This document shows, one piece after another, positions 1 through 64,000 of a stretch of DNA of 64,000 nucleotides (positions are counted from its first letter, which is position 1; each line of letters starts with the position of its first letter). The position numbers and the translations under genes were made by a program. Under the pieces are notes generated by a model. It worked only from the letters and a program-made list of their open reading frames with translations. It made no database searches and was not told the origin of the DNA. The DNA is from Seohaeicola zhoushanensis (GTDB taxonomy: Bacteria; Pseudomonadota; Alphaproteobacteria; Rhodobacterales; Rhodobacteraceae): positions 584,955 to 648,954 of the forward strand of contig NZ_BNCJ01000002.1 in assembly GCF_014656415.1 (NCBI RefSeq). Direction: 5' to 3'.

Positions 1-133
1 CCCCCACCACCCCGCGCAACCGATCCCCTCTCCCCACGGGGGAGAGGGTCAGGGTGAGGGGGAAAGCCCCCCACCACCCCGCGCAACCGATCCCCTCTCC
101 CCACGGGGGAGAGGGTTAGGGTGAGGGGGAAAG
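1..133. repeat. Two-copy tandem repeat, 67-bp period, each with an inner palindrome
   Basis: Bases 1-66 recur almost exactly at 68-133; the only internal difference I see is GTCAGG versus GTTAGG. Each unit holds a palindromic core of the form CCCTCTCCCC-acgg-GGGGAGAGGG, which would fold into a stable hairpin, followed by a purine-rich tail. Such C/G-rich palindromes recur in intergenic DNA of many GC-rich proteobacteria. The left edge of the window cuts the array, so more copies may lie outside. It sits beyond the 3' end of the leftward acetyltransferase gene, where it could act as a terminator. Confidence 0.85.
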
Positions 134-162
134 GGCTGGCCTGCGGGGATACTCCCCAGAAA

Positions 163-762
163 TCACCGAAAGATCGGCACCTGCGGCGCGGCGCTTTCGG
201 GCAGGTCGCCGGTCAGCCGCGGGTCCGGCTGCACCTCGACCTGCTGGCGCGTGGCCTCGAAGCCCGAGCGCAGGTAGAACCCCAGCGCGCGCGGGTGGTC
301 CAGCGTGCAGGTGTGCACGTGCAGCCGGGCGATATCGCCGGCAAAAGCCGCCCCGATCGCATGGTTCATCAGGAAGCGCCCCGCCGTGGTCCCGAGCAGC
401 GCGGCGCTGACCCCGAAGAAGGCCAGCTCGCATTCGCCCGCCGCGCGGAAGTCGAGCTCCAGCAGCCCCTCGGCCCGGCCGTCCTTCTCCAGCGCGAAGA
501 CCTGCACCTTGGGGTCGCGGAGGATCCCCAGCAGCTGCGCCTCGGGCATCCGCAGCCGCGAGAACCACAGCCAGTCCATGCCGCCGACCCGCACGAAGAG
601 ATTGCGGTACCATTCGGCCTCCGGTGCCTCGATGCGGCGCAGTTCGCAGCCCTCGGGCGGCGCGCAGGGCCGCAGCGGGGCAGGGGCGCGCATCTCGAGA
701 TGGGTCACCACCGTGGCGACGCGCCCGCGCGGAACCTCGTAAAAGCCGTCGTCCAGCGTCAC
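163..762 (-). CDS. GNAT-family N-acetyltransferase
   Basis: A 199-residue protein with the GNAT acyltransferase fold, which moves an acetyl group from acetyl-CoA to an unknown amine. The acetyl-CoA-binding turn is probably LLGTTAGRFL (about 122-131), a loose form of the family Q/R-x-x-G-x-G/A motif. The C-terminal half DHPRALGFYLRSGF (155-168) is the typical last strand and helix. I chose the GTG start because it overlaps the stop of the upstream adenosine kinase as GTGA; the open frame continues upstream of it but only antisense to conserved kinase sequence. It is the last gene of nth-kinase-GNAT and probably translationally coupled. The substrate cannot be told. Confidence 0.85.
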   Translation of the reverse strand: MTLDDGFYEVPRGRVATVVTHLEMRAPAPLRPCAPPEGCELRRIEAPEAEWYRNLFVRVGGMDWLWFSRLRMPEAQLLGILRDPKVQVFALEKDGRAEGLLELDFRAAGECELAFFGVSAALLGTTAGRFLMNHAIGAAFAGDIARLHVHTCTLDHPRALGFYLRSGFEATRQQVEVQPDPRLTGDLPESAAPQVPIFR

Positions 763-1748
763 AGCAGACCCGCCTCGCGCAGCAGCGCCGGCATGTCCGC
801 CTCGGGGCGCGGGCCGATGTGGCCGATCACCTCGCCGGCGCAGACACAGCCGATCTTGGCGCATGTCTCCAGGTCGCGCCCCGTCGCCAGGCCATAAAGG
901 AAGCCCGCGGCGAACTGGTCGCCCGCGCCGGTGGCATCCACCGGCACCACCTTGACCACCGGCACGTCGATCCGCTGCCCCTCGGCCAGCACCGTGACGC
1001 CATCGCCCGAACGGGTGCAGACCACCAGCGGGCAGATCGCCGAGACCTTGGCCAGCGCCTCCTCCAGGTCCTCGGTCTCGTAGAGCGAGCGGATCTCGGC
1101 CTCGTTGCCGATCACGTAATCCAGCTCATGCTCGATCAGCCGCAGGAAGTCGGCGCGGTGACGCTCGACGCAGAAGGGGTCCGAGATGGCGATCCCGGTC
1201 TTGCCGCCGGCCTTGCGGCAATCGCGCGCGGCCTCGAGAAAGGCGGTCTTGCCCTTGTCCTTGTCGAAGAGATAGCCCTCGAGGAACATGATCTTCGCCC
1301 GCCCCGCGACCTCGGCCGAGACGTCGTCCGAGCTGAGTTCCGAGGAGATCCCGAGGTAGGTGTTCATCGACCGCTCGCCATCGGGCGAGACGAAGATCAT
1401 CGACCGCGAGGTCGGCAGCTCGCCGCCCGCAACCGGCGGGTTGGCGAAATCGATGCCGTTGTCCTGCATCGCATCGGCATAGAACCGCCCCAGCGCATCG
1501 TCGCGCACCCGGCCGATGAAGGCGGTGGCGAGCCCCAGCGCGCCTGCGCCTGCGATGGTATTGGCGACCGATCCGCCCGGTGTCTGGACCCGGCCCTCCA
1601 TCGCGCCATACAGCAGCTCGGCCCGCTCGCGCTCGACCAGCTGCATGATGCCCTTCTCGATCCCCATGTGGTCGAGGAAGGTGTCCTCGGCCTTGGAAAT
1701 GACATCGACGATGGCATTGCCGATGCCGACGAGATCGTAGGTTTTCAT
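759..1748 (-). CDS. PfkB-family sugar/adenosine kinase
   Basis: A 329-residue ribokinase/PfkB-family kinase, best matched to bacterial adenosine kinases, which would phosphorylate adenosine to AMP in purine salvage. The N-terminus GIGNAIVDVI (8-17) is the first substrate-binding strand, PGGSVANTIAG (about 58-68) is PfkB signature 1, and VDATGAGDQF (about 270-279) is signature 2 with the anion hole and catalytic Asp. The ATG overlaps the nth stop as ATGA, and its own stop overlaps the GTG of the GNAT gene, so three genes form one tightly packed transcript. Other nucleoside or sugar kinases of this family are possible, but the length and start region favour adenosine kinase. Confidence 0.9.
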   Translation of the reverse strand: MKTYDLVGIGNAIVDVISKAEDTFLDHMGIEKGIMQLVERERAELLYGAMEGRVQTPGGSVANTIAGAGALGLATAFIGRVRDDALGRFYADAMQDNGIDFANPPVAGGELPTSRSMIFVSPDGERSMNTYLGISSELSSDDVSAEVAGRAKIMFLEGYLFDKDKGKTAFLEAARDCRKAGGKTGIAISDPFCVERHRADFLRLIEHELDYVIGNEAEIRSLYETEDLEEALAKVSAICPLVVCTRSGDGVTVLAEGQRIDVPVVKVVPVDATGAGDQFAAGFLYGLATGRDLETCAKIGCVCAGEVIGHIGPRPEADMPALLREAGLL

Positions 1749-2389
1749 GGGGTCTTGTCCTCGAACTGGCAGAGATCCCTGATCAGGCAGGCTCCGCATT
1801 TGGGTTTGCGCGCCACGCAGGTGTAGCGCCCGTGCAGGATCATCCAGTGATGCGCATGAAGCTGGAAATCTGCGGGAATATTGTCCTCTATGGCGCGCTC
1901 GACATGATCGACGGTCTTGCCCGGCGCCACGCCCGAGCGGTTGCCGAACCGGAAGATATGGGTGTCGACCGCCTGCGCCGGATAGTGCCACCACATGTTC
2001 AGCACCACGTTGGCGGTCTTGCGGCCAACCCCCGGCAGCGACTGCAGCGCGGCGCGCGAGTTCGGCACCACGCCGCCGTATTCCTCGTGGAGGATGCGGC
2101 TAAGCTTCATTACGTTCTTCGCCTTCTGGCGGAACAGGCCGATGGTCTTGATATGCTCGGTCAGCCCTTCCTCGCCAAGCGCCAACATCTTCTCGGGCGT
2201 GTCGGCGATGGGGAAGAGCCTGCGCGTCGCCTTGTTCACCCCGGCATCGGTCGCCTGCGCCGACAGCGCCACGGCAACCAGCAGGGTGAAGGCGTTCACA
2301 TGCTCGAGCTCGCCCTTGGGCTCGGGCTCGGCGGCATGGAAGCGCGTGAAGATCTCGCGGATCGTGTGATAATCGAGTTGTCGGGCCAT
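1745..2389 (-). CDS. nth: Endonuclease III (DNA glycosylase/AP lyase)
   Basis: A 214-residue HhH-GPD glycosylase that removes oxidised pyrimidines and cuts the abasic site. The helix-hairpin-helix LPGVGRKTA (118-126) carries the catalytic Lys124, and the catalytic Asp142 lies in VDTHIFRF. The C-terminal iron-sulfur loop has the exact endonuclease III spacing C-x6-C-x2-C-x5-C (about 191-207). The frame is open further upstream, but the ATG at 2389 (MARQLDY) matches the usual family N-terminus. It is the first gene of the leftward operon and is divergent, across 148 bp, from the Ada-like repair gene, so two DNA-repair genes share one intergenic region. Confidence 0.96.
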   Translation of the reverse strand: MARQLDYHTIREIFTRFHAAEPEPKGELEHVNAFTLLVAVALSAQATDAGVNKATRRLFPIADTPEKMLALGEEGLTEHIKTIGLFRQKAKNVMKLSRILHEEYGGVVPNSRAALQSLPGVGRKTANVVLNMWWHYPAQAVDTHIFRFGNRSGVAPGKTVDHVERAIEDNIPADFQLHAHHWMILHGRYTCVARKPKCGACLIRDLCQFEDKTP

Positions 2390-2537
2390 CGCCGGCCTTG
2401 ATGCCGCAGCCACGCGCCGCCTGCAACGGGGAATCCGCCGCCCCACCGGCGCGCCGCGCGGGTCTAAGCGCAGGAACCGGGTCGCACGATTGGCCCTGAA
2501 GGCGTAGATTGATGCCCAAGCACAAGGAGCCGCCCCC

Positions 2538-3389
2538 ATGAACGTCGCCCTCCCGGAAACCGGCTATCACTACAACGTCATGCGTCGCGCCATCGAGCTG
2601 ATCGACCAGGGCGGCGAAGCCATGAGCCTCGACGACCTCGCCGCCGAGATGGGCATGAGCCCGGCGCACTTCCAGCGGCTGTTCTCGGCCTGGGTCGGCG
2701 TCTCGCCCAAGCGCTACCAGCAATACCTGCGCCTAGGCCATGCCAAGGCGCTGCTGGCCGAGCGCTTCACCACGCTGGAGACCGCGCTCTCGACAGGCCT
2801 CTCCGGCTCGGGCCGGCTGCACGATCTCTTCCTGCGCTGGGAGGCGATGAGCCCCGGCGACTATGCCCGCGCGGGCGAGGGGCTGACGATCTACTGGGGC
2901 TGGTTCGAAAGCCCCTTCGGCCCGGCGCTGGTGATGGGCACCGACAAGGGCATCTGCGGCATCGCCTTCGCCGCCGAGACCGGGGCCGAGGCGGCGATGG
3001 AGGATCTCACCGGGCGCTGGCCCCGCGCCACCTTTGTCGAGGACGTGATGCGGCTGCGGCCCTGGGCGCTCTCGGCCTTCGGAGCGGGGGAGGGCAAGCT
3101 TTCCGATACGCCGCTGTTCCTGATCGGCGCGCCGTTCCAGATCAAGGTCTGGGAGGCGCTGTTGACCATCCCCTCGGGCCAGGTCACCACCTATTCCGAG
3201 ATCGCCGGCGCCATCGGCGCGCCGAGGGCGGTGCGTGCGGTCGGCACGGCGGTGGGGCGCAACCCGGTCAGCTGGCTGATCCCCTGCCACCGCGCCCTGC
3301 GCAAGTCGGGGGGGCTGGGCGGCTATCACTGGGGCCTGCCGGTCAAGCGCGCCATGCTCGCCTGGGAAGCCGCCCGCGCCGAGGCCTGA
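2538..3389 (+). CDS. Ada-like protein: AraC HTH plus O6-methylguanine-DNA methyltransferase
   Basis: A 283-residue two-part protein. Residues about 10-95 form an AraC/XylS DNA-binding domain (MGMSPAHFQRLFSAWVGVSP is the second helix-turn-helix region). Residues about 120-283 are a methylated-DNA--protein-cysteine methyltransferase with the acceptor Cys250 in WLIPCHR and the GGYHWGLPVKRAML tail. Compared with E. coli Ada it lacks the N-terminal zinc/phosphotriester domain, so it should repair O6-methylguanine but cannot sense methylphosphotriesters the Ada way. AAGGAG lies 8 nt before the ATG. Divergent from nth. Confidence 0.93.
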   Translation: MNVALPETGYHYNVMRRAIELIDQGGEAMSLDDLAAEMGMSPAHFQRLFSAWVGVSPKRYQQYLRLGHAKALLAERFTTLETALSTGLSGSGRLHDLFLRWEAMSPGDYARAGEGLTIYWGWFESPFGPALVMGTDKGICGIAFAAETGAEAAMEDLTGRWPRATFVEDVMRLRPWALSAFGAGEGKLSDTPLFLIGAPFQIKVWEALLTIPSGQVTTYSEIAGAIGAPRAVRAVGTAVGRNPVSWLIPCHRALRKSGGLGGYHWGLPVKRAMLAWEAARAEA

Positions 3390-3525
3390 GGCCGGGCCAT
3401 CGTTCACGGATGCGCGACCTTCCGCCGGCGCGCGCCGATTTGGGGCTGTGCCGGGGAACAATTGGTGCTTTGATGCGTTCCTGACCGCCGGAAGAACGCG
3501 GCGCGAGCACAAGGCAGCTAACGAC

Positions 3526-4167
3526 ATGACCCTGAAGACCCCCATTCTCGCCGCCATCGGCGCAACCCTTTTCCTGACCGCCTGCAACGATCCCGTCCTG
3601 AACGACCCCGAGAACCGCAACCGCAACCAGGGCGCGCTGATCGGTTCCGGCGTCGGCGCGGCGCTTGGCCAGCTGATCGGCAAGGACAGCGAGGCCACCA
3701 TCGCCGGGGCCGCCATCGGCGGCATCGCCGGCGGGCTGATCGGTTCGAGCCTCGACAAGCAGGAGGCCGAGCTCCGCGCCTCGATGAACAACGGCACCAT
3801 CACCAATACCGGCGACAGGCTGATCGTGACCCTGCCGCAGGACATCCTCTTCGCCACGGACAGCTACGCCGTCCGCTCCGACCTGCAGCGCGACCTCGGC
3901 GCGCTGGCCAGCAACCTGCGCGCCTATCCGAACTCGACGGTGCAGGTGGTCGGCCATACCGACAACACCGGCGATGCCGCCTACAACCAGGACCTCTCCG
4001 AACGCCGCGCCAGCTCGGTCGGCAGCGTGCTGATCAACTCGGGCGTGGCCGCCGGCCGCATCCAGATCGTCGGCCGTGGCGAGGATGCGCCGATCGCCTC
4101 GAACCTCACCCCCGAGGGCCGGGCGCGCAACCGCCGCGTCGAGGTCGTCATCATCCCGACCCGCTGA
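3526..4167 (+). CDS. OmpA-family outer-membrane lipoprotein with glycine zipper
   Basis: A 213-residue lipoprotein. The signal peptide ends in a lipobox LFLTAC with Cys20. Residues about 38-75 are a glycine-zipper segment (GALIGSGVGAALGQLIG and GAAIGGIAGGLIGSSL). The rest, about 95-213, is an OmpA C-terminal domain that binds peptidoglycan, including GHTDNTG and NQDLSERRASSV. It resembles the Pal/YiaD type of envelope-tethering lipoproteins. The ATG at 3526 puts the signal peptide at the N-terminus; an upstream in-frame ATG at 3448 would bury it. The flavin reductase gene follows 14 bp downstream. Confidence 0.92.
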   Translation: MTLKTPILAAIGATLFLTACNDPVLNDPENRNRNQGALIGSGVGAALGQLIGKDSEATIAGAAIGGIAGGLIGSSLDKQEAELRASMNNGTITNTGDRLIVTLPQDILFATDSYAVRSDLQRDLGALASNLRAYPNSTVQVVGHTDNTGDAAYNQDLSERRASSVGSVLINSGVAAGRIQIVGRGEDAPIASNLTPEGRARNRRVEVVIIPTR

Positions 4168-4181
4168 CGGGCGCGCAGGGC

Positions 4182-4727
4182 ATGGCGCGGCATCACCTGC
4201 TGGTCATATCCGGCTCACTCCGCAAGGAGGCGACCAACCGCAAGCTGATGCACGAGGCCGCGCGGCACTTCGATCCCGCGCGGCTCACCGTCGCCGACCT
4301 GCGCCTGCCGCTCTACGACGGCGACCTGGAAGAGGCCGAGGGCATCCCGCCCGAGGTGCAGACCCTCGCCGACCAGATCGCCGCCGCCGACGCCGTGGCG
4401 ATCTCCTGCCCGGAATACAACAAGGGCCCCTCCGGCGTGATGAAGAACGCGCTCGACTGGGTCAGCCGGACCGAGAGCAACCCCTGGGCCGGCAAGCCCG
4501 TCGCGGTGATGTCGGCGGCCGGCGGGCGTGCCGGCGGCGAACGCTCGCAGATGATCCTGCGCAGCCTGCTGGTGCCGTTCCAGTCGCGCCTGCTCAGCGG
4601 CCCCGAGTTGCACGTCGCCGACAGCCGCACCCAGTTCGACGACCGGGGCCGCCTGACCTCGGACCGCTATACGAAAACCCTCGTCACGCTGATGGACAAG
4701 CTCCGCGCCGAGGTCGAGCGCGGCTAG
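4182..4727 (+). CDS. NADPH-dependent FMN reductase family protein
   Basis: A 181-residue flavodoxin-fold reductase. The phosphate-binding loop SGSLRKEATNRKL (about 11-23) binds FMN phosphate, and CPEYNKGPSGVMKNALDW (about 82-99) is the diagnostic PEYN...P..LKNALDW motif of the NADPH-dependent FMN reductase/azoreductase/chromate-reductase group. It probably transfers electrons from NAD(P)H to quinones or other acceptors in the cytosol; the physiological acceptor is unknown. It ends in a 4-bp convergent overlap with the VOC gene on the other strand. Confidence 0.88.
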   Translation: MARHHLLVISGSLRKEATNRKLMHEAARHFDPARLTVADLRLPLYDGDLEEAEGIPPEVQTLADQIAAADAVAISCPEYNKGPSGVMKNALDWVSRTESNPWAGKPVAVMSAAGGRAGGERSQMILRSLLVPFQSRLLSGPELHVADSRTQFDDRGRLTSDRYTKTLVTLMDKLRAEVERG

Positions 4728-5122
4728 AGCGGGTTCGACACCTCGATCAGGTTGCCGTCGGGATCGCGCAGGTAGACCGACAGGATCGGCCCCGTCGCCC
4801 CCGTCCTCCGCACCGGGCCTTCCTCGACCGCCACGCCGCAGGCCGCAAAATGCGCCTGCCAGTCGGCCACCGGAACCTCGCTGAGGAAGCAGAGATCGGC
4901 CGTCCCCGGCGCTGGATGCGCCGCCTTGGGGTCGAACTCGCCGCCCCTGGGGTGCAGGTTGATCTTCTGCCGACCGAAGACCAGCGCATGGCGCTCCGAC
5001 CCGTCGGCGGGATGAAAGACCTCGGCCCGCATCCCCAGCACCCGCGTGTAGAAGTCCACCGTCGCGCCGATATCGGCAACCGTCAGCACCAGGTGGTCAA
5101 GCGAGGCGAGGGCAGGCGTCAT
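4724..5122 (-). CDS. VOC (glyoxalase/bleomycin-resistance/dioxygenase) family protein
   Basis: A 132-residue single-domain vicinal-oxygen-chelate protein. It opens with LDHLVLTVADIGATVDFYTRVLGM, the first beta-alpha-beta module, and closes with LRDPDGNLIEVSNPL, the second module with the metal-binding Glu. A metal-binding His is present at the start (LDHLVL). Members include glyoxalase I-like enzymes, fosfomycin/bleomycin resistance proteins and ring-cleavage dioxygenases; the sequence alone does not pick one. Its 3' end overlaps the flavin reductase tail by 4 bp. Confidence 0.88.
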   Translation of the reverse strand: MTPALASLDHLVLTVADIGATVDFYTRVLGMRAEVFHPADGSERHALVFGRQKINLHPRGGEFDPKAAHPAPGTADLCFLSEVPVADWQAHFAACGVAVEEGPVRRTGATGPILSVYLRDPDGNLIEVSNPL

Positions 5123-5190
5123 GGGAAAGGCTCCGCTGGGGGCTATGGCAGAGGTTCTGCCACGACACCGGCCCGCAATTCCACCGCTAA

Positions 5191-6897
5191 TCAGGCCGGC
5201 AGCCCCGCCTCGGCCAGCCGCGCCACCAGTTCGTCGCGCACCGCCTCGTCCTGGAACGGCTCGCGCTGGCGTACATAGGACTGGCTCAGCCCCGAGGTCA
5301 TGCCAACGGCCGTGCGCACGATCCCCTGCGCGGTGGCGACATCGCCCAGGGCGACATGGCAGGCGGCGCGGTAAAGCCGGCTGTCGCGGGTCTGGTAGGG
5401 CAGCCCCTTGAGCAGCGCGAGGGCCTCCTCGTAGCGCCCCTGCATGTAATAGGCCGTCGCGCGAAGCTCCGAGAGCCAGACCGGCACGAAGGGATCAAGC
5501 GCCTCGGCCTTGTCCAGCAGGGCGAGCGCGCGGTCGCAGTCACCCACCCGGATATAGTAGTTCGCCGATTTCCCCAGGATATAGGCGTCGTTCGGGGCGT
5601 TGCGCATCGCCTTCTCGTGGAAGGCGCGGGCCTCGTCATAACGACCCTCCCAGATCAGGATCGACCCCAGCACCCGGTTGGTCTCGGGGTCGTCGGGGTC
5701 GACCTCCAGCGCCGCGCGCAGCCGCCGCCGCCCTTCGTCCCAGTCGTAATCGTCGAGCCACGAGGCCGAGCAGACCCACATCGCCCGCGCCCGAGCGAAA
5801 TTCGGGTCGGCCTCCACCGCCTTGTCGAACCATTTCATCGACTCGCGGATATTGTCGTCGGTCACGCCGCCGCGCCGGTGCGCGTCCAGCCCGCGCAGGT
5901 AGAATTCATAGGCGGTCAGCGATCCGGCGGGCTTGCGCCGCGCTACATCGGTATCGGCGGCCAGCATCCGGCCCGTCACCGTGGCACTCACCTTGGCGGT
6001 GATCTCGTCCATCATGTCGAGGAACTCGCCGAAGGGGCGCTGGATGCGGTCCGACCAGACGATCTGCCCCGCCTCGGTCTCGGTCAGCGAGAGGTTCAGG
6101 CGCAGCCGGTCGCCGATCAGCCGCACCGACCCGCTCAGCACATAGCGCACGCCCAGCCGGTCGCCGATGGCCTGCGGCTCCATCCCCGCAATCGCCGCGC
6201 TGGCGGTCGAGGAGACGACGAAGAGCCGCGACACCCGGCTGAGTTCCACCACCAGGTCTTCGGTCAGCCCTTCGGCCAGCGCCTGCTGCGCGTCATCCGC
6301 CGAACTGGCCGACAAGGGCGCCACGGCAATCGAATTCGGCCGCTTGCCGGGCGCATGGGCGGTGCTCTCGCGCCTTGGCTGCCAGCGGTGGCTGCCGAAC
6401 TCGTCGCGCACCCGGAAGATCTGGATCGGCTCGCTGATGCCCTTGAAGCTGCGCTCGCCCAGGTCGTCGAAGATGCAGGGCGAATTGCGCCGCACCTGGT
6501 CGACCAGCATCCGGCTGGTGTCGATGGCGCCCGGCTCGGCCCCCGACTGGATGCGCGCGGCGATGTTCACGCCGTCGCCGCGCAGGTCGCCGTCCACCTC
6601 CATCACGTCGGCGATATGCAGGCCGAACCGCATGTCGCTCGGCGAACTCGCATCGACCCGCGCCAGCGCCCCGCGCGCCTCCATCGCCGCCCGCAGCGCG
6701 TTCACCGGGCTGGAGAATTCCGCCAGCACCGCGTCGCCGGCGCGGTTGAAGACGCGGCCATCGTGGTCCTGCACCGTCTGGCTCACTGCGCCGAGACAGT
6801 CCTGGAACCGGCGCACCGCGGCTTCTTCGTCGCGTTCCATCTGGGCGGTCGAGCCGACGATGTCGCCCACCAGGATCGTCGCAAGCTTTCGATGCAT
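5191..6897 (-). CDS. Class III adenylate/guanylate cyclase with TolB-like and TPR regions
   Basis: A 568-residue cytosolic signalling protein. Residues 1-165 are a class III cyclase domain: metal-binding Asp12 (LVGDIVGST) and Asp55 (RAGDAVLAEF), and transition-state Asn111 and Arg115 (VNIAARIQ), so it looks active. Residues about 185-310 resemble the TolB/FlgO-like N-terminal domain often found in cyclase-TPR proteins (SIAVAPLS, then ALAEGLTEDLVVELSRVSRL). The C-terminal half holds tetratricopeptide repeats. It likely makes cAMP in response to a protein partner bound by the TPRs. No transmembrane segment is seen. It stands alone, with 140 bp upstream containing no gene. Confidence 0.92.
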   Translation of the reverse strand: MHRKLATILVGDIVGSTAQMERDEEAAVRRFQDCLGAVSQTVQDHDGRVFNRAGDAVLAEFSSPVNALRAAMEARGALARVDASSPSDMRFGLHIADVMEVDGDLRGDGVNIAARIQSGAEPGAIDTSRMLVDQVRRNSPCIFDDLGERSFKGISEPIQIFRVRDEFGSHRWQPRRESTAHAPGKRPNSIAVAPLSASSADDAQQALAEGLTEDLVVELSRVSRLFVVSSTASAAIAGMEPQAIGDRLGVRYVLSGSVRLIGDRLRLNLSLTETEAGQIVWSDRIQRPFGEFLDMMDEITAKVSATVTGRMLAADTDVARRKPAGSLTAYEFYLRGLDAHRRGGVTDDNIRESMKWFDKAVEADPNFARARAMWVCSASWLDDYDWDEGRRRLRAALEVDPDDPETNRVLGSILIWEGRYDEARAFHEKAMRNAPNDAYILGKSANYYIRVGDCDRALALLDKAEALDPFVPVWLSELRATAYYMQGRYEEALALLKGLPYQTRDSRLYRAACHVALGDVATAQGIVRTAVGMTSGLSQSYVRQREPFQDEAVRDELVARLAEAGLPA

Positions 6898-7037
6898 GGG
6901 CCAATTCTCCGTTCAAGAGAGGCATGCGCCATCAAGACTGCAAATGTGAGAACCACGCCGTGGTCTGTCTTTGAATTTGCCGCAGAATCGCCCTGAAAGC
7001 GAGGCTCATTGCCGGTCAGTCCGTACCGGCGCGCCAG

Positions 7038-7508
7038 CTATTGCTGCCAGAAGTCGCGATGCGGGGCGAGCAGTTCCTCCTCCAGCTCGGGGAAGGGGCC
7101 GGCCACGTCGATGGTCTTCTGCCCCGAGCCGAGCACGCTGCGCGCGGGCAGGCTCATGGTCGGGTTCTCGGCATGATCGCCGGTCAGGGCCAGCAGCTGG
7201 CTTTCCTCGTAGCCATAGACCAGCCGCCCGATGTTGGCCCAGTAGAGCGTTCCGGCACACATGGCGCAGGGCTCGCCGGTCGTGACCAGCGTGCAGGTCC
7301 AGAGGAACTCGGGCGCATAGGCCTCGGCGGCACGGCGGGCCAGCTCGGTCTCGGCGTGGCGCACGGTGCTGATATTGCCCTGCCGCATCAGGACCGCGCC
7401 ATCGGGGCCGACCAGCACCGCGCCGAAGGGATGGTGGCCATGCGCGGCGGTGGCCATCGCCACCTCGTTCGCGGCCCGCAGGTTTGAGATCATCTCGTCG
7501 CGCGTCAT
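7038..7508 (-). CDS. Nucleoside/guanine deaminase, cytidine-deaminase superfamily
   Basis: A 156-residue zinc deaminase. RHAETELA supplies the zinc His and catalytic Glu, and GEPCAMCAGTLYW supplies the two zinc Cys residues (PCxxC). The pattern fits the guanine deaminase/tRNA-adenosine deaminase branch. The length and HPFGAVLVGPDG strand are closest to small nucleoside deaminases acting on guanine or similar bases. The ATG at 7508 (MTRDEMISNLR) was chosen; the frame stays open upstream without family-like sequence. The LysR gene lies 188 bp upstream on the same strand and may regulate it, though the link is only positional. Confidence 0.88.
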   Translation of the reverse strand: MTRDEMISNLRAANEVAMATAAHGHHPFGAVLVGPDGAVLMRQGNISTVRHAETELARRAAEAYAPEFLWTCTLVTTGEPCAMCAGTLYWANIGRLVYGYEESQLLALTGDHAENPTMSLPARSVLGSGQKTIDVAGPFPELEEELLAPHRDFWQQ

Positions 7509-7696
7509 GGTCGGGGCTCCGATTGTCGGGTGGGCAAGGCGACTCGTCACCCCTTCAGCATAGCACTCCGGGGTCCATCCGCCTGCCGCCAAAATGGCCT
7601 CGATGCGGGCTTGAAAACGATGTCCTGGATTCACTCCCTCAATAAATCTAGCGAATCCAATGGCATGACCCCCCGTCCTAGCTGGGACACCTGAAA

Positions 7697-8605
7697 TCAC
7701 CGCCCCCGCTGCGAGGAATGGCTCTGTGCGATGGCGATGAAATCCCGCGCCGCCGCCGAGAGCGGCGAGCCCTTTCGCCAGGCCATCCCGACCTGAACCA
7801 CCGGCAAGGCCCCCGAGACGTCGCGCTGCTCGATCCGGTCGCCTTCCAGCGACCAGGGCCGATAGACCAGGTCCGGCAGCAGCGTCACCCCGGCCCCCGT
7901 CGCCACCAGGCTGCGCACCGCCTCGACCGACCGCGTCCGGAACGCCACCCGCGGCTTGCGCCCCAGCGCCGACAGCAGCGTGGTCGCCGCCCCGCCCATC
8001 TCGTCGATATCCAGCATGATCAGCTGTTCGTCGGCGAGGTCATCGACCCGGATGCTGTCCTGCTGCCCCAGCCGGTGCCCCATCGGCAGCCACAGCCGGT
8101 AGGGCGAGACGTCGAGGATCTCCACCTGCAGCGCCAGCTTGTCCTGCAGGTTCGAGATCACCATCACCGCCACGTCCAGCTCGCCACCGATCAGCAGGTG
8201 CTCCAGGTATTCGCCGTTGTCCTCGATCGCCGAGACCTCGACCTGCGGATTGGCCCGCCGGTAGCGCGCCAGGAGGTCGCTCATCACGTAGCCCGCCATC
8301 AGCGAGGTGACGCCCAGGTGCAGCTCGCCCCGGATCTCCTCGTCGCGCTCGGCCATCGCCCGCCGCGCGCCCGAGACCTCGGCCAGGATCGAGGTGGCAT
8401 GGCGCAGGAACTGGTGCCCCTTGTGGGTCATGTGCAGCCCCCGCGCGTGCCGCTCGAAGAGCCGCAGCCCGAGGTCGTCCTCCAGCCCCTTCACCGCCTC
8501 GGTGATGGCCGATTGCGAGATCGCCAGCGCCTGCGCCGCACCGCTGACGGTGCCGTGTTCGCAGACGGCGACGAAATACTGGAGCTGACGGATCGAGAAG
8601 GCCAT
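7697..8605 (-). CDS. LysR-family transcriptional regulator
   Basis: A 302-residue LysR regulator. The N-terminal winged helix (IRQLQYFVAVCEHGTVSGAA, then ISQSAITEAVKGLEDDLGL) contains the classic HTH, and residues about 90-295 are the substrate-binding-like effector domain (ELHLGVTSLMAGYVM onward). Members of this type with the DEIRGELHLGVTS linker act on small aromatic or purine-related effectors, but the ligand here is unknown. It is upstream of and codirectional with the nucleoside deaminase, which is the most likely target in the window. Its 5' side faces a repeat-rich gap. Confidence 0.93.
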   Translation of the reverse strand: MAFSIRQLQYFVAVCEHGTVSGAAQALAISQSAITEAVKGLEDDLGLRLFERHARGLHMTHKGHQFLRHATSILAEVSGARRAMAERDEEIRGELHLGVTSLMAGYVMSDLLARYRRANPQVEVSAIEDNGEYLEHLLIGGELDVAVMVISNLQDKLALQVEILDVSPYRLWLPMGHRLGQQDSIRVDDLADEQLIMLDIDEMGGAATTLLSALGRKPRVAFRTRSVEAVRSLVATGAGVTLLPDLVYRPWSLEGDRIEQRDVSGALPVVQVGMAWRKGSPLSAAARDFIAIAQSHSSQRGR

Positions 8606-8640
8606 GACGGCGCGAGACTAGATCAGCCGCGCGCCGAGGG

Positions 8641-8760
8641 GAACGGCCTTGCGGCCGCCGGGGCTCTGCCCCGGACCCCGTGATATTTCCGGCAAAAGGA
8701 AAGGCAGGATCTTCGGCTTCCTTTTGCCTTGAAATATCCCCGCCGGAGGCATCGCGCGCA
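8641..8760. repeat. Inverted pair of a dispersed intergenic repeat
   Basis: Two head-to-head copies of the same element. The plus-strand copy runs CGGCTTCCTTTTGCC-ttg-AAATATCC (8714-8739); the opposite copy is at about 8682-8703. Together they form a near-perfect stem of about 20 bp (8682-8701 with 8718-8738, one mismatch and one bulge). The left flank adds a CCGGGGctctgCCCCGG hairpin (8658-8674). Related copies lie at 41362-41436 and, decayed, at 53482-53545. The element fills the gap between a LysR start and the 3' end of the dioxygenase gene and could terminate transcription from the latter. Confidence 0.75.
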
Positions 8761-8774
8761 GCGCGATTTCCGGT

Positions 8775-9656
8775 TCAGCGCGCGTACCAGTCGTCCTCGA
8801 CGTAGAACGGCCCCGGCTTCTCGCGCAGCTGCTCGTATTTGCAGATCTCCGGCTCCGGTCCCACCGGCACCGGCACCCCGTCGCGGAAGGCCCATTCGCC
8901 ACGGTCGGTCTTCTCGGCGCGCAGGTAGCTCGAGATCAGGAAGGCGCGGTCGTTGGGTGAGGTGTTGGCCTGGCTCCCATGCACCGTCAGCAGCCCCCAG
9001 AGCGCGACATCGCCGGGCTCCAGTTCCAGGTCGACGATATCCGCCGGGTCCAGCCCCACCTTTTTCAGCTCGTCCATCGCCGTCTCGCCCTTCATCAGCG
9101 CGCCGCCCTCGTCCGAGAGGCCGAGGTAGCCCGCCTTGTGGCTGCCCGGCACCACCCGCAGGCAGCCGTTCGCCTGCGTTGCCGGGTCGATGGCGAGGCC
9201 GGTGTTGATGTAGGAGGCCATCACGTCGCGGTAGGCGTCCATCCTTTCGCGGAAGCGCAGGTCCTGGTGGAAGCGGAAGCCGGTCACCGAGGCGCCGGGC
9301 GGCTTCCAGTGGATCTGGTTGGAGACCTGCCGGATGTCGCGTCCGAGCAGAGGTTCGAGCATGGCGAAATAGGCGGGGTCGCGGCGCAGCTCCTCGAACA
9401 GGGGCGAGATCCAGGACATCCAATGGGCCTGCAGGACATAGCGCTGCCCCGCAAAGCGTTCGGGCAGGATCTCGAAGAGGACGTTCCTGTCGCGATAGGT
9501 GGCATGGTGCTTCAGCCCTTCCTCGTAGATGCGCCGCGTCTCGGCCTGGATCTCCTTCATGCGCTCTTTCGGGAACAGCCCGCGCACCACAGCATAGCCC
9601 TTGTCCCAGTAGTCTTCGACGTAGTTCCGGCTTTCCGCCGCCAGATCGAGTGCCAT
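8775..9656 (-). CDS. Phytanoyl-CoA dioxygenase (PhyH) family protein
   Basis: A 293-residue Fe(II)/2-oxoglutarate oxygenase of the PhyH family. The iron-binding facial triad is visible: His130-x-Asp132 in FRFHQDLRF and the distal His226 in LLTVHGSQANTS, with Arg237 (SPNDRAFL) for 2-oxoglutarate. VVPGSHKAGYLGL is typical of the family. It hydroxylates an unknown small molecule. The ATG at 9656 (MALDLAAESRNYV) was preferred to an upstream in-frame ATG at 9710 that would run across the palindromic operator region. It is divergent from a LysR gene across an 83-bp spacer with a perfect 17-bp palindrome. Confidence 0.88.
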   Translation of the reverse strand: MALDLAAESRNYVEDYWDKGYAVVRGLFPKERMKEIQAETRRIYEEGLKHHATYRDRNVLFEILPERFAGQRYVLQAHWMSWISPLFEELRRDPAYFAMLEPLLGRDIRQVSNQIHWKPPGASVTGFRFHQDLRFRERMDAYRDVMASYINTGLAIDPATQANGCLRVVPGSHKAGYLGLSDEGGALMKGETAMDELKKVGLDPADIVDLELEPGDVALWGLLTVHGSQANTSPNDRAFLISSYLRAEKTDRGEWAFRDGVPVPVGPEPEICKYEQLREKPGPFYVEDDWYAR

Positions 9657-9713
9657 CCGATTTGCCCTTTCATGGCTTGACGATGGAGAGGATGCCGCAG
9701 CAGGTTGCATGAG

Positions 9714-9730
9714 ACAAATTCGAAATTTGT
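9714..9730. promoter_or_regulatory. Perfect 17-bp palindrome, probable LysR operator
   Basis: ACAAATT-CGA-AATTTGT is an exact inverted repeat (7+3+7) lying in the spacer between the divergent PhyH-like and LysR genes, ending 9 bp before the LysR GTG and 58 bp before the PhyH start. AT-rich palindromes in such shared spacers are the usual place for LysR autoregulation and activation of the divergent target. The match to a binding site is inferred from position and symmetry. Confidence 0.65.
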
Positions 9731-9739
9731 GGTGAAAGC

Positions 9740-10711
9740 GTGAGCCGAATTAATGAATGGCAAGGCCGCCTGCCGCTGCTCGACCTGCGTCACCTGGCGA
9801 TGATCGATGCGCTGGGCCGCACCGGCGCGCTGACCCAGGCGGCCGAGGCGCTGGGCGTCACGCAATCGGCGCTTTCCCACCGTCTGCGCGAGGCCGAGCG
9901 GCGGCTGGGCGTGGCGCTGGCCGAGAAGCGGGGCCGGGGCGTGGTGCTGACGCTGGCGGGCGAGCGGCTGCGGGTCACCGCCCAGCGGCTGCTGCGCGAC
10001 CTGGCGGCGGTCGAGGCCGAGGTGACCGAGGTCGGGGCAAGCGGCATCCGTCACCGCGTGGTGCTGGGGCAGGCGGCCTATGCCGACGTGCGCTGGCTGC
10101 CGGACTTCACCGCCTGGCTGGGGCAGCGGTTGCCCGAGGTGCAGGTCACGCTGCACGCCGGCATGGGCGGCAGCACGGTCGAGGATCTGCTCGAGGGGGC
10201 CATCGACCTGCTGCTGACGCCGACCCGCCCGCTGGTGCCGGGGATCGACCTCGCGGCGGTGGGCACCGACGCGCTGGTGGCGCTCGCCGCGCCGGGGCAC
10301 GCCTGGGCCGCGAAGGACGAGATCGCACCGGGCGACCTGGTGGGCGAAACCTTCCTCTCCTACAGCTTCGAGCGGCATCATGACCTGGAAAACGCGCGCT
10401 TCATGCAGCCGGCGCAAACCTTCCCGACGCGGGTGATACGGGTCGGCCATACCGGCGCGGTCTTCGAGATGGTGGCGGCGGGGCAGGGGGTGTCGATCCT
10501 CGCCGGCTGGCCCGCGCGCAACCGGGCCGAGCGCGGTGACCTGGTGCTGCGCCCGCTGCGCCCCGAGGGCAGCGCCGCGCCGGGGCTGCCGCTGGTCTGG
10601 CACGCCGCGGTGCGGGCGGGCGAGGCAGCGGATGCCGCCCATCGCACGCTTGCGGAACTGGCCGACTGGGCGGGCATCAGCCGGGCGTTCTCGGAGGGCG
10701 GAAGGCCATGA
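9740..10711 (+). CDS. LysR-family transcriptional regulator (MetR-like)
   Basis: A 323-residue LysR regulator. LLDLRHLAMIDALGRTGALT and LGVTQSALSHRLREAERRLG form the N-terminal winged HTH. The rest is the effector domain. The LDLRHLAMIDAL opening is MetR-like, but nothing else ties it to methionine genes. GTG start at 9740. It is divergent from the PhyH-like dioxygenase and shares the palindromic site at 9714-9730, so it probably controls that gene and itself. Its stop overlaps the next gene as ATGA, so the small kinase is cotranscribed. Confidence 0.9.
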   Translation: MSRINEWQGRLPLLDLRHLAMIDALGRTGALTQAAEALGVTQSALSHRLREAERRLGVALAEKRGRGVVLTLAGERLRVTAQRLLRDLAAVEAEVTEVGASGIRHRVVLGQAAYADVRWLPDFTAWLGQRLPEVQVTLHAGMGGSTVEDLLEGAIDLLLTPTRPLVPGIDLAAVGTDALVALAAPGHAWAAKDEIAPGDLVGETFLSYSFERHHDLENARFMQPAQTFPTRVIRVGHTGAVFEMVAAGQGVSILAGWPARNRAERGDLVLRPLRPEGSAAPGLPLVWHAAVRAGEAADAAHRTLAELADWAGISRAFSEGGRP

Positions 10712-11307
10712 GGATCGACGAGCTGGAAGCGCGGGTGCTGGCCCTGCCGGAACGGGATATGCGCCACCTCGTGGCCATCTCCGGGCCTCCGGCTGCCGGC
10801 AAGTCGACGCTGGCGGCTGAACTGGTGGCGCGGCTCGGCCCCGGCGCCATCCTCGTGCCGATGGATGGGTTCCACCTCGATAACGCCGTGCTCGCCCCGC
10901 GCGGGCTGCTCGACCGCAAGGGCGCGCCCGAGACCTTCGACGCCCTCGGTTTCGTCCATGCGATGCAGCGGCTGGCGACGGAAACGGAGGTCGTCCTGCC
11001 CGATTTCGACCGCGCCCAGGATCGCGCCATTGCCGGGCGGATCGTGGTTGGCCCGGCCCATCGGATCGCGGTGGTCGAGGGCAATTACCTTTCCTGCACC
11101 CATGCGCCCTGGAACCGGCTGGCGCGGCTCTGGTCGCTCTCGGTCTTCCTCGATTCGCCGGATGCCGAGCTGCGCGCGCGGCTGCTGGCGCGCTGGCAGG
11201 CCCAGGGGCTTGACCCCGAAGCGGCGGCGCGGCGGGCCGACGCGAACGACATGGCGAACGTCGCCTTCGTGCGGGCAAGCCGGGATCCCGCGGCCATCCT
11301 GCTCTGA
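10708..11307 (+). CDS. P-loop nucleoside/sugar kinase (uridine kinase/FrcK-like)
   Basis: A 199-residue P-loop kinase. Walker A is GPPAAGKS (26-33), the substrate region is VPMDGFHLDN (50-59), and RKGAPETFD is the family lid motif shared by uridine kinase, pantothenate kinase and fructose-transport kinase-like proteins. The substrate is not clear; YggC/FrcK-type proteins are often annotated only as nucleoside or fructose-uptake kinases. It overlaps the LysR stop by 4 bp. A G/C palindrome (about 11330-11342) follows the stop before the riboswitch. Confidence 0.82.
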   Translation: MRIDELEARVLALPERDMRHLVAISGPPAAGKSTLAAELVARLGPGAILVPMDGFHLDNAVLAPRGLLDRKGAPETFDALGFVHAMQRLATETEVVLPDFDRAQDRAIAGRIVVGPAHRIAVVEGNYLSCTHAPWNRLARLWSLSVFLDSPDAELRARLLARWQAQGLDPEAAARRADANDMANVAFVRASRDPAAILL

Positions 11308-11354
11308 TTGCCGCGCCCAAGCTTGACAAGCCGGGGCCCGGCTGCGCAGATGCC

Positions 11355-11560
11355 GGACGCTGGTGCCCGGAGGCGGTTTCTTCGGGTGAAAAGGGAATGC
11401 GACAGGGGAGAACAGCCCCAAGCGCAGCCGCCCCCGCGACCGTGACCGGAGAGGTCGCCCGCAGCCACTGGTCCCGACGGGGCCGGGAAGGCAGGGCAGC
11501 CGCCAGGGAAACCTGACATCCGCAAGCCGGGAGACCTGCCAGCAGCGACGACGACGTGAA
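11355..11560 (+). promoter_or_regulatory. Cobalamin riboswitch 1 (leader of the cob operon)
   Basis: The conserved landmarks occur in order: GAAAAGGGAA (11388-11397), the CCCCCGCGACCGTGA core (about 11433-11447), GCCACTG (11464-11470), GGGAAGGC (11485-11492) and the B12 box AAGCCGGGAGACCTGCC (11524-11540). It senses adenosylcobalamin and turns down the operon. A possible -35 TTGACA lies at 11323-11328. No U-tract terminator follows; an anti-Shine-Dalgarno hairpin (11603-11630) suggests control at translation. Confidence 0.93.
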
Positions 11561-11602
11561 CCGGGCGGGGTGTTCCGGGGACGGGTCCCTGACCGGATTC
11601 GG

Positions 11603-11630
11603 CCATTCCCCTGCCTGAATGAAGGAATGG
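11603..11630 (+). promoter_or_regulatory. Ribosome-site-sequestering hairpin of riboswitch 1
   Basis: CCATTCC (11603-11609) is perfectly complementary to GGAATGG (11624-11630) with a 14-nt loop. The right arm covers part of the GAAGGA Shine-Dalgarno (11621-11626) and the ATG at 11627. This is the expected form of a translational expression platform downstream of the aptamer. The functional switch is inferred. Confidence 0.55.
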
Positions 11631-11635
11631 AACCC

Positions 11636-12013
11636 GTGACCACGACTGCCGCGACCGAACTGCTGGTCTGCACCACCTGCCGGATGGGCCTGCCTGTCAT
11701 CGAGGGCGAGCCGCGCCCCGGCGCGCGGCTGCTGGCCGAGCTGGAGACGATGGACTGGCCCGAGGGGCTGACGCTGAAGCCGGTCGAATGCCTGTCGAAC
11801 TGCGATTCCGGCTGCTCGGTCGTGCTGCGCGGCGGCCCGGCGCGCTGGACCTATGTCTATGGCCGGCTCGACCCCGAGAAGGCCGCGCTCGTGCACGAGG
11901 GCGCCAGCCGCTATCACGCCACCGCCGACGGGCTGGTGCCCTGGCGCGAGCGCCCCGAACATTTCCGCAAGAACTGCATCGCCCGAATTCCCCCGCTGGA
12001 GATCCCCGAATGA
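11636..12013 (+). CDS. DUF1636 metal-binding protein (cobalamin-linked)
   Basis: About 125 residues. LLVCTTCRMG (Cys12, Cys15) and ECLSNCDSGCSVV give a Cys pattern like thioredoxin-like [2Fe-2S] ferredoxins; DUF1636 members are regularly found next to cobW/cobN and are thought to bind metal. I chose GTG 11636 because GAAGGA ends 9 nt before it; an ATG 9 nt upstream (11627) is the alternative but sits directly against that Shine-Dalgarno. It is the first gene after riboswitch 1 and overlaps cobW as ATGA. A paralogue lies at 26995-27357. Confidence 0.85.
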   Translation: MTTTAATELLVCTTCRMGLPVIEGEPRPGARLLAELETMDWPEGLTLKPVECLSNCDSGCSVVLRGGPARWTYVYGRLDPEKAALVHEGASRYHATADGLVPWRERPEHFRKNCIARIPPLEIPE

Positions 12014-13047
12014 AAGACCTCACCAAGCTCCCCGTCACCGTGATCACCGGCTTTCTCGGGTCCGGCAAGACGACGCTGATCCGCCACCTGATGCAGAACC
12101 CGAACGGCAAGCGCCTGGCCGTGGTGGTGAACGAGTTCGGCGATGTCGGCGTCGACGGCGAGATCCTGAAATCCTGCGCCATTCCCGAATGCCCGGCCGA
12201 GAACATCGTCGAACTGGCCAATGGCTGCATCTGCTGCACCGTGGCCGACGATTTCATCCCGACCATCGAGGCGCTGATGGCGCTTGATCCGCGCCCCGAT
12301 CACATCCTGATCGAGACCTCGGGACTGGCGCTGCCCAAGCCCTTGCTCAAGGCCTTCGACTGGCCCGATATCCGCTCGAAGATCACCGTCGACGGGGTGA
12401 TCGCCCTGGCCGATGCCGAGGCGGTGGCGGCCGGTCGCTTTGCGCCGGACGTGGCGCGTGTCGATGCCCAGCGGGCCGCGGATGACAGCCTCGACCACGA
12501 GACGCCGCTGTCCGAGGTCTTCGAGGACCAGATCTCCTGCGCCGATATCGTGCTGCTGACCAAGCCCGACCTCGCCGGTCCCGAGGGGCTCGCGAAGGCC
12601 CGCGCGGTGATCGCCGCCGAGGCGCCGCGCCCGCTGCCGGTGGTCGAGGTCGCCGAGGGCGCGGTCGACCCGCGGGTGATCCTGGGCCTGGGCGCGGCCG
12701 CCGAGGACGACATCGACGCCCGCCCTAGCCACCATGACGGCGCCGACGACCACGACCACGAGGACTTCGAGTCGGTGGTGGTCGAGATCCCCGAGTTGAC
12801 CGACCCGGAGGAGCTGGCCGCGAAGATATCCACATTGGCCTCGACCCGTAATATACTCCGGGTCAAGGGCTATGCGGCGGTCAGTGGAAAACCCATGCGA
12901 CTTCTGGTGCAGGCGGTGGGCGCGCGGGTGCGCCACCAGTTCGACCGCCCCTGGGCGCCGGGCGAGGCGCGGCGCGGCCGACTGGTCGTGATCGCCGAGC
13001 ACGACGACATCGACGAGGCCGCGATCCGCGAGGCGCTGGCGGGATAA
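12010..13047 (+). CDS. cobW: Cobalamin biosynthesis GTPase CobW
   Basis: A 345-residue G3E-family P-loop GTPase that supplies cobalt for corrin synthesis. GFLGSGKTTLIRH is Walker A, GCICCTV is the CxCC metal-binding motif diagnostic of the COG0523/CobW metallochaperones, and LTKPDL is the base-recognition motif. The linker at about 238-250 is His/Asp-rich (SHHDGADDHDHED) and may bind cobalt. The C-terminal CobW_C domain follows (VKGYAAVSGKPMRLLVQAVG). ATGA overlap with the DUF1636 gene; 67 bp to cobN. Confidence 0.96.
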   Translation: MKDLTKLPVTVITGFLGSGKTTLIRHLMQNPNGKRLAVVVNEFGDVGVDGEILKSCAIPECPAENIVELANGCICCTVADDFIPTIEALMALDPRPDHILIETSGLALPKPLLKAFDWPDIRSKITVDGVIALADAEAVAAGRFAPDVARVDAQRAADDSLDHETPLSEVFEDQISCADIVLLTKPDLAGPEGLAKARAVIAAEAPRPLPVVEVAEGAVDPRVILGLGAAAEDDIDARPSHHDGADDHDHEDFESVVVEIPELTDPEELAAKISTLASTRNILRVKGYAAVSGKPMRLLVQAVGARVRHQFDRPWAPGEARRGRLVVIAEHDDIDEAAIREALAG

Positions 13048-13114
13048 CCGGATGACTCTTGGCCCCCATCTCGGTGAAGACAGGCCCGCTCTCCTCACTG
13101 GGGAGAGCTGAGCC

Positions 13115-16100
13115 ATGCACGTTGTCTTCCGCGAGAGCCACGGGCTGGAGGAAACCGAAACCCCGACCGACCTGGGCCAGAGCCCGGCGGACCTGGTGGT
13201 GCTGTCCTTCTCGGACAGCGACCTGGGCGCCTTTGCGGCGGGCTGGCACCGGGGGGCGGGCCGGCTGCCCGCCCTGCGCCTGGCCAACCTGGCGGCGCTG
13301 AAACATCCGCTGTCGGTCGATACCTATGTCGAGCAGACGCTGGCGGGGGCCAAGGGCATCCTGATCCGGCTGATCGGCGGTTTGCCCTACTGGGCCTACG
13401 GCCTCCAGCAGGTCGAGGCGCTGGCTCGCGCGCGGGGCATCGCCCTGGCGGTGCTGCCGGCGGACGGCCGGGTGGACGAGCGGCTTGACGCGGTCTCGAC
13501 GCTGCCGGTCTCGACGCTGCGGCGGCTGGCGGCGCTCTGCGACATGGGCGGGGCGGTCTCGGCGCAGGCGGCGCTGGCGCAGCTGGCGCTGGCGGCGGGG
13601 CTGTATGCCGGGCCGGTGCGCGGGGCCAAGACATTGCCTCAGGTCGGGGCCTGGACGCCCGAGGGCGGAGTTGTCTGCCCCGCCGTTGCGTTTCCGCCGG
13701 GGGTGCGTCCCCGCGCGCTCATCACCTTCTACCGCGCCTATCTCGCCGCCGCCGACACCGCGCCCATCGCGGCGCTGCAGGCGGCGTTGCAGGCGCAGGG
13801 CTTTGACGTCGCCGCGCTTTTCGTGCCCTCGCTCAAGGCGCCCGAGGCCGCCGGATGGCTGGCCCGGCAGGTGGCGCGGATGGCCCCCGACGTGATCGTC
13901 AACGCCACCGCCTTCTCGGGCATCGGCGCGGGCGGGGCCTCGCCGCTGGACGCCGCCGATGCGCCGGTACTGCAGGTGGCGCTGGCGACCAGCACGCGGG
14001 AGGCCTGGGAGGGCGCAGAGCGTGGCCTGTCGCCCGCCGACCTTGCCATGCATGTCGTGCTGCCCGAGGTCGACGGGCGCATCCTTGCCGGCGTCGCCTC
14101 GTTCAAGGAGGCCGGTGCGCGCGACCCGGAGCTGGAATTCGCGCGCCATGAACACAGGCCCGCGCCGGACCGGATCGAGGCCATCGCCCGCCGCGCGGCG
14201 GCCTGGGCGGCGCTGCGGCGGGGCCGGGCGGGGCGGGCGGCCATGGTGCTCTCGACCTATCCCGGCAAGGACTGGCAGATGGCCCATGCGGTGGGCCTCG
14301 ACGCGCTGGCCTCGGGCGAGGCGATCCTGTCCGATCTCGACATGCTGGGCTGGAAGACCGAGGCGGGCGAACCGCTGGACAAGGCGCTGGAACAGACCAT
14401 CGCCTGGCCGCTGGACGACTACCGTGCCGCGCTGTCAGGGCTGCCCGAGCCGTTGCAGGCCGCGCTTGCCGCGCGCTGGGGCGAGTCGGAACAGGAGGCC
14501 CCCGACGGCGCCTTCCGCTTTGCCGCCATATGGCGCGGCGACGTGCTGGTGGCGCTGCAGCCCGAGCGGGGCGACGCTGGCCTGCGCGACGATGAATACC
14601 ACGACCTCGCCCGCGTGCCGCGCCATGCCTATGTCGCCTTCTACCTCTGGCTGCGGGCGCAGGGTCTCGACGCGCTGATCCATGTCGGCGCGCATGGCAC
14701 GCTGGAATGGCTGCCGGGCAAGGCGGTGGCGCTTTCGGACGCCTGCTGGCCCGAGGCGCTGATCGGCGCGGTGCCGGTAATCTATCCCTTCATCGTCAAC
14801 GACCCCGGCGAGGCGGCGCAGGCCAAGCGGCGGATCGGGGCGGTGACGCTGGGCCACCTGCCGCCGCCGCTAAGGGACAGCGGCACGCCCGAACGGTTCG
14901 TGCGGCTTGAGGCGCTGCTTGACGAATTCTCGAACGCCGACGGCCTCGACCCGCGGCGCCGCGACCGGCTGCAGGGCGAGATCCGCGACGAGGCCCGCGC
15001 GCTGGGAGTCGAAGATGACCTCGGGCTGCACGCCGCCGCCAGCGCCGCCGAGGCGATCACCCGGATCGACCGTTTCGTCTGCGACATCAAGGAGACCCAG
15101 TTCGGCGAGGGGTTGCACATCTGGGGCACCGGCGCGGGAGAACGCGAGGGGTTGGCTGCCGCGCTGCGCGGGCGGCGGGTGGCGGCGGGGCCGTCGGGTT
15201 CGCCCTGGCGCGGGCGCGGCGACGTGCTGCCGACGGGGCGCAACCTGTTCACCACCGATCCGCGAAGCGTGCCGACGCGGGCGGCCCATGCCCAGGGCGT
15301 CAAGCTGGCCGAGGAACTGGTGCGCCGCCACCTGCAGGAGCAGGGCGACTATCCCAGGGGGCTGGTCGTCGACCTCTGGGGGTCGGCCACCATGCGCACG
15401 GCGGGCGAGGATTTCGCCATGGCACTGCACCTGCTGGGGGCGAAGCCGATGTGGGATGCGGGCAGCGAGCGGGTGTCGGGCGTCGAGATCCTGCCGATCA
15501 CCCTGCTGGAACGCCCTCGGATCGACGTCACCCTGCGCGTCTCGGGGCTGTTCCGCGATGTCTTCCCCGCGCTCTCGGCGTTGTTCGGGCAGGCGGTGCG
15601 CGCGCTGGCCGAGCGCGACGAGGCGCCCGACTGGAACCCCTATGCCGGGCAGGCGGCGGTGGCGCGGGTCTTCGGCCCGGCGCCGGGCAGCTATGGCCTC
15701 GGCATGGGCCATGCTGCCGAGACCTTCACCGACGAGGCGCGCGGCGAAGCCGGGCGCGCCTGGCTTGACGCCAGCGCCTGGGCGATCGACGGCACCGAGG
15801 CCGCGCGCGACCGCGACGGCATCGCCGCGCGGGTCGCGGCCTCGGACGTCTTCGTGCATGCCCAGGACCTGCCCGAGACCGACCTGTTGCTGGCTGCCGA
15901 CTATGCCGCGCACGAGGGCGGTTTCGCCGCCGCTAAGGCGGTGACGGGCGGGGCCAAGGCCGCGCTCTACCACCTCGACAACACCCGTCCCGGCGCGCCG
16001 CGCGCCCGCCCGCTTGACGAGGAGATCGCCCGCGTGGTGCGCGCCCGCGCCGCCCATCCCGGCTGGATCGGCGGCATGATGCGCCATGGCTTCCGCGGCG

Positions 16101-16348
16101 CGGCCGAGATCGCGGCGACGCTCGATCACATGGCGGGGTTCGCCAATCTCGCCCAGGCGGTGCAGCCGCATCTGTTCGATCTCTACTATGACGCGACACT
16201 GGGTGATGTGCAGGTCGCGGCCTTCCTGCAGCAAGCCAATCCCGGCGCCCATGACGCCATGCGCGCGCAGTTCGCCGCGCTGGCCGCCGCCGGGCTCTGG
16301 CAGACGCGGCGCAACTCGATCCGCGCGCAGATGGAGGCGGGGGCATGA
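13115..16348 (+). CDS. cobN: Cobaltochelatase large subunit CobN
   Basis: A 1077-residue CobN/magnesium-chelatase-H family protein. It binds hydrogenobyrinate a,c-diamide and, with the AAA+ subunits CobS and CobT, inserts cobalt using ATP. LDALIHVGAHGTLEWLPGK and the WGSATMRTAGEDFAMAL region are conserved core motifs. It is somewhat shorter than the roughly 1270-residue protein I recall from the classical aerobic pathway, mostly in the N-terminal part. CobS and CobT are not encoded in the window. Its stop overlaps cobG as ATGA. Confidence 0.96.
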   Translation: MHVVFRESHGLEETETPTDLGQSPADLVVLSFSDSDLGAFAAGWHRGAGRLPALRLANLAALKHPLSVDTYVEQTLAGAKGILIRLIGGLPYWAYGLQQVEALARARGIALAVLPADGRVDERLDAVSTLPVSTLRRLAALCDMGGAVSAQAALAQLALAAGLYAGPVRGAKTLPQVGAWTPEGGVVCPAVAFPPGVRPRALITFYRAYLAAADTAPIAALQAALQAQGFDVAALFVPSLKAPEAAGWLARQVARMAPDVIVNATAFSGIGAGGASPLDAADAPVLQVALATSTREAWEGAERGLSPADLAMHVVLPEVDGRILAGVASFKEAGARDPELEFARHEHRPAPDRIEAIARRAAAWAALRRGRAGRAAMVLSTYPGKDWQMAHAVGLDALASGEAILSDLDMLGWKTEAGEPLDKALEQTIAWPLDDYRAALSGLPEPLQAALAARWGESEQEAPDGAFRFAAIWRGDVLVALQPERGDAGLRDDEYHDLARVPRHAYVAFYLWLRAQGLDALIHVGAHGTLEWLPGKAVALSDACWPEALIGAVPVIYPFIVNDPGEAAQAKRRIGAVTLGHLPPPLRDSGTPERFVRLEALLDEFSNADGLDPRRRDRLQGEIRDEARALGVEDDLGLHAAASAAEAITRIDRFVCDIKETQFGEGLHIWGTGAGEREGLAAALRGRRVAAGPSGSPWRGRGDVLPTGRNLFTTDPRSVPTRAAHAQGVKLAEELVRRHLQEQGDYPRGLVVDLWGSATMRTAGEDFAMALHLLGAKPMWDAGSERVSGVEILPITLLERPRIDVTLRVSGLFRDVFPALSALFGQAVRALAERDEAPDWNPYAGQAAVARVFGPAPGSYGLGMGHAAETFTDEARGEAGRAWLDASAWAIDGTEAARDRDGIAARVAASDVFVHAQDLPETDLLLAADYAAHEGGFAAAKAVTGGAKAALYHLDNTRPGAPRARPLDEEIARVVRARAAHPGWIGGMMRHGFRGAAEIAATLDHMAGFANLAQAVQPHLFDLYYDATLGDVQVAAFLQQANPGAHDAMRAQFAALAAAGLWQTRRNSIRAQMEAGA

Positions 16349-17466
16349 GCGAGATCAAGGGCTGGTGCCCCGGCGCCTGGACGCCGATGCGCTCGGGCGA
16401 CGGGCTGATCCTGCGGGTGCGTCCGCCGATGGGGCATATCACCCGCGACCAGGCGCTGGGCCTCTGCAGCGCCGCGCGCGGGCTGGCCAATGGGATCATC
16501 GACCTGACCAACCGCGCCAACCTGCAGCTGCGCGGCGTCCGGGGCGAGGGCTATCAGCCGCTGCTCGACCAGCTGCTGGACCTGCGCCTGATCGATCCCG
16601 ACCCGGCGACCGAGAAACGGCGCAACATCATGATGACGCCCTTCTGCGAGCGGGGCGACCTCAGCTGGCAGCTGGCCGAGGAACTGGTCGCCCGGCTTGA
16701 CGCGCTGCCGCCGCTGCCGGCCAAGTTCGGCTTTGCCATTGACTGCGGCGACGCTCCGGTGCTGACGGGCGATCCCGCCGACATCCGTTTCGAGCGGGCC
16801 AGCGACGGCGGCCTGCTGATCCGTGCCGACGGGGCCGACTGGGGCCGGCTGGTCGCGCCCGAAGAGGCGGTGGATGCGGCGATCATGCTGGCCTACTGGT
16901 TCGCCCAGCACCAGACGCCCGAAGCGCGGCGGATGCGGGCGCTGGCCGACCGCCTGCCGGATGTCTGGCAGCAGGAGATGCCCGCCCTTGTCGCCCGCCG
17001 CCCCGAACCGGGACGGCGCGCCGAGGGCTTCCTGCTTGGCGTCGCCTTCGGCAGCATGACCGAGACCGCGCTGCGCGGCCTGCTCGACCAGACCGGCGCG
17101 CAGGAGGTCATTCTCACCCCCTGGCGGATGATCCTGCTGCCCGGCGTGACCGAGGCCCGCCGCCCCGGTTTCGTGACCGAGCCCGGCAGCCGGTTGCTGG
17201 CCGCCCATGCCTGCGCCGGTGCGCCGGCCTGCGCCTCGGCCACGGTCGAGACCCGCGCGCTGGCGCTGAAACTCGCTGCCCAGACAGAGGGCAGCCTGCA
17301 TGTTTCGGGCTGCGCCAAGGGCTGTGCCTTCCCGCGCAAGGCGGATGTAACGCTGGTCGGGCGCGAGGGCGCCTTCGACCTTGTCCGCCACGGCGCTTCG
17401 TGGGATGAGCCGGCCCGGCGCGGACTGGCGCATGACGAACTGATGAACGGACGGGAGACGCTGTGA
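16345..17466 (+). CDS. cobG: Precorrin-3B synthase CobG
   Basis: A 373-residue member of the sulfite/nitrite-reductase family that uses O2 to convert precorrin-3A to precorrin-3B, the step that marks the aerobic pathway. The N-terminal ferredoxin-like half has GIIDLTNRANLQLRGV. The [4Fe-4S] Cys ligands appear as AHACAGAPAC (C-x5-C) and SGCAKGCAF (C-x3-C). It overlaps cobN by 4 bp and cobH by one base. The presence of cobG predicts that B12 synthesis here needs oxygen. Confidence 0.96.
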   Translation: MSEIKGWCPGAWTPMRSGDGLILRVRPPMGHITRDQALGLCSAARGLANGIIDLTNRANLQLRGVRGEGYQPLLDQLLDLRLIDPDPATEKRRNIMMTPFCERGDLSWQLAEELVARLDALPPLPAKFGFAIDCGDAPVLTGDPADIRFERASDGGLLIRADGADWGRLVAPEEAVDAAIMLAYWFAQHQTPEARRMRALADRLPDVWQQEMPALVARRPEPGRRAEGFLLGVAFGSMTETALRGLLDQTGAQEVILTPWRMILLPGVTEARRPGFVTEPGSRLLAAHACAGAPACASATVETRALALKLAAQTEGSLHVSGCAKGCAFPRKADVTLVGREGAFDLVRHGASWDEPARRGLAHDELMNGRETL

Positions 17467-18095
17467 TGCCCTATGAATACCAGACCGATGGCGCCGCGAT
17501 CTATGCCCAGTCCTTCGCGACGATCCGGGCCGAGGCGGCGTTGGACCGCTTCGACAAGGACGCCGAACAGGTGGCGGTGCGGATGATCCATGCCGCCGGC
17601 ATGGTCGACCTGGCGCCCTTCATCGAATTCTCGCCCGGCTTCACCGCCGCCGCGCGTGGCGCGCTGGAGGCCGGAGCGCCGATCCTCTGTGACGCGCGCA
17701 TGGTCAGCGAGGGCGTGACCCGCGCCCGCCTGCCGGCCGACAACGCGGTGATCTGCACGCTGCACGATCCCGGCGTGGTCGAGCTGGCCCGCGAGATGGG
17801 CAATACCCGCTCTGCCGCCGCGCTGGAACTGTGGCGGCCGCACCTGGAGGGCGCGGTGATCGCCATCGGCAACGCGCCGACTGCACTGTTCCACCTGCTC
17901 AACATGCTGGAAGACCCGGCCTGTCCGCGCCCCGCCGCCATCATCGGCTGCCCGGTCGGCTTTGTCGGCGCGGTCGAGAGCAAGGATGCGCTCTGGGACG
18001 CGCAGCCGGTGCCTTCGGTGATCGTCAGGGGCCGCCTCGGCGGCAGCGCGATCACCGTGGCGGCGATCAACGCGCTGGCGAGCCGCAAGGAATGA
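17466..18095 (+). CDS. cobH: Precorrin-8X methylmutase CobH
   Basis: A 209-residue mutase that moves the C-11 methyl to C-12, giving hydrogenobyrinate. The catalytic His42 is in RMIHAAGMVDL, followed by IEFSPGF; GRLGGSAITVAAINALA closes the protein. I use the ATG at 17466, which overlaps the cobG stop as TGATG; a GTG three bases earlier is possible. It couples to cobI by an ATGA overlap. Confidence 0.96.
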   Translation: MPYEYQTDGAAIYAQSFATIRAEAALDRFDKDAEQVAVRMIHAAGMVDLAPFIEFSPGFTAAARGALEAGAPILCDARMVSEGVTRARLPADNAVICTLHDPGVVELAREMGNTRSAAALELWRPHLEGAVIAIGNAPTALFHLLNMLEDPACPRPAAIIGCPVGFVGAVESKDALWDAQPVPSVIVRGRLGGSAITVAAINALASRKE

Positions 18096-18820
18096 GCATG
18101 GGAACGATATACGGGCTGGGTCTCGGCCCCGGCGCGGCCGACCTGATGTCGGTCCGGGCCGACCGACTGCTGCGCAACGCGCGCCACGTCGCCTTCTTCC
18201 GCAAGAAGGGCAAGGGCGGGCAGGCGCGGCGGATCGTCGACGGCATGATCCCCGAGGGCGCGGTCGAATTCCCGATGGAATACCCGGTGACGACCGAGAT
18301 CCCGCTGGATGACCCGCGTTACAACGAAATCCTGTCGTCCTTCTATGCCGACTGCTGCGCCCACCTGCGCGCGCTGGCCGAGGGCGGCGAGGACGTGGTG
18401 GTGCTCTGCGAGGGCGACCCGTTCTTCTATGGCTCGTTCATGCACATCTACGCGCGCCTCAAGGACGTGGTGCCCGTCGAGGTGGTGCCCGCGATCACCG
18501 GCATGTCGGCGGCCTGGACCGCCACCGGCCAGCCGATCACCTGGGGCGACGACGTGCTGACGGTTCTGATGGGCACGCTGTCCGAGGAGGACCTGCTGCG
18601 CCACATGCAGGCCGCCGATGCGCTGGTTGTGATGAAGCTGGGCCGCAACCTGCCCAAGGTGCGCCGTGCGCTGGATGCCGCCGGGCTGACGGCGCGCGCC
18701 TGGCTGGTGGAATATGCCGCCATGCCGGGCCAGTCGGTGACGCTGCTGGCCGAGGCCGATTGCGAAAAGGCGCCCTATTTCTCCATCGTCATCGTGCACG
18801 GGCAGGGCCGGCGGCCATGA
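18092..18820 (+). CDS. cobI: Precorrin-2 C20-methyltransferase CobI
   Basis: A 242-residue tetrapyrrole methylase that methylates precorrin-2 at C-20. The N-terminal GLGLGPGAADLMSVRA is the family GxGxGxxxLLT-type strand, CEGDPFFYGSFMH the substrate/SAM loop, and VVPAITGMSAAW the third motif. ATG at 18092 overlaps cobH as ATGA; a second in-frame ATG lies 6 nt further on. Its stop overlaps cobJ. In this class the SAM-binding cleft lies between two alpha/beta domains, both intact. Confidence 0.96.
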   Translation: MSMGTIYGLGLGPGAADLMSVRADRLLRNARHVAFFRKKGKGGQARRIVDGMIPEGAVEFPMEYPVTTEIPLDDPRYNEILSSFYADCCAHLRALAEGGEDVVVLCEGDPFFYGSFMHIYARLKDVVPVEVVPAITGMSAAWTATGQPITWGDDVLTVLMGTLSEEDLLRHMQAADALVVMKLGRNLPKVRRALDAAGLTARAWLVEYAAMPGQSVTLLAEADCEKAPYFSIVIVHGQGRRP

Positions 18821-19569
18821 GCGGGCGGCTGGTCATCGCCGGTCTCGGGCCGGGGGCAGAGGGTCTTGTGACGCCGCAGGTCGCCGCCGCGCTGGCCGGG
18901 GCGAGCGACGTCGTCGGCTATATCCCCTATGTTGCCCGCGTCGCCCCGCGCCCGGGGCTGACCCTGCACGCCACGGACAACCGCGTCGAACTCGACCGTG
19001 CCGCCCATGCGCTGGAGATGGCGGCGGCGGGTCGGCAGGTTGTGGTGGTCTCCTCGGGCGATCCAGGCGTATTTGCCATGGCCTCGGCGGTGTTCGAGGC
19101 GCTAGAGACCGGCCCGGCCGAATGGCAGGCGCTGCAGATCGAGGTGCTGCCCGGCATCACCGCCATGCTCGCCGCCGCGGCCCGCGCCGGGGCGCCGCTG
19201 GGGCATGATTTCTGTGCCATCAACCTGTCGGACAACCTCAAGCCCTGGGCGCTGATCGAGAAACGCCTGCGCCTCGCCGCCGAGGCCGATCTGGCGATGG
19301 CCTTCTACAACCCGCGCTCCGCCTCGCGCCCCGAGGGGTTCGCCCGCGCGCTGGACGTGCTGCGCGAGGCTTGCGGCGATGCCCGCCCGGTGATCTTCGC
19401 CCGCGCCGTCTCGACCCCCGAAGAGCAGATCCTCACGGTGCCGCTGACCGAGGCCCGCCCCGAGATGGCCGACATGCGCACCGTGGTGATCCTGGGCAAC
19501 TCGGCCACGCGCATCCTGCGCCGGCCCGGCGGCGATATCGTCTATACGCCGCGCTCGGTGCCGGCATGA
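18817..19569 (+). CDS. cobJ: Precorrin-3B C17-methyltransferase CobJ
   Basis: A 250-residue tetrapyrrole methylase that methylates C-17 and contracts the ring. IAGLGPGAEGLVTPQ, VSSGDPGVFAMAS and VLPGITAMLAAAARAGAPLG are the family motifs in order, and FYNPRSASRP is typical of CobJ. The ATG at 18817 overlaps cobI as ATGA. Its last 28 bp overlap the tail of cobK on the other strand, so the two proteins' C-termini are encoded by opposite strands of the same DNA. Confidence 0.96.
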   Translation: MSGRLVIAGLGPGAEGLVTPQVAAALAGASDVVGYIPYVARVAPRPGLTLHATDNRVELDRAAHALEMAAAGRQVVVVSSGDPGVFAMASAVFEALETGPAEWQALQIEVLPGITAMLAAAARAGAPLGHDFCAINLSDNLKPWALIEKRLRLAAEADLAMAFYNPRSASRPEGFARALDVLREACGDARPVIFARAVSTPEEQILTVPLTEARPEMADMRTVVILGNSATRILRRPGGDIVYTPRSVPA

Positions 19570-20294
19570 ACCCAGTCGAGCGCCGCCTTTACCGTGTGGA
19601 CCTCGTGCCGCTTCGGCAGCGCGGGGCGGTCGATCATCACCACCGGCAGGTCCAGCGCCCGCGCCGCGTCGAGCTTGGCGCGCGCGCCGTTGCCCCCGGC
19701 GTTCTTCGAGACCACGACCGAGATGCGGTGCCGCTCCATCAGCGCGATATCGCCCTCGACCGTGAAGGGCCCGCGCGAGACCTCGACGGCGCAGTCGGGC
19801 AGGGGCAGCGTAGCCTTGGGCGCATCGACCAGGCGCAGCAGGTAGAAATGCCAGGGCGCGGCGGCGAAGACGTCCAGGTGCATCCGGCCGATCGCCAGCA
19901 TCACGCGCTGCGCCCGCTCGCCCAGGGCCTCGACGGCGGCGGGAATGTCCGGGACATGGATCCAGCGGTCGCCGGGCTGGGCCTGCCACGCGGGTCGGGT
20001 AAGGGCGGCCAGCGGCACGCCGGCCTCCTCGCAGGCGTTGATCGCATTGGCGCTCATCTGGGCGGCGAAGGGATGGGTCGCGTCGATCACATGGGTGATG
20101 CGGTTCTCGGTGATCCAGTCCGCCAGCCCGCGCGCCCCGCCAAAGCCGCCGACCCGCACCGGCAGCGGCTGGCCCTGCGGCGCCTCGGTGCGGCCGGCAT
20201 AGGAGAAGGTGGCGGGAATATCGTTCTCGGCCAGGGTCTTGGCCAGCGCGGTCGCCTCGGTGGTGCCGCCAAGCACAAGCAGGTTCAGGGTCAT
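19542..20294 (-). CDS. cobK: Precorrin-6A reductase CobK
   Basis: A 250-residue NADPH-dependent reductase of precorrin-6A. LVLGGTTEATALAKTLAEN is the N-terminal dinucleotide-binding region, VIDATHPFAAQMSANA the substrate motif, and VVSKNAGGNGARAKLDAA the C-terminal motif. It is the only cob gene on the minus strand, wedged between cobJ (28-bp 3' overlap) and cobL (start codons overlap by 2 bp). It must therefore be transcribed separately, from a promoter inside cobL. Confidence 0.96.
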   Translation of the reverse strand: MTLNLLVLGGTTEATALAKTLAENDIPATFSYAGRTEAPQGQPLPVRVGGFGGARGLADWITENRITHVIDATHPFAAQMSANAINACEEAGVPLAALTRPAWQAQPGDRWIHVPDIPAAVEALGERAQRVMLAIGRMHLDVFAAAPWHFYLLRLVDAPKATLPLPDCAVEVSRGPFTVEGDIALMERHRISVVVSKNAGGNGARAKLDAARALDLPVVMIDRPALPKRHEVHTVKAALDWVHAGTERGV

Positions 20295-21495
20295 GTCTGA
20301 GGCTCCGTGGCTCACCATCATCGGTCTGGGCGAAGATGGCCCGGATGGGCTGACGGGTGCAAGCCGGGCGGCGCTGGAGGTGGCGGAAATCGTCATCGGC
20401 CCGCCCCGTCACCTCGCCCTGCTGGGGCCGCTGCAGGCCGAGACCATCGCCTGGCCGGTGCCCTTTGCCGAGGGCATCCCGCTGCTGATGGCCCATCGCG
20501 GTCGGCAGGTGGTGGCGCTGGCCTCGGGCGATCCCTTCTGGTTCGGTGCCGGTTCTGTGCTGGTGCGCGATCTCGCCCCCGGCGAATGGCGCGCCTTTCC
20601 CGGTGTCTCGACCTTCGCGCTGGCCGCCGCGCGGCTGGGCTGGCCGCTCGAGGCGACGCCCTGTCTTGGCCTGCACGCCGCGCCGCTGGACCGGCTGCGG
20701 CCCGTCGTGGCGCCGGGCGTCCGCGCGCTGGTGTTGCTGCGCGACGGTGCTGCGGTGGCGGCGCTGGCCGAATGGCTGGCCCGGCAGGGCTTTGGCGACA
20801 GCCGCCTGCATGTGCTCGAGGCGCTGGGCGGCCCACGCGAGCGGGTGCGCACCGCCACTGCCCAGGGCTTCGCGCTGGCCGACATCGCCCACCCGGTCTG
20901 CGCCGGAGTGGACGTCGTGGGGCAGGGGCGGGTGCTGGCGCTGGCCACGGGCCGTACCGACGACTGGTTCGACCATGACGGCCAGATCACCAAGCGCCCG
21001 GTGCGGGCGCTGACGCTTTCGGCGCTGGCGCCGTGCCGGGGCGAACACCTTTGGGATATCGGCGCGGGCTCGGGTTCGGTCGCAATCGAATGGCTGCTGG
21101 CTGGGCCTGACCTTACCGCCACCGCCATCGAGGCCGACCCCGCGCGCGCCGCTCGCCTGATGGGCAACGCCGCGCGCTTCGGCGTCGACCACCGCTTGCG
21201 GCTTGTCGAAGACCGCGCGCCCGAGGCGCTGGCGGGGCTGGCCCCGCCCGAGGCGGTGTTCATCGGCGGCGGCCTCTCGGCGGGGCTGCTTGACACGCTC
21301 TGGGCCGCGATGCCGCCGGGCGCGCGGCTGGTCGCCAATGCGGTGACATTGGAATCCGAGGCGCTGCTGGCGCAATGGCAGGCCGATAAGGGCGGCGACC
21401 TGCTGCGCATCGAACTGGCCGAGGCCGCGCCGCTGGGGCGCAGGCGCGGCTGGAGATCGGCCTATCCGATCATGCAGTGGAGTGTCCTGCGATGA
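20293..21495 (+). CDS. cobL: Precorrin-6Y C5,15-methyltransferase (decarboxylating) CobL
   Basis: A 400-residue fusion of CbiE (residues about 1-200, tetrapyrrole methylase, [19 protein letters not shown]) and CbiT (about 215-400, Rossmann methyltransferase, [18 protein letters not shown]). It methylates C-5 and C-15 and decarboxylates the C-12 acetate. The ATG at 20293 overlaps the cobK start on the opposite strand. With cobK reversed, the nearest upstream plus-strand gene is cobJ, 723 bp away, so transcription must read through antisense to cobK or start anew. Stop overlaps cobE. Confidence 0.95.
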
Positions 21496-21854
21496 TCGTC
21501 GCCGGGTTCGGCTTTCGCGCCGGCGCCACCCCCGCCAGCCTGCACGCGGCGCTTGCCGCCACGCGCGCGCGCCCCGATGCGCTGGCCGCTCCGACAGACA
21601 AATGCGCCACGCCGGCCTTCCGCGCCTTTGCCGGCGCACTGGGCCTGCCGGTGCACGAAATCCCCGAGGCGGCGATCCGCGCCGCCCAAACCCTTACCCA
21701 CTCGCCCCGCGTGCAGGCCGAACGCGGCACCGGCAGCGTGGCCGAGGCCGCCGCCCTGTCCGCCGTTGGAAAGGGGGCGCGGCTGACCTGTCCAAGGATG
21801 GTCAGCCCCGACCGTATGGCGACCTGCGCGATTGCAGAAGGAATACCCAGATGA
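21492..21854 (+). CDS. cobE: Cobalamin biosynthesis protein CobE
   Basis: A 120-residue protein matching CobE/the C-terminal domain of Cbi[20 protein letters not shown] (3-21) is the characteristic start; [15 protein letters not shown] and [19 protein letters not shown] follow. CobE binds a pathway intermediate and is needed for the pathway, though I recall no firmly assigned reaction. ATGA overlaps join it to cobL and cobM. Confidence 0.92.
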
Positions 21855-22621
21855 CCGTGCATTTCATCGGCGCCGGACCGGGCGCGCCCGACTTGCTGAC
21901 CCTGCGGGGGCGCGACCTGATCGCCGCCTGCCCGGTCTGCCTCTACGCCGGCTCGCTGGTCCCGGAAGAGATCCTCGCCCATTGCCCGCCTGGCGCGAGG
22001 ATCGTCAACACTGCGCCGCTCGACCTTGACGCGATCATCGCAGAATGCCGCGCCGCGCATGAGGCGGGGCAGGACGTCGCCCGGCTGCATTCCGGCGACC
22101 TCTCGGTCTGGTCGGCCATGGGCGAGCAGATCCGCCGCCTGCGCGCCGAGGGCATCCCGGTTTCCGTCACCCCCGGCGTGCCGAGCTTTGCCGCCGCCGC
22201 CGCCGCGCTGGGCGCGGAACTGACGCTGCCGGGCCTGGTGCAGTCGGTGGTGCTGACCCGCACGCCGGGCCGTGCCTCGGCCATGCCCGAAGCCGAGAGC
22301 CTGGCGAATTTCGCCGCCACCGGGGCGACGCTGGCCATTCACCTCTCGATCCACACGCTCGACAGCGTCGTCGAGGCGCTGTCGCCCTTCTATGGTGCCG
22401 ATTGCCCGGTGGCGGTGGTCTATCGCGCCAGCTGGCCCGACCAGCGCATCCTGTGCGGCACGCTGGCCGATATCGCGGCGCAGATGACGCCCGAGATCGA
22501 CCGCACCGCGCTGATCCTTGTCGGCCGCGCGCTGGGCAATGCCGACTTCGGCGAAAGCTGCCTGTATTCAACCGACTACGACCGCCGCTATCGCCCGCAA
22601 TCGGCGCGGGGGCAGGCATGA
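21851..22621 (+). CDS. cobM: Precorrin-4 C11-methyltransferase CobM
   Basis: A 256-residue tetrapyrrole methylase that methylates precorrin-4 at C-11. [32 protein letters not shown] and [20 protein letters not shown] are the family motifs, and YRASWPDQ is typical of CobM/CbiF. ATGA overlaps on both sides place it firmly in the cob transcript. Confidence 0.96.
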
Positions 22622-23925
22622 GCACGCCCGGCCTGCTGGTCGCCGCCCCGAGTTCCGGGACCGGCAAGACCACGGTGATGCTGGGCCTCTTGCGCGCCTT
22701 CGCCGAGGACGGGCTGACGGTGCAGCCGTTCAAGAGCGGGCCGGATTACATCGACCCGGCCTTCCACCTCGCGGCGGCGCGGCGGGCCTCGTTCAACCTC
22801 GACAGCTGGGCGATGGGGGCGGGGCTGCTCGACACCATCGCGGCGCGGGCCGACGGGGCGGACCTGGTGATTGCCGAAGGCTCGATGGGTCTCTTCGACG
22901 GCGTCGCCTTTCCCGGCGCAACCGGCCACGGGTCCAGCGCCGAGACGGCGGCGCGCATGGGGTGGCCGGTGGTGCTGGTGCTGGACGTCTCGGGGCAGGC
23001 GCAATCGGCGGCGGCCACGGCGCTGGGCTTTGCCCGCTACCGCGACGACCTGATCATCGCCGGGGTGATCCTGAACCGCGTCGCCAGCCCGCGCCACGAA
23101 CGGCTGACCCGGCTGGGGATGGAGCGGGTGGGCCTCAAGGTGCTCGGCTCGCTGCCGCGCCGGGGCGACCTGGTGCTGCCCGAGCGGCACCTCGGCCTGA
23201 TCCAGGCGGTGGAACACCCCGACCTCGAGGCCGCCATCGCCGGCTATGCCAGCTTCCTGCGCGAGAACGTCGACCTCGCCGCGATCCGCGCGGCGGCCGC
23301 TGCCCATCCGCAGGGCACGGGCGGGAGACTGCCGCAGCCCCCGGCGCAGCTTATCGCGTTGGCGCAGGACGCGGCGTTTTCCTTCACCTATCCGCATATC
23401 CTCGAAGGCTGGCGCGCCGCCGGGGCCGAGATCCTGCCGTTTTCGCCGCTGGCCGACGAGGCCCCCGCGCCGGACGCAGACCTGGTCTGGCTGCCGGGCG
23501 GCTACCCGGAACTGCATGCCGGCGTGCTCGCCAATGCCGACCGTTTCCGCGCCGGGCTGCGCGCGCATGCCGAAACCCGCCCGGTGCACGGCGAATGCGG
23601 CGGCTACATGGCGCTGGGCGAGGCTCTGATCGACAAGCAGGGCGCCCGTCACCGAATGGCCGGGCTGCTGGGCCTGGTGACCAGCTACGAGAAGCGCAAG
23701 CTGCACCTCGGCTATCGCCTCGCCCGGCTCAACGCGCCGATGCCGGGCTTTGCCGCCGGGGCGGGGCTGCGCGGGCACGAGTTCCACTATTCGACCATCC
23801 TGGAAGAACCCGACGCCCCGCTGGCCGAGGTGCGCGACGCCGAGGGCGCAACCGTGCCCGAGACCGGCTCGCGCCGGGGCCATGTGACCGGCACTTTCTT
23901 CCACCTGATCGCGGAGACCGCATGA
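22618..23925 (+). CDS. cobB: Hydrogenobyrinate a,c-diamide synthase CobB
   Basis: A 435-residue glutamine-dependent amidotransferase. The N-terminal half is a P-loop synthetase domain ([29 protein letters not shown]). The C-terminal half is a class I-like glutaminase ([12 protein letters not shown]) with the nucleophilic Cys in [13 protein letters not shown]. It amidates the a and c acetates of hydrogenobyrinic acid, giving the CobN substrate. Not the NAD-dependent deacetylase of the same name. ATGA overlaps on both sides. Confidence 0.96.
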
Positions 23926-24644
23926 CCGGATTCGTGAGCTTTGTCGGCTCGGGGCCGGGCGACCCGGAGCTTCTGACCCTGAAGGCGGTGGACCGGCTGA
24001 AACGGGCCGACGCCGTGCTGTTCGACGACCTGTCCTCGGGGCCGATCCTGGCCCATGCCCGCCGCGATGCCGACCTGGTGGGCGTCGGCAAGCGGGCGGG
24101 GCGGCCCTCGCCCAAGCAGGACCACGTGAGCCAGCTTCTGGTCGACTACGCCCAGGACGGCGCGCGGGTGGTGCGGCTGAAAAGCGGCGACGGCGGGCTT
24201 TTCGGGCGGCTGGAAGAGGAGTTGGTGGCCCTGCGCGCGGTCGGCATCCCCTACGAGATCGTGCCGGGCGTGCCTTCGGCCTGCGCGGCGGCGGCGGCGG
24301 CGGGCATTCCGCTGACCCGGCGGCTGACCGCGCGGCGGGTGCAATTCGTCACCGGCCACGATGTCACCGGGCAACTGCCCGAGGGGTTGAACCTCGCCGC
24401 GCTGGCCGACGCCGAGGCGACGACGGTGGTCTTCATGGGCAAGCGCACCTTCCCGGCGCTGGTCGAGATGCTGGTGGCCCATGGGCTGCCCGAAACGACC
24501 CCTGCGCTGCTGGCCGAAGCGGTGAGCACGCCCGAGCAGGCGATCAGCCGCACCACCCTGGCCGAACTGGCCGAGCGGCTGAAGGGCGCGCTTACCAATA
24601 CGCCGGCGCTGATCCTCTACGGCCCGCTGGCCGAGGAGGGCTGA
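23922..24644 (+). CDS. cobA: Uroporphyrinogen-III C-methyltransferase CobA
   Basis: A 240-residue SUMT that makes precorrin-2, the branch point from haem to cobalamin and sirohaem. GSGPGDPELLTLKAVDRL, RLKSGDGGLFGRLEEE and VPGVPSACAAAAAAGIPLT are the canonical motifs. It is a stand-alone SUMT without the CysG dehydrogenase/ferrochelatase half. Overlaps cobB by 4 bp and cobF by one base (TGATG). Confidence 0.96.
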   Translation: MTGFVSFVGSGPGDPELLTLKAVDRLKRADAVLFDDLSSGPILAHARRDADLVGVGKRAGRPSPKQDHVSQLLVDYAQDGARVVRLKSGDGGLFGRLEEELVALRAVGIPYEIVPGVPSACAAAAAAGIPLTRRLTARRVQFVTGHDVTGQLPEGLNLAALADAEATTVVFMGKRTFPALVEMLVAHGLPETTPALLAEAVSTPEQAISRTTLAELAERLKGALTNTPALILYGPLAEEG

Positions 24645-25384
24645 TGCGCGAGCTGCTTCTGATCGGCATCGGCACCGGCAACCCCGAGCATGTCACGCTT
24701 GCCGGGGTCCGGGCGATGCGCACCGCCGACCTGATCCTGATTCCGCGCAAAGGGCCGGACAAGGCCGATCTTGCCGACCTGCGGCACCAGATCTGCGCCT
24801 CGGCGCTCGAAGGTGCTGCAACCCGGATCGTCGAGTTCGACCTCCCGGTGCGCGATGCCTCGGGCGACTATCGCACCGGCGTCGACGCCTGGCACGACGC
24901 CATTGCCGCCGCCTGGGGTGCGGCGATCGAACAGCACCCGGAGGCGCGAACCGTCGCGCTGCTGATCTGGGGCGATCCCTCGCTCTACGACAGCTCGTTG
25001 CGCATCGCCGCGCGCATTCCCGAGCTGCGGGTGAAGGTCATCCCCGGCATCACCGCGCTGCAGGCGCTGACCGCCGCCCATGCCATCGCCGTGAACGAGA
25101 TCGGCGCGCCCTTCATCGTCACCACCGGGCGGCAGCTTCGCGGCCAGGGCTGGCCGGCTGGGGTGGATACCGTGGCGGTGATGCTCGACGGCTCCTGTTC
25201 CTTCCAGGCGCTCGACCCCGAGGGAATCGACATCTGGTGGGGCGCCTATCTCGGCATGGCCGAAGAGATGCTGATTTCCGGTCCATTGGCCGAGAGGTCG
25301 GCGCAGATCCTGTCCGAGCGCACAGAGGCGCGCGCGAACCATGGCTGGATAATGGACATTTACCTGCTGCGCCGCCGCCGCTGA
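24644..25384 (+). CDS. cobF: Precorrin-6A synthase (deacetylating) CobF
   Basis: A 246-residue tetrapyrrole methylase that methylates C-1 of precorrin-5 with loss of acetate; CobF is specific to the aerobic pathway. GIGTGNPEHVTLAGVRAM, LLIWGDPSLYDSSLRIA and VIPGITALQALTAAHAI are the conserved motifs. It is the last gene of the operon. The second riboswitch begins just downstream, so transcripts that read through would carry it as a 3' element. Confidence 0.95.
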   Translation: MRELLLIGIGTGNPEHVTLAGVRAMRTADLILIPRKGPDKADLADLRHQICASALEGAATRIVEFDLPVRDASGDYRTGVDAWHDAIAAAWGAAIEQHPEARTVALLIWGDPSLYDSSLRIAARIPELRVKVIPGITALQALTAAHAIAVNEIGAPFIVTTGRQLRGQGWPAGVDTVAVMLDGSCSFQALDPEGIDIWWGAYLGMAEEMLISGPLAERSAQILSERTEARANHGWIMDIYLLRRRR

Positions 25385-25409
25385 CGTATTGTCTCTTGCC
25401 AGAGGCTGA

Positions 25410-25625
25410 CGGTGCGGGATACACCAAAAGGGCCTGGTGTCCGGCGGATGGTCCGTCGGGCAATTGGGAATTCGGTGCGGAGGGCCCCTCGGGGCCGCCA
25501 ATGCCGAAGCCGCCCCCGCGACTGTAAGCGGCGAGCGTCTGTCGAATAACCACTCGCCCTGGGCGGGGAAGGCCGACAGCACGCAGCGACCCGCGAGCCA
25601 GGAGACCGACCAGGCCGAAACGGAC
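25410..25625 (+). promoter_or_regulatory. Cobalamin riboswitch 2 (leader of cbtBA)
   Basis: Landmarks in order: TTGGGAATTCGGTGCGG (25464-25480), GCCGCCCCCGCGACTGTAA (about 25509-25527), CCACT (25550-25554), GGGGAAGGC (25564-25572) and the B12 box CGCGAGCCAGGAGACCGACC (25592-25611). A small hairpin CTGTC/GACAG (25633-25648) follows and touches the Shine-Dalgarno AGGAAGGAG of cbtB, suggesting translational control. It should shut off cobalt uptake when B12 is plentiful. Confidence 0.93.
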
Positions 25626-25661
25626 TAGAACACTGTCGGGTGTGACAGGAAGGAGATAGAC

Positions 25662-25832
25662 ATGAACGCAATTGCAAGAACCGCGGCCTCTGCGCGCGCC
25701 GGTCTGGTGCAGGCCCTTATGGTCGCCGCTCTGGGCCTTGGTGTGGTGATGGTCGCAGGTCACCTGCAGGCATCGGCCCTGCACGACGCGGCACACGACG
25801 TGCGCCACGCGACCGGTTTCCCCTGCCACTAA
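25662..25832 (+). CDS. cbtB: Cobalt transporter subunit CbtB
   Basis: A 56-residue membrane protein. One transmembrane helix (about 14-34, LVQALMVAALGLGVVMVAG) is followed by a His-rich C-terminus with the CbtB signature HDAAHDVRHATGFPCH, likely a cobalt site. A strong Shine-Dalgarno AGGAAGGAG precedes the ATG. It follows riboswitch 2 and is one base from cbtA. CbtAB systems are B12-regulated cobalt importers. Confidence 0.94.
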   Translation: MNAIARTAASARAGLVQALMVAALGLGVVMVAGHLQASALHDAAHDVRHATGFPCH

Positions 25833-25833
25833 T

Positions 25834-26526
25834 ATGGCTTCCAGACTGCTGACCAGCGCGTTGTTCGCTGGATTCTGCACAGGGCTGATCGCGGCCCTGC
25901 TGCAGTTCGTTTTCGTACAGCCGGTGCTTTTGCACGCCGAGCTCTACGAGTCGGGTCAACTTGTGCATTTCGGGGCCGAGCCAGTCTCGGCGCACCCCGA
26001 TCTGGGCGGCATCGACGTGATGCGCGACGCCCTCTCGGTGCTCTTCTCGGCGCTGGTCTATACCGGCTATGCGCTGGTGCTGGTGGCACTGATGTCGCTG
26101 GCCGAGGCATCGGGGGCCAAGATCACGGCCCGGACGGGCCTGATCTGGGGTATTGCCGGCTTTGTCGCCGTGCATTTCGCGCCGGCGATCTCGCTGCCGC
26201 CGGAAGTGCCGGGCGTGGCGGCGGCCGATGTCGTCGCGCGCCAGGTCTGGTGGTTCGCCACCGTGGCGGCGACCGGCGTGGCGCTGGCGCTGATCGCCTT
26301 CGCGCGCAGCTGGGCGGCCTGGGCCGTGGCGGTGGTGCTGCTGCTGGCGCCGCACCTGATCGGCGCGCCGCATCCCGACAGTTTCGCGGGCACCGTTCCG
26401 CCGGAACTGGCCGCGATGTTCGCCTCGCGGGCGCTGGGTGTCGGGCTCGCCGCCTGGGTGGTGCTGGGATGCCTTGCCGGGCACTTCTGGCAGCGCGAGG
26501 GCCTTCGCCAGAACGCGGCGGCCTAG
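25834..26526 (+). CDS. cbtA: Cobalt transporter subunit CbtA
   Basis: A 230-residue integral membrane protein with about five to six hydrophobic helices, e.g. LLTSALFAGFCTGLIAALLQ, LVYTGYALVLVALMSL and IWGIAGFVAVHFAP. The VHFAPAISLPPEVPG and LIGAPHPDSFAGTVPPELA segments are typical of CbtA. With CbtB it is predicted to carry cobalt into the cell. Cotranscribed with cbtB under riboswitch 2. Confidence 0.93.
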   Translation: MASRLLTSALFAGFCTGLIAALLQFVFVQPVLLHAELYESGQLVHFGAEPVSAHPDLGGIDVMRDALSVLFSALVYTGYALVLVALMSLAEASGAKITARTGLIWGIAGFVAVHFAPAISLPPEVPGVAAADVVARQVWWFATVAATGVALALIAFARSWAAWAVAVVLLLAPHLIGAPHPDSFAGTVPPELAAMFASRALGVGLAAWVVLGCLAGHFWQREGLRQNAAA

Positions 26527-26529
26527 GCC

Positions 26530-27015
26530 ATGCTCGACCGCGGATTGGCGCTCTTCGGGATCGGACTCGTCTTTGGTGGCGGGTTCGGTTTCCTCACCGC
26601 CGCCGGCATGGGCGTCACGCTGGACGGGCACGACCATGCCACCGGCCATGGCCATGCCGAGGCACCTGCGCATGACCATGCACATGCCGATCCGGTCGAG
26701 ATCGCGCCCGGCGGCACCGTGCCGGGCGTGACCCTCGCCGCCCTGCCGGATTCGGCAGGCGGCTGGAACGTGCATGTTGCCGTCAGCGATTTTACCTTCT
26801 CCCCCGAAAACGCGGGGCAGGGCGATGTCGCGGGCGAGGGGCATGTGCACCTCTACCTCGACGGCGAGAAGGTCGCCCGGGTCTATGGCCCATGGGTGCA
26901 TCTCGGCGCAGGGCAACCCGGGCAGGTGCTGAGTGCGGCGCTTTACTCCAACGACCACCGCCCGCTGACCAGCGGCGGCGTGCCCATCGAGGCCTCAGTC
27001 ACACTTGGTCAGTGA
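26530..27015 (+). CDS. Membrane-anchored His-rich protein downstream of cbtBA
   Basis: A 161-residue protein I do not recognise as a named family. An N-terminal hydrophobic segment (about 5-30) is an uncleaved anchor or signal peptide. It is followed by a His-rich stretch (34-52) with seven His residues in HxH pairs (GHDHATGHGHAEAPAHDHAH). The rest is a beta-rich periplasmic-looking domain with GHVHLYLDGEKVARVYGPWV. Three bases after cbtA and under riboswitch 2, it is plausibly a periplasmic cobalt-binding partner of CbtAB. Its last 21 bp overlap the convergent DUF1636 gene. Confidence 0.75.
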   Translation: MLDRGLALFGIGLVFGGGFGFLTAAGMGVTLDGHDHATGHGHAEAPAHDHAHADPVEIAPGGTVPGVTLAALPDSAGGWNVHVAVSDFTFSPENAGQGDVAGEGHVHLYLDGEKVARVYGPWVHLGAGQPGQVLSAALYSNDHRPLTSGGVPIEASVTLGQ

Positions 27016-27357
27016 CGGCACCCGCGCCCTGAGGTGAAAGCGTATCTCTCCGGCGGGTCGTGCGTCTTCGATCCAGCCGGCGGGAGTGTCGAGATACAGA
27101 CGGCAGAAGGCGGCGATGTCGCCTTCGGGCCAGTCCGGCGGCAGGTCGGAAAACACGTAGGACGCCCGCCCCTCTGCCTGAACCGCGATGCTGATCGGTG
27201 TCTCGCAGCCGCCGAAGCAGGCGAACTCCCCAACCTGAGCCATGATCCCCGCCGCCGCCAGTGCCACCTGGACGCGCGCGGCCTCTTCCAAGGCGCTGCC
27301 GCATTCGCGCCGGCAGGTGGAGCAGACGAGCAGGCGCAGTTCTGGGGTATTGGTCAT
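26995..27357 (-). CDS. Second DUF1636 metal-binding protein
   Basis: A 120-residue paralogue of the first cob-operon gene. LLVCSTCRRECG places Cys12 and Cys15 exactly as in the copy at 11636-12013, and FACFGGCETPISIAV supplies the second Cys pair. The two copies differ widely elsewhere. The ATG at 27357 (MTNTPELRL) was chosen to match the paralogue's length. It converges on the His-rich gene with a 21-bp overlap and lies at the far end of the cobalamin locus on the other strand, outside both riboswitches. Confidence 0.82.
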   Translation of the reverse strand: MTNTPELRLLVCSTCRRECGSALEEAARVQVALAAAGIMAQVGEFACFGGCETPISIAVQAEGRASYVFSDLPPDWPEGDIAAFCRLYLDTPAGWIEDARPAGEIRFHLRARVPSLTKCD

Positions 27358-27503
27358 CGCGGTCTTCCTGAAGATCGGGCGCATCTGGCCTGTTCCGACC
27401 GCGTGTTGCAACGCTTATCCGGGCGAAAGGGGTAATAGTGTCGTGACTTCGTGAAGAATTTGGGCGAATACTCGCGGTCAAACAAACGACAAGGGGAGTT
27501 CTC

Positions 27504-28454
27504 ATGAAACAGCTTGCACTCGGGCTGGCACTGGCCGCCATGGCAACCGGAACGACCGCTGCCGAGATGGGCGCCGTCGACCAGCCGATCAAACTGGCGA
27601 TCAACGAATGGACTGGCCAGCACGTCACCACCCATGTCGCCGGCGAGATGCTGAAGGCGGCGGGCTACAAGGTGGAATATGTCACCGCCGGCATGATGAA
27701 CCAGTTCCAGGCGCTCGCCGACGGCGATCTCGACGCCACGCTCGAGATCTGGTCGTCGAACGTCTCGGATGAATACGCCAAGAAGATCGGCGAGGGCACT
27801 GTGGTCGAGATCGGCGACCTCGGCCTCGATGCCAAGGAAGGCATCGCCTATCCCGCCCATGTGGCCGAGCTTTGCCCCGGCCTGCCGGCCTGGGAGGCGC
27901 TCAAGGCCTGCGCCGGCGCCTTCGCCACCGCCGAGACCCTGCCGATGGGCCGGCTCGTCGACTATCCCGCGGACTGGGGCACGCCGGGTGCCGACCGGAT
28001 GACCGGCCTCGCGCTGCCCTTCAAGGCGGTGCCCGCCGGTTCGGAAGGCGCGCTCATCACCGAACTGCGCGCCGCGACCGAGAAGAAGTCGCCGCTGCTC
28101 ATCACCTTCTGGCAGCCGCATTGGGCGATGTCGGCCTATGACGTGAAGTTTGTCGACCTGCCCGAGGGCAACGAGGCCTGCTTCACCGATCCGGCCTGGG
28201 GCCCGAACCCCAACGCCGTGAACGACTGCGACTTCGCCCCCTCGCGCATTTTCAAGGCGGCCTGGTCGGGCTTTGCCGAGAAGTGGCCGGCGGCCTACGA
28301 GATCCTGACTGCCTACCAGCTTTCGGTTGAGGACCAGCAGCCGATGATGGGCGCGATCGACGTCGATGGTGGCAAGGTCGAGGACGTGGTCGCCAAGTGG
28401 ATGAGCGCCAACGAGGGCAAGTGGCGCCCTGTGGTCGAAGCCGCCACCAAGTGA
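27504..28454 (+). CDS. Glycine betaine/proline-type ABC transporter substrate-binding protein
   Basis: A 316-residue periplasmic protein with a signal peptide cleaved near TTAAE (about 20). It matches the OpuAC/ProX type II binding-protein fold: IKLAINEWTGQHVTTHVAGE, EYVTAGMMNQFQALADGDLDA, and ITFWQPHWAMSAYDVKFVDL. Several Trp and Tyr residues could build the aromatic cage for a quaternary amine. AAGGGGAG lies 7-8 nt before the ATG. First gene of a three-gene importer joined by GTGA overlaps. The exact ligand (glycine betaine, proline betaine, choline) is not set by the sequence. Confidence 0.88.
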   Translation: MKQLALGLALAAMATGTTAAEMGAVDQPIKLAINEWTGQHVTTHVAGEMLKAAGYKVEYVTAGMMNQFQALADGDLDATLEIWSSNVSDEYAKKIGEGTVVEIGDLGLDAKEGIAYPAHVAELCPGLPAWEALKACAGAFATAETLPMGRLVDYPADWGTPGADRMTGLALPFKAVPAGSEGALITELRAATEKKSPLLITFWQPHWAMSAYDVKFVDLPEGNEACFTDPAWGPNPNAVNDCDFAPSRIFKAAWSGFAEKWPAAYEILTAYQLSVEDQQPMMGAIDVDGGKVEDVVAKWMSANEGKWRPVVEAATK

Positions 28455-29500
28455 GCGACGCCGCGACACCGGCCATCTCCTGCCGCCACCTGTGGCAGGT
28501 TTTCGGTCCTAACGCCAAGGCCGAGCTCGTCTCGGCCCTGGCCGCCCATGGCCGCGACGGTAACGCCGCCGCTGCCGAGCTACGCGCCAAGGGGCTGATC
28601 CCTGCGGTTCAGGATGTCAGCTTCGACGTCCGCCCCGGCGAGCTCTTCGTCATCATGGGTCTCTCCGGCTCGGGCAAGTCGACGCTGGTGCGCTGCCTGT
28701 CGCGCCTGCTCGACGTGACTGCCGGTGACGTGCGCATCCAGGGCGAGGATATCGCCACCGCCAGCAAGGCCCGCCTGATCGAGCTGCGCCGCAAGAAGCT
28801 CGGCATGGTGTTCCAGCACTTCGGCCTGTTCCCCCATATGAGCGTGCTCGACAACGTGGCCTATCCCCTGCGGGTCCAGGGCATCGGGCGGGCGCAGCGC
28901 CAGGCCAAGGCGCGCGAGGTGATCGAGCTGGTCGGCCTCGGCGGGCGCGAATCCGCGTTCCCGCGCAACCTCTCCGGCGGCCAGCGCCAACGCGTCGGCA
29001 TCGCCCGCTCGCTGGTCGGCGATTGCGAGGTCTGGTTCCTCGACGAACCCTTCTCGGCGCTCGACCCGTTGATCCGCCGCCAGTTGCAGGACGAGTTTCT
29101 GCAGATCCGCGCCAAGCTGAACACCACCATCGTCTTCATAACCCATGACATTGCCGAGGCGCTCAAGCTCGCCGACCGCATCGCCATCATGCGCGACGGC
29201 AAGGTGATTCAGATCGGCACGCCCTCGCAGATCGTGCTGAACCCGGTTGACGATTATGTCCGCGAGTTCGCCCGTGACGTCGCCAAGGGGCGGCACGCGC
29301 GGGTCGATTCGGTGATGAAACCCGCCCATGGCACGCTGGCCGAGGGGCCCTCGCTGCGCGAAGGCATGACGCTCGACGCCGCGCTCGCCGCCTGCGTCGC
29401 GGCGCAGGCCCCGGTGGCGGTGCGCGACGGCGCCGGTGCGGTGGTCGGCCAGATCGACCCGGCCGACCTGGTCAGCGCCCTGCACGTGGAGGAAACGTGA
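28451..29500 (+). CDS. Glycine betaine/proline-type ABC transporter ATP-binding protein
   Basis: A 349-residue ProV-type ATPase. Walker A is GLSGSGKSTLVRC, the signature LSGGQRQRVGIARSL, and Walker B VWFLDEPFSALDP. The N-terminal extension (CRHLWQVFGPNAKAELVSAL) and FVIMGLSGSGKST are hallmarks of the betaine subfamily. The C-terminal 60 residues look like a single shortened CBS-like half rather than the usual pair. Start is GTG, overlapping the binding-protein stop as GTGA. Confidence 0.92.
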   Translation: MSDAATPAISCRHLWQVFGPNAKAELVSALAAHGRDGNAAAAELRAKGLIPAVQDVSFDVRPGELFVIMGLSGSGKSTLVRCLSRLLDVTAGDVRIQGEDIATASKARLIELRRKKLGMVFQHFGLFPHMSVLDNVAYPLRVQGIGRAQRQAKAREVIELVGLGGRESAFPRNLSGGQRQRVGIARSLVGDCEVWFLDEPFSALDPLIRRQLQDEFLQIRAKLNTTIVFITHDIAEALKLADRIAIMRDGKVIQIGTPSQIVLNPVDDYVREFARDVAKGRHARVDSVMKPAHGTLAEGPSLREGMTLDAALAACVAAQAPVAVRDGAGAVVGQIDPADLVSALHVEET

Positions 29501-31563
29501 GCGCGCTGAGCGAGGCGCCTCCCGCCGCCCGGCCGCAGCTCGGCCCCGGCACCTGGGCGGCGCTTGTCACCCTGCTGGCCGGGGCGCTCTGCCTGATCTT
29601 CGCGCCCAGGCTGCCCTGGCTCACCGCCTGGCCGGCCGACTGGGTGTTGCTCGACACCAAGAGCCTCAGCGCCTGGCTCGAAGCCGCGCTGCGCTTCATC
29701 CGTCCCGCCGCCCGGCTGGTCTCGGCGCTGCTCGCCTATCCGATGGGCTGGGCCAACGCGCTGTTCCTCGCCACGCCCTGGCCGCTGTTCATCGGCATCG
29801 TCACCGCCATCGGCTGGCTGATCGGCGGCGCGGCCATGGCCAGCCTCGGCTTCCTCGGCCTCGTCTTCGTGCTGATCTCGGGCTATTGGGCCGAGGGAAT
29901 GAGCACCCTGGCGCTGGTTGCCGTTTCCGTGCCCGTGGCACTGCTGGCGGGGCTGGCCATCGGCCTGCTCGCCAACGAGGTGCCGCGTGTGAAGGGCGCG
30001 GTGCAGGTGCTGCTCGACGTGATGCAGACGGTGCCGACCTTTGCCTATCTCACGCCGCTGGTGCTGCTTTTCGGCTTTGGCCCGGTGGTCGGGCTGATCG
30101 CCAGCGCGATCTATGCTGCGCCGCCGATGGCGCGCAACGTGATCCTCGGCTTCGAACGGGTCGAGACCGAGATCAAGGAAGCCGCCATCATGAGCGGCGC
30201 GACCCGGTTCCAGCAGCTCTTCCAGGTCGAGATCCCGGCCGCCGGGCGGCAGATCATGGTCGGCTTCAACCAATGCCTGATGGCGGCGCTTTCGATGGTG
30301 ATCATCGCGGCGGTGATCGGCGGCTTCAACGACATCGGCTGGGAAGTGCTGCTGACCATGCGCAAGGCGCTGTTCGGGCAGAGCCTGCTGGCCGGGCTGG
30401 TGATCGTCGCCTTTGCCGTGGTGATCGACCGGATGAGCGGCGCGCTTGCCTTCGAGCGCGCCCGCCACGACCGCCGCGTCGCGCTGGCGATCCTCGGCGT
30501 GGCGCTGCTGGCGACGCTGCTGGTCTGGTGGCGTCACCCCGACCCCGAGGCCTTCCGCCTGCTGACGCCACTGGCCGAGGCGGTGGACAAGGGCCTGGGC
30601 GCCTTCACCGCCAGCCAGGGCGCGACGCTCGACGCGCTCAAGAACAACGCGATGTTCTATGGCCTGCTGCCGCTGCGCATCGGGCTTGACGATTCCGTGC
30701 TGCCCTTCACCTGGGGCTTCCAGTGGACCGCCTGGATGAGCGGGGCCTGGTTCGCCGTGGCGGCGCTCGCCGGGCTGGCGCTGGCGCTGTCGGGGCGGGT
30801 CACCGCCGGGATTGCGCTGACCATCGGCCTTGGCATCATCGAGACCGGCATCGCGCAACTGCCCTGGCCCTTCGTGCTGATCGGGGCGGGGGCGCTCGGG
30901 CATGTCGCCGGCGGTCGGCGGCTCGCTTTGCTCTCGGTGGTGCTGCTGCTGGCGATCCTGGTCTCGGGCCTCTGGGACCGGGCGCTGCTCTCGCTCTATC
31001 TCTGCACCGCCTCGGTGGTGGCCTGCGTCCTGGTCGGCGGCGCGCTGGGGCTGGCGAGCGCGGTCAGTCCGACGGTCTGGCGCGTGGTGCGCCCGGTCTG
31101 CGACATGCTGCAGACCATCCCGCTGTTCGTTTTCCTGATCCCGGTGCTGATGTTCTTCCAGATCGGCGAGTTCTCGGCCTTCCTCGCCATCTGCGCCTAT
31201 GCCGTGGTGCCGATGATCCGCTACACGCGGCACGGTCTGGTCGAGACGCCGCCCGAGATGGTCGAGGCGGCGACGGCGGCGGGGGCGACCACCTGGCAGA
31301 TGCTGCGCGACGTGCGCGCGCCCTGGGCCGCGCCGACCATCCTGCTGGGGCTGAACCAGACAATTCTCTACGCCTTCTCGATGCTGGTGATCGCCGCGCT
31401 GATCGGCACCACCGATCTCGGGCAGTCGATCTTCCTAGCGCTGGGGCAGGCGGATATCGGGCTGGGCGTCTCGGCGGGGGCGGCGATGGCGATCCTCGCC
31501 TTCATCGCCGACCGGCTGGTGCAGGGCTTCGCGCGCGGCCAGCGCGAGGCGTTGGGGCTGTGA
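29497..31563 (+). CDS. Fused double-domain ABC permease (betaine/proline type)
   Basis: A 688-residue permease with two complete inner-membrane domains in one chain. The first EAA-type loop is EIKEAAIMSGATRFQQLFQV (about 227-246) and the second MVEAATAAGATTWQMLRDV (about 587-605); each sits in a five-to-six-helix BPD_transp_1 domain. Family members normally have one domain and work as homodimers, so this is a pseudo-heterodimer with room for the halves to specialise. GTG start, GTGA overlap with the ATPase gene. Confidence 0.9.
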   Translation: MSALSEAPPAARPQLGPGTWAALVTLLAGALCLIFAPRLPWLTAWPADWVLLDTKSLSAWLEAALRFIRPAARLVSALLAYPMGWANALFLATPWPLFIGIVTAIGWLIGGAAMASLGFLGLVFVLISGYWAEGMSTLALVAVSVPVALLAGLAIGLLANEVPRVKGAVQVLLDVMQTVPTFAYLTPLVLLFGFGPVVGLIASAIYAAPPMARNVILGFERVETEIKEAAIMSGATRFQQLFQVEIPAAGRQIMVGFNQCLMAALSMVIIAAVIGGFNDIGWEVLLTMRKALFGQSLLAGLVIVAFAVVIDRMSGALAFERARHDRRVALAILGVALLATLLVWWRHPDPEAFRLLTPLAEAVDKGLGAFTASQGATLDALKNNAMFYGLLPLRIGLDDSVLPFTWGFQWTAWMSGAWFAVAALAGLALALSGRVTAGIALTIGLGIIETGIAQLPWPFVLIGAGALGHVAGGRRLALLSVVLLLAILVSGLWDRALLSLYLCTASVVACVLVGGALGLASAVSPTVWRVVRPVCDMLQTIPLFVFLIPVLMFFQIGEFSAFLAICAYAVVPMIRYTRHGLVETPPEMVEAATAAGATTWQMLRDVRAPWAAPTILLGLNQTILYAFSMLVIAALIGTTDLGQSIFLALGQADIGLGVSAGAAMAILAFIADRLVQGFARGQREALGL

Positions 31564-31676
31564 GCCGAATTCCTGCGAGGAATTCGGCCCGTTTTCCTTC
31601 GAGGAAAACGGTCCTGCCCGAACCGTCGTAGCCGAATTCCTCGCAGGAATTCGGACGTTTTCCGCGACGGAAAACG
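31564..31676. terminator. Two tandem pairs of perfect short hairpins between convergent genes
   Basis: Four perfect stem-loops, each with a 3-nt loop, are packed in 113 bp: GCCGAATTCCT-gcg-AGGAATTCGGC (31564-31588), CCGTTTTCCT-tcg-AGGAAAACGG (31589-31611), CCGAATTCCT-cgc-AGGAATTCGG (31632-31654) and CGTTTTCCG-cga-CGGAAAACG (31656-31676). They form an A-B-A-B array with the A stems nearly identical. Lying between the permease and the convergent racemase, the array probably terminates both transcripts. A relative is at 38523-38568. Confidence 0.8.
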
Positions 31677-31677
31677 C

Positions 31678-32394
31678 CTAGCCGAACCGCGGCGGCACCA
31701 GGCTCGACTGGAACCAGGTGACGAAGCTCAGGATCGAGAAGACCGGCAGCCCGGTTGCCGCCCGGATATCGGCGGCATAGGGCACCATATTGGTGCATTC
31801 CAGCACGATGGCCCCGAGATCCGGGTGCGCCTCCTTCAACGCCAGCGCCGCCGCCACGTTGTCGGCGCGGGCGAGGTCCACGTCCAGCTCCAGCTCGTTG
31901 TCGAGGATCGCCCGGGTGAACTCGTGCCCGCCCTCGGTCGACCCGATCGGCGTGCCCTGCGGCACCCCGGCCTTCACCAGGTGCATCGGCGTCAGCGTCG
32001 AGGCCGAGATCGTCAGCACCCCGGCGCGTTTGCCGGCCGGCAGCAGGCGGTTCACCATGTCGACCTGCATCAGCGACGAGGTCGCCACCGGCACCCCCAC
32101 CGCCGCCGCCAGCTCGTCCTGGAACAGCGACAGGAACCCGCAGTTGGTTGTGATTCCGTCCGCGCCGTCGGCCACCAGCTCGCGCGCCGCCGCGACGAAG
32201 GCGTCGAGCGTGCCCTCCGCTCCCTTGCGCACCACCCGGTCGGGTGAGGCGCCCCGCACGATCCGGTAGTGCACCGGGAAAGGCCAGGTCAGCGCATTGC
32301 CCATGTCGCCCGGAATGCGCGGGAACCGCGCCTCCAGCATCAGGATGCCGACCGCCGCCCCGTAAACCGCCTTGCCGCCAACCGCCTTGGTCAT
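31678..32394 (-). CDS. Aspartate/glutamate racemase-family protein
   Basis: A 238-residue member of the cofactor-independent Asp/Glu/hydantoin racemase superfamily. The two Cys residues expected to act as acid and base lie in ITTNCGFLS and VLECTNMVPY. The family also contains maleate isomerase and arylmalonate decarboxylase, so racemase is only one possibility. It is the second gene of a leftward pair, overlapping the GntR regulator by ATGA, and faces the catabolic genes on the other strand. It probably acts on an acid or amino acid from that pathway. Confidence 0.82.
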   Translation of the reverse strand: MTKAVGGKAVYGAAVGILMLEARFPRIPGDMGNALTWPFPVHYRIVRGASPDRVVRKGAEGTLDAFVAAARELVADGADGITTNCGFLSLFQDELAAAVGVPVATSSLMQVDMVNRLLPAGKRAGVLTISASTLTPMHLVKAGVPQGTPIGSTEGGHEFTRAILDNELELDVDLARADNVAAALALKEAHPDLGAIVLECTNMVPYAADIRAATGLPVFSILSFVTWFQSSLVPPRFG

Positions 32395-33089
32395 GATGTC
32401 TCCTCGTCAGGCACGTAAAGCTGGGAATAGGCGATGCGCACCGCCTCGGCGGCATCCTCGCGCCGCCGTTCGATATGGCCGCGCATCACCTGCGCGGCCG
32501 CCTCGCCATCGCGCGAGGCTATGGCCGCGGCGATCGTCCGGTGTGCGGCGAGACGGGCCAGTTGCGGCGTGCCGCTGCCGATCATGCGTTTCATGAACAT
32601 CAGCCGGATGAAACGCACGCGGTCGTTCAGGTTCTCGACCATGCGGCGGAGCTCGCTGTTGCCGCTCAGGGCGGCGATCTCGAGGTGGAAGGCCTCGTCC
32701 ATCTCGAGCAGCCGCGCGGCATCGCCGCTGGCAGCATATTCCGCCGCCCCCGCCTCGACATGGGCCAGCAGCGCGTCGAGGCTCGCGTCGCTCGCCTTCA
32801 GTGCCGCCAGCCGGGCGGTCTCCGATTCGACGGCCACCCGCGCCTCGTAGAGCTCCATCACCAGCGCCGGCGAGAGCGAGCGGCAATAGAAGCCGCGCCC
32901 GCTGCGGAAGGTCAGGAAGCCCTCGGCCACCAACCGGTTCAGCGCCTCGCGCAATGGTGTGCGGCTGGCGCCAAGCTGCAGCGAGAGCGCGCTTTCATTG
33001 ATGCGTTCATCGGGCTTCAGTTCGAAATCCGCCGCCATCCGGCGCAGCGCGGCATAGACGCGGCTGACGTTGCTGTCGGGTTTGGTCAT
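32391..33089 (-). CDS. GntR-family regulator with FCD effector domain
   Basis: A 232-residue regulator. Residues about 5-72 form the winged HTH (ESALSLQLGASRTPLREALN), and about 85-220 form an all-helical FCD domain with metal-binding candidates in MDEAFHLEI, AHRTIAAAI and MRGHIERR. FCD regulators usually bind organic acids and repress catabolic operons. Divergent from the ThDP enzyme gene across 110 bp containing a CTGTATACAG palindrome, its likely operator. Translationally coupled to the racemase-family gene. Confidence 0.92.
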   Translation of the reverse strand: MTKPDSNVSRVYAALRRMAADFELKPDERINESALSLQLGASRTPLREALNRLVAEGFLTFRSGRGFYCRSLSPALVMELYEARVAVESETARLAALKASDASLDALLAHVEAGAAEYAASGDAARLLEMDEAFHLEIAALSGNSELRRMVENLNDRVRFIRLMFMKRMIGSGTPQLARLAAHRTIAAAIASRDGEAAAQVMRGHIERRREDAAEAVRIAYSQLYVPDEETS

Positions 33090-33142
33090 GGGCGTTTTCC
33101 GGGCACCTTCGGGCGGAAGCTGGGTCTGAATCTACAAGGCGA

Positions 33143-33170
33143 TTGACATGCGCGCAATGCTGCATATCAA
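33143..33170 (+). promoter_or_regulatory. Predicted sigma-70-type promoter of the catabolic genes
   Basis: TTGACA at 33143-33148 is a perfect -35 box. TATCAA at 33165-33170, 16 bp downstream, matches the -10 consensus at four of six positions. The start point would fall within or just after the CTGTATACAG palindrome, so a bound repressor would block it. Prediction from sequence only. Confidence 0.5.
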
Positions 33171-33171
33171 T

Positions 33172-33181
33172 CTGTATACAG
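33172..33181. promoter_or_regulatory. CTGTATACAG palindrome, probable GntR/FCD operator
   Basis: A perfect 10-bp palindrome 19 bp before the ThDP enzyme ATG, in the spacer shared with the divergent GntR/FCD gene. TGTATACA-type cores are common for FadR-subfamily GntR proteins. Its position over the predicted start point fits repression. Confidence 0.55.
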
Positions 33182-33199
33182 CTTGACGGAGGGACCGAA

Positions 33200-34885
33200 A
33201 TGGACAACCGGATGACTGGCGCCGAGGCGATGGTGCGGATGCTGCAGGCGCATGGCGTCACCCATATGTTCGGACTCTGTGGCGATACCACGCTGCCCTT
33301 CTATGACGCGCTGGCGCGGATGGATCATGGCATCACGCATTACCTGACCCGCGATGAACGCCACGCCGCCTATATGGGCGACGGTTATGCGCGGGTGACC
33401 GGCAAGCCGGGCGTCTGCGAGGGGCCCTCGGGCGGCGGCGCGACCTATATCCTGCCGGGCGTGGTCGAGGCCAACGAGAGTTCGATCCCGATTCTGGCGA
33501 TCACCTCGGATGTCTCCACCGCCTCGCGCGGGCGCTACCCGCTGACGGAACTGGACCAGAAGGCGCTGTTTGCGCCGCTGACCAAGTGGAACGCCTCGCT
33601 CGACGATGCCGCGCGGCTGCCGGCGATGGTGCGCGCGGCCTTCCGCGCGATGACCACGGGGCGGCCCGGCGCGGTGCACCTCGCGCTGCCCTTCGACACG
33701 CAGAAGGCCCCGGTCGAGGAGGCCGAGATCTGGGCCGACCCGCGCCACCGGACCTTCCCCGCCGAACGCGCCGGGCCCGATCCCGAGGCAATTACCGAGG
33801 CGGCGAACATGCTGGAGGGGGCGAAACGCGCCGTGGCGATCTGCGGCGGCGGGCCGGTGATCGCGGGGGCGGCTGAAGAACTGGCGGCGCTAGCGAGAAT
33901 GCTGGACCTGCCGATTGCAACAACGGTTTCGGGGCAGGGCGCCATCGCCGAAACTGACCCGCAGGCGCTGGGTGTGGTCGGTTCGAACGGCGGCAACCCG
34001 GCGACGCGGGCCGTGGTCGACGAGGCCGACCTCGTGCTGTTCATCGGCTGCCGCGCGGGGTCGGTCACCACCGAACGCTGGCGCTCGCCCAAGCCGGCCG
34101 TGAAGATCATCCACATCGACAGCGACCCGATGGTGATCGGCGCGAACTATTCCACCGAGGTGGCGATCTGCGCCGACGCGAAGCTGGCGCTGGCCGCGCT
34201 GGTGGCCGAACTGGGCAGCCGCGCGTTGGCCGGGCAGGGCGGGCAGGCGCGTGCCGCCGCCGCCTGGCAGGCCAAGCTTGCCGCATTTGCGCCGCTCGCC
34301 GCCAGCGACGAACGCCCGATCCGGCCCGAACGGGTCATCGCCACGCTGCAGGGCCTGCTTGACGACGACGCCATCATCGTCGCCGACCCCGGTACGCCCT
34401 GCCCCTACTTCAGCGCGCATTACCGCTGGCCGGTGGCGGGGCGGAACTTCATCACCAATCGCGCGCATGGCGCGCTCGGCTATGCGCTGGCGGCCTCGAT
34501 GGGCGCCCATGCCGGGCGCCCGGACGTCAAGACCGTGGCGGTGATGGGCGACGGTTCATTTGGCTTCTGCTGCGGCGAGTTCGAGACGATCTGCCGCTAC
34601 CGGATGCCGATCACCTCGATCGTCTTCTCCAACTCGGTCTACGGCTGGATCAAGGCGGGGCAGAACTCGGGCTTTGGCCAGCGGTTCTACAACGTCGATT
34701 TCAACCGCACCGATCATGCCGCCGTGGCCGCGGCCTTTGGCGTGAAGTCCTGGCGGGTCCAGGACCCGGCTGACCTCAAGCGGGTGCTGGCCGAGGCGCT
34801 GGCCCATGACGGCCCGACCCTGGTGGACGTGATCTCGCAGCCGCTGCACGAGGCGGCGGCCCCGGTGTCGGAATGGGTGGCCTGA
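33200..34885 (+). CDS. Thiamine-diphosphate-dependent enzyme (acetolactate-synthase-like)
   Basis: A 561-residue ThDP enzyme with the three-domain layout of acetolactate synthase and benzoylformate decarboxylase. The N-terminal PYR domain carries the cofactor-activating Glu53 (TRDERHAAYMGDGYAR). A central domain spans about 190-350. The PP domain has the metal/ThDP motif GDGSFGF at 450 ending at Asn478 (SIVFSNS). A decarboxylase, carboligase or cleaving enzyme on a 2-keto acid is likely; housekeeping acetolactate synthase is less so because no ilvH is adjacent. Shine-Dalgarno GGAGGG is upstream. Confidence 0.85.
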   Translation: MDNRMTGAEAMVRMLQAHGVTHMFGLCGDTTLPFYDALARMDHGITHYLTRDERHAAYMGDGYARVTGKPGVCEGPSGGGATYILPGVVEANESSIPILAITSDVSTASRGRYPLTELDQKALFAPLTKWNASLDDAARLPAMVRAAFRAMTTGRPGAVHLALPFDTQKAPVEEAEIWADPRHRTFPAERAGPDPEAITEAANMLEGAKRAVAICGGGPVIAGAAEELAALARMLDLPIATTVSGQGAIAETDPQALGVVGSNGGNPATRAVVDEADLVLFIGCRAGSVTTERWRSPKPAVKIIHIDSDPMVIGANYSTEVAICADAKLALAALVAELGSRALAGQGGQARAAAAWQAKLAAFAPLAASDERPIRPERVIATLQGLLDDDAIIVADPGTPCPYFSAHYRWPVAGRNFITNRAHGALGYALAASMGAHAGRPDVKTVAVMGDGSFGFCCGEFETICRYRMPITSIVFSNSVYGWIKAGQNSGFGQRFYNVDFNRTDHAAVAAAFGVKSWRVQDPADLKRVLAEALAHDGPTLVDVISQPLHEAAAPVSEWVA

Positions 34886-34936
34886 GGGTGGAGAGCTTCG
34901 CGCCGCTCGATCCGGCCTTTCGCCCGGCGGCACGCC

Positions 34937-35063
34937 GGGCAGCGCCTGCCTGCCCCCCGGCAGGCGCTTTCAACGTGGCAACGGGTGACGACGTCGGGGC
35001 ACCGAAAGCCCGCCCGCCGCTGACCCCGTCGTACTCCGGCGCCCGCCCAGGCAGGCGCTGCCC
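34937..35063. repeat. Nested inverted repeats with alternative pairing
   Basis: GGGCAGCGCCTGCCT (34937-34951) is exactly complementary to AGGCAGGCGCTGCCC (35049-35063). The same left arm, AGCGCCTGCC (34941-34950), also pairs perfectly with GGCAGGCGCT (34959-34968). Two mutually exclusive hairpins are therefore possible in the roughly 200-bp gap between the ThDP and enolase-family genes. I see no gene in the gap (34886-35084). Confidence 0.7.
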
Positions 35064-35084
35064 TTCTCGCCCGGAACGCGCCTC

Positions 35085-36224
35085 ATGACCGCGCCCGACG
35101 ACATCATCTCGGGCATGGAAGTCTGGCACTGCGCCCTGCCGGTGGTGGGGCGGCGCGACCACGGGATTGGCAGCGTCGGCGGGTCGGTCGAGGTCATCGT
35201 CCTGCGGCTCACCACCGAGGGCGGGCTGGAGGGCTGGGGCGAGGCCTCGCCCTGGGTTGTCTTCACCGGATCGCCCGAGGCCAGCTACGCCGCGCTGAAC
35301 CGCTATCTCCGCCCGCTGGTGATCGGCCGCCGGGTGTCAGACCGGCAGGCGATCATGGACCTTGCCCGCCGCGCCGTGGTGCATTGCACCGAGGCCAAGG
35401 CGGCGCTGGAAACCGCGCTGCTTGACCTGGCCGGCAAGCTTGCCGGCCAGCCGGTCTGGGCGCTGCTCGGCGGGCAGGACCCGCAACCGATCCCGCTCTC
35501 CTGTTCCATGGCCAACCCCGACTTCGCCGCCGACCGCGCTCTGCTTGCCCGGCTCGAGGCCGATGGCGTCGGCCTCGTCAAGCTCAAGACCGGCTTCAAG
35601 GGCCATGCCTTTGACATGGAGCGGCTCGACTATATCCGCGGCCACCACCCAGGGCTGAGGATCCGCGTCGACTATAACCAGGGCCTGACCCGCGAGGAGG
35701 CGATGGCTCAGGTGCCCGAGGTTGCCCGGTTTGCGCCCGATTTCATCGAGCAGCCGGTCGCCGCCGGCGACTGGGCGACGATGGCCGAGCTGCGCGGCCT
35801 GATCGAGATGCCGCTGCTGGCCGACGAGAGCGTCTTCGGCCCCGAGGACATGGCCCGCGCCATCGAGGCCGGCATCTGCGATGGCGTCTCGGTCAAGATC
35901 ATGAAGACCGGCGGCCTGACCCGTGCGCAGAGCGTGGCGCGCATGGCGGTCGAGGCGGGCCTTCTGGCCTATGGCGGCGACATGTTCGAAACCGGCATCG
36001 CCCATCTGGCCGGCGCGCATATGATCGCCGCAACCCCCGAGATCACGCTTGGCTGCGAATTCTACCAGGCGACGTATTTCCTTGCCGAAGACCTGCTGGC
36101 GGAACCTTTTCCCGTGAAAGACGGGTGCGTGCAGGTGCCCCGTTCCTCAGGATTGGGACTTGTGCCGGACACGGACAAGGTCCAGAAATTTTCCATTGCA
36201 AGCGCCGGGGGCCCCATCAATTGA
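35085..36224 (+). CDS. Enolase-superfamily enzyme, muconate-lactonizing (MLE) subgroup
   Basis: A 379-residue protein with the full catalytic set of the MLE subgroup: Lys166-x-Lys168 (LVKLKTGF), metal ligands Asp196 (RVDYNQG), Glu222 (FIEQPV) and Asp247 (LLADES), and Lys271 ([10 protein letters not shown]). With a Lys on each face it could perform 1,1-proton transfer (racemase/epimerase) or cycloisomerisation. Members act on muconates, dipeptides, N-acyl amino acids and hydroxyproline or proline betaines. Next to a D-amino-acid-type oxidase, an epimerase role is attractive but unproven. Its stop overlaps the next gene's TTG start. Confidence 0.87.
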
Positions 36225-37471
36225 CCGATACACCCAAGACCGTTGCGATCATCGGGGCCGGCATCGTCGGCGTCTCGACCGCGATCTGGCTGCAGCGCGA
36301 CGGGCACAGGGTCATCCTGATCGACCGCAAGGGGCCGGGCGAAGGCACCAGCCACGGCAATGGCGGCGTGTTGGCCTCCTGCTCGATCATTCCGGTGGCG
36401 GTGCCGGGCCTGATCGGCAAGGCGCCGCGGATGCTGTTCGACCCGAACCAGCCGCTGTTCCTGAAATGGGGCTACTTGCCGAAACTCGCGCCCTGGCTCT
36501 GGCGCTATCTCAAGACGGCCAATGCCGACAGCGTCCGTCACCGCGCCGCGGCGCTGGCGCCGATCATCGGTGACAGCCTGGCCGACCACCAGGCGCTGGC
36601 CACCGGGACGGGGGCCGAGAAATGGCTGATCCCGGCCGACTACGTCTTCCTCTACAATGACCGCGCCCATTACGAGGGCGACGCGCTGGGCTGGAGCATC
36701 CGCAAGGAATACGGCTTCGAGGGCGAGATCCTCGAAGGTGCAGCCTTCAAGGCCTATGACCCGAACTTCGGCGGCGCGATCAGCTTTGCGGTGCGCATGC
36801 CGAACCACGGCCGCATCGCCGATCCCGGCCAGTATGTGAAGGACCTTGCCGCCCATGCCGAGAGGCAGGGCGCCAAGATCATCAAGGCCGACGTGCAGGA
36901 TATCGTGCGCGAGAACGGCCGGGTGACCGGCATTCGCGCCGGCGGCACGACCATCGCCTGCGACGATGCCATCCTCGCCACCGGTGCCTGGTCGGTGCCG
37001 CTGACCAACAAGCTCGGCCTGCACATGCCGCTGGAGAGCGAACGCGGCTATCACCTCGAACTCTGGGAACCCTCGGTCATGCCGCGCTCGCCGGTCATGG
37101 TCGCTTCGGGCAAGTTCGTGGTGACCCCGATGGAGGGCCGTATCCGCCTCGCCGGCGTAGTCGAGTTCGGCGGGCTCGACGCGCCGCCCTCGCGCGCGCC
37201 CTTCCGCCTGCTCGAACGCAACATCCGTGCGGCGATGCCTGGGCTGACCTGGAAGAAGACGATCGAATGGATGGGCCACCGCCCCTCGATGGTCGATTCG
37301 ATCCCGGTGATCGGCAAGGTGCCGGGGGTCGAGGGCATCTACCTCGGCTTTGGCCACGACCATGTCGGTCTGACAGGCGGCCCCAAGACCGGACGCATCC
37401 TCGCGCAGCTGGTATCCGGCCGCGCGCCCAACATTGATCTTGCCCCCTATAGTCCTGAACGTTTTAACTGA
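36221..37471 (+). CDS. FAD-dependent D-amino-acid dehydrogenase-like oxidoreductase (DAO family)
   Basis: A 416-residue DadA/DAO-type flavoprotein. [21 protein letters not shown] is the N-terminal FAD-binding Rossmann motif, [11 protein letters not shown] is typical of DadA-like enzymes, and [20 protein letters not shown] is the C-terminal FAD-contact region. It should oxidise a secondary or D-amino acid. The start is read as TTG at 36221, overlapping the enolase gene's stop as TTGA. An in-frame ATG exists at 36125, but it would add about 32 residues read out of frame from enolase-coding DNA. Confidence 0.87.
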
Positions 37472-37522
37472 AACCGCAACCGGTGCCGCAGAGCGCCGGA
37501 TCCTCAAAACAGGGAGACTGAA

Positions 37523-38500
37523 ATGAAGACAATTGCACGACTGATGGCGGCCAGTGCCATGACCTTCGCCGGCGCGGTGACCGCGCAGGCCGAGAAGTGG
37601 GACATGCCGATGGCCTACGCGGCCTCGAACTTCCACTCCGAGATCGGCGCCGCCTTCGGCAAATGCGTGACCGACGGCACCAAGGGCGCTCTCGAGATCG
37701 TGACCCACCCCTCGGGCTCGCTGTTTGCCGGCAACGAGATCAAGCGCGCGGTGCAGACCGGCCAGGCCAATATCGGCGAGCGGCTGCTCTCGGCACATGA
37801 GAACGAGAACCCGCTCTACGGCGTCGACTCGATCCCCTTCCTGGTCTCCTCCTTCGACGAGCACGAAAAGCTCTGGAAGATCGCCGAGCCCTATGTGACC
37901 AAGGCACTGGCGGGCGACAACCTGCATTATCTCTACTCGGTTCCGTGGCCGCCGCAGGGCCTCTACATCAACAAGCCGATGACCTCGGTGGCCGACCTCA
38001 AGGGCGTCAAGTTCCGCTCCTATTCGACCGCCACGGCCCGCATGGCCGAGCTGACCGGCGCTCTGCCGGTGCAGGTCGAGGCGGCGGAACTCAGCCAGGC
38101 GCTGGCGACCGGCGTGGCCGAGAGCTTCATCTCCTCGGGCGCGACCGGCTATGACCGCAAGGTCTGGGAGCACCTGAGCCACTTCTACGAAGTCGACGCC
38201 TGGCTGCCGCGCAACGCCGTCTTCGTGAACATGGACGCCTGGAACGGCCTCGACGACGCCACCAAGACGGTGATGAACGACTGCGCCGCCACTGCGGCAG
38301 CCGACGGCCTTGCCAAGTCGAAGGACTATACCGCTTTCACGCTTGACGGGCTGAAAGCAGGCGGCATGACCGTCGAACGCGCCGGTGACGAGCTGATGAA
38401 CGGCCTCAAGGCGATCGGCGCGACCATGACCGAGGAGTGGCTGGCCAAGGCCGGTGACGACGGCAAGGCCATCGTCGACGCCTACAAGGCCGGCAACTGA
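37523..38500 (+). CDS. TRAP transporter substrate-binding protein (DctP type)
   Basis: A 325-residue periplasmic binding protein with a signal peptide cleaved after AQA (about 23). VADLKGVKFRSYSTATARM holds the conserved Arg that usually clamps a ligand carboxylate. Together with the dctQ/dctM genes it makes a complete tripartite importer for an organic acid or betaine-like acid. GGGAG is upstream of the ATG. The 104-bp gap to dctQ has a double hairpin, which fits the need for more binding protein than membrane subunits. Confidence 0.9.
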   Translation: MKTIARLMAASAMTFAGAVTAQAEKWDMPMAYAASNFHSEIGAAFGKCVTDGTKGALEIVTHPSGSLFAGNEIKRAVQTGQANIGERLLSAHENENPLYGVDSIPFLVSSFDEHEKLWKIAEPYVTKALAGDNLHYLYSVPWPPQGLYINKPMTSVADLKGVKFRSYSTATARMAELTGALPVQVEAAELSQALATGVAESFISSGATGYDRKVWEHLSHFYEVDAWLPRNAVFVNMDAWNGLDDATKTVMNDCAATAAADGLAKSKDYTAFTLDGLKAGGMTVERAGDELMNGLKAIGATMTEEWLAKAGDDGKAIVDAYKAGN

Positions 38501-38522
38501 CGCCGGACGACCGGGCCGGGGC

Positions 38523-38568
38523 CAAATTTCTTGCGAAGAAATTTGCAAAAATCTTTGCAAGATTTTTG
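38523..38568. terminator. Abutting pair of perfect 10-bp hairpins between dctP and dctQ
   Basis: CAAATTTCTT-gcg-AAGAAATTTG (38523-38545) is followed with no gap by CAAAAATCTT-tgc-AAGATTTTTG (38546-38568). Each is a perfect 10-bp stem with a 3-nt loop, the same layout as at 31564-31611. It probably protects the dctP mRNA 3' end or attenuates read-through into dctQM. Confidence 0.7.
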
Positions 38569-38604
38569 GCCCCCCTTCCAGCTGGTGCAACGCGGGGGTG
38601 AGCG

Positions 38605-39135
38605 ATGCCGATTGCCAGGGTGCTGCGGCGCCTTCTTGATGGCCTGTACACTCTTGGCGGAGTGATCGCGGCCTTTTTCCTGATCGCCATCCTGGTGCTG
38701 ATCGTGCTGCAGATGCTGGCGCGATGGACCGGGCAGGTCTTTCCCGGCGCGACCGATTACGCCGGCTACTGCATGGCGGCGGCCTCGTTCTTCGCCTTCG
38801 CCTATGCGCTGAACCACGGCGCGCATATCCGGGTGTCGCTGTTCCTCACCGCGCTCGGCCGGCACCGCTGGTGGGGCGAGGTCTGGTGCTTCGGCATCGG
38901 CGCGGCCACCGCGACCTACTTTGCCTACTACGCCGTCAAGGGCACCCGGCTGTCGTTGCGCTTCAAGGAACTGAGCCAGGGCCTCGACGCCACGCCGATG
39001 TGGATCCCGCAGCTGGCGATGTGCATCGGCACCATCCTTCTCGCGGTCTGTTTCTGGGATCACCTGATCCGGCTGCTCTTCACCGGGTCTCACGGTATCT
39101 CGGAAGAGACCGTCGACCAGGCCCACGCGGAGTAG
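38605..39135 (+). CDS. TRAP transporter small permease subunit (DctQ type)
   Basis: A 176-residue membrane protein with four predicted helices (about 15-37, 53-72, 90-112 and 132-155). Conserved features include LLDGLYTLGGVIAAFFLIAI and ATDYAGYCMAAASFFAFAYAL. It is the small TRAP subunit that scaffolds the large one. The dctM-type gene follows after 4 bp. ATG at 38605 after a GGGGGTGAGCG stretch. Confidence 0.9.
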   Translation: MPIARVLRRLLDGLYTLGGVIAAFFLIAILVLIVLQMLARWTGQVFPGATDYAGYCMAAASFFAFAYALNHGAHIRVSLFLTALGRHRWWGEVWCFGIGAATATYFAYYAVKGTRLSLRFKELSQGLDATPMWIPQLAMCIGTILLAVCFWDHLIRLLFTGSHGISEETVDQAHAE

Positions 39136-39139
39136 GTTC

Positions 39140-40453
39140 ATGGAACAGCTCATTCCCATCGCCATCTTCCTCTGCGTCCTCTTCCTGCTGCTGGGCTCCG
39201 GCGTCTGGGTCGGCCTCGCGCTGATGGGCGTGGCCTATGTCGGCATGGAGCTCTTCACCTCGCGCCCCGCCGGCGACGCGATGATCACCAAGATCTGGAC
39301 CTCGTCTTCCTCCTGGACGCTGACCGCCCTGCCATTGTTCATCTGGATGGGCGAGATCCTCTACCGAACGCGATTGTCCGAGGACATGTTCCGCGGCCTC
39401 AGCCCCTGGATGGCGCGGCTGCCGGGGGGGCTCGTGCATACCAATATCGTCGGCTGCACCGTCTTCGCGGCGGTCTCGGGCTCTTCGGCGGCAACGCTGA
39501 CCACGGTCGGCAAGATGTCGATCCCCGAGCTGCGCAAGCGCAACTATCCCGAAACCATGATCATCGGCACCCTGGCGGGGGCCGCCACGCTGGGCCTGAT
39601 GATCCCGCCCTCGCTGACGCTGATCGTCTACGGCGTCACGATCAACGAATCGATCACCAAGTTGTTCATGGCCGGCGTCTTCCCCGGCCTGGTGCTGGCG
39701 GCGATGTTCATGGCCTATGTCGCCATCGCCTCCTTCGTGAAGCGCGACTTCAACCCGACGCCTGAACCGCGAATGAGCTTTACCGAGAAGCTGAAGAACT
39801 CGCGCTTCCTGCTGCCGGTGATCTGCCTGATCCTGGTGGTGATCGGCTCGATGTATCTCGGCCTTGCCACGGCGACCGAGGCGGCGGCCTTCGGGGTGAT
39901 CGGCTCGCTGCTGCTGGCGGCGGGGCAGGGGTCGCTCTCCTTTGCGACCTTCTCTGAGAGCCTGATGGGCGCGGTGCGCACCTCGGCGATGATCGCGCTG
40001 ATCCTCGCCGGCGCGGCCTTCCTGTCGCTCTCGATGGGCTTCACTGGCCTGCCGCGCGGGCTGGCGGACCTGATCGCCTCGCTGGAGCTGTCGAAGTTTC
40101 AGCTTCTGATGGCGCTGCTGGTCTTCTACATCGTGCTTGGCTGCTTCCTGGACGGAATCTCTTCGGTGGTGCTGACCATGGCGGTGGTCGAGCCGATGAT
40201 CCGCCAGGCCGGCATCGACATCATCTGGTTCGGCATCTTCATCGTGGTGGTGGTCGAGATGGCGCAGATCACGCCGCCGATCGGCTTCAACCTCTTCGTG
40301 CTGCAGGGGATGACCGGGCACCAGATGACCTTCATCGCCCGCGCCGCGATCCCGATGTTCCTGATCATGGTGGCGATGGTCTTTGTGCTGATCTTCTTCC
40401 CCGAGATCGCCACATGGCTGCCCGAGAACATCCGCCAGCGGCCCGGCACCTGA
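39140..40453 (+). CDS. TRAP transporter large permease subunit (DctM type)
   Basis: A 437-residue membrane protein with about twelve helices, the transport channel of the TRAP system. GCTVFAAVSGSSAATLTTVG and LAGAATLGLMIPPSLTLIVYG are the conserved DctM motifs around the substrate/sodium site, and a second-half repeat includes TPPIGFNLFVLQG. Its stop overlaps the next membrane-protein gene as TGATG, so that protein is coproduced. Confidence 0.93.
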   Translation: MEQLIPIAIFLCVLFLLLGSGVWVGLALMGVAYVGMELFTSRPAGDAMITKIWTSSSSWTLTALPLFIWMGEILYRTRLSEDMFRGLSPWMARLPGGLVHTNIVGCTVFAAVSGSSAATLTTVGKMSIPELRKRNYPETMIIGTLAGAATLGLMIPPSLTLIVYGVTINESITKLFMAGVFPGLVLAAMFMAYVAIASFVKRDFNPTPEPRMSFTEKLKNSRFLLPVICLILVVIGSMYLGLATATEAAAFGVIGSLLLAAGQGSLSFATFSESLMGAVRTSAMIALILAGAAFLSLSMGFTGLPRGLADLIASLELSKFQLLMALLVFYIVLGCFLDGISSVVLTMAVVEPMIRQAGIDIIWFGIFIVVVVEMAQITPPIGFNLFVLQGMTGHQMTFIARAAIPMFLIMVAMVFVLIFFPEIATWLPENIRQRPGT

Positions 40454-41358
40454 TGCACCTGCTGGTACTGGCCGCCCGCCACGGGCGGCTGCTGCTGGTC
40501 GCCGGGCTGGTGGCGGGGCTGGTCCTGCAGGACCTGGCCCAGGCGATGCGGGCCTGGCTGCCGGCGATGGTGGCCGGGCTGATCCTGATCTCGGCCTTCC
40601 GCATCGGCCACCGCCAGGCGATGACCTCGCTTGCCGAGCTGCCGCGCCTTGCCGGGGCGGTGCTGGCCTTCCAGGTGGCGGTGCCGCTGGCGGTGGCGCT
40701 GGCCTGCCTGGCGCTGGGGCTGGCGGGCACGCCCCTGGCGGTGGCGCTCACGCTGATGACGGCGGCGCCCTCGGTTGCGGGCAGTCCGAACCTGACGGTG
40801 ATGGCCGGCGGCCCGCCGGTGCCGGCGCTGCGCATGGTGATCGTCGGCACGGCGGTGCTGCCACTGACGGTGATCCCGGCCTTCCTGGTCAGCTCGGGCC
40901 TCGGCGGGCCGGCCGACCTGCTGTACGTCTCGGCCCGCCTGACCGCGATCATCCTCGCCGCCGCCGGGGTGGCCTTCTGGCTGCGCGCGCGCCTCCTGCC
41001 GGCGCCGGAGGCGCGGCAGGTTCAGGCCGTCGACGGCGCCTCGGCGCTCTTGATGGCGGTGATGGTGGTCGGGTTGATGTCAGCGGCCGGTCCGGCGCTG
41101 ACCCAGGAACCGGCGCGCTTCTTCACCTGGCTGGGCATCGCCTTCGCCGCCAACTTCGGGCTGCAGCTGCTGGCGGGCCGGGTGCTGCGCGGCCGCGACG
41201 ACCGCACCCCGCTTGCGATCATCGCGGGAAACCGCAACATCGCGTTGTTCCTCGTGGCGCTGCCGCCCGAGATCACTACGCCGATCCTGCTCTTCATCGG
41301 CTGCTACCAGGTGCCGATGTATCTGACGCCGCTGCTGATGCGCTGGTATTACCGCTGA
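40453..41358 (+). CDS. Ten-TM membrane protein, bile-acid/sodium-symporter-like
   Basis: A 301-residue, almost wholly hydrophobic protein with about ten helices in two similar halves. Features such as MTAAPSVAGSPNLTVMAGG, a second-half GNRNIALFLVALP and the closing FIGCYQVPMYLTPLLMRWYY resemble the bile-acid:sodium symporter/auxin-efflux fold, but the identity is low-certainty. It is translationally coupled to dctM, so it may export or exchange a product of the same pathway. Confidence 0.65.
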   Translation: MHLLVLAARHGRLLLVAGLVAGLVLQDLAQAMRAWLPAMVAGLILISAFRIGHRQAMTSLAELPRLAGAVLAFQVAVPLAVALACLALGLAGTPLAVALTLMTAAPSVAGSPNLTVMAGGPPVPALRMVIVGTAVLPLTVIPAFLVSSGLGGPADLLYVSARLTAIILAAAGVAFWLRARLLPAPEARQVQAVDGASALLMAVMVVGLMSAAGPALTQEPARFFTWLGIAFAANFGLQLLAGRVLRGRDDRTPLAIIAGNRNIALFLVALPPEITTPILLFIGCYQVPMYLTPLLMRWYYR

Positions 41359-41361
41359 GCT

Positions 41362-41436
41362 GCGGCTTCCTTTTGCCCCAAATATCCTCGGGGGGAGCGG
41401 CCGCCAGGCCGCCGGGGGGCAGACAGCCCCCCGCCT
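41362..41436. repeat. Dispersed intergenic repeat with two hairpins, between convergent genes
   Basis: The element begins CGGCTTCCTTTTGCCCC-AAATATCC (41363-41387), nearly identical to the copy at 8714-8739. It continues with a hairpin GCGGCC-gcca-GGCCGC (41397-41412) and another, GGGGGGC-agaca-GCCCCCC (41414-41432). It lies between a plus-strand membrane gene and the convergent gshB, where it can terminate transcription from either side. Confidence 0.75.
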
Positions 41437-41446
41437 CGGAGTTCTC

Positions 41447-42382
41447 TCAGCCGACCTTCGCCTCGATCACCTGCCAGATCTTCTCGGCCACGTTGATGCC
41501 GTCGAAGCGTTCCAGCTCCTGGATGCCGGTGGGCGAGGTCACGTTGATCTCGGTCAGATAGTCGCCGATCACGTCGATGCCGACGAAGACCTGGCCCTTC
41601 TCGCGCAGGAGCGGGCCGATGGTGGCGCAGATCTCGCGGTCGCGTGCGGTGAGGCCAACCTTCTCGGGGCGTCCGCCCACATGCATGTTCGAGCGCGTCT
41701 CGCCCGCCTTCGGCACCCGGTTGATCGCACCCACCGGCTCGCCGTCGACCAGGATCACCCGCTTGTCGCCCTGGGCGACGGCGGGCAGGAACTTCTGCAC
41801 GATCAGCGGCTCGCGCGAGAAGCCGGTGAACAGCTCGTAGAGCGAGGAGAGGTTGCGGTCGTTCTCGTCCAGGCGGAACACGCCGGCGCCGCCGTTGCCG
41901 TAAAGCGGCTTGAGGATGATGTCGCCATGGCGCGCCTTGAAGGCGCGGATGGTGTCGAGGTCGCGGGCGATGGTGGTCGGCGGGGTCAGGCCGGGGAAGT
42001 TCAGCACCAGCAGCTTCTCGGGGAAGTTGCGCACCCAGAACGGGTCGTTGACCACCAGCGTCGTCGCCTTCAGCCGGTCGAGCAGGTGCGTCGAGGTGAT
42101 GTAATGCATGTCGAAGGGCGGATCCTGGCGCAGCCAGACCACGTCGAAATCGGCCAGGTCCACCTCGCGCGACTCGCCCAGGATCGCCGGCGCCTCAGGC
42201 ACCCGCTGCACGGTCATATCCTGTCCGCGCGCGGTGATCCGGCCCTCCTGGAAGGCCAGCTGGTCCGGCCCGTAGTAGAACAGCGTATGTCCGCGCTTCT
42301 GGGCCTCTTCGGCCAGCCGGAAGCTGCTGTCGGCGTTGATGTTCACCGAAAGGATCGGATCCATCTGGAAGGCGATTTTCAT
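41447..42382 (-). CDS. gshB: Glutathione synthetase
   Basis: A 311-residue ATP-grasp ligase that joins glycine to gamma-glutamylcysteine. MKIAFQMDPILSVNINADSS is the characteristic N-terminus, ILKPLYGNGGAGVFRL the ATP-grasp lid, and VGIDVIGDYLTEINVTSPTG the metal/ATP-binding C-terminal motif. The start ATG at 42382 matches the family. It lies downstream of yraN and rsmI on the same strand. Confidence 0.96.
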   Translation of the reverse strand: MKIAFQMDPILSVNINADSSFRLAEEAQKRGHTLFYYGPDQLAFQEGRITARGQDMTVQRVPEAPAILGESREVDLADFDVVWLRQDPPFDMHYITSTHLLDRLKATTLVVNDPFWVRNFPEKLLVLNFPGLTPPTTIARDLDTIRAFKARHGDIILKPLYGNGGAGVFRLDENDRNLSSLYELFTGFSREPLIVQKFLPAVAQGDKRVILVDGEPVGAINRVPKAGETRSNMHVGGRPEKVGLTARDREICATIGPLLREKGQVFVGIDVIGDYLTEINVTSPTGIQELERFDGINVAEKIWQVIEAKVG

Positions 42383-42442
42383 GGCGGTCCCCTTGTCGCT
42401 GGCCGCATTCATGGCGCAGCGGCGAGGGGGGATCAATGGCGA

Positions 42443-42811
42443 TCAGGCCTCGCCGAAGGCGTTTTCGATGATGTGAAAGGCGCCCGAGCCATTCACCAGC
42501 GCCACGTCAAAGCGCATGTTGGTCATCAGCCCACGGGGTTCGCCGGCCAGGAATTGTTCGGCAGCGGCACAAATCCGGCGCATCTGGCGGCGGCAGAGCG
42601 CCTCGGCCGCGCTGGCGAAATCGCGGCTTTGCTTGACTTCGACAAAGACCAGCCCCTCACCGTCGCGCGCGATGATGTCGATCTCGCCGCCGCTGGCGCG
42701 CCAGCGCCGCCCGGCCAGGGTGAAGCCGCGCCGCTGGTACTCCTCGGCGATCCGCTCTTCGGCGGCGGCGCCCGCCTCATGCGCCGTGCGCCCGCGCAGA
42801 TCCCTTCGCAT
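42443..42811 (-). CDS. yraN: UPF0102/YraN-family nuclease-fold protein
   Basis: A 122-residue protein with a restriction-endonuclease-like fold: GGEIDIIARDGEGLVFVEVK contains the D...E-x-K active-site pattern. The family function is unsettled, though Holliday-junction-type or DNA-processing activity is suspected. It sits 3 bp after rsmI, the order also seen around yraL-yraM-yraN in E. coli. Confidence 0.93.
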   Translation of the reverse strand: MRRDLRGRTAHEAGAAAEERIAEEYQRRGFTLAGRRWRASGGEIDIIARDGEGLVFVEVKQSRDFASAAEALCRRQMRRICAAAEQFLAGEPRGLMTNMRFDVALVNGSGAFHIIENAFGEA

Positions 42812-42814
42812 CCC

Positions 42815-43672
42815 TCAGTCCTTCCCTAGTTTCAGCGCCATCTGGTAGACCTGCCGCCGCGGAAGCCCATGCATCCGCGCCACAAGATCAGCCGCATCGC
42901 GCAGACGATTCGCCTTAATCGCCTCGATCAGGTCTGCTTCTACGTCAATTTCCCTAACATTCCCCGAACGCCCCCGGTCGACCACCAGCACGATCTCGCC
43001 CTTCACCGGTGCTTCGGCGAGGTCGGCGGCCAGTTCTCCCAATGGCGCGCGGCGCACCTCCTCGAACTTCTTGGTCAGTTCGCGGCAGAGCGCCGCCGGC
43101 CTTTCGGCGCCCAGCACCTCGGCCATGTCCGCCAGTGACGCGGCCACTCGCTGCGGCGATTCGTAGAACACCAGCGTGCCGGGCACCTGCGCCAGTTCCT
43201 CCAGCCGCGCCTTGCGCGCGGCGCTGGCGGGGGGCAGGAAACCGGCGAAGAAAAAGGCGTCGGTCGGCAGCCCGGCCAGGGTCAGCGCCGTCGGCAGGGC
43301 CGAAGGGCCCGGAGCGCAGGTCACCGGCTGCCCGGCGGCCGTGGCGGCGCGTGCGAGGTCGAAGCCCGGGTCGGCGATCAGCGGCATCCCGGCCTCCGAG
43401 GCATAGGCCACCGACTTGCCCTCGGCCATCGCCGCGACCAGCCTGGCGCGCACCGTCTCGCCGCTGTGATCGTGATAGGCGACGATCCGGCGCCCCTCCA
43501 GCGGGACGCCGTGGATCTCCATCAGCCGGCGCAGGCTGCGGGTGTCCTCGGCCGCCAGGACATCGGCCGAGGCGAGCGTATCCAGCGCCCTGAGCGTGAT
43601 GTCGCGCGCGGTTCCGATCGGGGTGGCGACAAAGTGCAGCCCGGGGGCCAAACGCACCTTCTGATGATTCAA
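42815..43672 (-). CDS. rsmI: 16S rRNA (cytidine-1402-2'-O)-methyltransferase
   Basis: A 285-residue tetrapyrrole-methylase-fold enzyme that 2'-O-methylates C1402 in the ribosomal P site. FVATPIGTARDITLRALDTL, LAAEDTRSLRRLM, ASEAGMPLIADPGFDL and APGPSALPTALTLAGLP are the RsmI motifs. Shares its spacer (85 bp) with the divergent lpoA-like gene, a conserved neighbour. Confidence 0.96.
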   Translation of the reverse strand: MNHQKVRLAPGLHFVATPIGTARDITLRALDTLASADVLAAEDTRSLRRLMEIHGVPLEGRRIVAYHDHSGETVRARLVAAMAEGKSVAYASEAGMPLIADPGFDLARAATAAGQPVTCAPGPSALPTALTLAGLPTDAFFFAGFLPPASAARKARLEELAQVPGTLVFYESPQRVAASLADMAEVLGAERPAALCRELTKKFEEVRRAPLGELAADLAEAPVKGEIVLVVDRGRSGNVREIDVEADLIEAIKANRLRDAADLVARMHGLPRRQVYQMALKLGKD

Positions 43673-43757
43673 TGCTGGACCCGCCTACGTTGACGACTAT
43701 TATCCTGGATCGACCAGAGGGCGGCAAAAAGCCGCGCGATCCGAGGGAGAGTGTTTC

Positions 43758-44927
43758 ATGTTCGCTGTTTTTTCCAGGGCCCGCAAGGCGGCCCTCGTCG
43801 GAGTTACCCTGATCGCCGGCGCAGTGCTGGCTGCCTGCGATACCGTCGGAACCGGCGGTCCCAGCATCGATACCTCTGCCCCGGTGCCGGTGGCGCTGCT
43901 GGTGCCGCGCGGCTCGGCGCAGCCGGGCGACGCGATTCTGGCCGCGAGCCTCGAGAACGCGGCACGGCTGGCGATCGGCGACCTGCAGGGCGTGAAGATC
44001 GACCTGCGCGTCTATGATACCGCCGGCGACGCGACCACGGCCGCCACGGTGGCGAGCCAGGCGGTGGACGAGGGCGCTCGGATCATCCTCGGCCCGGTCT
44101 ACGCGGAATCCGCCAATGCTGCCGGCCTCGCCGTGCGCGGACGCAACGTCAACGTGCTGTCCTTCTCGAACAACCCCTCGATCGCCGGTGGCAACGTCTT
44201 CATCCTGGGGCATACCTTCGCCAATACCGCCAGCCGGATGGCGAATTACGCGGCAACCCACGGCAAGCGCAACATCGTGGTGGTCTATTCCAACGATCTC
44301 GCCGGAACCGCCGGGCGCGATGCCTTCCAGTCGGCCGCCACCCGCGCCGGCGCGCGGATCGCGGGCGAGGTGCCCTTTGAGCTCTCGCAGCAGAGCGTGA
44401 TCGCCTCGATTCCGCGCATCAAGGACGCCGTGAGCTCCACTGGCGCCGATGCGCTCTTCCTCACCGCCAATACCGCCGGAGCGCTGCCGCTGATGTCGCA
44501 GCTGCTGCCCGAGGCCGGGGTTTCGCCTACGACGGTGCAATACATGGGCCTGACCCGCTGGGACATCCCGGCGCAGACGCTGGAGCTGCCGGGCGTGCAG
44601 GGCGGATGGTTCGCGCTGCCCGATCCGAACAAGGCGGCGCAGTTCACCGCCCGCTATTCCGCCGCCTATGGCGCGGCGCCGCACCCGATCGGCGGGCTGG
44701 CCTATGACGGCATCGCCGCCATCGGTGCGCTGGTGGGCGCGGGCAAGTCCGACGCGCTGACCGGTGCGGCGCTGACCCAGGGCGCCGGCTTCCAGGGCGT
44801 CGGTGGCATCTTCCGGCTCCTCGGGGACGGAACCAACCAGCGTGGCCTGGCCGTGGCCACGATCCAGAACAGACAGGTGGTAGTGATTGACCCTGCGCCA
44901 ACAAGCTTCTCGGGCGCTGGCCTCTGA
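43758..44927 (+). CDS. LpoA-like penicillin-binding-protein activator lipoprotein
   Basis: A 389-residue lipoprotein: signal peptide with lipobox AVLAAC at Cys27, then a periplasmic-binding-protein-like domain (VALLVPRGSAQPGDAILAAS; IILGPVYAESANAAGLAVRG; VVVYSNDLAGTAGRDAFQSA). It matches the C-terminal domain of LpoA/YraM, which activates a class A penicillin-binding protein. It lacks the N-terminal TPR domain of E. coli LpoA, as is usual in alphaproteobacteria. Its last 41 bp overlap the start of glnD. Confidence 0.85.
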   Translation: MFAVFSRARKAALVGVTLIAGAVLAACDTVGTGGPSIDTSAPVPVALLVPRGSAQPGDAILAASLENAARLAIGDLQGVKIDLRVYDTAGDATTAATVASQAVDEGARIILGPVYAESANAAGLAVRGRNVNVLSFSNNPSIAGGNVFILGHTFANTASRMANYAATHGKRNIVVVYSNDLAGTAGRDAFQSAATRAGARIAGEVPFELSQQSVIASIPRIKDAVSSTGADALFLTANTAGALPLMSQLLPEAGVSPTTVQYMGLTRWDIPAQTLELPGVQGGWFALPDPNKAAQFTARYSAAYGAAPHPIGGLAYDGIAAIGALVGAGKSDALTGAALTQGAGFQGVGGIFRLLGDGTNQRGLAVATIQNRQVVVIDPAPTSFSGAGL

Positions 44928-47703
44928 GCCAGCCGTCCCGGCGCCCGACCTCTCGCTGATCTGCGAGCCGGGGTCGATCTTTGACGTAGCCGCCGTGACC
45001 GCGGCGCTGGATGCGCTGCCGGCGGACGGCGCATCAGCGACCGGGCTGCGCAACGAGACCGTGCGCATCCTGCGCGAGGCCAACCTCGCCGGGCGCGAGG
45101 CGATTGCCGAGGCCTTTGCAAAGGCGCCGTTCAACGCCCAGGCGCTGACGCGCTCTTATGCCTGGCTGACCGATTGCCTGGTGATCTCGGCGCTGCGCGT
45201 GGCGCGCACGCGGCTGCATCCGCTGCCCAATCCCACGGCCGCCGAGCGCATCGCGCTGATCGCGGTAGGCGGTTACGGGCGGGGCGAGATGGCGCCCTTC
45301 TCGGACGTCGACCTGCTTTTCGTCACGCCCTACAAGATCACCCCCTGGGCCGAGAGCGTCATCGAGTCGATGCTCTACATCCTCTGGGACCTGCGCCTGA
45401 AGGTGGGCCATGCCAGCCGCACCATCCGCGAGTGCGTCCGGCTGGGCCAGGAAGATTTCACCATCCGCACCGCGCTGCTCGAACATCGCTTCCTGACCGG
45501 CGACGCCCGGCTGGCGGCCGAGCTCGACAAGCGGCTCAAGGCCGATCTCTTCGCCCATGACGCCCGCGCCTTCCTCGAGGCCAAGCTCGCCGAGCGCGCC
45601 AGCCGGCACCAGAAATTCGGCCAGCGCTACATGGTCGAGCCCAACGTCAAGGAGGGCAAGGGCGGCCTGCGCGACCTGCAGTCGATGTTCTGGATGGCGA
45701 AATATGTCCACGGCGTCGACGACACCGCCGACCTGGTGCCGCTCGGCGTGTTCCGGCGCGAGGAGTTCGACCGCTTCCAGCGCGCCGAGGATTTCCTCTG
45801 GGCGGTGCGTGCCCATATGCACCTGATCGCCGGCCGCGCCACCGAGCAGTTGACCTTCGACCTGCAGGTCGAGGTGGCCGAGCGCATGGGCTACGAGGAC
45901 AAGTCGGGCCGGCGCGGGGTCGAGGTCTTCATGCAGGAGTATTTCCGCCACGCCACGGCGGTGGGCGACCTGACCCGCATCCTGCTGACCAAGATGGAGG
46001 CGATCCACGTCAAGCCGGCGCCGCTGCTCGACCGGATCTTCCCGCGCAAGCGGCGGGTGCGCGACGGCTACGAGGTGATCCACAACCGGCTCGCCATCGC
46101 CGATCCGGCGAGCTTCTTCGAGGATCCGCTGAACATGCTGCGCATCTTCGACGAGGGCCTGCGCACGGGAATGCTGATCCACCCGGACGCCATGCGCCAG
46201 TTGACGGCGAACCTGCGGCTGATTGACGACGAGATGCGCAACGACCGCGAGGCCGCGAACATCTTCATGGGGCTGCTGCTCAAGCATGGCAATCCCGAGC
46301 GGGCGCTGCGGCGGATGAACGAGCTGGGCGTGCTTGCCGCCTTCATCCCCGAGTTCGAGCCCATCGTCGCTATGATGCAGTTCAACATGTATCACAGCTA
46401 CACGGTGGACGAGCATATCATCCAGTGCATCCGAAACCTCGCCCAGATCGAGAAGGGCGAGCTGACGGAATCGCTGCCGGTGGCTTCGGGCATCCTCAAG
46501 GAGGGCGGGCTGAACCGGCGGGTGCTCTATGTCGCGCTCCTGCTGCACGACATCGGAAAGGGCCGCAGCGAGGATCACTCGATCATCGGCGCGCAGATCG
46601 CGCGCAAGGTGGCGCCGCGACTGGGCCTGAACAAGGCGGACAGCGAAACGGTGGAATGGCTGGTGCGTCATCACCTGCTGATGTCCGACATGGCGCAGAA
46701 ACGCGACATCGCCGACCCGCGCACCGTGCGCGACTTCGCCAAGGCGGTGCAGACGGTCAAGCGGCTCGACCTGCTGACGGTGCTGACGGTCTGCGACATC
46801 CGCGGAGTCGGCCCGCACACCTGGAACAACTGGAAGGCCGCGCTGCTGCGTGCGCTCTACCGTCAGACCCGGCGCGCGCTGGAAGAGGGGATGGAGGCGC
46901 TCAACCGCGAGAACCGCGGGACAGAGGCCAAGCGGCTGCTGCGCGAGGCGCTGCCCGACTGGCCGAAATCGGCGCTCAAGACCGAGACCTCGCGCCATTA
47001 CCCGCCCTACTGGCAGGGGCTGCACCTCACCGCCCATGTCGATTTCGCGCGGATGCTGCGCGAGCTGGAAGAGGCCAACGACCCCGGCAAGGTGCTGATC
47101 AACCTGCACCCGGACGAGGACCGCGACGCCACCCGCGCCTGCTTCGTGATGGCCGACCATCCCGGCATCTTCGCCCGCCTCGCCGGGGCGCTGGCGCTGG
47201 TTGGCGCCAACGTGGTGGACGCGCGCAGCTATACCACCAAGGACGGCTACGTCACCGATACCTTCTGGATCCAGGATGCCGACGGCAAACCCTACGAGTC
47301 AGCCAAGCTTCCGCGCCTGGCGCAGATGATCCACAAGACGCTGAAGGGCGAGGTGGTGGCCCGCGACGCGCTCAAGTCGCGCGACAAGATCAAGAAGCGC
47401 GAGAAGGCCTTCAACGTCGCGACCCATATCGTCTTCGACAACGAGGGGTCGGATATCTACACCATCATCGAGGTGGATACCCGCGACCGGCCGGGCCTGC
47501 TCTACGACCTCGCGCGCACGCTGGCGGCCAGCAACGTCTATATCGCCAACGCGGTGATCGCGACCTTTGGCGAGCAGGCGGTCGATACCTTCTACGTCAA
47601 GGACATGTTCGGCCTCAAATACTACTCCGAGAGCAAGCAGCGCTCGCTCGAGGCCAAGCTGCGCAAGGCGATCGAAGAGGGGGCCGAGCGCGCCCGCGCC
47701 TGA
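44887..47703 (+). CDS. glnD: Bifunctional PII uridylyltransferase/uridylyl-removing enzyme
   Basis: A 938-residue nitrogen sensor that uridylylates and de-uridylylates PII proteins according to glutamine. The nucleotidyltransferase motif GGYGRGEMAPFSDVDLLFV lies at about residue 123-141; the HD domain has LLLHDIGKGRSEDHS (about 551-565); two C-terminal ACT domains follow (MADHPGIFARLAGALALVGA and VDTRDRPGLLYDLARTLAA). A stop codon immediately precedes the TTG at 44887, so the start is either that TTG, overlapping lpoA by 41 bp, or a GTG at 44995. Confidence 0.96.
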   Translation: MTLRQQASRALASEPAVPAPDLSLICEPGSIFDVAAVTAALDALPADGASATGLRNETVRILREANLAGREAIAEAFAKAPFNAQALTRSYAWLTDCLVISALRVARTRLHPLPNPTAAERIALIAVGGYGRGEMAPFSDVDLLFVTPYKITPWAESVIESMLYILWDLRLKVGHASRTIRECVRLGQEDFTIRTALLEHRFLTGDARLAAELDKRLKADLFAHDARAFLEAKLAERASRHQKFGQRYMVEPNVKEGKGGLRDLQSMFWMAKYVHGVDDTADLVPLGVFRREEFDRFQRAEDFLWAVRAHMHLIAGRATEQLTFDLQVEVAERMGYEDKSGRRGVEVFMQEYFRHATAVGDLTRILLTKMEAIHVKPAPLLDRIFPRKRRVRDGYEVIHNRLAIADPASFFEDPLNMLRIFDEGLRTGMLIHPDAMRQLTANLRLIDDEMRNDREAANIFMGLLLKHGNPERALRRMNELGVLAAFIPEFEPIVAMMQFNMYHSYTVDEHIIQCIRNLAQIEKGELTESLPVASGILKEGGLNRRVLYVALLLHDIGKGRSEDHSIIGAQIARKVAPRLGLNKADSETVEWLVRHHLLMSDMAQKRDIADPRTVRDFAKAVQTVKRLDLLTVLTVCDIRGVGPHTWNNWKAALLRALYRQTRRALEEGMEALNRENRGTEAKRLLREALPDWPKSALKTETSRHYPPYWQGLHLTAHVDFARMLRELEEANDPGKVLINLHPDEDRDATRACFVMADHPGIFARLAGALALVGANVVDARSYTTKDGYVTDTFWIQDADGKPYESAKLPRLAQMIHKTLKGEVVARDALKSRDKIKKREKAFNVATHIVFDNEGSDIYTIIEVDTRDRPGLLYDLARTLAASNVYIANAVIATFGEQAVDTFYVKDMFGLKYYSESKQRSLEAKLRKAIEEGAERARA

Positions 47704-47844
47704 CAGGGGCTCCGATAGCGCGCGGCGGTTTCCGAAAGGCGCCGCTGCGGCAACGCAAAGCCGCGCCGGGATGTCGCTTTTGATCGCCCTTGCGGTCGGG
47801 ACCGGGTATAGACCCGATCGCGAAGCACGGGGAGTGATGGCGTC

Positions 47845-49530
47845 ATGACAGTTCAGGACGGCAAGGGTGTCTGGAAATCGGGCAAGGGCAAGGGCCGTCG
47901 GACGCCGAAGGGCCGCCAGCTCGACGATGCCGCCCTGGCCGAGGTCCGCGCGCTGCTGGGCGAAGGTCCGCGCCGGCGCGACCTGCTGATCGAATACCTG
48001 CACCTGATTCAGGACGCCCACGGCCACCTCGCCGCCCGCCACCTGCGCGCGCTGGCCGAAGAGCTGCGCATCGGCCAGGCCGAGGTCTGGGAAGTCGCCT
48101 CGTTCTATGCCCATTTCGACCTGGTCAAGGAAGACGAGGCCCCGCCGCCGGCGCTGACCATCCGCGTCTGCGACTCGCTCTCCTGCGAGCTGGCCGGCGC
48201 ACAGCAGCTGAAGGCGGCGCTGGAGCAGGGGCTGGACCCGGCGAAGGTGCGCGTGCTGCGCGCGCCCTGCATGGGCCGCTGCGACACCGCGCCCACGCTC
48301 GAGATCGGCCACAACCACATCGACCACGCCACGCCTGAAAAGGTGCTGGCGGCAATCCATAAACAGGATACCCACGCACATATCCCCAGCTACGAGACGC
48401 TGGAAACGTACCGCGCCGAGGGCGGTTACGCCGAACTCCTCAAGCTGCGCGAGAGCGGCGACTGGGAGGCGGTGCAGGCCCAGGTCGCGGCCTCCGGCCT
48501 GCGCGGCCTCGGCGGCGCGGGTTTCCCCTCGGGGCGCAAGTGGGGCTTCGTGCGCGCCCATCCCGGCCCGCGCTACATGGCGGTGAACGGCGACGAAGGC
48601 GAACCCGGCACCTTCAAGGACCGCCACTACCTCGAACGCCAGCCGCATGTCTTCCTCGAAGGGATGCTGATCGCCGCCTGGGCGGTCGAGGCGGAGCGCT
48701 GCTTCATCTACATGCGCGACGAATACCCGGCGGTGCTGGAGATCCTGCGCCGCGAGATCGCCGCGCTGGAAGGCGCGGGCATTGTGGACACGGGCTTTAT
48801 CGAGCTGCGCCGCGGGGCAGGGGCCTATATCTGCGGCGAGGAATCCGCGATGCTCGAGTCGATCGAGGGCAAGCGCGGCCTGCCGCGCCACCGCCCGCCC
48901 TTCGTCGCCGAGGTCGGCCTCTTCGGCCGCCCCACGCTGGTCCACAACGTCGAGACGCTCTACTGGCTGTCTAAAATCGTCCGTCACGGCCCCGAGGTCC
49001 TCTCGGGGACCGAGAAGAACGGCCGCAAGGGCCTGCGCTCCTTCTCGGTCTCGGGCCGCGTGAAGCGCCCCGGCGTCCACCTGCTGCCCGCCGGTTCGAC
49101 GATGCAGGACATTATCGAGGCCGCCGGCGGGATGCTCGACGGCCATACCTTCAAGGCCTATCAGCCTGGCGGCCCCTCGGCCGGCCTGCTGCCGGCCAGC
49201 ATGGCCGACATCCCGATGGATTTCGACATGCTCCAGAAATACGGCACCTTCATCGGCTCCGCCGCCATCGTCGTGCTGTCCGACAGGGACTCGGCCCGCG
49301 CCGCCGCGCTCAACATGCTGCGCTTCTTCGAGGATGAAAGCTGCGGCCAATGCACCCCCTGCCGGGTCGGCTGCGGGAAGGCGGTCAAGCTGATGCAGGC
49401 CGACCGCTGGGACACCGGCCTGCTGGAAGAGCTTTGCCAGACCATGGCCGACGCCTCGATCTGCGGGCTGGGCCAGGCGGCGCCGAACCCGATCCGCCTG
49501 ACCATGAAGCACTTCCCCGACGAAGTATGA
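47845..49530 (+). CDS. Fused NuoE-NuoF-like diaphorase (formate dehydrogenase beta-subunit type)
   Basis: A 561-residue fusion. Residues about 30-175 are a NuoE-like thioredoxin-fold domain with [2Fe-2S] ligands Cys109, Cys114, Cys142 and Cys146. Residues about 185-561 are NuoF-like, with the FMN/NADH sites GLGGAGFPSGRKW and NGDEGEPGTFKDR and a [4Fe-4S] set Cys500-x2-Cys503-x2-Cys506 plus Cys540. Such fusions usually serve NAD-dependent formate dehydrogenase. No molybdenum alpha subunit or other Nuo gene is in the window. A basic tail (KSGKGKGRRTPKGR) starts it. Confidence 0.88.
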   Translation: MTVQDGKGVWKSGKGKGRRTPKGRQLDDAALAEVRALLGEGPRRRDLLIEYLHLIQDAHGHLAARHLRALAEELRIGQAEVWEVASFYAHFDLVKEDEAPPPALTIRVCDSLSCELAGAQQLKAALEQGLDPAKVRVLRAPCMGRCDTAPTLEIGHNHIDHATPEKVLAAIHKQDTHAHIPSYETLETYRAEGGYAELLKLRESGDWEAVQAQVAASGLRGLGGAGFPSGRKWGFVRAHPGPRYMAVNGDEGEPGTFKDRHYLERQPHVFLEGMLIAAWAVEAERCFIYMRDEYPAVLEILRREIAALEGAGIVDTGFIELRRGAGAYICGEESAMLESIEGKRGLPRHRPPFVAEVGLFGRPTLVHNVETLYWLSKIVRHGPEVLSGTEKNGRKGLRSFSVSGRVKRPGVHLLPAGSTMQDIIEAAGGMLDGHTFKAYQPGGPSAGLLPASMADIPMDFDMLQKYGTFIGSAAIVVLSDRDSARAAALNMLRFFEDESCGQCTPCRVGCGKAVKLMQADRWDTGLLEELCQTMADASICGLGQAAPNPIRLTMKHFPDEV

Positions 49531-50141
49531 CACCGGCCTTATTTGTCGCCGGGGCGGCCGCGCTGGTCTACCTGCCGCTCGCCCCGCGCCCGCCGGGCTG
49601 GGTGCGCTCGGTGGTCAAGACGTTCTCGGTCGCCGTTCTGGCGCTCGCCGCGCCGGGGCTGCTGGCCGTGGCCCTCGCGCTCTGCGCGCTGGGCGACTGG
49701 CTGCTGTCCCGCCCCGGCGAACGCGCCTTCATGGGCGGCGTAGGCGCCTTCGCGGCCGGGCATCTGGCCTATGTCGCCTTCTTCCTCGCCCATCCAGTCA
49801 GCGACCCAACCCGCCTCGCAGGGCCGCTGCAACTGGCCGTGCTCGCCCTGCTGGCGCTGATCGGTCTGGCGGCCGCCGCGCTGCTCTGGCGCCACGCCGG
49901 CGCCCTGCGCGGCGCGGTGCTGGCCTATGTCCCGGTCATCCTGTCGATGGGCCTCGCCGCGCTGACCCTGCCGCCCGCGCTGGCGCTGCTTCCGGCGCTG
50001 GCCTTCATCGCCTCGGACCTGATCCTCGCCTGCGAGAAATTCCTGATGCCGCCCGCCCATCCGGCCCACCGCTGGACGCCCTACGCTGTCTGGCTGCTCT
50101 ATTGGGGGGCACAGGCGGGCTTTTTCACCGCCTTCTCCTGA
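49527..50141 (+). CDS. YhhN/TMEM86-family lysoplasmalogenase-like membrane protein
   Basis: A 204-residue protein with about eight helices. ALCALGDWLLSRPGERAFMGG and AGHLAYVAFFL are the conserved YhhN motifs with the acidic/polar residues expected for hydrolysis of the vinyl-ether bond of lysoplasmalogens. The C-terminal FIASDLILACEKFL is typical. ATGA overlap with the diaphorase gene is the only functional hint and may just reflect packing. Confidence 0.88.
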   Translation: MTPALFVAGAAALVYLPLAPRPPGWVRSVVKTFSVAVLALAAPGLLAVALALCALGDWLLSRPGERAFMGGVGAFAAGHLAYVAFFLAHPVSDPTRLAGPLQLAVLALLALIGLAAAALLWRHAGALRGAVLAYVPVILSMGLAALTLPPALALLPALAFIASDLILACEKFLMPPAHPAHRWTPYAVWLLYWGAQAGFFTAFS

Positions 50142-50216
50142 ACCTTTGCGCCCCCGGACGCTTTCCAATCCCGCCGAAGCGCATTAGGTGAAGGGCAAGA
50201 CCCTGCGGAGACGGCA

Positions 50217-51338
50217 ATGGCATTTTTCCAGAAGCTGAAGGACAGGCTGTTCAAATCCTCCTCGAAACTCGACGAGGGGCTGGACGCCATTGTCGAGGAC
50301 GGTGGTACCGAAGAAGCGGTTGCGCCACCCCCTGCCGAGCCTGCGCCGCCCCCCGCCGATCCGGTGCCGCCGCCAGCAGCCCATGCGCCGCCGCCGGTTG
50401 TCGCGCCCGCCCCGGTGACCCCGCCGCCCCAGCCCGAAGCCGCGCGCCCCGGCCTGCTCGGCCGCCTCATGGGCCGCGCCGTGCCGCAGACGGTGGTGCG
50501 CCGCACGCTCGACGACGAGATGCTGGAACAGCTCGAGGAACTGCTGATCGCCGCCGACATGGGCGTCGACACCGCCCTGCGCGTCACCGCCAACATGGCC
50601 GAGGGCCGGATGGGCCGGCGCCTGTCGTCCGATGAGATCAAGCAGCTGCTCGCCACCGAGATCGCCCGCATCATGGAGCCCGTCGCCCGCCCCATGCCGC
50701 TCTTCCCCAAGCGCCCGCAGGTGGTGCTGGTGGTCGGCGTCAACGGCTCGGGCAAGACCACCACCATCGGCAAGCTCGCCAGCCAGTTCCGCGCCGCCGG
50801 CAAGTCGGTGGTGATCGCCGCCGGCGACACCTTCCGCGCAGCTGCGGTGGAACAGCTCCAGGTCTGGGGCGACCGGGCAGGGGTGCCGGTGCTGACCGCC
50901 CCCGAGGGCTCCGACCCCGCCAGCCTCGCCTTCGACGCGATGACCAGGGCGCAGGAGGATGGCGCCGACCTGCTGCTGATCGATACCGCCGGCCGGCTGC
51001 AGAACCGCCAGGACCTGATGGAGGAACTGGCCAAGATCGTCCGTGTCATCCGCAAGAAGGACGAGACCGCGCCGCACAACACCCTGCTGGTGCTCGATGC
51101 CACCACCGGGCAGAACGCGCTTTCCCAGGTCGATATCTTCCGCAAGATCGCCGATGTTTCGGGGCTGGTGATGACCAAGCTCGACGGCACCGCCAAGGGC
51201 GGCGTGCTGGTGGCGCTGGCCGACCGCTTCGGCCTTCCGATCCACGCCATCGGGGTGGGCGAGCAGATCGACGACCTCGCCCCCTTCGACCCCGAGGAAT
51301 TCGCCGCGGCGCTGACCGGACTGGACCTTAAGGCTTGA
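50217..51338 (+). CDS. ftsY: Signal recognition particle receptor FtsY
   Basis: A 373-residue SRP GTPase that docks ribosomes at the membrane. An amphipathic N-terminus (MAFFQKLKDRLFKSSSKL) is followed by a Pro/Ala-rich linker (about 37-75) in place of the long acidic domain of E. coli. The NG domain has GVNGSGKTTTIGKLA, DTFRAAAVEQL, LIDTAGRLQ and TKLDGTAKGG. The stop directly abuts the stop of the convergent mgtC-like gene with no base between. Confidence 0.96.
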   Translation: MAFFQKLKDRLFKSSSKLDEGLDAIVEDGGTEEAVAPPPAEPAPPPADPVPPPAAHAPPPVVAPAPVTPPPQPEAARPGLLGRLMGRAVPQTVVRRTLDDEMLEQLEELLIAADMGVDTALRVTANMAEGRMGRRLSSDEIKQLLATEIARIMEPVARPMPLFPKRPQVVLVVGVNGSGKTTTIGKLASQFRAAGKSVVIAAGDTFRAAAVEQLQVWGDRAGVPVLTAPEGSDPASLAFDAMTRAQEDGADLLLIDTAGRLQNRQDLMEELAKIVRVIRKKDETAPHNTLLVLDATTGQNALSQVDIFRKIADVSGLVMTKLDGTAKGGVLVALADRFGLPIHAIGVGEQIDDLAPFDPEEFAAALTGLDLKA

Positions 51339-51833
51339 TCAATCGTCCACGTCGCGCCAGCCCATGCGTTTCTCCAGCCAGCCGAGCAGCATGAGGATGG
51401 TGACCACCAGCACGGTGGCCAGCGCCGCCAGCGCCTCCTGCCCGGCGCCGCAGGCCAGCCCGATCGCGCCGGCGAGCCACATCGACGCGCCGGTAGTGAC
51501 ATTCTTTACCCGGCCACCCGAGGCAAAGATCGTACCCGCGCCCAGAAAGGCCACGCCGGCCGTAACCGCCTCGACCAGGCGCAGCGGGTCCACTCGCATC
51601 GTCTCGCGGTCGCCGAATTGCAGCGTGGCGAGGTTCTGGCTCACCAGGATGAACAGGCAGGCCGCCATCGAGATCAGCATATGCGTGCGCAGGCCGGCCG
51701 GCTTGCGGCTCGCCTCGCGCTCGACGCCGATCACCGCGCCGAGCAGCAGCGCGACGCCCAGCCGGATGGCCGAAGCCTCGACCGGCACCACGGAAAACCC
51801 TCCGGTCAGTTCCTCGATGATGTCGTCGACCAT
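51339..51833 (-). CDS. MgtC/SapB-family membrane protein
   Basis: A 164-residue membrane protein with four to five helices. RLGVALLLGAVIGVERE, LRTHMLISMAACLFILVSQ and GVAFLGAGTIFASGGRVKNV are the MgtC motifs. It contains only the membrane domain, without the C-terminal ACT-like domain of Salmonella MgtC. The family is linked to magnesium stress and F-ATPase control. The ATG at 51833 was chosen; the longer open frame upstream reads antisense to the EamA gene. Confidence 0.9.
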   Translation of the reverse strand: MVDDIIEELTGGFSVVPVEASAIRLGVALLLGAVIGVEREASRKPAGLRTHMLISMAACLFILVSQNLATLQFGDRETMRVDPLRLVEAVTAGVAFLGAGTIFASGGRVKNVTTGASMWLAGAIGLACGAGQEALAALATVLVVTILMLLGWLEKRMGWRDVDD

Positions 51834-51893
51834 GCGCACCCCCTTCGTACCGAACGCGGCCTGGGCCGGCCGGTTCCCCAAGGGCCTCCGGAC

Positions 51894-52796
51894 ATGAGTG
51901 CCTGGCTGCTCTCCCTCGAAGGCACCGAGGCCGGCCACAGGCTGGCGCTGATCCTCGCCCTGCTGGCGGCCTTCCTGCACGCCGTCTTCGGGGCCCTGCA
52001 GAAGGGGCGTCACGACCCTTGGCTGTCCCGTGGCGCCATCGACGCGAGCTATGGTCTGATGGCCGCGCCCCTTGCCTTCTTCGTGGTGCCCTGGCCCGAA
52101 CCGCACATGTGGTGGATTTTCGCCTGCGCCTTCGTGATCCACGTCGCCTACAAGCTGCTGCAGGCCCAGGCCTATACCAAGGGCGCCTATACGGTGGTCT
52201 ACCCGGTGGTGCGCGGCACCGGCCCTCTCTTCGCGGTGATCGGCGCGCATTTCATCTTCGGCGAGGTCTTCACGCTGACCCAGTGGCTCGGCATCGCGGT
52301 GCTGCTTGCCGGCATCTTCGGGCTGGCGGCCTACAACCTTATGTTCCTGCAGGCCTCCCGGGACACGCTCAAGACGGCGCTGGCGCTGGCGGTGGTGACC
52401 GGTCTCTTCGTCGCGCTCTACACGACCTACGATGCCTACGGCATCCGCTCGACCGCCGACCCCTTCACCTTCCTGGCGTGGTTCTTCATGATCGACGGGC
52501 TGGTGATGCCGGTGATCGCGCTGCTGCGCTGGCGCAGCATGACCGAGCGCCCCGAAGTCGGCCCGCTGCTGCGGCGCGGGGTCCTCGGCGGAATCATCGC
52601 CTTCGGCAGCTTCGGCTCGGTGATGATGGCGACACGGCTCGACAAGGTGGGCGAAGCGGCGGTATTGCGCGAGACCTCGACGGTCTTCGCCGCGCTGATC
52701 GGTTGGATCGTCCTGAAGGAAACCGTGGGGCCGCGCCGCGTTGTGCTGATGGCCCTGATCGCGCTCGGCGCGGTGATCGTTGAAATGGGAGGCTGA
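51894..52796 (+). CDS. EamA/DMT-family transporter
   Basis: A 300-residue ten-helix permease of the drug/metabolite transporter superfamily, built of two EamA repeats. AYTKGAYTVVYPVVRGTGPLF closes the first half and DKVGEAAVLRETSTVFAALIG with WIVLKETVGPRRVVLMALI closes the second. Substrates of this group range from amino acids to riboflavin; none can be assigned. ATG at 51894 starts the first helix correctly. The septation protein gene follows after 9 bp. Confidence 0.88.
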   Translation: MSAWLLSLEGTEAGHRLALILALLAAFLHAVFGALQKGRHDPWLSRGAIDASYGLMAAPLAFFVVPWPEPHMWWIFACAFVIHVAYKLLQAQAYTKGAYTVVYPVVRGTGPLFAVIGAHFIFGEVFTLTQWLGIAVLLAGIFGLAAYNLMFLQASRDTLKTALALAVVTGLFVALYTTYDAYGIRSTADPFTFLAWFFMIDGLVMPVIALLRWRSMTERPEVGPLLRRGVLGGIIAFGSFGSVMMATRLDKVGEAAVLRETSTVFAALIGWIVLKETVGPRRVVLMALIALGAVIVEMGG

Positions 52797-52805
52797 GGCA
52801 CCGGC

Positions 52806-53420
52806 ATGGCAAGGCAAGAGAAAGTCGTGAACCCCTGGGTCAAGCAGGTGCTGGAACTCGGCCCGACGCTGCTGTTCTTCCTGATCTACCTGCGGATCCG
52901 CGACAATACCTATACCTTCCACGGCACCGACTACTCGGGCTTCATCGTCGCCACCATTGTCTTCGTGCCAATCCTGCTGGTCGCAATGGGCATCCTGTGG
53001 AAGCTCTCGGGCAAGCTCAGCCGCCTGCAGGTCTTCACCGCCTTCATGGTGATCTTCTTCGGCGGCCTCACCGCCTGGTTCAACGACGAGCGTTTCTTCA
53101 AGATGAAGACGACCATTGTTTACGGCGTCTTCTCGGCGCTGCTGGGGATCGGCCTGCTGCAGGGCAAATCCTACCTCGCCTACGTCATGGGCGAGTTGAT
53201 TCCGATGCGCGAGGAGGGCTGGATGCTGCTGACCCGCCGCCTCTTCCTCGCCTTCCTGGTGCTGGCCGCGGCCAACGAATTCGTCTGGCGCACGATGTCC
53301 ACCGACCTCTGGGTCAAGATCGAGACCTTCGCCTTCCCCGCCGCGCTCTTCGGTTTCCTGTGGTGGCAGATCGTGGCGCTGCAGAAATACATGATCGACC
53401 CCGAGGACAAGAACGCCTGA
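52806..53420 (+). CDS. yciB: Inner-membrane septation protein (YciB/IspZ family)
   Basis: A 204-residue membrane protein with five or more helices. LELGPTLLFFLIYLRIRDNT, FGGLTAWFNDERFFKMKTT and FLAFLVLAAANEFVWRTMST are the family motifs. YciB homologues affect cell length and septum formation and may link envelope synthesis to division. Nested hairpins (53421-53472) follow the stop and probably terminate the transcript. Confidence 0.93.
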   Translation: MARQEKVVNPWVKQVLELGPTLLFFLIYLRIRDNTYTFHGTDYSGFIVATIVFVPILLVAMGILWKLSGKLSRLQVFTAFMVIFFGGLTAWFNDERFFKMKTTIVYGVFSALLGIGLLQGKSYLAYVMGELIPMREEGWMLLTRRLFLAFLVLAAANEFVWRTMSTDLWVKIETFAFPAALFGFLWWQIVALQKYMIDPEDKNA

Positions 53421-53738
53421 GGCGCCCAGGCTCCGGCCCTACGGCCGGACCAACCCCTGGACGCCTGGCGCCGCACCCCTGATTTCTCTTCTTCATAAAT
53501 ATCTCCAGGGGAGTCGACCGAAGGGAGACGGGGGCAGCGCCCCCGATGCGCGTGCGGCCAAAGGGCGTGGACCTCTGGCACTCGTCGCGACCACCCGGAC
53601 AGCGCCCATCATTCCGGGGTTGCCAATGCAGGGAAAGCCGCCTATAGGGGCCGCTCATCCATGTACTCCACTGGAATCAGGGTGACCCTCGCGCATGGGG
53701 CAAGGGGCCTTCCGGTGATGTTGAAAGGAGTATGGCGC
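53421..53738. other. Intergenic leader of the ribosomal operon with decayed repeat
   Basis: 318 bp without a gene. From the left: nested hairpins (outer arms 53421-53430 and 53464-53472; inner TCCGGCC-ctac-GGCCGGA, 53432-53449), a degenerate copy of the dispersed repeat (53482-53516, AAATATCTCCAGGGGAG), and a hairpin CGGGGGC-agc-GCCCCCG (53529-53545). The last 190 bp must hold the promoter of the rpmC operon; I cannot place convincing -35/-10 boxes. AAAGGAG (53725-53731) is the rpmC ribosome site. Confidence 0.6.
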
Positions 53739-53945
53739 ATGAACGCCAAGGAACTGCACGACAAGACCCCGGACCAGCTCCGCGAGGAACTGGCCAACCT
53801 GAAGAAGGAAAGCTTCAACCTGCGTTTCCAGCAGGCCACCGGCCAGCTGGAAAACCCGGCCCGGATCCGCGCCGCCCGCCGCAATGCGGCCCGCGTGCTG
53901 ACCGTGCTGAACCAGAAGGCCGCTGCCGCGGCCGCGCAGGAATAA
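53739..53945 (+). CDS. rpmC: 50S ribosomal protein L29
   Basis: A 68-residue protein of the large subunit near the tunnel exit. [20 protein letters not shown] and [20 protein letters not shown] are the L29 signature; an Ala-rich tail ([10 protein letters not shown]) ends it. AAAGGAG precedes the ATG at 53739 by 7 nt. It is the first gene of this operon; rplP and the rest of the S10 cluster, normally just upstream, are absent. Confidence 0.96.
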
Positions 53946-53957
53946 GGAGCGAGATCA

Positions 53958-54188
53958 ATGCCCAAGCGTATTCTGCAAGGCACCGTTACCAGCGACGCAA
54001 ACGCCCAGACCATCACTGTTCTGGTCGAACGCCGCTTTACCCACCCGGTTCTCAAGAAGACCGTTCGCCGGTCCAAGAAATATCGGGCACACGACGAGAA
54101 GAACGCATTCAAGGTCGGTGACACCGTCCGCATCATCGAATGCGCTCCGAAGTCGAAAACCAAGCGCTGGGAGGTGCTGGAGGCGTAA
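53958..54188 (+). CDS. rpsQ: 30S ribosomal protein S17
   Basis: A 76-residue OB-fold protein that binds 16S r[23 protein letters not shown] and the basic [19 protein letters not shown] segment are diagnostic, and [20 protein letters not shown] closes it. AAGGAG lies upstream of the ATG. The 76-bp gap to rplN is longer than others in this operon. Confidence 0.97.
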
Positions 54189-54264
54189 GCCCCCATCACA
54201 TCCAGTTTGAGCGAAACCCTGGGGGCAAGAATCAGAACAGCCCCCAAAGGTCGGGAGAAACCAA

Positions 54265-54633
54265 ATGATCCAGATGCAGACCAATCTGGATGTTGCTGAC
54301 AACTCCGGCGCACGCCGGGTGCAGTGCATCAAGGTCCTCGGCGGTTCGCACCGCCGGTACGCGTCGGTCGGCGACATCATCGTCGTCTCGGTCAAGGAAG
54401 CGATTCCGCGCGGCCGCGTTAAGAAAGGGGACGTCCGCAAGGCCGTCGTCGTGCGCACCGCCAAGGAAGTCCGCCGCGAGGATGGCACGTCCATTCGCTT
54501 CGACCGCAACGCCGCGGTCATCATCAACAACAACATGGAGCCGATCGGCACCCGTATCTTCGGGCCGGTGGTGCGCGAGCTGCGCGCCAAGAACTTCATG
54601 AAAATCATCTCGCTGGCTCCGGAGGTGCTCTGA
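54265..54633 (+). CDS. rplN: 50S ribosomal protein L14
   Basis: A 122-residue large-subunit protein. [20 protein letters not shown] and the internal [20 protein letters not shown] and [14 protein letters not shown] motifs are near-invariant. Its stop overlaps the rplX start as TGATG, giving translational coupling. Confidence 0.98.
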
Positions 54634-54936
54634 TGGCTGCGAAACTCCGCAAGGGCGACAAGGTCGTCGTGCTGACCGGCAAGGACAAGGGCAAGGAGGG
54701 GACCATCACCTCCGTTGACCCGAAAGCCGGCAAGGCCGTCGTGGAAGGCATCAACGTCGCCATCCGCCATACCCGCCAGACCCAGACCAGCCAGGGTGGC
54801 CGCCTTCCCAAGGCACTGCCGATCCAGCTGTCCAACCTCGCCCTGATCGACGCCAACGGCAAACCGACCCGCGTCGGCTTCAAGCTGGAAGGCGACAAGA
54901 AGGTGCGCTTCGCCAAGACCACGGGGGACGTGATCG

Positions 54937-54944
<8 letters not shown>
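54633..54944 (+). CDS. rplX: 50S ribosomal protein L24
   Basis: A 103-residue KOW-motif protein that starts 50S assembly. [20 protein letters not shown] is the KOW region and [20 protein letters not shown] the RNA-binding loop. Overlaps rplN by one base and rplE by 8 bp. Confidence 0.97.
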
Positions 54945-55500
<556 letters not shown>

Positions 55501-55518
55501 GCGCGGGAAGGAACAGAC

Positions 55519-55824
55519 ATGGCCAAGAAATCTATGATCGAACGCGAGAAGAAGCGTCAGGAGCTGGTCGACAAGTTCGCCGCCAAGCGTGCCGCTCTCA
55601 AAGAGATCATCAACGACCAGAGCAAGCCGATGGAAGAGCGCTTCCGCGCCTCGCTCAAGCTCGCAAAACTGCCGCGCAACAGCTCGGCTACCCGCCTGCA
55701 CAACCGCTGCCAGCTGACGGGGCGTCCGCACGCCTATTACCGCAAGCTGAAAATCAGCCGGATTGCGCTCCGGGATCTCGGCTCGAACGGCCAGATCCCC
55801 GGCATGGTGAAATCGAGCTGGTAA
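55519..55824 (+). CDS. rpsN: 30S ribosomal protein S14
   Basis: A 101-residue S14 of the long, zinc-free type: the central region [20 protein letters not shown] has no CxxC pairs, and the C-terminal block [20 protein letters not shown] is conserved. GGGAAGGA precedes the ATG. The zinc-free form does not drain zinc when that metal is scarce. Confidence 0.97.
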
Positions 55825-55837
55825 GGGAGAGACAGTG

Positions 55838-56230
55838 ATGAACGATCCTATCGCAGACATGCTCACCCGGATCCGCAACAGCCAGCTGCGCGGCAAGTCC
55901 ACCGTGACGACCCCCGCTTCCAAGCTGCGCGCCTGGGTGCTCGACGTTCTGGTGTCCGAGGGCTACATCCGCGGCTACGAGAAAGTCACCGGCGCCGACG
56001 GCCACCCGGCCCTCGAAATCGGTCTGAAATACTTCGAAGGCACCCCTGTCATTCGCGAGCTCAAGCGGGTCTCCAAGCCCGGCCGCCGCGTCTACATGGG
56101 CGTCAAGGACATCCCCTCGGTCCGTAACGGCCTGGGCGTGTCGATTGTCTCCACCCCCAAAGGTGTGATGTCGGATGCAGCCGCACGCGAAGCCAATGTT
56201 GGCGGCGAAGTGCTCTGCACCGTATTCTAA
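55838..56230 (+). CDS. rpsH: 30S ribosomal protein S8
   Basis: A 130-residue protein that binds the 16S central domain and in many bacteria represses its own operon. [20 protein letters not shown] and [18 protein letters not shown]-like ending (here [19 protein letters not shown]) mark S8. The ATG at 55838 gives the usual N-terminus; a GTG three bases earlier is in frame but not needed. Confidence 0.97.
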
Positions 56231-56241
56231 GGAGGGTTCTG

Positions 56242-56775
56242 ATGTCTCGTATTGGCAAAAAACCCGTTCCGCTGCCGGCCGGCGTCACCGCGACGCTGAG
56301 CGGTCAGTCCATCGAGGTGAAGGGGCCGAAAGGCACCCGTACCTTCAACGCGACCGACGACGTCACCATCACCATCGGTGAGGGCGAAGTGAAGGTCGAA
56401 CCCCGCGGTTCGTCCAAGCGTGCGCGCCAGCAGTGGGGCATGTCCCGCTCGATGATCGAGAACCTTGTGACCGGCGTTACCACCGGCTTCAAGAAAGAGC
56501 TCGAGATCCAGGGTGTGGGTTTCCGTGCTGCAATGGCTGGCAACGTGCTCAAGCTGAACCTCGGCTACAGCCACGATGTGGACTTCACGCCGCCTCCGGG
56601 CATCACCGTGACCGCGCCGAAGCAGACCGAGATCGTCGTCGAGGGTATCGACGAGCAGCAGGTCGGCCAGGTTGCGGCCAACATCCGCAAGTGGCGTGCG
56701 CCCGAGCCGTACAAAGGCAAGGGCATCCGTTACAAGAACGAATTCATCTTCCGCAAGGAAGGGAAGAAGAAGTAA
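56242..56775 (+). CDS. rplF: 50S ribosomal protein L6
   Basis: A 177-residue two-domain protein near the factor-binding centre. [20 protein letters not shown] and the C-terminal [19 protein letters not shown] motif are diagnostic. AAGGAGG sits upstream of the ATG. Confidence 0.98.
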
Positions 56776-56786
56776 GGACGCGAGAG

Positions 56787-57143
56787 ATGGCAAACAGCAA
56801 AAGACAACTGTTCCTCAAGCGCCGCCTGCGCGTCCGGAACAAGCTTCGCAAGGTCAACGCCGGGCGCCTGCGCCTGTCGGTGCACCGTTCCAACAAGAAC
56901 ATCAGCTGCCAGCTGATCGACGACGTCAACGGCGTGACCGTGGCTTCGGCCTCGACCCGCGAGAAGGATCTTGCCACCGGCAAGAACGACGTCGAGACCG
57001 CCGCCAAGATCGGTGCGGCGATCGCAGAGCGCGCCAAGAAGGCCGGTGTCTCCGACGCCTACTTCGACCGCGGCGGCTATCTGTTCCACGGCAAGGTGAA
57101 GGCTCTGGCCGACGCCGCGCGTGAAGCTGGCCTGAACATCTGA
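56787..57143 (+). CDS. rplR: 50S ribosomal protein L18
   Basis: A 118-residue 5S-rRNA-binding protein. [20 protein letters not shown] and [20 protein letters not shown] are the L18 blocks. The start was taken at [13 protein letters not shown], preceded by AAGGA. Followed by an unusually long 168-bp gap with an inverted repeat before rpsE. Confidence 0.97.
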
Positions 57144-57149
57144 CGGCAC

Positions 57150-57211
57150 AGGGTGCGCAATGAAAGCGCACCCTACCGACGGAACCCAGGGTGCGCATTC
57201 ATTGCGCGCCT
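57150..57211. repeat. Inverted repeat pair inside the ribosomal operon
   Basis: AGGGTGCGC-aatgaaa-GCGCACCCT (57150-57174) is a perfect 9-bp hairpin. A second copy, in the opposite orientation with two mismatches, is at 57188-57211 (AGGGTGCGCATTCATTGCGC, then GCCT). Each copy can fold alone or the two can pair. No U-tract follows, so termination is doubtful. Confidence 0.75.
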
Positions 57212-57311
57212 GTCTGCAGGCGGCTGACCCCGCCTCGATGATCCGGGAGCCTTCGGCTCACCAGGATTGGACCAAACGGCGCCACGGCGCCACGACGGAA
57301 AGGATGCCTTC

Positions 57312-57881
57312 ATGGCAAGAGAAGAAACCAGCAACCGCCGGGGCAACCGCCGCGAGCGCGAGGAAGCACCGGAATTCGCCGACCGCCTGGTCGCGATCAA
57401 CCGCGTGTCCAAGACCGTCAAGGGCGGCAAGCGCTTCGGCTTCGCGGCACTCGTCGTCGTAGGCGACCAGAAGGGCCGTGTCGGCTTCGGCAAGGGCAAG
57501 GCCAAGGAAGTTCCGGAGGCCATCCGCAAGGCGACCGAACAGGCCCGCCGCCAGATGATCCGCGTGCAACTGCGCGAAGGCCGTACCCTGCACCACGACA
57601 TGGAAGGCCGTCATGGCGCCGGCAAGGTGGTCATGCGGGCCGCACCGGAAGGGACCGGGATCATCGCCGGTGGTCCGATGCGCGCCGTGTTCGAGATGCT
57701 CGGCGTCAAGGACGTGGTCTCCAAGTCGCTCGGTTCGCAGAACCCCTACAACATGATCCGCGCCACCATCGACGGTCTGAAAAAAGAACAGTCGCCGCGC
57801 TCGGTGGCCCAACGCCGTGGCAAGAAGGTTTCGGACATCCTGCCGAAGCGTGACGAAGCCCCGGCTGAAGCCGAAGCGTAA
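57312..57881 (+). CDS. rpsE: 30S ribosomal protein S5
   Basis: A 189-residue protein of the decoding/helicase region. [20 protein letters not shown] and [20 protein letters not shown] form the N-terminal double-stranded-RNA-binding-like domain, and [20 protein letters not shown] the C-terminal one. The ATG at 57312 ([11 protein letters not shown]) is preceded by AAAGGA; an in-frame ATG at 57267 lacks a site. Confidence 0.97.
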
Positions 57882-57893
57882 GGAGATCCGGAC

Positions 57894-58082
57894 ATGGCAA
57901 AAACCATCGTTGTCAAGCAGATTGGTTCGCCGATCCGCCGTCCCGCCAAGCAGCGTGCCACGCTGGTCGGCCTGGGCTTGAACAAGATGCACCGCACCCG
58001 CGAGCTCGAGGATACCCCCTCGGTGCGCGGTATGGTGAACTCGATCCCGCACCTGGTGCAGATCATCGAGGAAAAGGAATAA
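57894..58082 (+). CDS. rpmD: 50S ribosomal protein L30
   Basis: A 62-residue protein. [20 protein letters not shown] and [20 protein letters not shown] are the L30 signature. AAGGAG is upstream. It is the last gene here: a strong terminator follows 26 bp later, whereas rplO and secY would normally continue the operon. Confidence 0.97.
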
Positions 58083-58108
58083 GGCGCAGTCACACTGCCC
58101 TATCCGAG

Positions 58109-58138
58109 CGCCCCGGAGCCAGGCTCCGGGGCGTTTTT
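58109..58138 (+). terminator. Rho-independent terminator of the ribosomal operon
   Basis: CGCCCCGGAG-ccagg-CTCCGGGGCG (58109-58133) is a perfect 10-bp GC-rich stem followed by TTTTT. It begins 26 bp after the rpmD stop. This is the clearest intrinsic terminator in the window. Confidence 0.93.
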
Positions 58139-58299
58139 CTTTGCGTGCAGGGCAGGGGCAGCTTTGCTGCCAGCGCAAGGCGGCCTTGCCGGAATGTTCA
58201 TTGTTGCAACGCGTCCGCATGATTATTCTGCAATGCAGCAAACAGCGGGTCCCGTATGCGGAGGAGGGCGGGACCGGCGTCATCAGAAAGGGCCTTGAT

Positions 58300-58515
58300 A
58301 TGGCACAGACTCTCCGCGCTTCGGCACATGGCTTCACCTTCGGCGACCGCGTCGCAGCGCTCTGGACCTCGGTCAAGGCGGCACATGCCCGCCGCAAAGT
58401 TTACCGCCAGACCTATGCAGAACTCGCAGGGCTGAGCGACAAGGAACTCGCCGACCTCGGCCTGCACCGTTCGGGCATCCGCCGCATCGCACTGGAACAC
58501 GCCTACGGCCTCTGA
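58300..58515 (+). CDS. DUF1127-domain small protein
   Basis: A 71-residue basic protein. The C-terminal YAELAGLSDKELADLGLHRS (about 44-63) plus GIRRIALEHAYG is the DUF1127 motif. Such proteins in alphaproteobacteria are abundant, stress-regulated and in some cases bind RNA or affect phosphate and carbon metabolism. GAAAGGG precedes the ATG at 58300. About 160 bp of leader follow the upstream terminator, so it has its own promoter. Confidence 0.87.
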   Translation: MAQTLRASAHGFTFGDRVAALWTSVKAAHARRKVYRQTYAELAGLSDKELADLGLHRSGIRRIALEHAYGL

Positions 58516-58535
58516 ACCCCAGGCAGACGACAAGG

Positions 58536-58751
58536 TCAGGCGCGCAACAGCCGCCTGACCAGCATCACGCCCAGGGCGGCGCCGATCCCGGCCCCGACGG
58601 GCCCGCCCAGAAACGCGGCGGTCATCGCGCGTTCCCCCTCGAAATCGATCAGTCCCAGCGCCGACCCGAATGTCAGCAGCAGGAACATACCCGCCGCCGC
58701 CCCGACAATGCCGCCGGCAAGCGCGCCAAGTGCGATCATCACCACCCGCAT
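58536..58751 (-). CDS. Small two-helix membrane protein
   Basis: A 71-residue hypothetical protein with two glycine-rich hydrophobic helices (about 4-30 and 45-65): ALGALAGGIVGAAAGMFLLL and GGPVGAGIGAALGVMLVRRL. It ends with a basic cytosolic tail (RRLLRA). No family recognised. It is convergent with the DUF1127 gene, with 20 bp between their 3' ends. Confidence 0.7.
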   Translation of the reverse strand: MRVVMIALGALAGGIVGAAAGMFLLLTFGSALGLIDFEGERAMTAAFLGGPVGAGIGAALGVMLVRRLLRA

Positions 58752-58812
58752 GAACGGATCTCCCCATCCGATGGCCGCAGGCTAGGCGCTTGCCCGCGCT
58801 CTGACAATCGGC

Positions 58813-59376
58813 TCAATCGCGCAGGATCCGCACGCCCAGCCGGTCGAGATGGTGATCGACCAGAAGGGTCTCGGCTGGGGTCAGCCGTTGCGACCGCGGA
58901 TAGCGGGGCAGGGCGCGGTCGTCGAGCACCGGTGCCTCCCAGCCGCGGGTCGTCGCAAAGAAGCGATCAACGCCCTCTTCCCCGAACTCGCGGGCATAGC
59001 CCTGCACCACCACGTCCAGGTAGCTGAGCAATATCGGATGCGCCACGTCCGGGGCTGCCTGGTGTGCTTGGGGCACGGCGTATAGCGCGATCTCGGGCGT
59101 GCCGGTCAGGTCGTGGGCCACATCGGTCGCCGGCAGACGCTCGTACGCCCATTCGCGCGCGTCCAGGGCCGCCCAGTCGGCATTCGGCACGGCCGCAATC
59201 AACCCTTCGATCACAGTGCCCGGCGCAGGCACCGCCGTCAGAAAGGCCACCGGGCGCAGCGCGGTTTGCCGCCAGGCCCGCGCCCAGCCGCCCAGACGGG
59301 CGGGGCGGGGCGTCGCATAATCATGCGTCGCGCGGTTGACCAGGCTGCCGTAGCCGAAGAACCAGGGGTCTGACAT
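58813..59376 (-). CDS. Gamma-glutamylcyclotransferase-like (BtrG/AIG2-fold) protein
   Basis: A 187-residue protein with the GGCT fold: FGYGSLVN (about 6-13) is the substrate-binding loop, and WAALDAREWAYERL (about 74-87) contains the Glu expected as catalytic base. It may cyclise gamma-glutamyl amines to 5-oxoproline, as in glutathione turnover, though substrate is unproven. The ATG at 59376 was chosen over one at 59400 because the conserved FGYGS loop usually lies within 10 residues of the start. Shares a spacer with the divergent Rrf2 gene. Confidence 0.83.
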   Translation of the reverse strand: MSDPWFFGYGSLVNRATHDYATPRPARLGGWARAWRQTALRPVAFLTAVPAPGTVIEGLIAAVPNADWAALDAREWAYERLPATDVAHDLTGTPEIALYAVPQAHQAAPDVAHPILLSYLDVVVQGYAREFGEEGVDRFFATTRGWEAPVLDDRALPRYPRSQRLTPAETLLVDHHLDRLGVRILRD

Positions 59377-59400
59377 GCGCCGTGCTCCGATATCCGTCAT

Positions 59401-59414
59401 TTGATTTGTATCAA
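59401..59414. promoter_or_regulatory. Perfect FNR/FnrL box
   Basis: TTGAT-ttgt-ATCAA matches the FNR-family consensus exactly and extends to ATTTGAT-ttgt-ATCAAAT (59399-59416). It lies 62 bp before the Rrf2 start and 24 bp from the divergent cyclotransferase start. An FnrL-type activator would link the flanking genes to low oxygen. Confidence 0.75.
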
Positions 59415-59476
59415 ATCATTCCGTTCACGAATGTGCGAGATTGCCCCAACGGCATTTCGCCAGGAGGGACCAACCA

Positions 59477-59923
59477 ATGCGGGTGACGAAGAGAACCAGC
59501 ATCGCCATGCGCCTGCTGATGTACTGTGCAACGCATCCCGAACGTCTGGTGACGAAATCCGAGGTCGCCGAATGTTGCGATGTCTCCGAGAACCACCTGG
59601 CGCAGGTCATAAACCAGCTCGGGCGCATCGGCTATCTCGACACACAGCGCGGCCGCAATGGCGGTATCCGGCTTGGCCGTGCGCCTTCGGCGATCTCGAT
59701 CGGCCAGGTGTTCCGCGATGTCGAGGGCTGCCCGGACGTGAACCACTGCGTCGCGGATTCGGACTGCTCCTGCCGCTTCGTCGGTGCCTGCGCCCTGCGC
59801 AACGTGCTGGCCGATGCGAGCCAAGCCTTCTACAGCCACCTCGATCATTTCAGCCTTGCCGACATCATGCGGGACAACAGCGCCATGGCGTTGATGCTCC
59901 AGCCGATGCGTGAGGTGGCCTGA
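59477..59923 (+). CDS. Rrf2-family iron-sulfur regulator (NsrR/RirA-like)
   Basis: A 148-residue winged-helix regulator. VSENHLAQVINQLGRIGYLD and RGRNGGIRLGRAPSAI match the NsrR-type DNA-binding domain. Cysteines at 85, 91, 97, 99 and 105 lie in the cluster loop; C91-x7-C99-x5-C105 has the spacing I recall for RirA, while the rest reads more like NsrR. It probably senses NO, iron or redox through an Fe-S cluster. A strong AGGAGGGA precedes the ATG at 59477. The FNR box upstream suggests induction under low oxygen. Confidence 0.87.
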   Translation: MRVTKRTSIAMRLLMYCATHPERLVTKSEVAECCDVSENHLAQVINQLGRIGYLDTQRGRNGGIRLGRAPSAISIGQVFRDVEGCPDVNHCVADSDCSCRFVGACALRNVLADASQAFYSHLDHFSLADIMRDNSAMALMLQPMREVA

Positions 59924-59926
59924 GGG

Positions 59927-62455
59927 CTACTCCCGCGCGCGCAGGACACGCGCGGGCCGCGCCCCGAGCGGGCGCCAGGCAAAGAGCAGCCCGGCGGCGA
60001 GCGTGGTCAGCACGCCGCCGCCTATGATCCCCAACGCCGAGGGCCAGATCACCGCGAACTTCGTCTCCATGATGAAGATGCTGACGGCCCATCCCCCGGC
60101 AATCCCCGCCCCCAGCGCCACCAGCCCGGCGGCAAGGCCCAGCAGGGCCGAGCGCAGCGCAAAGCTTGCCAGGATGCGCCCGCGCGTGGCGCCCAGAGTC
60201 TTGAGCACCGCCGCCTCGTAGGTGCGCGCGCCTTCGCCCGCCGCCGCCGCGCCGATCAGCACCAGGAAGCCCGTCAGAAGTGTCGCCGCCGCGCCCCATG
60301 AGGTGGCCGCCGCCAGGCTCGCCAGCACGTCCGAGACCCGGTCGATGGCGTCGCGGACCCTGATCGCGGTGATGTTCGGATAGGCCCCGGCCAGGTCGCG
60401 CAGGATGGCCGCCTCGGCCTCTTCGTCGGCATAGACGGTCGAGATGAAGGTATGCGGCGCCCCCTCCAGCGCGCCGGGGTTCATCGTCAGCACGAAGCCG
60501 ATCCCGGCGGTCGAGAAATCCACCTCGCGGAAGCTGGTGATCGGCGCGGTGATATCGCGGCCCAGGATGTTCACGGTGATCTCGTCGCCCAGCTTCAGCC
60601 CCAACTCGGCCCCTTCCTCGGCGGCAAAGCTGATCTGCGGCGGGCCGTTGTAGTCTTCGCCCCACCAGGTCCCGGCGGTAATCCGGGTGCGGGCGGGCAG
60701 GGCGCCGGCATAGGTCACGCCCCGGTCGCCGCGCACCACCCAATGGTCGCCGCCCACTTCGCGTGCCGGGCGGCCGTTGATCTGGGTGATGACGCCCCGC
60801 AGCATCGGCGCCGAGTCGACGCGGTGCACCGACAGGTCGGATTGCAGGCGGCGGTTGAAGCCCTCCATCTGGTCCTTCTGGATGTCGACGAAGAAATACG
60901 ACGGCGCCACGTCCGGCAGGTCGCCGGTGATGGCGTTGCGCAGGTTGCCGTCGATCTGCCCCACGGCGGCCAGCACCGAGAGCCCCAGCCCCAGCGAAAG
61001 CACCACCGAGGCCGCCGCCTCGCGCGGGCCCGAGATCGCCGCCAGCGCCCAGCGCAGCGGCGCGCGGCCGCGCGCCAGCCGGGCCGAGCGGCCGGCGATG
61101 CGCCTGATCCCCCAGGCCGCCGCCGCCAGCACCACCAGCGCCCCGGCCAGCCCGCCGCCGGTCCAAAGCGTCAGCCAGAGCGTGCCGCTGAACCAGGCGG
61201 CGAGCCCGACCAGCAGCGCCAGCCCCAGCGCGGTGGCGGCGAGATAGCGCGGCGCGGGCAGCAGACGCGCGCCGGCCAGCGCGTCGCGGAACAGCGTGGC
61301 GGCGCGCACCTCCTCGGTGCGGGCCAGCGGCCAGAGGGTGAACAGGAAGGCGGTCAGCAGGCCATAGATGGCCGCCTCGGCCAGCGGCTCGGGGTAGAGC
61401 GCGAATTCCGAGGGCACTGGCAACTCCGCCTCGATCAGCGGGCCAAGCAGCACCGGGATCATCCCGCCCAGCGCCAGCCCCAGGACGATGCCCACCAGCG
61501 ACAGCGCCCCGATCTGCAGGAAATAGGTGCGGAAGATCACCCGCCGCTCGGCGCCCAGCGTGCGCAGCGTGGCGATCACATTGGTCTTGCCGGCCAGATA
61601 GGCCCGCACCGCCGCCGAAACGCCGACCCCGCCCACGGCAAGGCCCGACAGGCCGACCAGCACCAGGAAGGCGCCCATCCGCTCGACAAAGCGCGACACA
61701 CCCGGCGCGCCGTTGCGCGAATCGCGCCAGCGCATCCCGGCATCGCGGAACTGCGCCTCGGCCGCCCGCGACAGCGCCTCGAGGTCGGTGCCCTCGGGCA
61801 GGTCGAGCCGGTATTTCGTCGAATAGAGCGAGCCCGGCGACAGCAGCCCGGCATTTGCCAGCGCCGGGGTCGCCACCAGGGTGCGCGGCCCCAGCCCGAA
61901 ACCGGCCGAGGCATTGTCCGGCTCGCGCGCCAGCGCGGCCATCAGCACGAAGTCCTGCGTGCCCAGGCGGAAGGTCTCGCCGGGTGTCAGCCCCAGCCGG
62001 TCGATCAGCACCCGCTCCATCACCGCGCCGGGCAGCCCATCGCGGCCCTCCAGCGCCTCGCGCAGGGGCATCTCCGGTTCGAGCAGTGCCGCGCCGATCA
62101 GCGGATAGGCCCCGTCGACCGCCTTCACCTGCGTCAGCGCCCGTTCCGGTATGCCGTCGCGGTCGACCAGCGCCATCGAGCGGAAGTCGACCACCTCCGA
62201 CACCGCCAGGGCGTTTTCGGCCATCCAGGCCTTTTCCGCCTCGGTGGCGAAACGATAGGTGAAATCCATCTCGGCATCGCCGCCCAGCAGCGCCGCGCCC
62301 TCGCGCGCCAGTCCCGCCTCGATGCTGGCCCGCACGGTGCCGACGGCGGCAATCGCCGCCACGCCAAGAGCCAGGCAGGCGAGGAAGATGCGGAACCCGC
62401 GCAGGCCGCCGCGCAGCTCGCGCCGGGCCAGCCGCCAGGGCAGCGCCCAGCTCAT
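59927..62455 (-). CDS. FtsX-like ABC transporter permease (YbbP type)
   Basis: An 842-residue permease: an N-terminal helix (FRIFLACLALGVAAIAAVGT), a large periplasmic domain, three helices at about 255-390, then further helices, a second periplasmic domain, and a final FtsX domain. This two-FtsX-domain layout is that of E. coli YbbP. It overlaps its ATPase gene by 4 bp. With the TesA-like gene divergent, the trio matches the tesA-ybbA-ybbP neighbourhood. Function is probably lipid or lipoprotein handling in the envelope. Confidence 0.9.
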   Translation of the reverse strand: MSWALPWRLARRELRGGLRGFRIFLACLALGVAAIAAVGTVRASIEAGLAREGAALLGGDAEMDFTYRFATEAEKAWMAENALAVSEVVDFRSMALVDRDGIPERALTQVKAVDGAYPLIGAALLEPEMPLREALEGRDGLPGAVMERVLIDRLGLTPGETFRLGTQDFVLMAALAREPDNASAGFGLGPRTLVATPALANAGLLSPGSLYSTKYRLDLPEGTDLEALSRAAEAQFRDAGMRWRDSRNGAPGVSRFVERMGAFLVLVGLSGLAVGGVGVSAAVRAYLAGKTNVIATLRTLGAERRVIFRTYFLQIGALSLVGIVLGLALGGMIPVLLGPLIEAELPVPSEFALYPEPLAEAAIYGLLTAFLFTLWPLARTEEVRAATLFRDALAGARLLPAPRYLAATALGLALLVGLAAWFSGTLWLTLWTGGGLAGALVVLAAAAWGIRRIAGRSARLARGRAPLRWALAAISGPREAAASVVLSLGLGLSVLAAVGQIDGNLRNAITGDLPDVAPSYFFVDIQKDQMEGFNRRLQSDLSVHRVDSAPMLRGVITQINGRPAREVGGDHWVVRGDRGVTYAGALPARTRITAGTWWGEDYNGPPQISFAAEEGAELGLKLGDEITVNILGRDITAPITSFREVDFSTAGIGFVLTMNPGALEGAPHTFISTVYADEEAEAAILRDLAGAYPNITAIRVRDAIDRVSDVLASLAAATSWGAAATLLTGFLVLIGAAAAGEGARTYEAAVLKTLGATRGRILASFALRSALLGLAAGLVALGAGIAGGWAVSIFIMETKFAVIWPSALGIIGGGVLTTLAAGLLFAWRPLGARPARVLRARE

Positions 62456-63147
62456 TCGGCGGCGTCCCGCTGCGCCTCGGGGGCAAGGCGGCCGTCATGC
62501 AGCCGGATCACCCGGTCGCAGCGCGCCGCCAGCTCGTCGGAATGGGTCACCAGCACCAGCGTCGCGCCGTGCCGGTCGCGCAGGCCGAAGAGCAGCTCGA
62601 CGATGGCTGCGCCATTGGCCGCGTCCAGGTTGCCGGTCGGCTCGTCCGCCAGCAGGATCTGCGGGCGCGGCGCCAGCGCCCGCGCCAGCGCAACGCGCTG
62701 CTGCTCGCCCCCCGACAGCTGCGCCGGATAGTGATCGGCCCGCGCGCCCAGGCCCACGGCCTCCAGCTCGGCCCTGGCCCTGGTGAAGGCGTCCTTGACG
62801 CCCGCCAGTTCCAGCGGCGTCGCCACGTTTTCCAGCGCGGTCATCGTCGGGATCAGGTGGAAGGACTGGAACACCACGCCCATGTGATCACGCCGGAAGC
62901 GCGCCAGCGCATCCTCGTTCATCGCCGTCAGATCCTGCCCCAGCGCCAGGATGGTGCCGCCGGTCGCCATCTCAAGCCCGCCCATCAGCATCAGCAGCGA
63001 GGACTTGCCCGACCCGGAAGGCCCAACCAGCCCCAGGCTCTCGCCCCGGATCACGTCCAGCGTGATGCCATGCAGGATATCGACGCGCCCGGCATTGCCA
63101 TTCAGCGACAAAGCGGCATCTTTTAGGGAAAGTACTGGCTCGGTCAT
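62452..63147 (-). CDS. ABC transporter ATP-binding protein (YbbA/LolD type)
   Basis: A 231-residue ATPase of the LolD/MacB/FtsE group. Walker A GPSGSGKSSLL, signature LSGGEQQRVALARAL and Walker B ILLADEPTGNLD are all intact; MGVVFQSFHLIPTMTALENV is the Q-loop region typical of this group. First gene of the pair with the FtsX-like permease. Divergent from the esterase gene across 52 bp. Confidence 0.93.
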   Translation of the reverse strand: MTEPVLSLKDAALSLNGNAGRVDILHGITLDVIRGESLGLVGPSGSGKSSLLMLMGGLEMATGGTILALGQDLTAMNEDALARFRRDHMGVVFQSFHLIPTMTALENVATPLELAGVKDAFTRARAELEAVGLGARADHYPAQLSGGEQQRVALARALAPRPQILLADEPTGNLDAANGAAIVELLFGLRDRHGATLVLVTHSDELAARCDRVIRLHDGRLAPEAQRDAAE

Positions 63148-63199
63148 GGGCCCTGTCAGTTTGATCGCCTGTTCAAGGGCATATGGAGTTCATCCCGGA

Positions 63200-63835
63200 A
63201 TGCGCAAGTTTCTGGCGGCACTTATCCTGATTTTCTCGCCTGTTCTGGCGCTGGCCGATGAAATCACCATCGCCGCGCTTGGCGATAGCCTGACCCAGGG
63301 CTACGGCCTGCCGCCCGAAGAGGGGCTGGTGCCGCAGCTGCAGGCCTGGCTCGACGGGCAGGGGGCCGGGGTGCATCTGCTCAACGCCGGGGTCTCGGGT
63401 GATACCACGGCGGGGGGCGCCGCGCGGGTCGGCTGGACGCTGACGCCCGAGGTCGACGCGATGATCGTGGCACTTGGGGGCAACGACCTCTTGCGCGGCA
63501 TCGACCCGGCCGAGGCGCGCAGGAACCTCGACACCATCCTCAAGGCCGCGCAGGAGGCGCATGTGCCGGTGCTCCTGATCGGGATGCGCGCGCCGGGCAA
63601 CTACGGGCCGGACTACAAGGCCGCCTTCGAGGCGAATTACGCCGACCTTGCCCAGGCCTATGGCACGCTCTTCCTGCCCGACTACTTCGCGGGCCTGGGC
63701 GAGGGCGACCCGGCGGCCCTGCAGCGATGGTTCCAGCCCGACGGCATCCACCTGAACGCGGAAGGCGTGGCAAAGATCGTCGCCGCCATCGGGCCAACCG
63801 TGCTCGACCTCGCCGCCCGCGCCAGGGCCGACTGA
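63200..63835 (+). CDS. TesA-like SGNH/GDSL esterase (arylesterase/thioesterase I)
   Basis: A 211-residue periplasmic SGNH hydrolase. The signal peptide ends near LALA (about 19). Block I is ALGDSLTQGYGL with the catalytic Ser, block III GGNDLLRGI with the oxyanion Asn, and block V DGIHLNAEG with the catalytic Asp-x-x-His. It hydrolyses acyl esters or thioesters and lysophospholipids. Start chosen at the ATG that begins the signal peptide. Divergent from the YbbA/YbbP-like exporter, as in other proteobacteria. Confidence 0.92.
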   Translation: MRKFLAALILIFSPVLALADEITIAALGDSLTQGYGLPPEEGLVPQLQAWLDGQGAGVHLLNAGVSGDTTAGGAARVGWTLTPEVDAMIVALGGNDLLRGIDPAEARRNLDTILKAAQEAHVPVLLIGMRAPGNYGPDYKAAFEANYADLAQAYGTLFLPDYFAGLGEGDPAALQRWFQPDGIHLNAEGVAKIVAAIGPTVLDLAARARAD

Positions 63836-63881
63836 GCGATCGCCGCGCCATCCCGCGGACCGGCGCTCGCCCTTGCCCAAC

Positions 63882-63914
63882 AAAAAAGGCCGGACGCTTG
63901 CGCATCCGGCCTTT
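63882..63914 (-). terminator. Terminator, chiefly for the leftward cold-shock gene
   Basis: AAAGGCCGGA-cgcttgcgca-TCCGGCCTTT (63885-63914) is a perfect 10-bp stem. Read on the minus strand it is followed by a T run (A's at 63882-63887 on plus), as expected for the leftward gene ending at 63935. It may also stop the esterase transcript. Confidence 0.85.
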
Positions 63915-63934
63915 CCTGTGCGAAATCGCCCAGC

Positions 63935-64000
63935 TTAGTCGGCCAGGGTGATGTTCACAGCAGCCTCGCGGCCATCGCGGCCGGGCTGGATGTCGAAGTT
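63935..64000 (-). CDS. Probable cold-shock protein, C-terminus only (cut by window edge)
   Basis: Only the last 21 codons are present, ending NFDIQPGRDGREAAVNITLAD and a TAA stop. This closely resembles the end of alphaproteobacterial CspA-type cold-shock proteins, whose last strand reads like F-x-I-x-x-G-R-D-G-R-E-S/A-A-V-N-L. The 5' part lies beyond the right edge. A terminator follows its stop 20 bp downstream. Confidence 0.7.
   Translation of the reverse strand, partial: NFDIQPGRDGREAAVNITLAD

Follow-up and report, generated by a model that had tools for sequence, protein, structure and literature searches.

The window, a stretch of 64,000 nucleotides of Seohaeicola zhoushanensis DNA, harbors several cobalamin-synthesis genes (cobW, cobN, cobG, the gene of a CbiE/CbiT protein, and cobF) and two B12 riboswitches (11359–11543 and 25418–25628). 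The second riboswitch opens an operon of the order riboswitch–cbtB–cbtA–X, in which X is a small, previously unclassified membrane-anchored His-rich protein. The features of this region are listed below, each with the evidence on which its assignment rests.

24644–25384, + strand: cobF, precorrin-6A synthase, just upstream of the second riboswitch (TIGR02434, 311.8 bits)
25418–25628, + strand: cobalamin (B12) riboswitch ahead of cbtB (RF00174, 102.9 bits, E 1.2e-24)
25662–25832, + strand: cbtB, small membrane subunit of the predicted cobalt transporter (PF09489, 66.8 bits)
25834–26526, + strand: cbtA, membrane subunit of the predicted cobalt transporter (PF09490, 162 bits; TIGR02458, 244.1 bits)
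26530–27015, + strand: X, His-rich protein with a membrane anchor, proposed to act as an accessory that captures cobalt in the periplasm (open reading frame; cbtB–cbtA–X order in related loci)
26545–26607, + strand: Gly-rich membrane segment of X (GLVFGGGFGF), residues about 6–26 (hydropathy; motif in 50/50 cobalamin-linked X domains and 0/40 others)
26629–26685, + strand: His-rich linker of X, residues 34–52, seven His (His count; no variation at H34, H36, and H48 across an alignment of 15 homologues)
26719–27012, + strand: Ig/FnIII-like beta domain of X, residues 64–161, with conserved H105, H107, H124, and H143 (pLDDT; His conservation)
26995–27357, − strand: DUF1636 protein (PF07845, 58.6 bits; start at 27357 likely by eye, the open reading frame reaching 27411)

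The 161-residue reading frame of X starts 3 nt behind the cbtA stop codon (26524–26526), exactly as an earlier reading of the DNA, made from the sequence alone, had described it, and the RF00174 match upstream of cbtB confirms the placement of X under riboswitch 2. CbtB scores 59.4 bits against TIGR02459, slightly below the cut-off of 64.4. The DUF1636 gene runs toward X, and the two genes overlap at the 3′ end of X. A second DUF1636 gene (11660–11995, + strand) lies between riboswitch 1 and cobW, so that both B12-riboswitch regions of the window have a DUF1636 neighbour.

Sequence and Predicted Structure of X

X has one hydrophobic segment, whose best 19-residue Kyte–Doolittle mean (1.87) is reached from residue 6. 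Its twelve His are located at residues 34, 36, 40, 42, 48, 50, 52, 82, 105, 107, 124, and 143. When the residues of X were shuffled 20,000 times, 47 of the resulting sequences had at least seven His in any 19-residue stretch, the density counted in the linker. The exact positions of the linker His vary among homologues, with the three invariant residues named above coming from a 15-sequence alignment. In the AlphaFold model, a beta domain extends from about residue 56 to the C-terminus; 106 residues have a pLDDT of at least 90, and the helix content amounts to one turn of three residues. Residues 1–35 and 37–51 fall below a pLDDT of 50, and because of this low score it is hydropathy and conservation, rather than the model, that support the membrane helix. 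The four elements of the sequence-only reading, namely a single N-terminal membrane segment, seven His between residues 34 and 52, a beta-rich domain with further His (four of them conserved), and an unrecognised protein, are therefore all borne out.

As to the last of these, comparison of X with Pfam and NCBIfam gave nothing above cut-off, and PHROGs gave nothing at E ≤ 0.01; the plasmid records examined annotate it as a hypothetical protein. Fold searches with the model returned mostly FnIII/Ig-like structures, none at E ≤ 0.001 and with a best Z of 9.0, and no clear match of a solved metalloprotein was present among the structures listed by the fold and PDB searches. Since this fold is very common and no match stands out, the matches are uninformative on function. 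Sequence matches in the PDB (a photosystem subunit at E 0.06, amylases, a zinc ATPase) were weak or irrelevant and were discarded.

Association with cbtBA and the B12 Riboswitch

Profile searches for X and CbtA were conducted across 295 genomes of the host family, the window's own included. The X profile matched 74 places in 68 genomes, and CbtA was found in 85 copies in 83 genomes. Of the X-domain places, 31 follow a cbtA match at a distance of 18–140 nt and share its strand, which leaves 54 of the 85 cbtA copies without an adjacent X. The sequence-only reading would have been refuted by homologues lying mostly away from cbtAB. On this point the full-length protein and the beta domain differ: 30 of the 32 full-length X (matches from start to end, the window's copy counted) are directly downstream of cbtA, whereas 43 of the 74 places with an X domain are elsewhere, two of them full-length X (G185 and G165). 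The 31st cbtA-linked place, not among the full-length matches, belongs to G217 (L070 4077–4193), where the copy of X following cbtA retains only the membrane helix and a DGHDH stub, with no beta-domain match.

Among 385 class-level genomes, the only full-length X outside the family occur in G670, G334, and G358, all in the order cbtB–cbtA–X and one of them with cobF next. A phylum-level draw of 299 genomes contained two more full-length X of the host family (G835 and G859), both linked to cbtBA, and none from outside it. A scan of genome contigs with just six peptide patterns yielded 17 relatives. All eleven alphaproteobacterial ones (L008–L018) have cbtA and X in tandem with a convergent DUF1636 gene, and cbtB was seen in ten of them, the eleventh contig beginning within cbtA. 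The others (L019–L024, from Actinomycetota, Planctomycetota, Chloroflexota, and Microthrix records) match X mainly in the beta domain and showed no cbt genes in the stretch examined. Finally, 48 plasmid records have an X match, and the gene context was examined in five: cbtB–cbtA–X is present in the Pontibrevibacter (12.2 kb) and Leisingera records, X follows a 5′-shortened cbtA match in the Roseibium record, and the X domain occurs in other settings in Sulfitobacter and Phaeobacter. The Pontibrevibacter plasmid is mobilizable, and its riboswitch–cbtB–cbtA–X–DUF1636 segment (L001 4629–6653) forms a compact cobalt-uptake cassette.

The recurrence of DUF1636 raised the question of its membership in the X system, which was rejected. 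The gene stands at the same place in 11/11 of the loci L008–L018, but in only 6/13 cbt-linked loci of another set, and it is found in 213 of the 295 family genomes as against 68 with an X-domain match, so that it is mostly independent of X.

RF00174 was detected in 12/14, 14/16, and 10/10 X-bearing cobalamin loci in three scans, corresponding to 33 of 37 distinct places, as three places were scanned twice. The two misses of the first scan are a contig starting inside cbtA and a plasmid with a shortened cbtA match; those of the second are L066 and L094. The riboswitch is also present in 9 of 10 X-less cbtA loci and thus goes with cbtBA generally instead of being special to X. Such control predicts synthesis of X under B12 shortage, and this points to a role in uptake more than to one in detoxification.

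Association with Other Cobalt Transporters

The two full-length X that do not adjoin cbtA both lie in B12-riboswitch operons of other cobalt-transporter families. In G165 the order is riboswitch–HupE (PF04955, 105.5 bits)–X–cobW, and in G185 it is riboswitch–CbiM (PF01891, 64.3 bits)–cobF–X. G678, which belongs to the genus of G185, shows the latter order as well; a third member of that genus (G676) has cobF–X, and neither a transporter nor a riboswitch was detected in the adjoining stretch examined. A further genome of the genus (G677) has a match of another type, beside a gene that appears YHYH-like by eye, and the fifth (G675) has no X match. No additional HupE-linked X was found in 20 relatives of G165, and the HupE case therefore stands alone. 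In a tree of the beta domain, however few its columns, the HupE-linked X groups with the cbtBA-linked X of G032 (SH-aLRT 99), which suggests a change of transporter around X.

In these genomes X stays with cobalt genes where the importer differs. The proposal of a third CbtAB component accordingly stands in one part and falls in another: X is encoded with cbtBA under the same riboswitch, but it is neither present with most CbtAB nor exclusive to CbtAB. Because more than half of the cbtA copies have no X, and HupE and CbiM operons contain it, "fixed CbtAB subunit" describes X less well than "portable accessory of cobalt import under B12 control", one most often found with CbtBA.

Conserved Features and Distribution of the Beta Domain

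The feature that separates cobalamin-linked X from other proteins with the same domain is the Gly-rich membrane motif (GLxFGGGxGF type). Across 90 distinct X domains it is present in all 50 linked ones and in none of the 40 others, with a pattern composed after inspection of the sequences and a linked set made up of 48 domains labelled beforehand plus two (L188 and L189) found to be cbtBA-linked afterwards. The 40 other domains are spread over 38 loci, whose stretches of 3.3–10.7 kb gave no match to cbtA, cbtB, cobF, DUF1636, CbiM, HupE, or cobW at E ≤ 1e-5. Conservation of the domain His is similarly high in the linked form: H105, H107, H124, and H143 are kept in 48, 48, 47, and 48 of 48 linked X domains, whereas H124 is lost more often in the remaining 42 (L188 and L189 among them), where 26 retain it. 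In the beta-domain tree, which is built on few columns, the linked form is not one clade and requires 6 changes.

The beta domain itself is widespread without cobalt genes. It is present in a protein annotated as PCu(A)C, is joined to multi-pass membrane parts in L021 and L073, and occurs in actinobacterial lipoprotein-like proteins. Several of these settings are worth recording. Lipoprotein-like X-domain proteins were seen in L020 (4803–7086), L022 (2–2815), and L023 (4749–7482), with two X domains each in L022 and L023; all three are followed by a similar membrane protein of 441–459 residues that starts near AHGxGGRxDLPxP and that, in L020 and L022, has no Pfam match at E ≤ 0.01. Other X-domain types lie directly behind YHYH-type proteins (L061 3787–5318, the one locus in which PF14240 was tested, and L175 3794–5336) or behind membrane proteins that are weakly DoxX-like, just below the Pfam cut-off (L057 3767–5503 and L059 4870–6574). 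The host genome has a second X-domain protein of its own (L065 4315–5247, G000 contig C5). Its N-terminal part is long and resembles, by eye, that of a relative annotated as the copper chaperone PCu(A)C, and its neighbourhood gave no match to a cobalamin gene.

Relation of X to CbtA Type

In the family draw, X accompanies CbtAs of one branch. Over the 85 family copies, X-linked CbtAs are 58–100% identical to that of the window and X-less ones 36–60%. A quick tree of all 85 places the 31 X-linked CbtAs together with 4 X-less ones in one branch (SH-aLRT 99), which points to a probable single gain of X together with this CbtA type, followed by a few losses. An earlier tree of 54 CbtA rows, with the X-linked ones on one side (98/88), was set aside, as its sample had been chosen partly through X. 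The end of CbtA helix 1 differs as well, reading HAE in 28/31 X-linked CbtAs versus 2/54 X-less ones, with EGE in 27/54 of the latter.

A further contrast concerns the loop between CbtA helices 1 and 2, which contains an HxH in 0/31 X-linked but 17/54 X-less CbtAs (Fisher p 1.7e-4), a difference that essentially one evolutionary change underlies and for which an independent-pairs test gave no independent support (p 1). Examples of such loops, with up to 12 His, are found in L028, L030, L045, L119, L120, L144, L145, and L148. It is possible that the HxH loop of these 17 CbtAs is a cis version of the function of X. The counts agree with mutual exclusion of the His-rich loop and X, but 37/54 X-less CbtAs carry neither of the two and the contrast lacks phylogenetic independence, so that the idea was kept only for the speculative reading given next. 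Given the outcome of the independent-pairs test, an exchange of the loop in cis for a protein acting in trans is appealing, though speculative. The fullest form of it, in which X would be a transporter-independent periplasmic module delivering cobalt in trans to CbtBA, HupE, and CbiM, and would replace the cis His-rich CbtA loop in the X-bearing branch, is advanced tentatively and is rather doubtful as a whole.

Proposed Function

The handing over of scarce cobalt to importers for B12 synthesis is a poorly known step in bacteria. The case for CbtAB as a cobalt transporter is built on operon evidence, on the repression of cbtBA by coenzyme B12 (43-fold, as given in a review; PMC8123684), and on a knock-down of cbtB in Methylococcus, which improved growth at 1 µM Co, as did lowering the cobalt (PMC13108547, 2026). 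CbtA is described in a 2016 paper as a predicted cobalt channel without experimental confirmation (PMC4771312), and over-expression of CbtAB in Methylobacterium brought no growth improvement (PMC2773004). Literature searches in an open-licence collection brought up no report of a third protein encoded in the cbtBA operon.

The function that we consider probable for X is that of an accessory of B12-regulated cobalt import, anchored in the membrane and facing the periplasm, which would bind Co(II) and hand it to the importer. The single N-terminal helix would hold the protein in the inner membrane, with the His-rich linker and the Ig-like beta domain (H105/H107/H124/H143) presumably oriented toward the periplasm. 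There X may bind a metal, most plausibly Co(II), and pass it to the adjacent importer, here CbtB–CbtA. Since the Gly-rich helix is conserved, the anchor may pack against a partner in the membrane. With its His-rich linker and beta domain tethered to the membrane beside an importer, X would suit a capture-and-deliver role, for which the systems compared below are precedents. What was observed for X comprises its linkage in operons, its place under riboswitches, its domains and their conservation, and its presence beside three transporter families; the metal-trap idea of the sequence-only reading is plausible and better supported than before. X is not essential, since 54/85 cbtA copies, and 4/35 CbtAs even in the X-bearing branch, do without it.

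This dispensability would also suit a different role, in which X buffers cobalt or protects against it, soaking up periplasmic Co(II) and limiting the damage of import with no hand-over. His-rich linkers can behave as metal sponges. Such a buffer is nevertheless unlikely, as control by the B12 riboswitch would have X made when cobalt or B12 is short, and a specifically conserved membrane helix suggests contact with a partner in the membrane.

The same helix might instead be the main point of the protein. X would then be an assembly or stability factor of the importer, acting through contact of its Gly-rich anchor, with the His secondary or structural. Two observations favour this: the membrane motif is precisely what distinguishes cobalamin-linked X from other X-domain proteins, and the natural copy in G217, a helix with a short His stub, still adjoins cbtA. 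We regard the assembly role as quite improbable all the same, because one anchor type accompanies three transporter families, which argues against one specific contact surface, and because the four His of the beta domain are nearly invariant.

That the ligand is another metal (copper, nickel, or zinc) or no metal at all, X being a general periplasmic domain recruited by chance into cobalamin operons, is very unlikely: the beta domain does occur in a protein annotated as a copper chaperone and beside weakly DoxX-like and YHYH proteins, and Ang domains fused to HupE/UreJ_2 prefer Cu2+ (PMC12537917), but all 32 full-length X of the family adjoin cbtA or sit in HupE or CbiM operons under B12 riboswitches.

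If cobalt capture and delivery by X holds true, a portable periplasmic accessory common to three transporter families, and traceable by its motif, would offer a handle on the cobalt step in Rhodobacteraceae. The result also serves as a lead for naming a protein now annotated as hypothetical.

Comparison with Known Systems

One of the closest known systems is CbtAB (PF09490, PF09489; TIGR02458, TIGR02459), with which X shares the operon and the B12-riboswitch control. X matches neither Cbt family, and CbtAB is described as having two components in the literature, as far as its accessible text goes.

NikK, a DUF4198 protein (PF10670), is an accessory of Ni/Co importers and, like X, an extra component encoded with the importer. 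The two differ in layout, X having a membrane anchor and a His-rich linker and NikK/DUF4198 having its His at a cleaved N-terminus. NikK is described as periplasmic (PMC2868824), a DUF4198 protein binds Ni2+ with a Kd of 18 nM (PMC12537917), and some NikKMLQO operons adjoin B12 genes or lie under B12 riboswitches (PMC2667541). DUF4198 was considered as a hidden relative of X and rejected, with no Pfam match and an hhalign probability of 0.1% from shallow alignments of 6 and 20 sequences.

Weak likeness was encountered with two families of unknown function. DUF4399 (PF14347) matches 6/20 X-domain members (best E 0.003) and DUF6130 (PF19625) 2/20 (best E 0.0058), with no match to the X of the window in either case. 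Comparison of DUF4399 with the X profile gave an hhalign probability of 23% (5 and 20 sequences), and conserved His stretches can be aligned by eye. As a resemblance between sequences, this likeness is suggestive only, and is given here as a lead.

Another comparison is with the Ang (metal-angling) domains (PMC12537917). Ang-1 is an Ig-like beta-sandwich, and the model of X is a beta domain with FnIII/Ig-like matches, albeit of weak statistics; Ang-1 and Ang-2 are non-cytoplasmic, and each works with a permease for metal. In their case domain and HupE/UreJ_2 permease form one fused protein and an N-terminal His is used, whereas X is a separate chain of 161 residues whose first His is residue 34. 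No Ang entry was among the matches listed by the PDB sequence search with X.

CbiN of CbiMNQO offers a further parallel as a small membrane partner, with an extracytoplasmic loop over the metal pocket of CbiM (PMC7689651). It consists of two helices and a short loop, while in X a single hydrophobic segment precedes the His-rich linker and the beta domain. With no kinship implied, NikK, DUF4198, CbiN, and the Ang domains may all be regarded as analogues of X.
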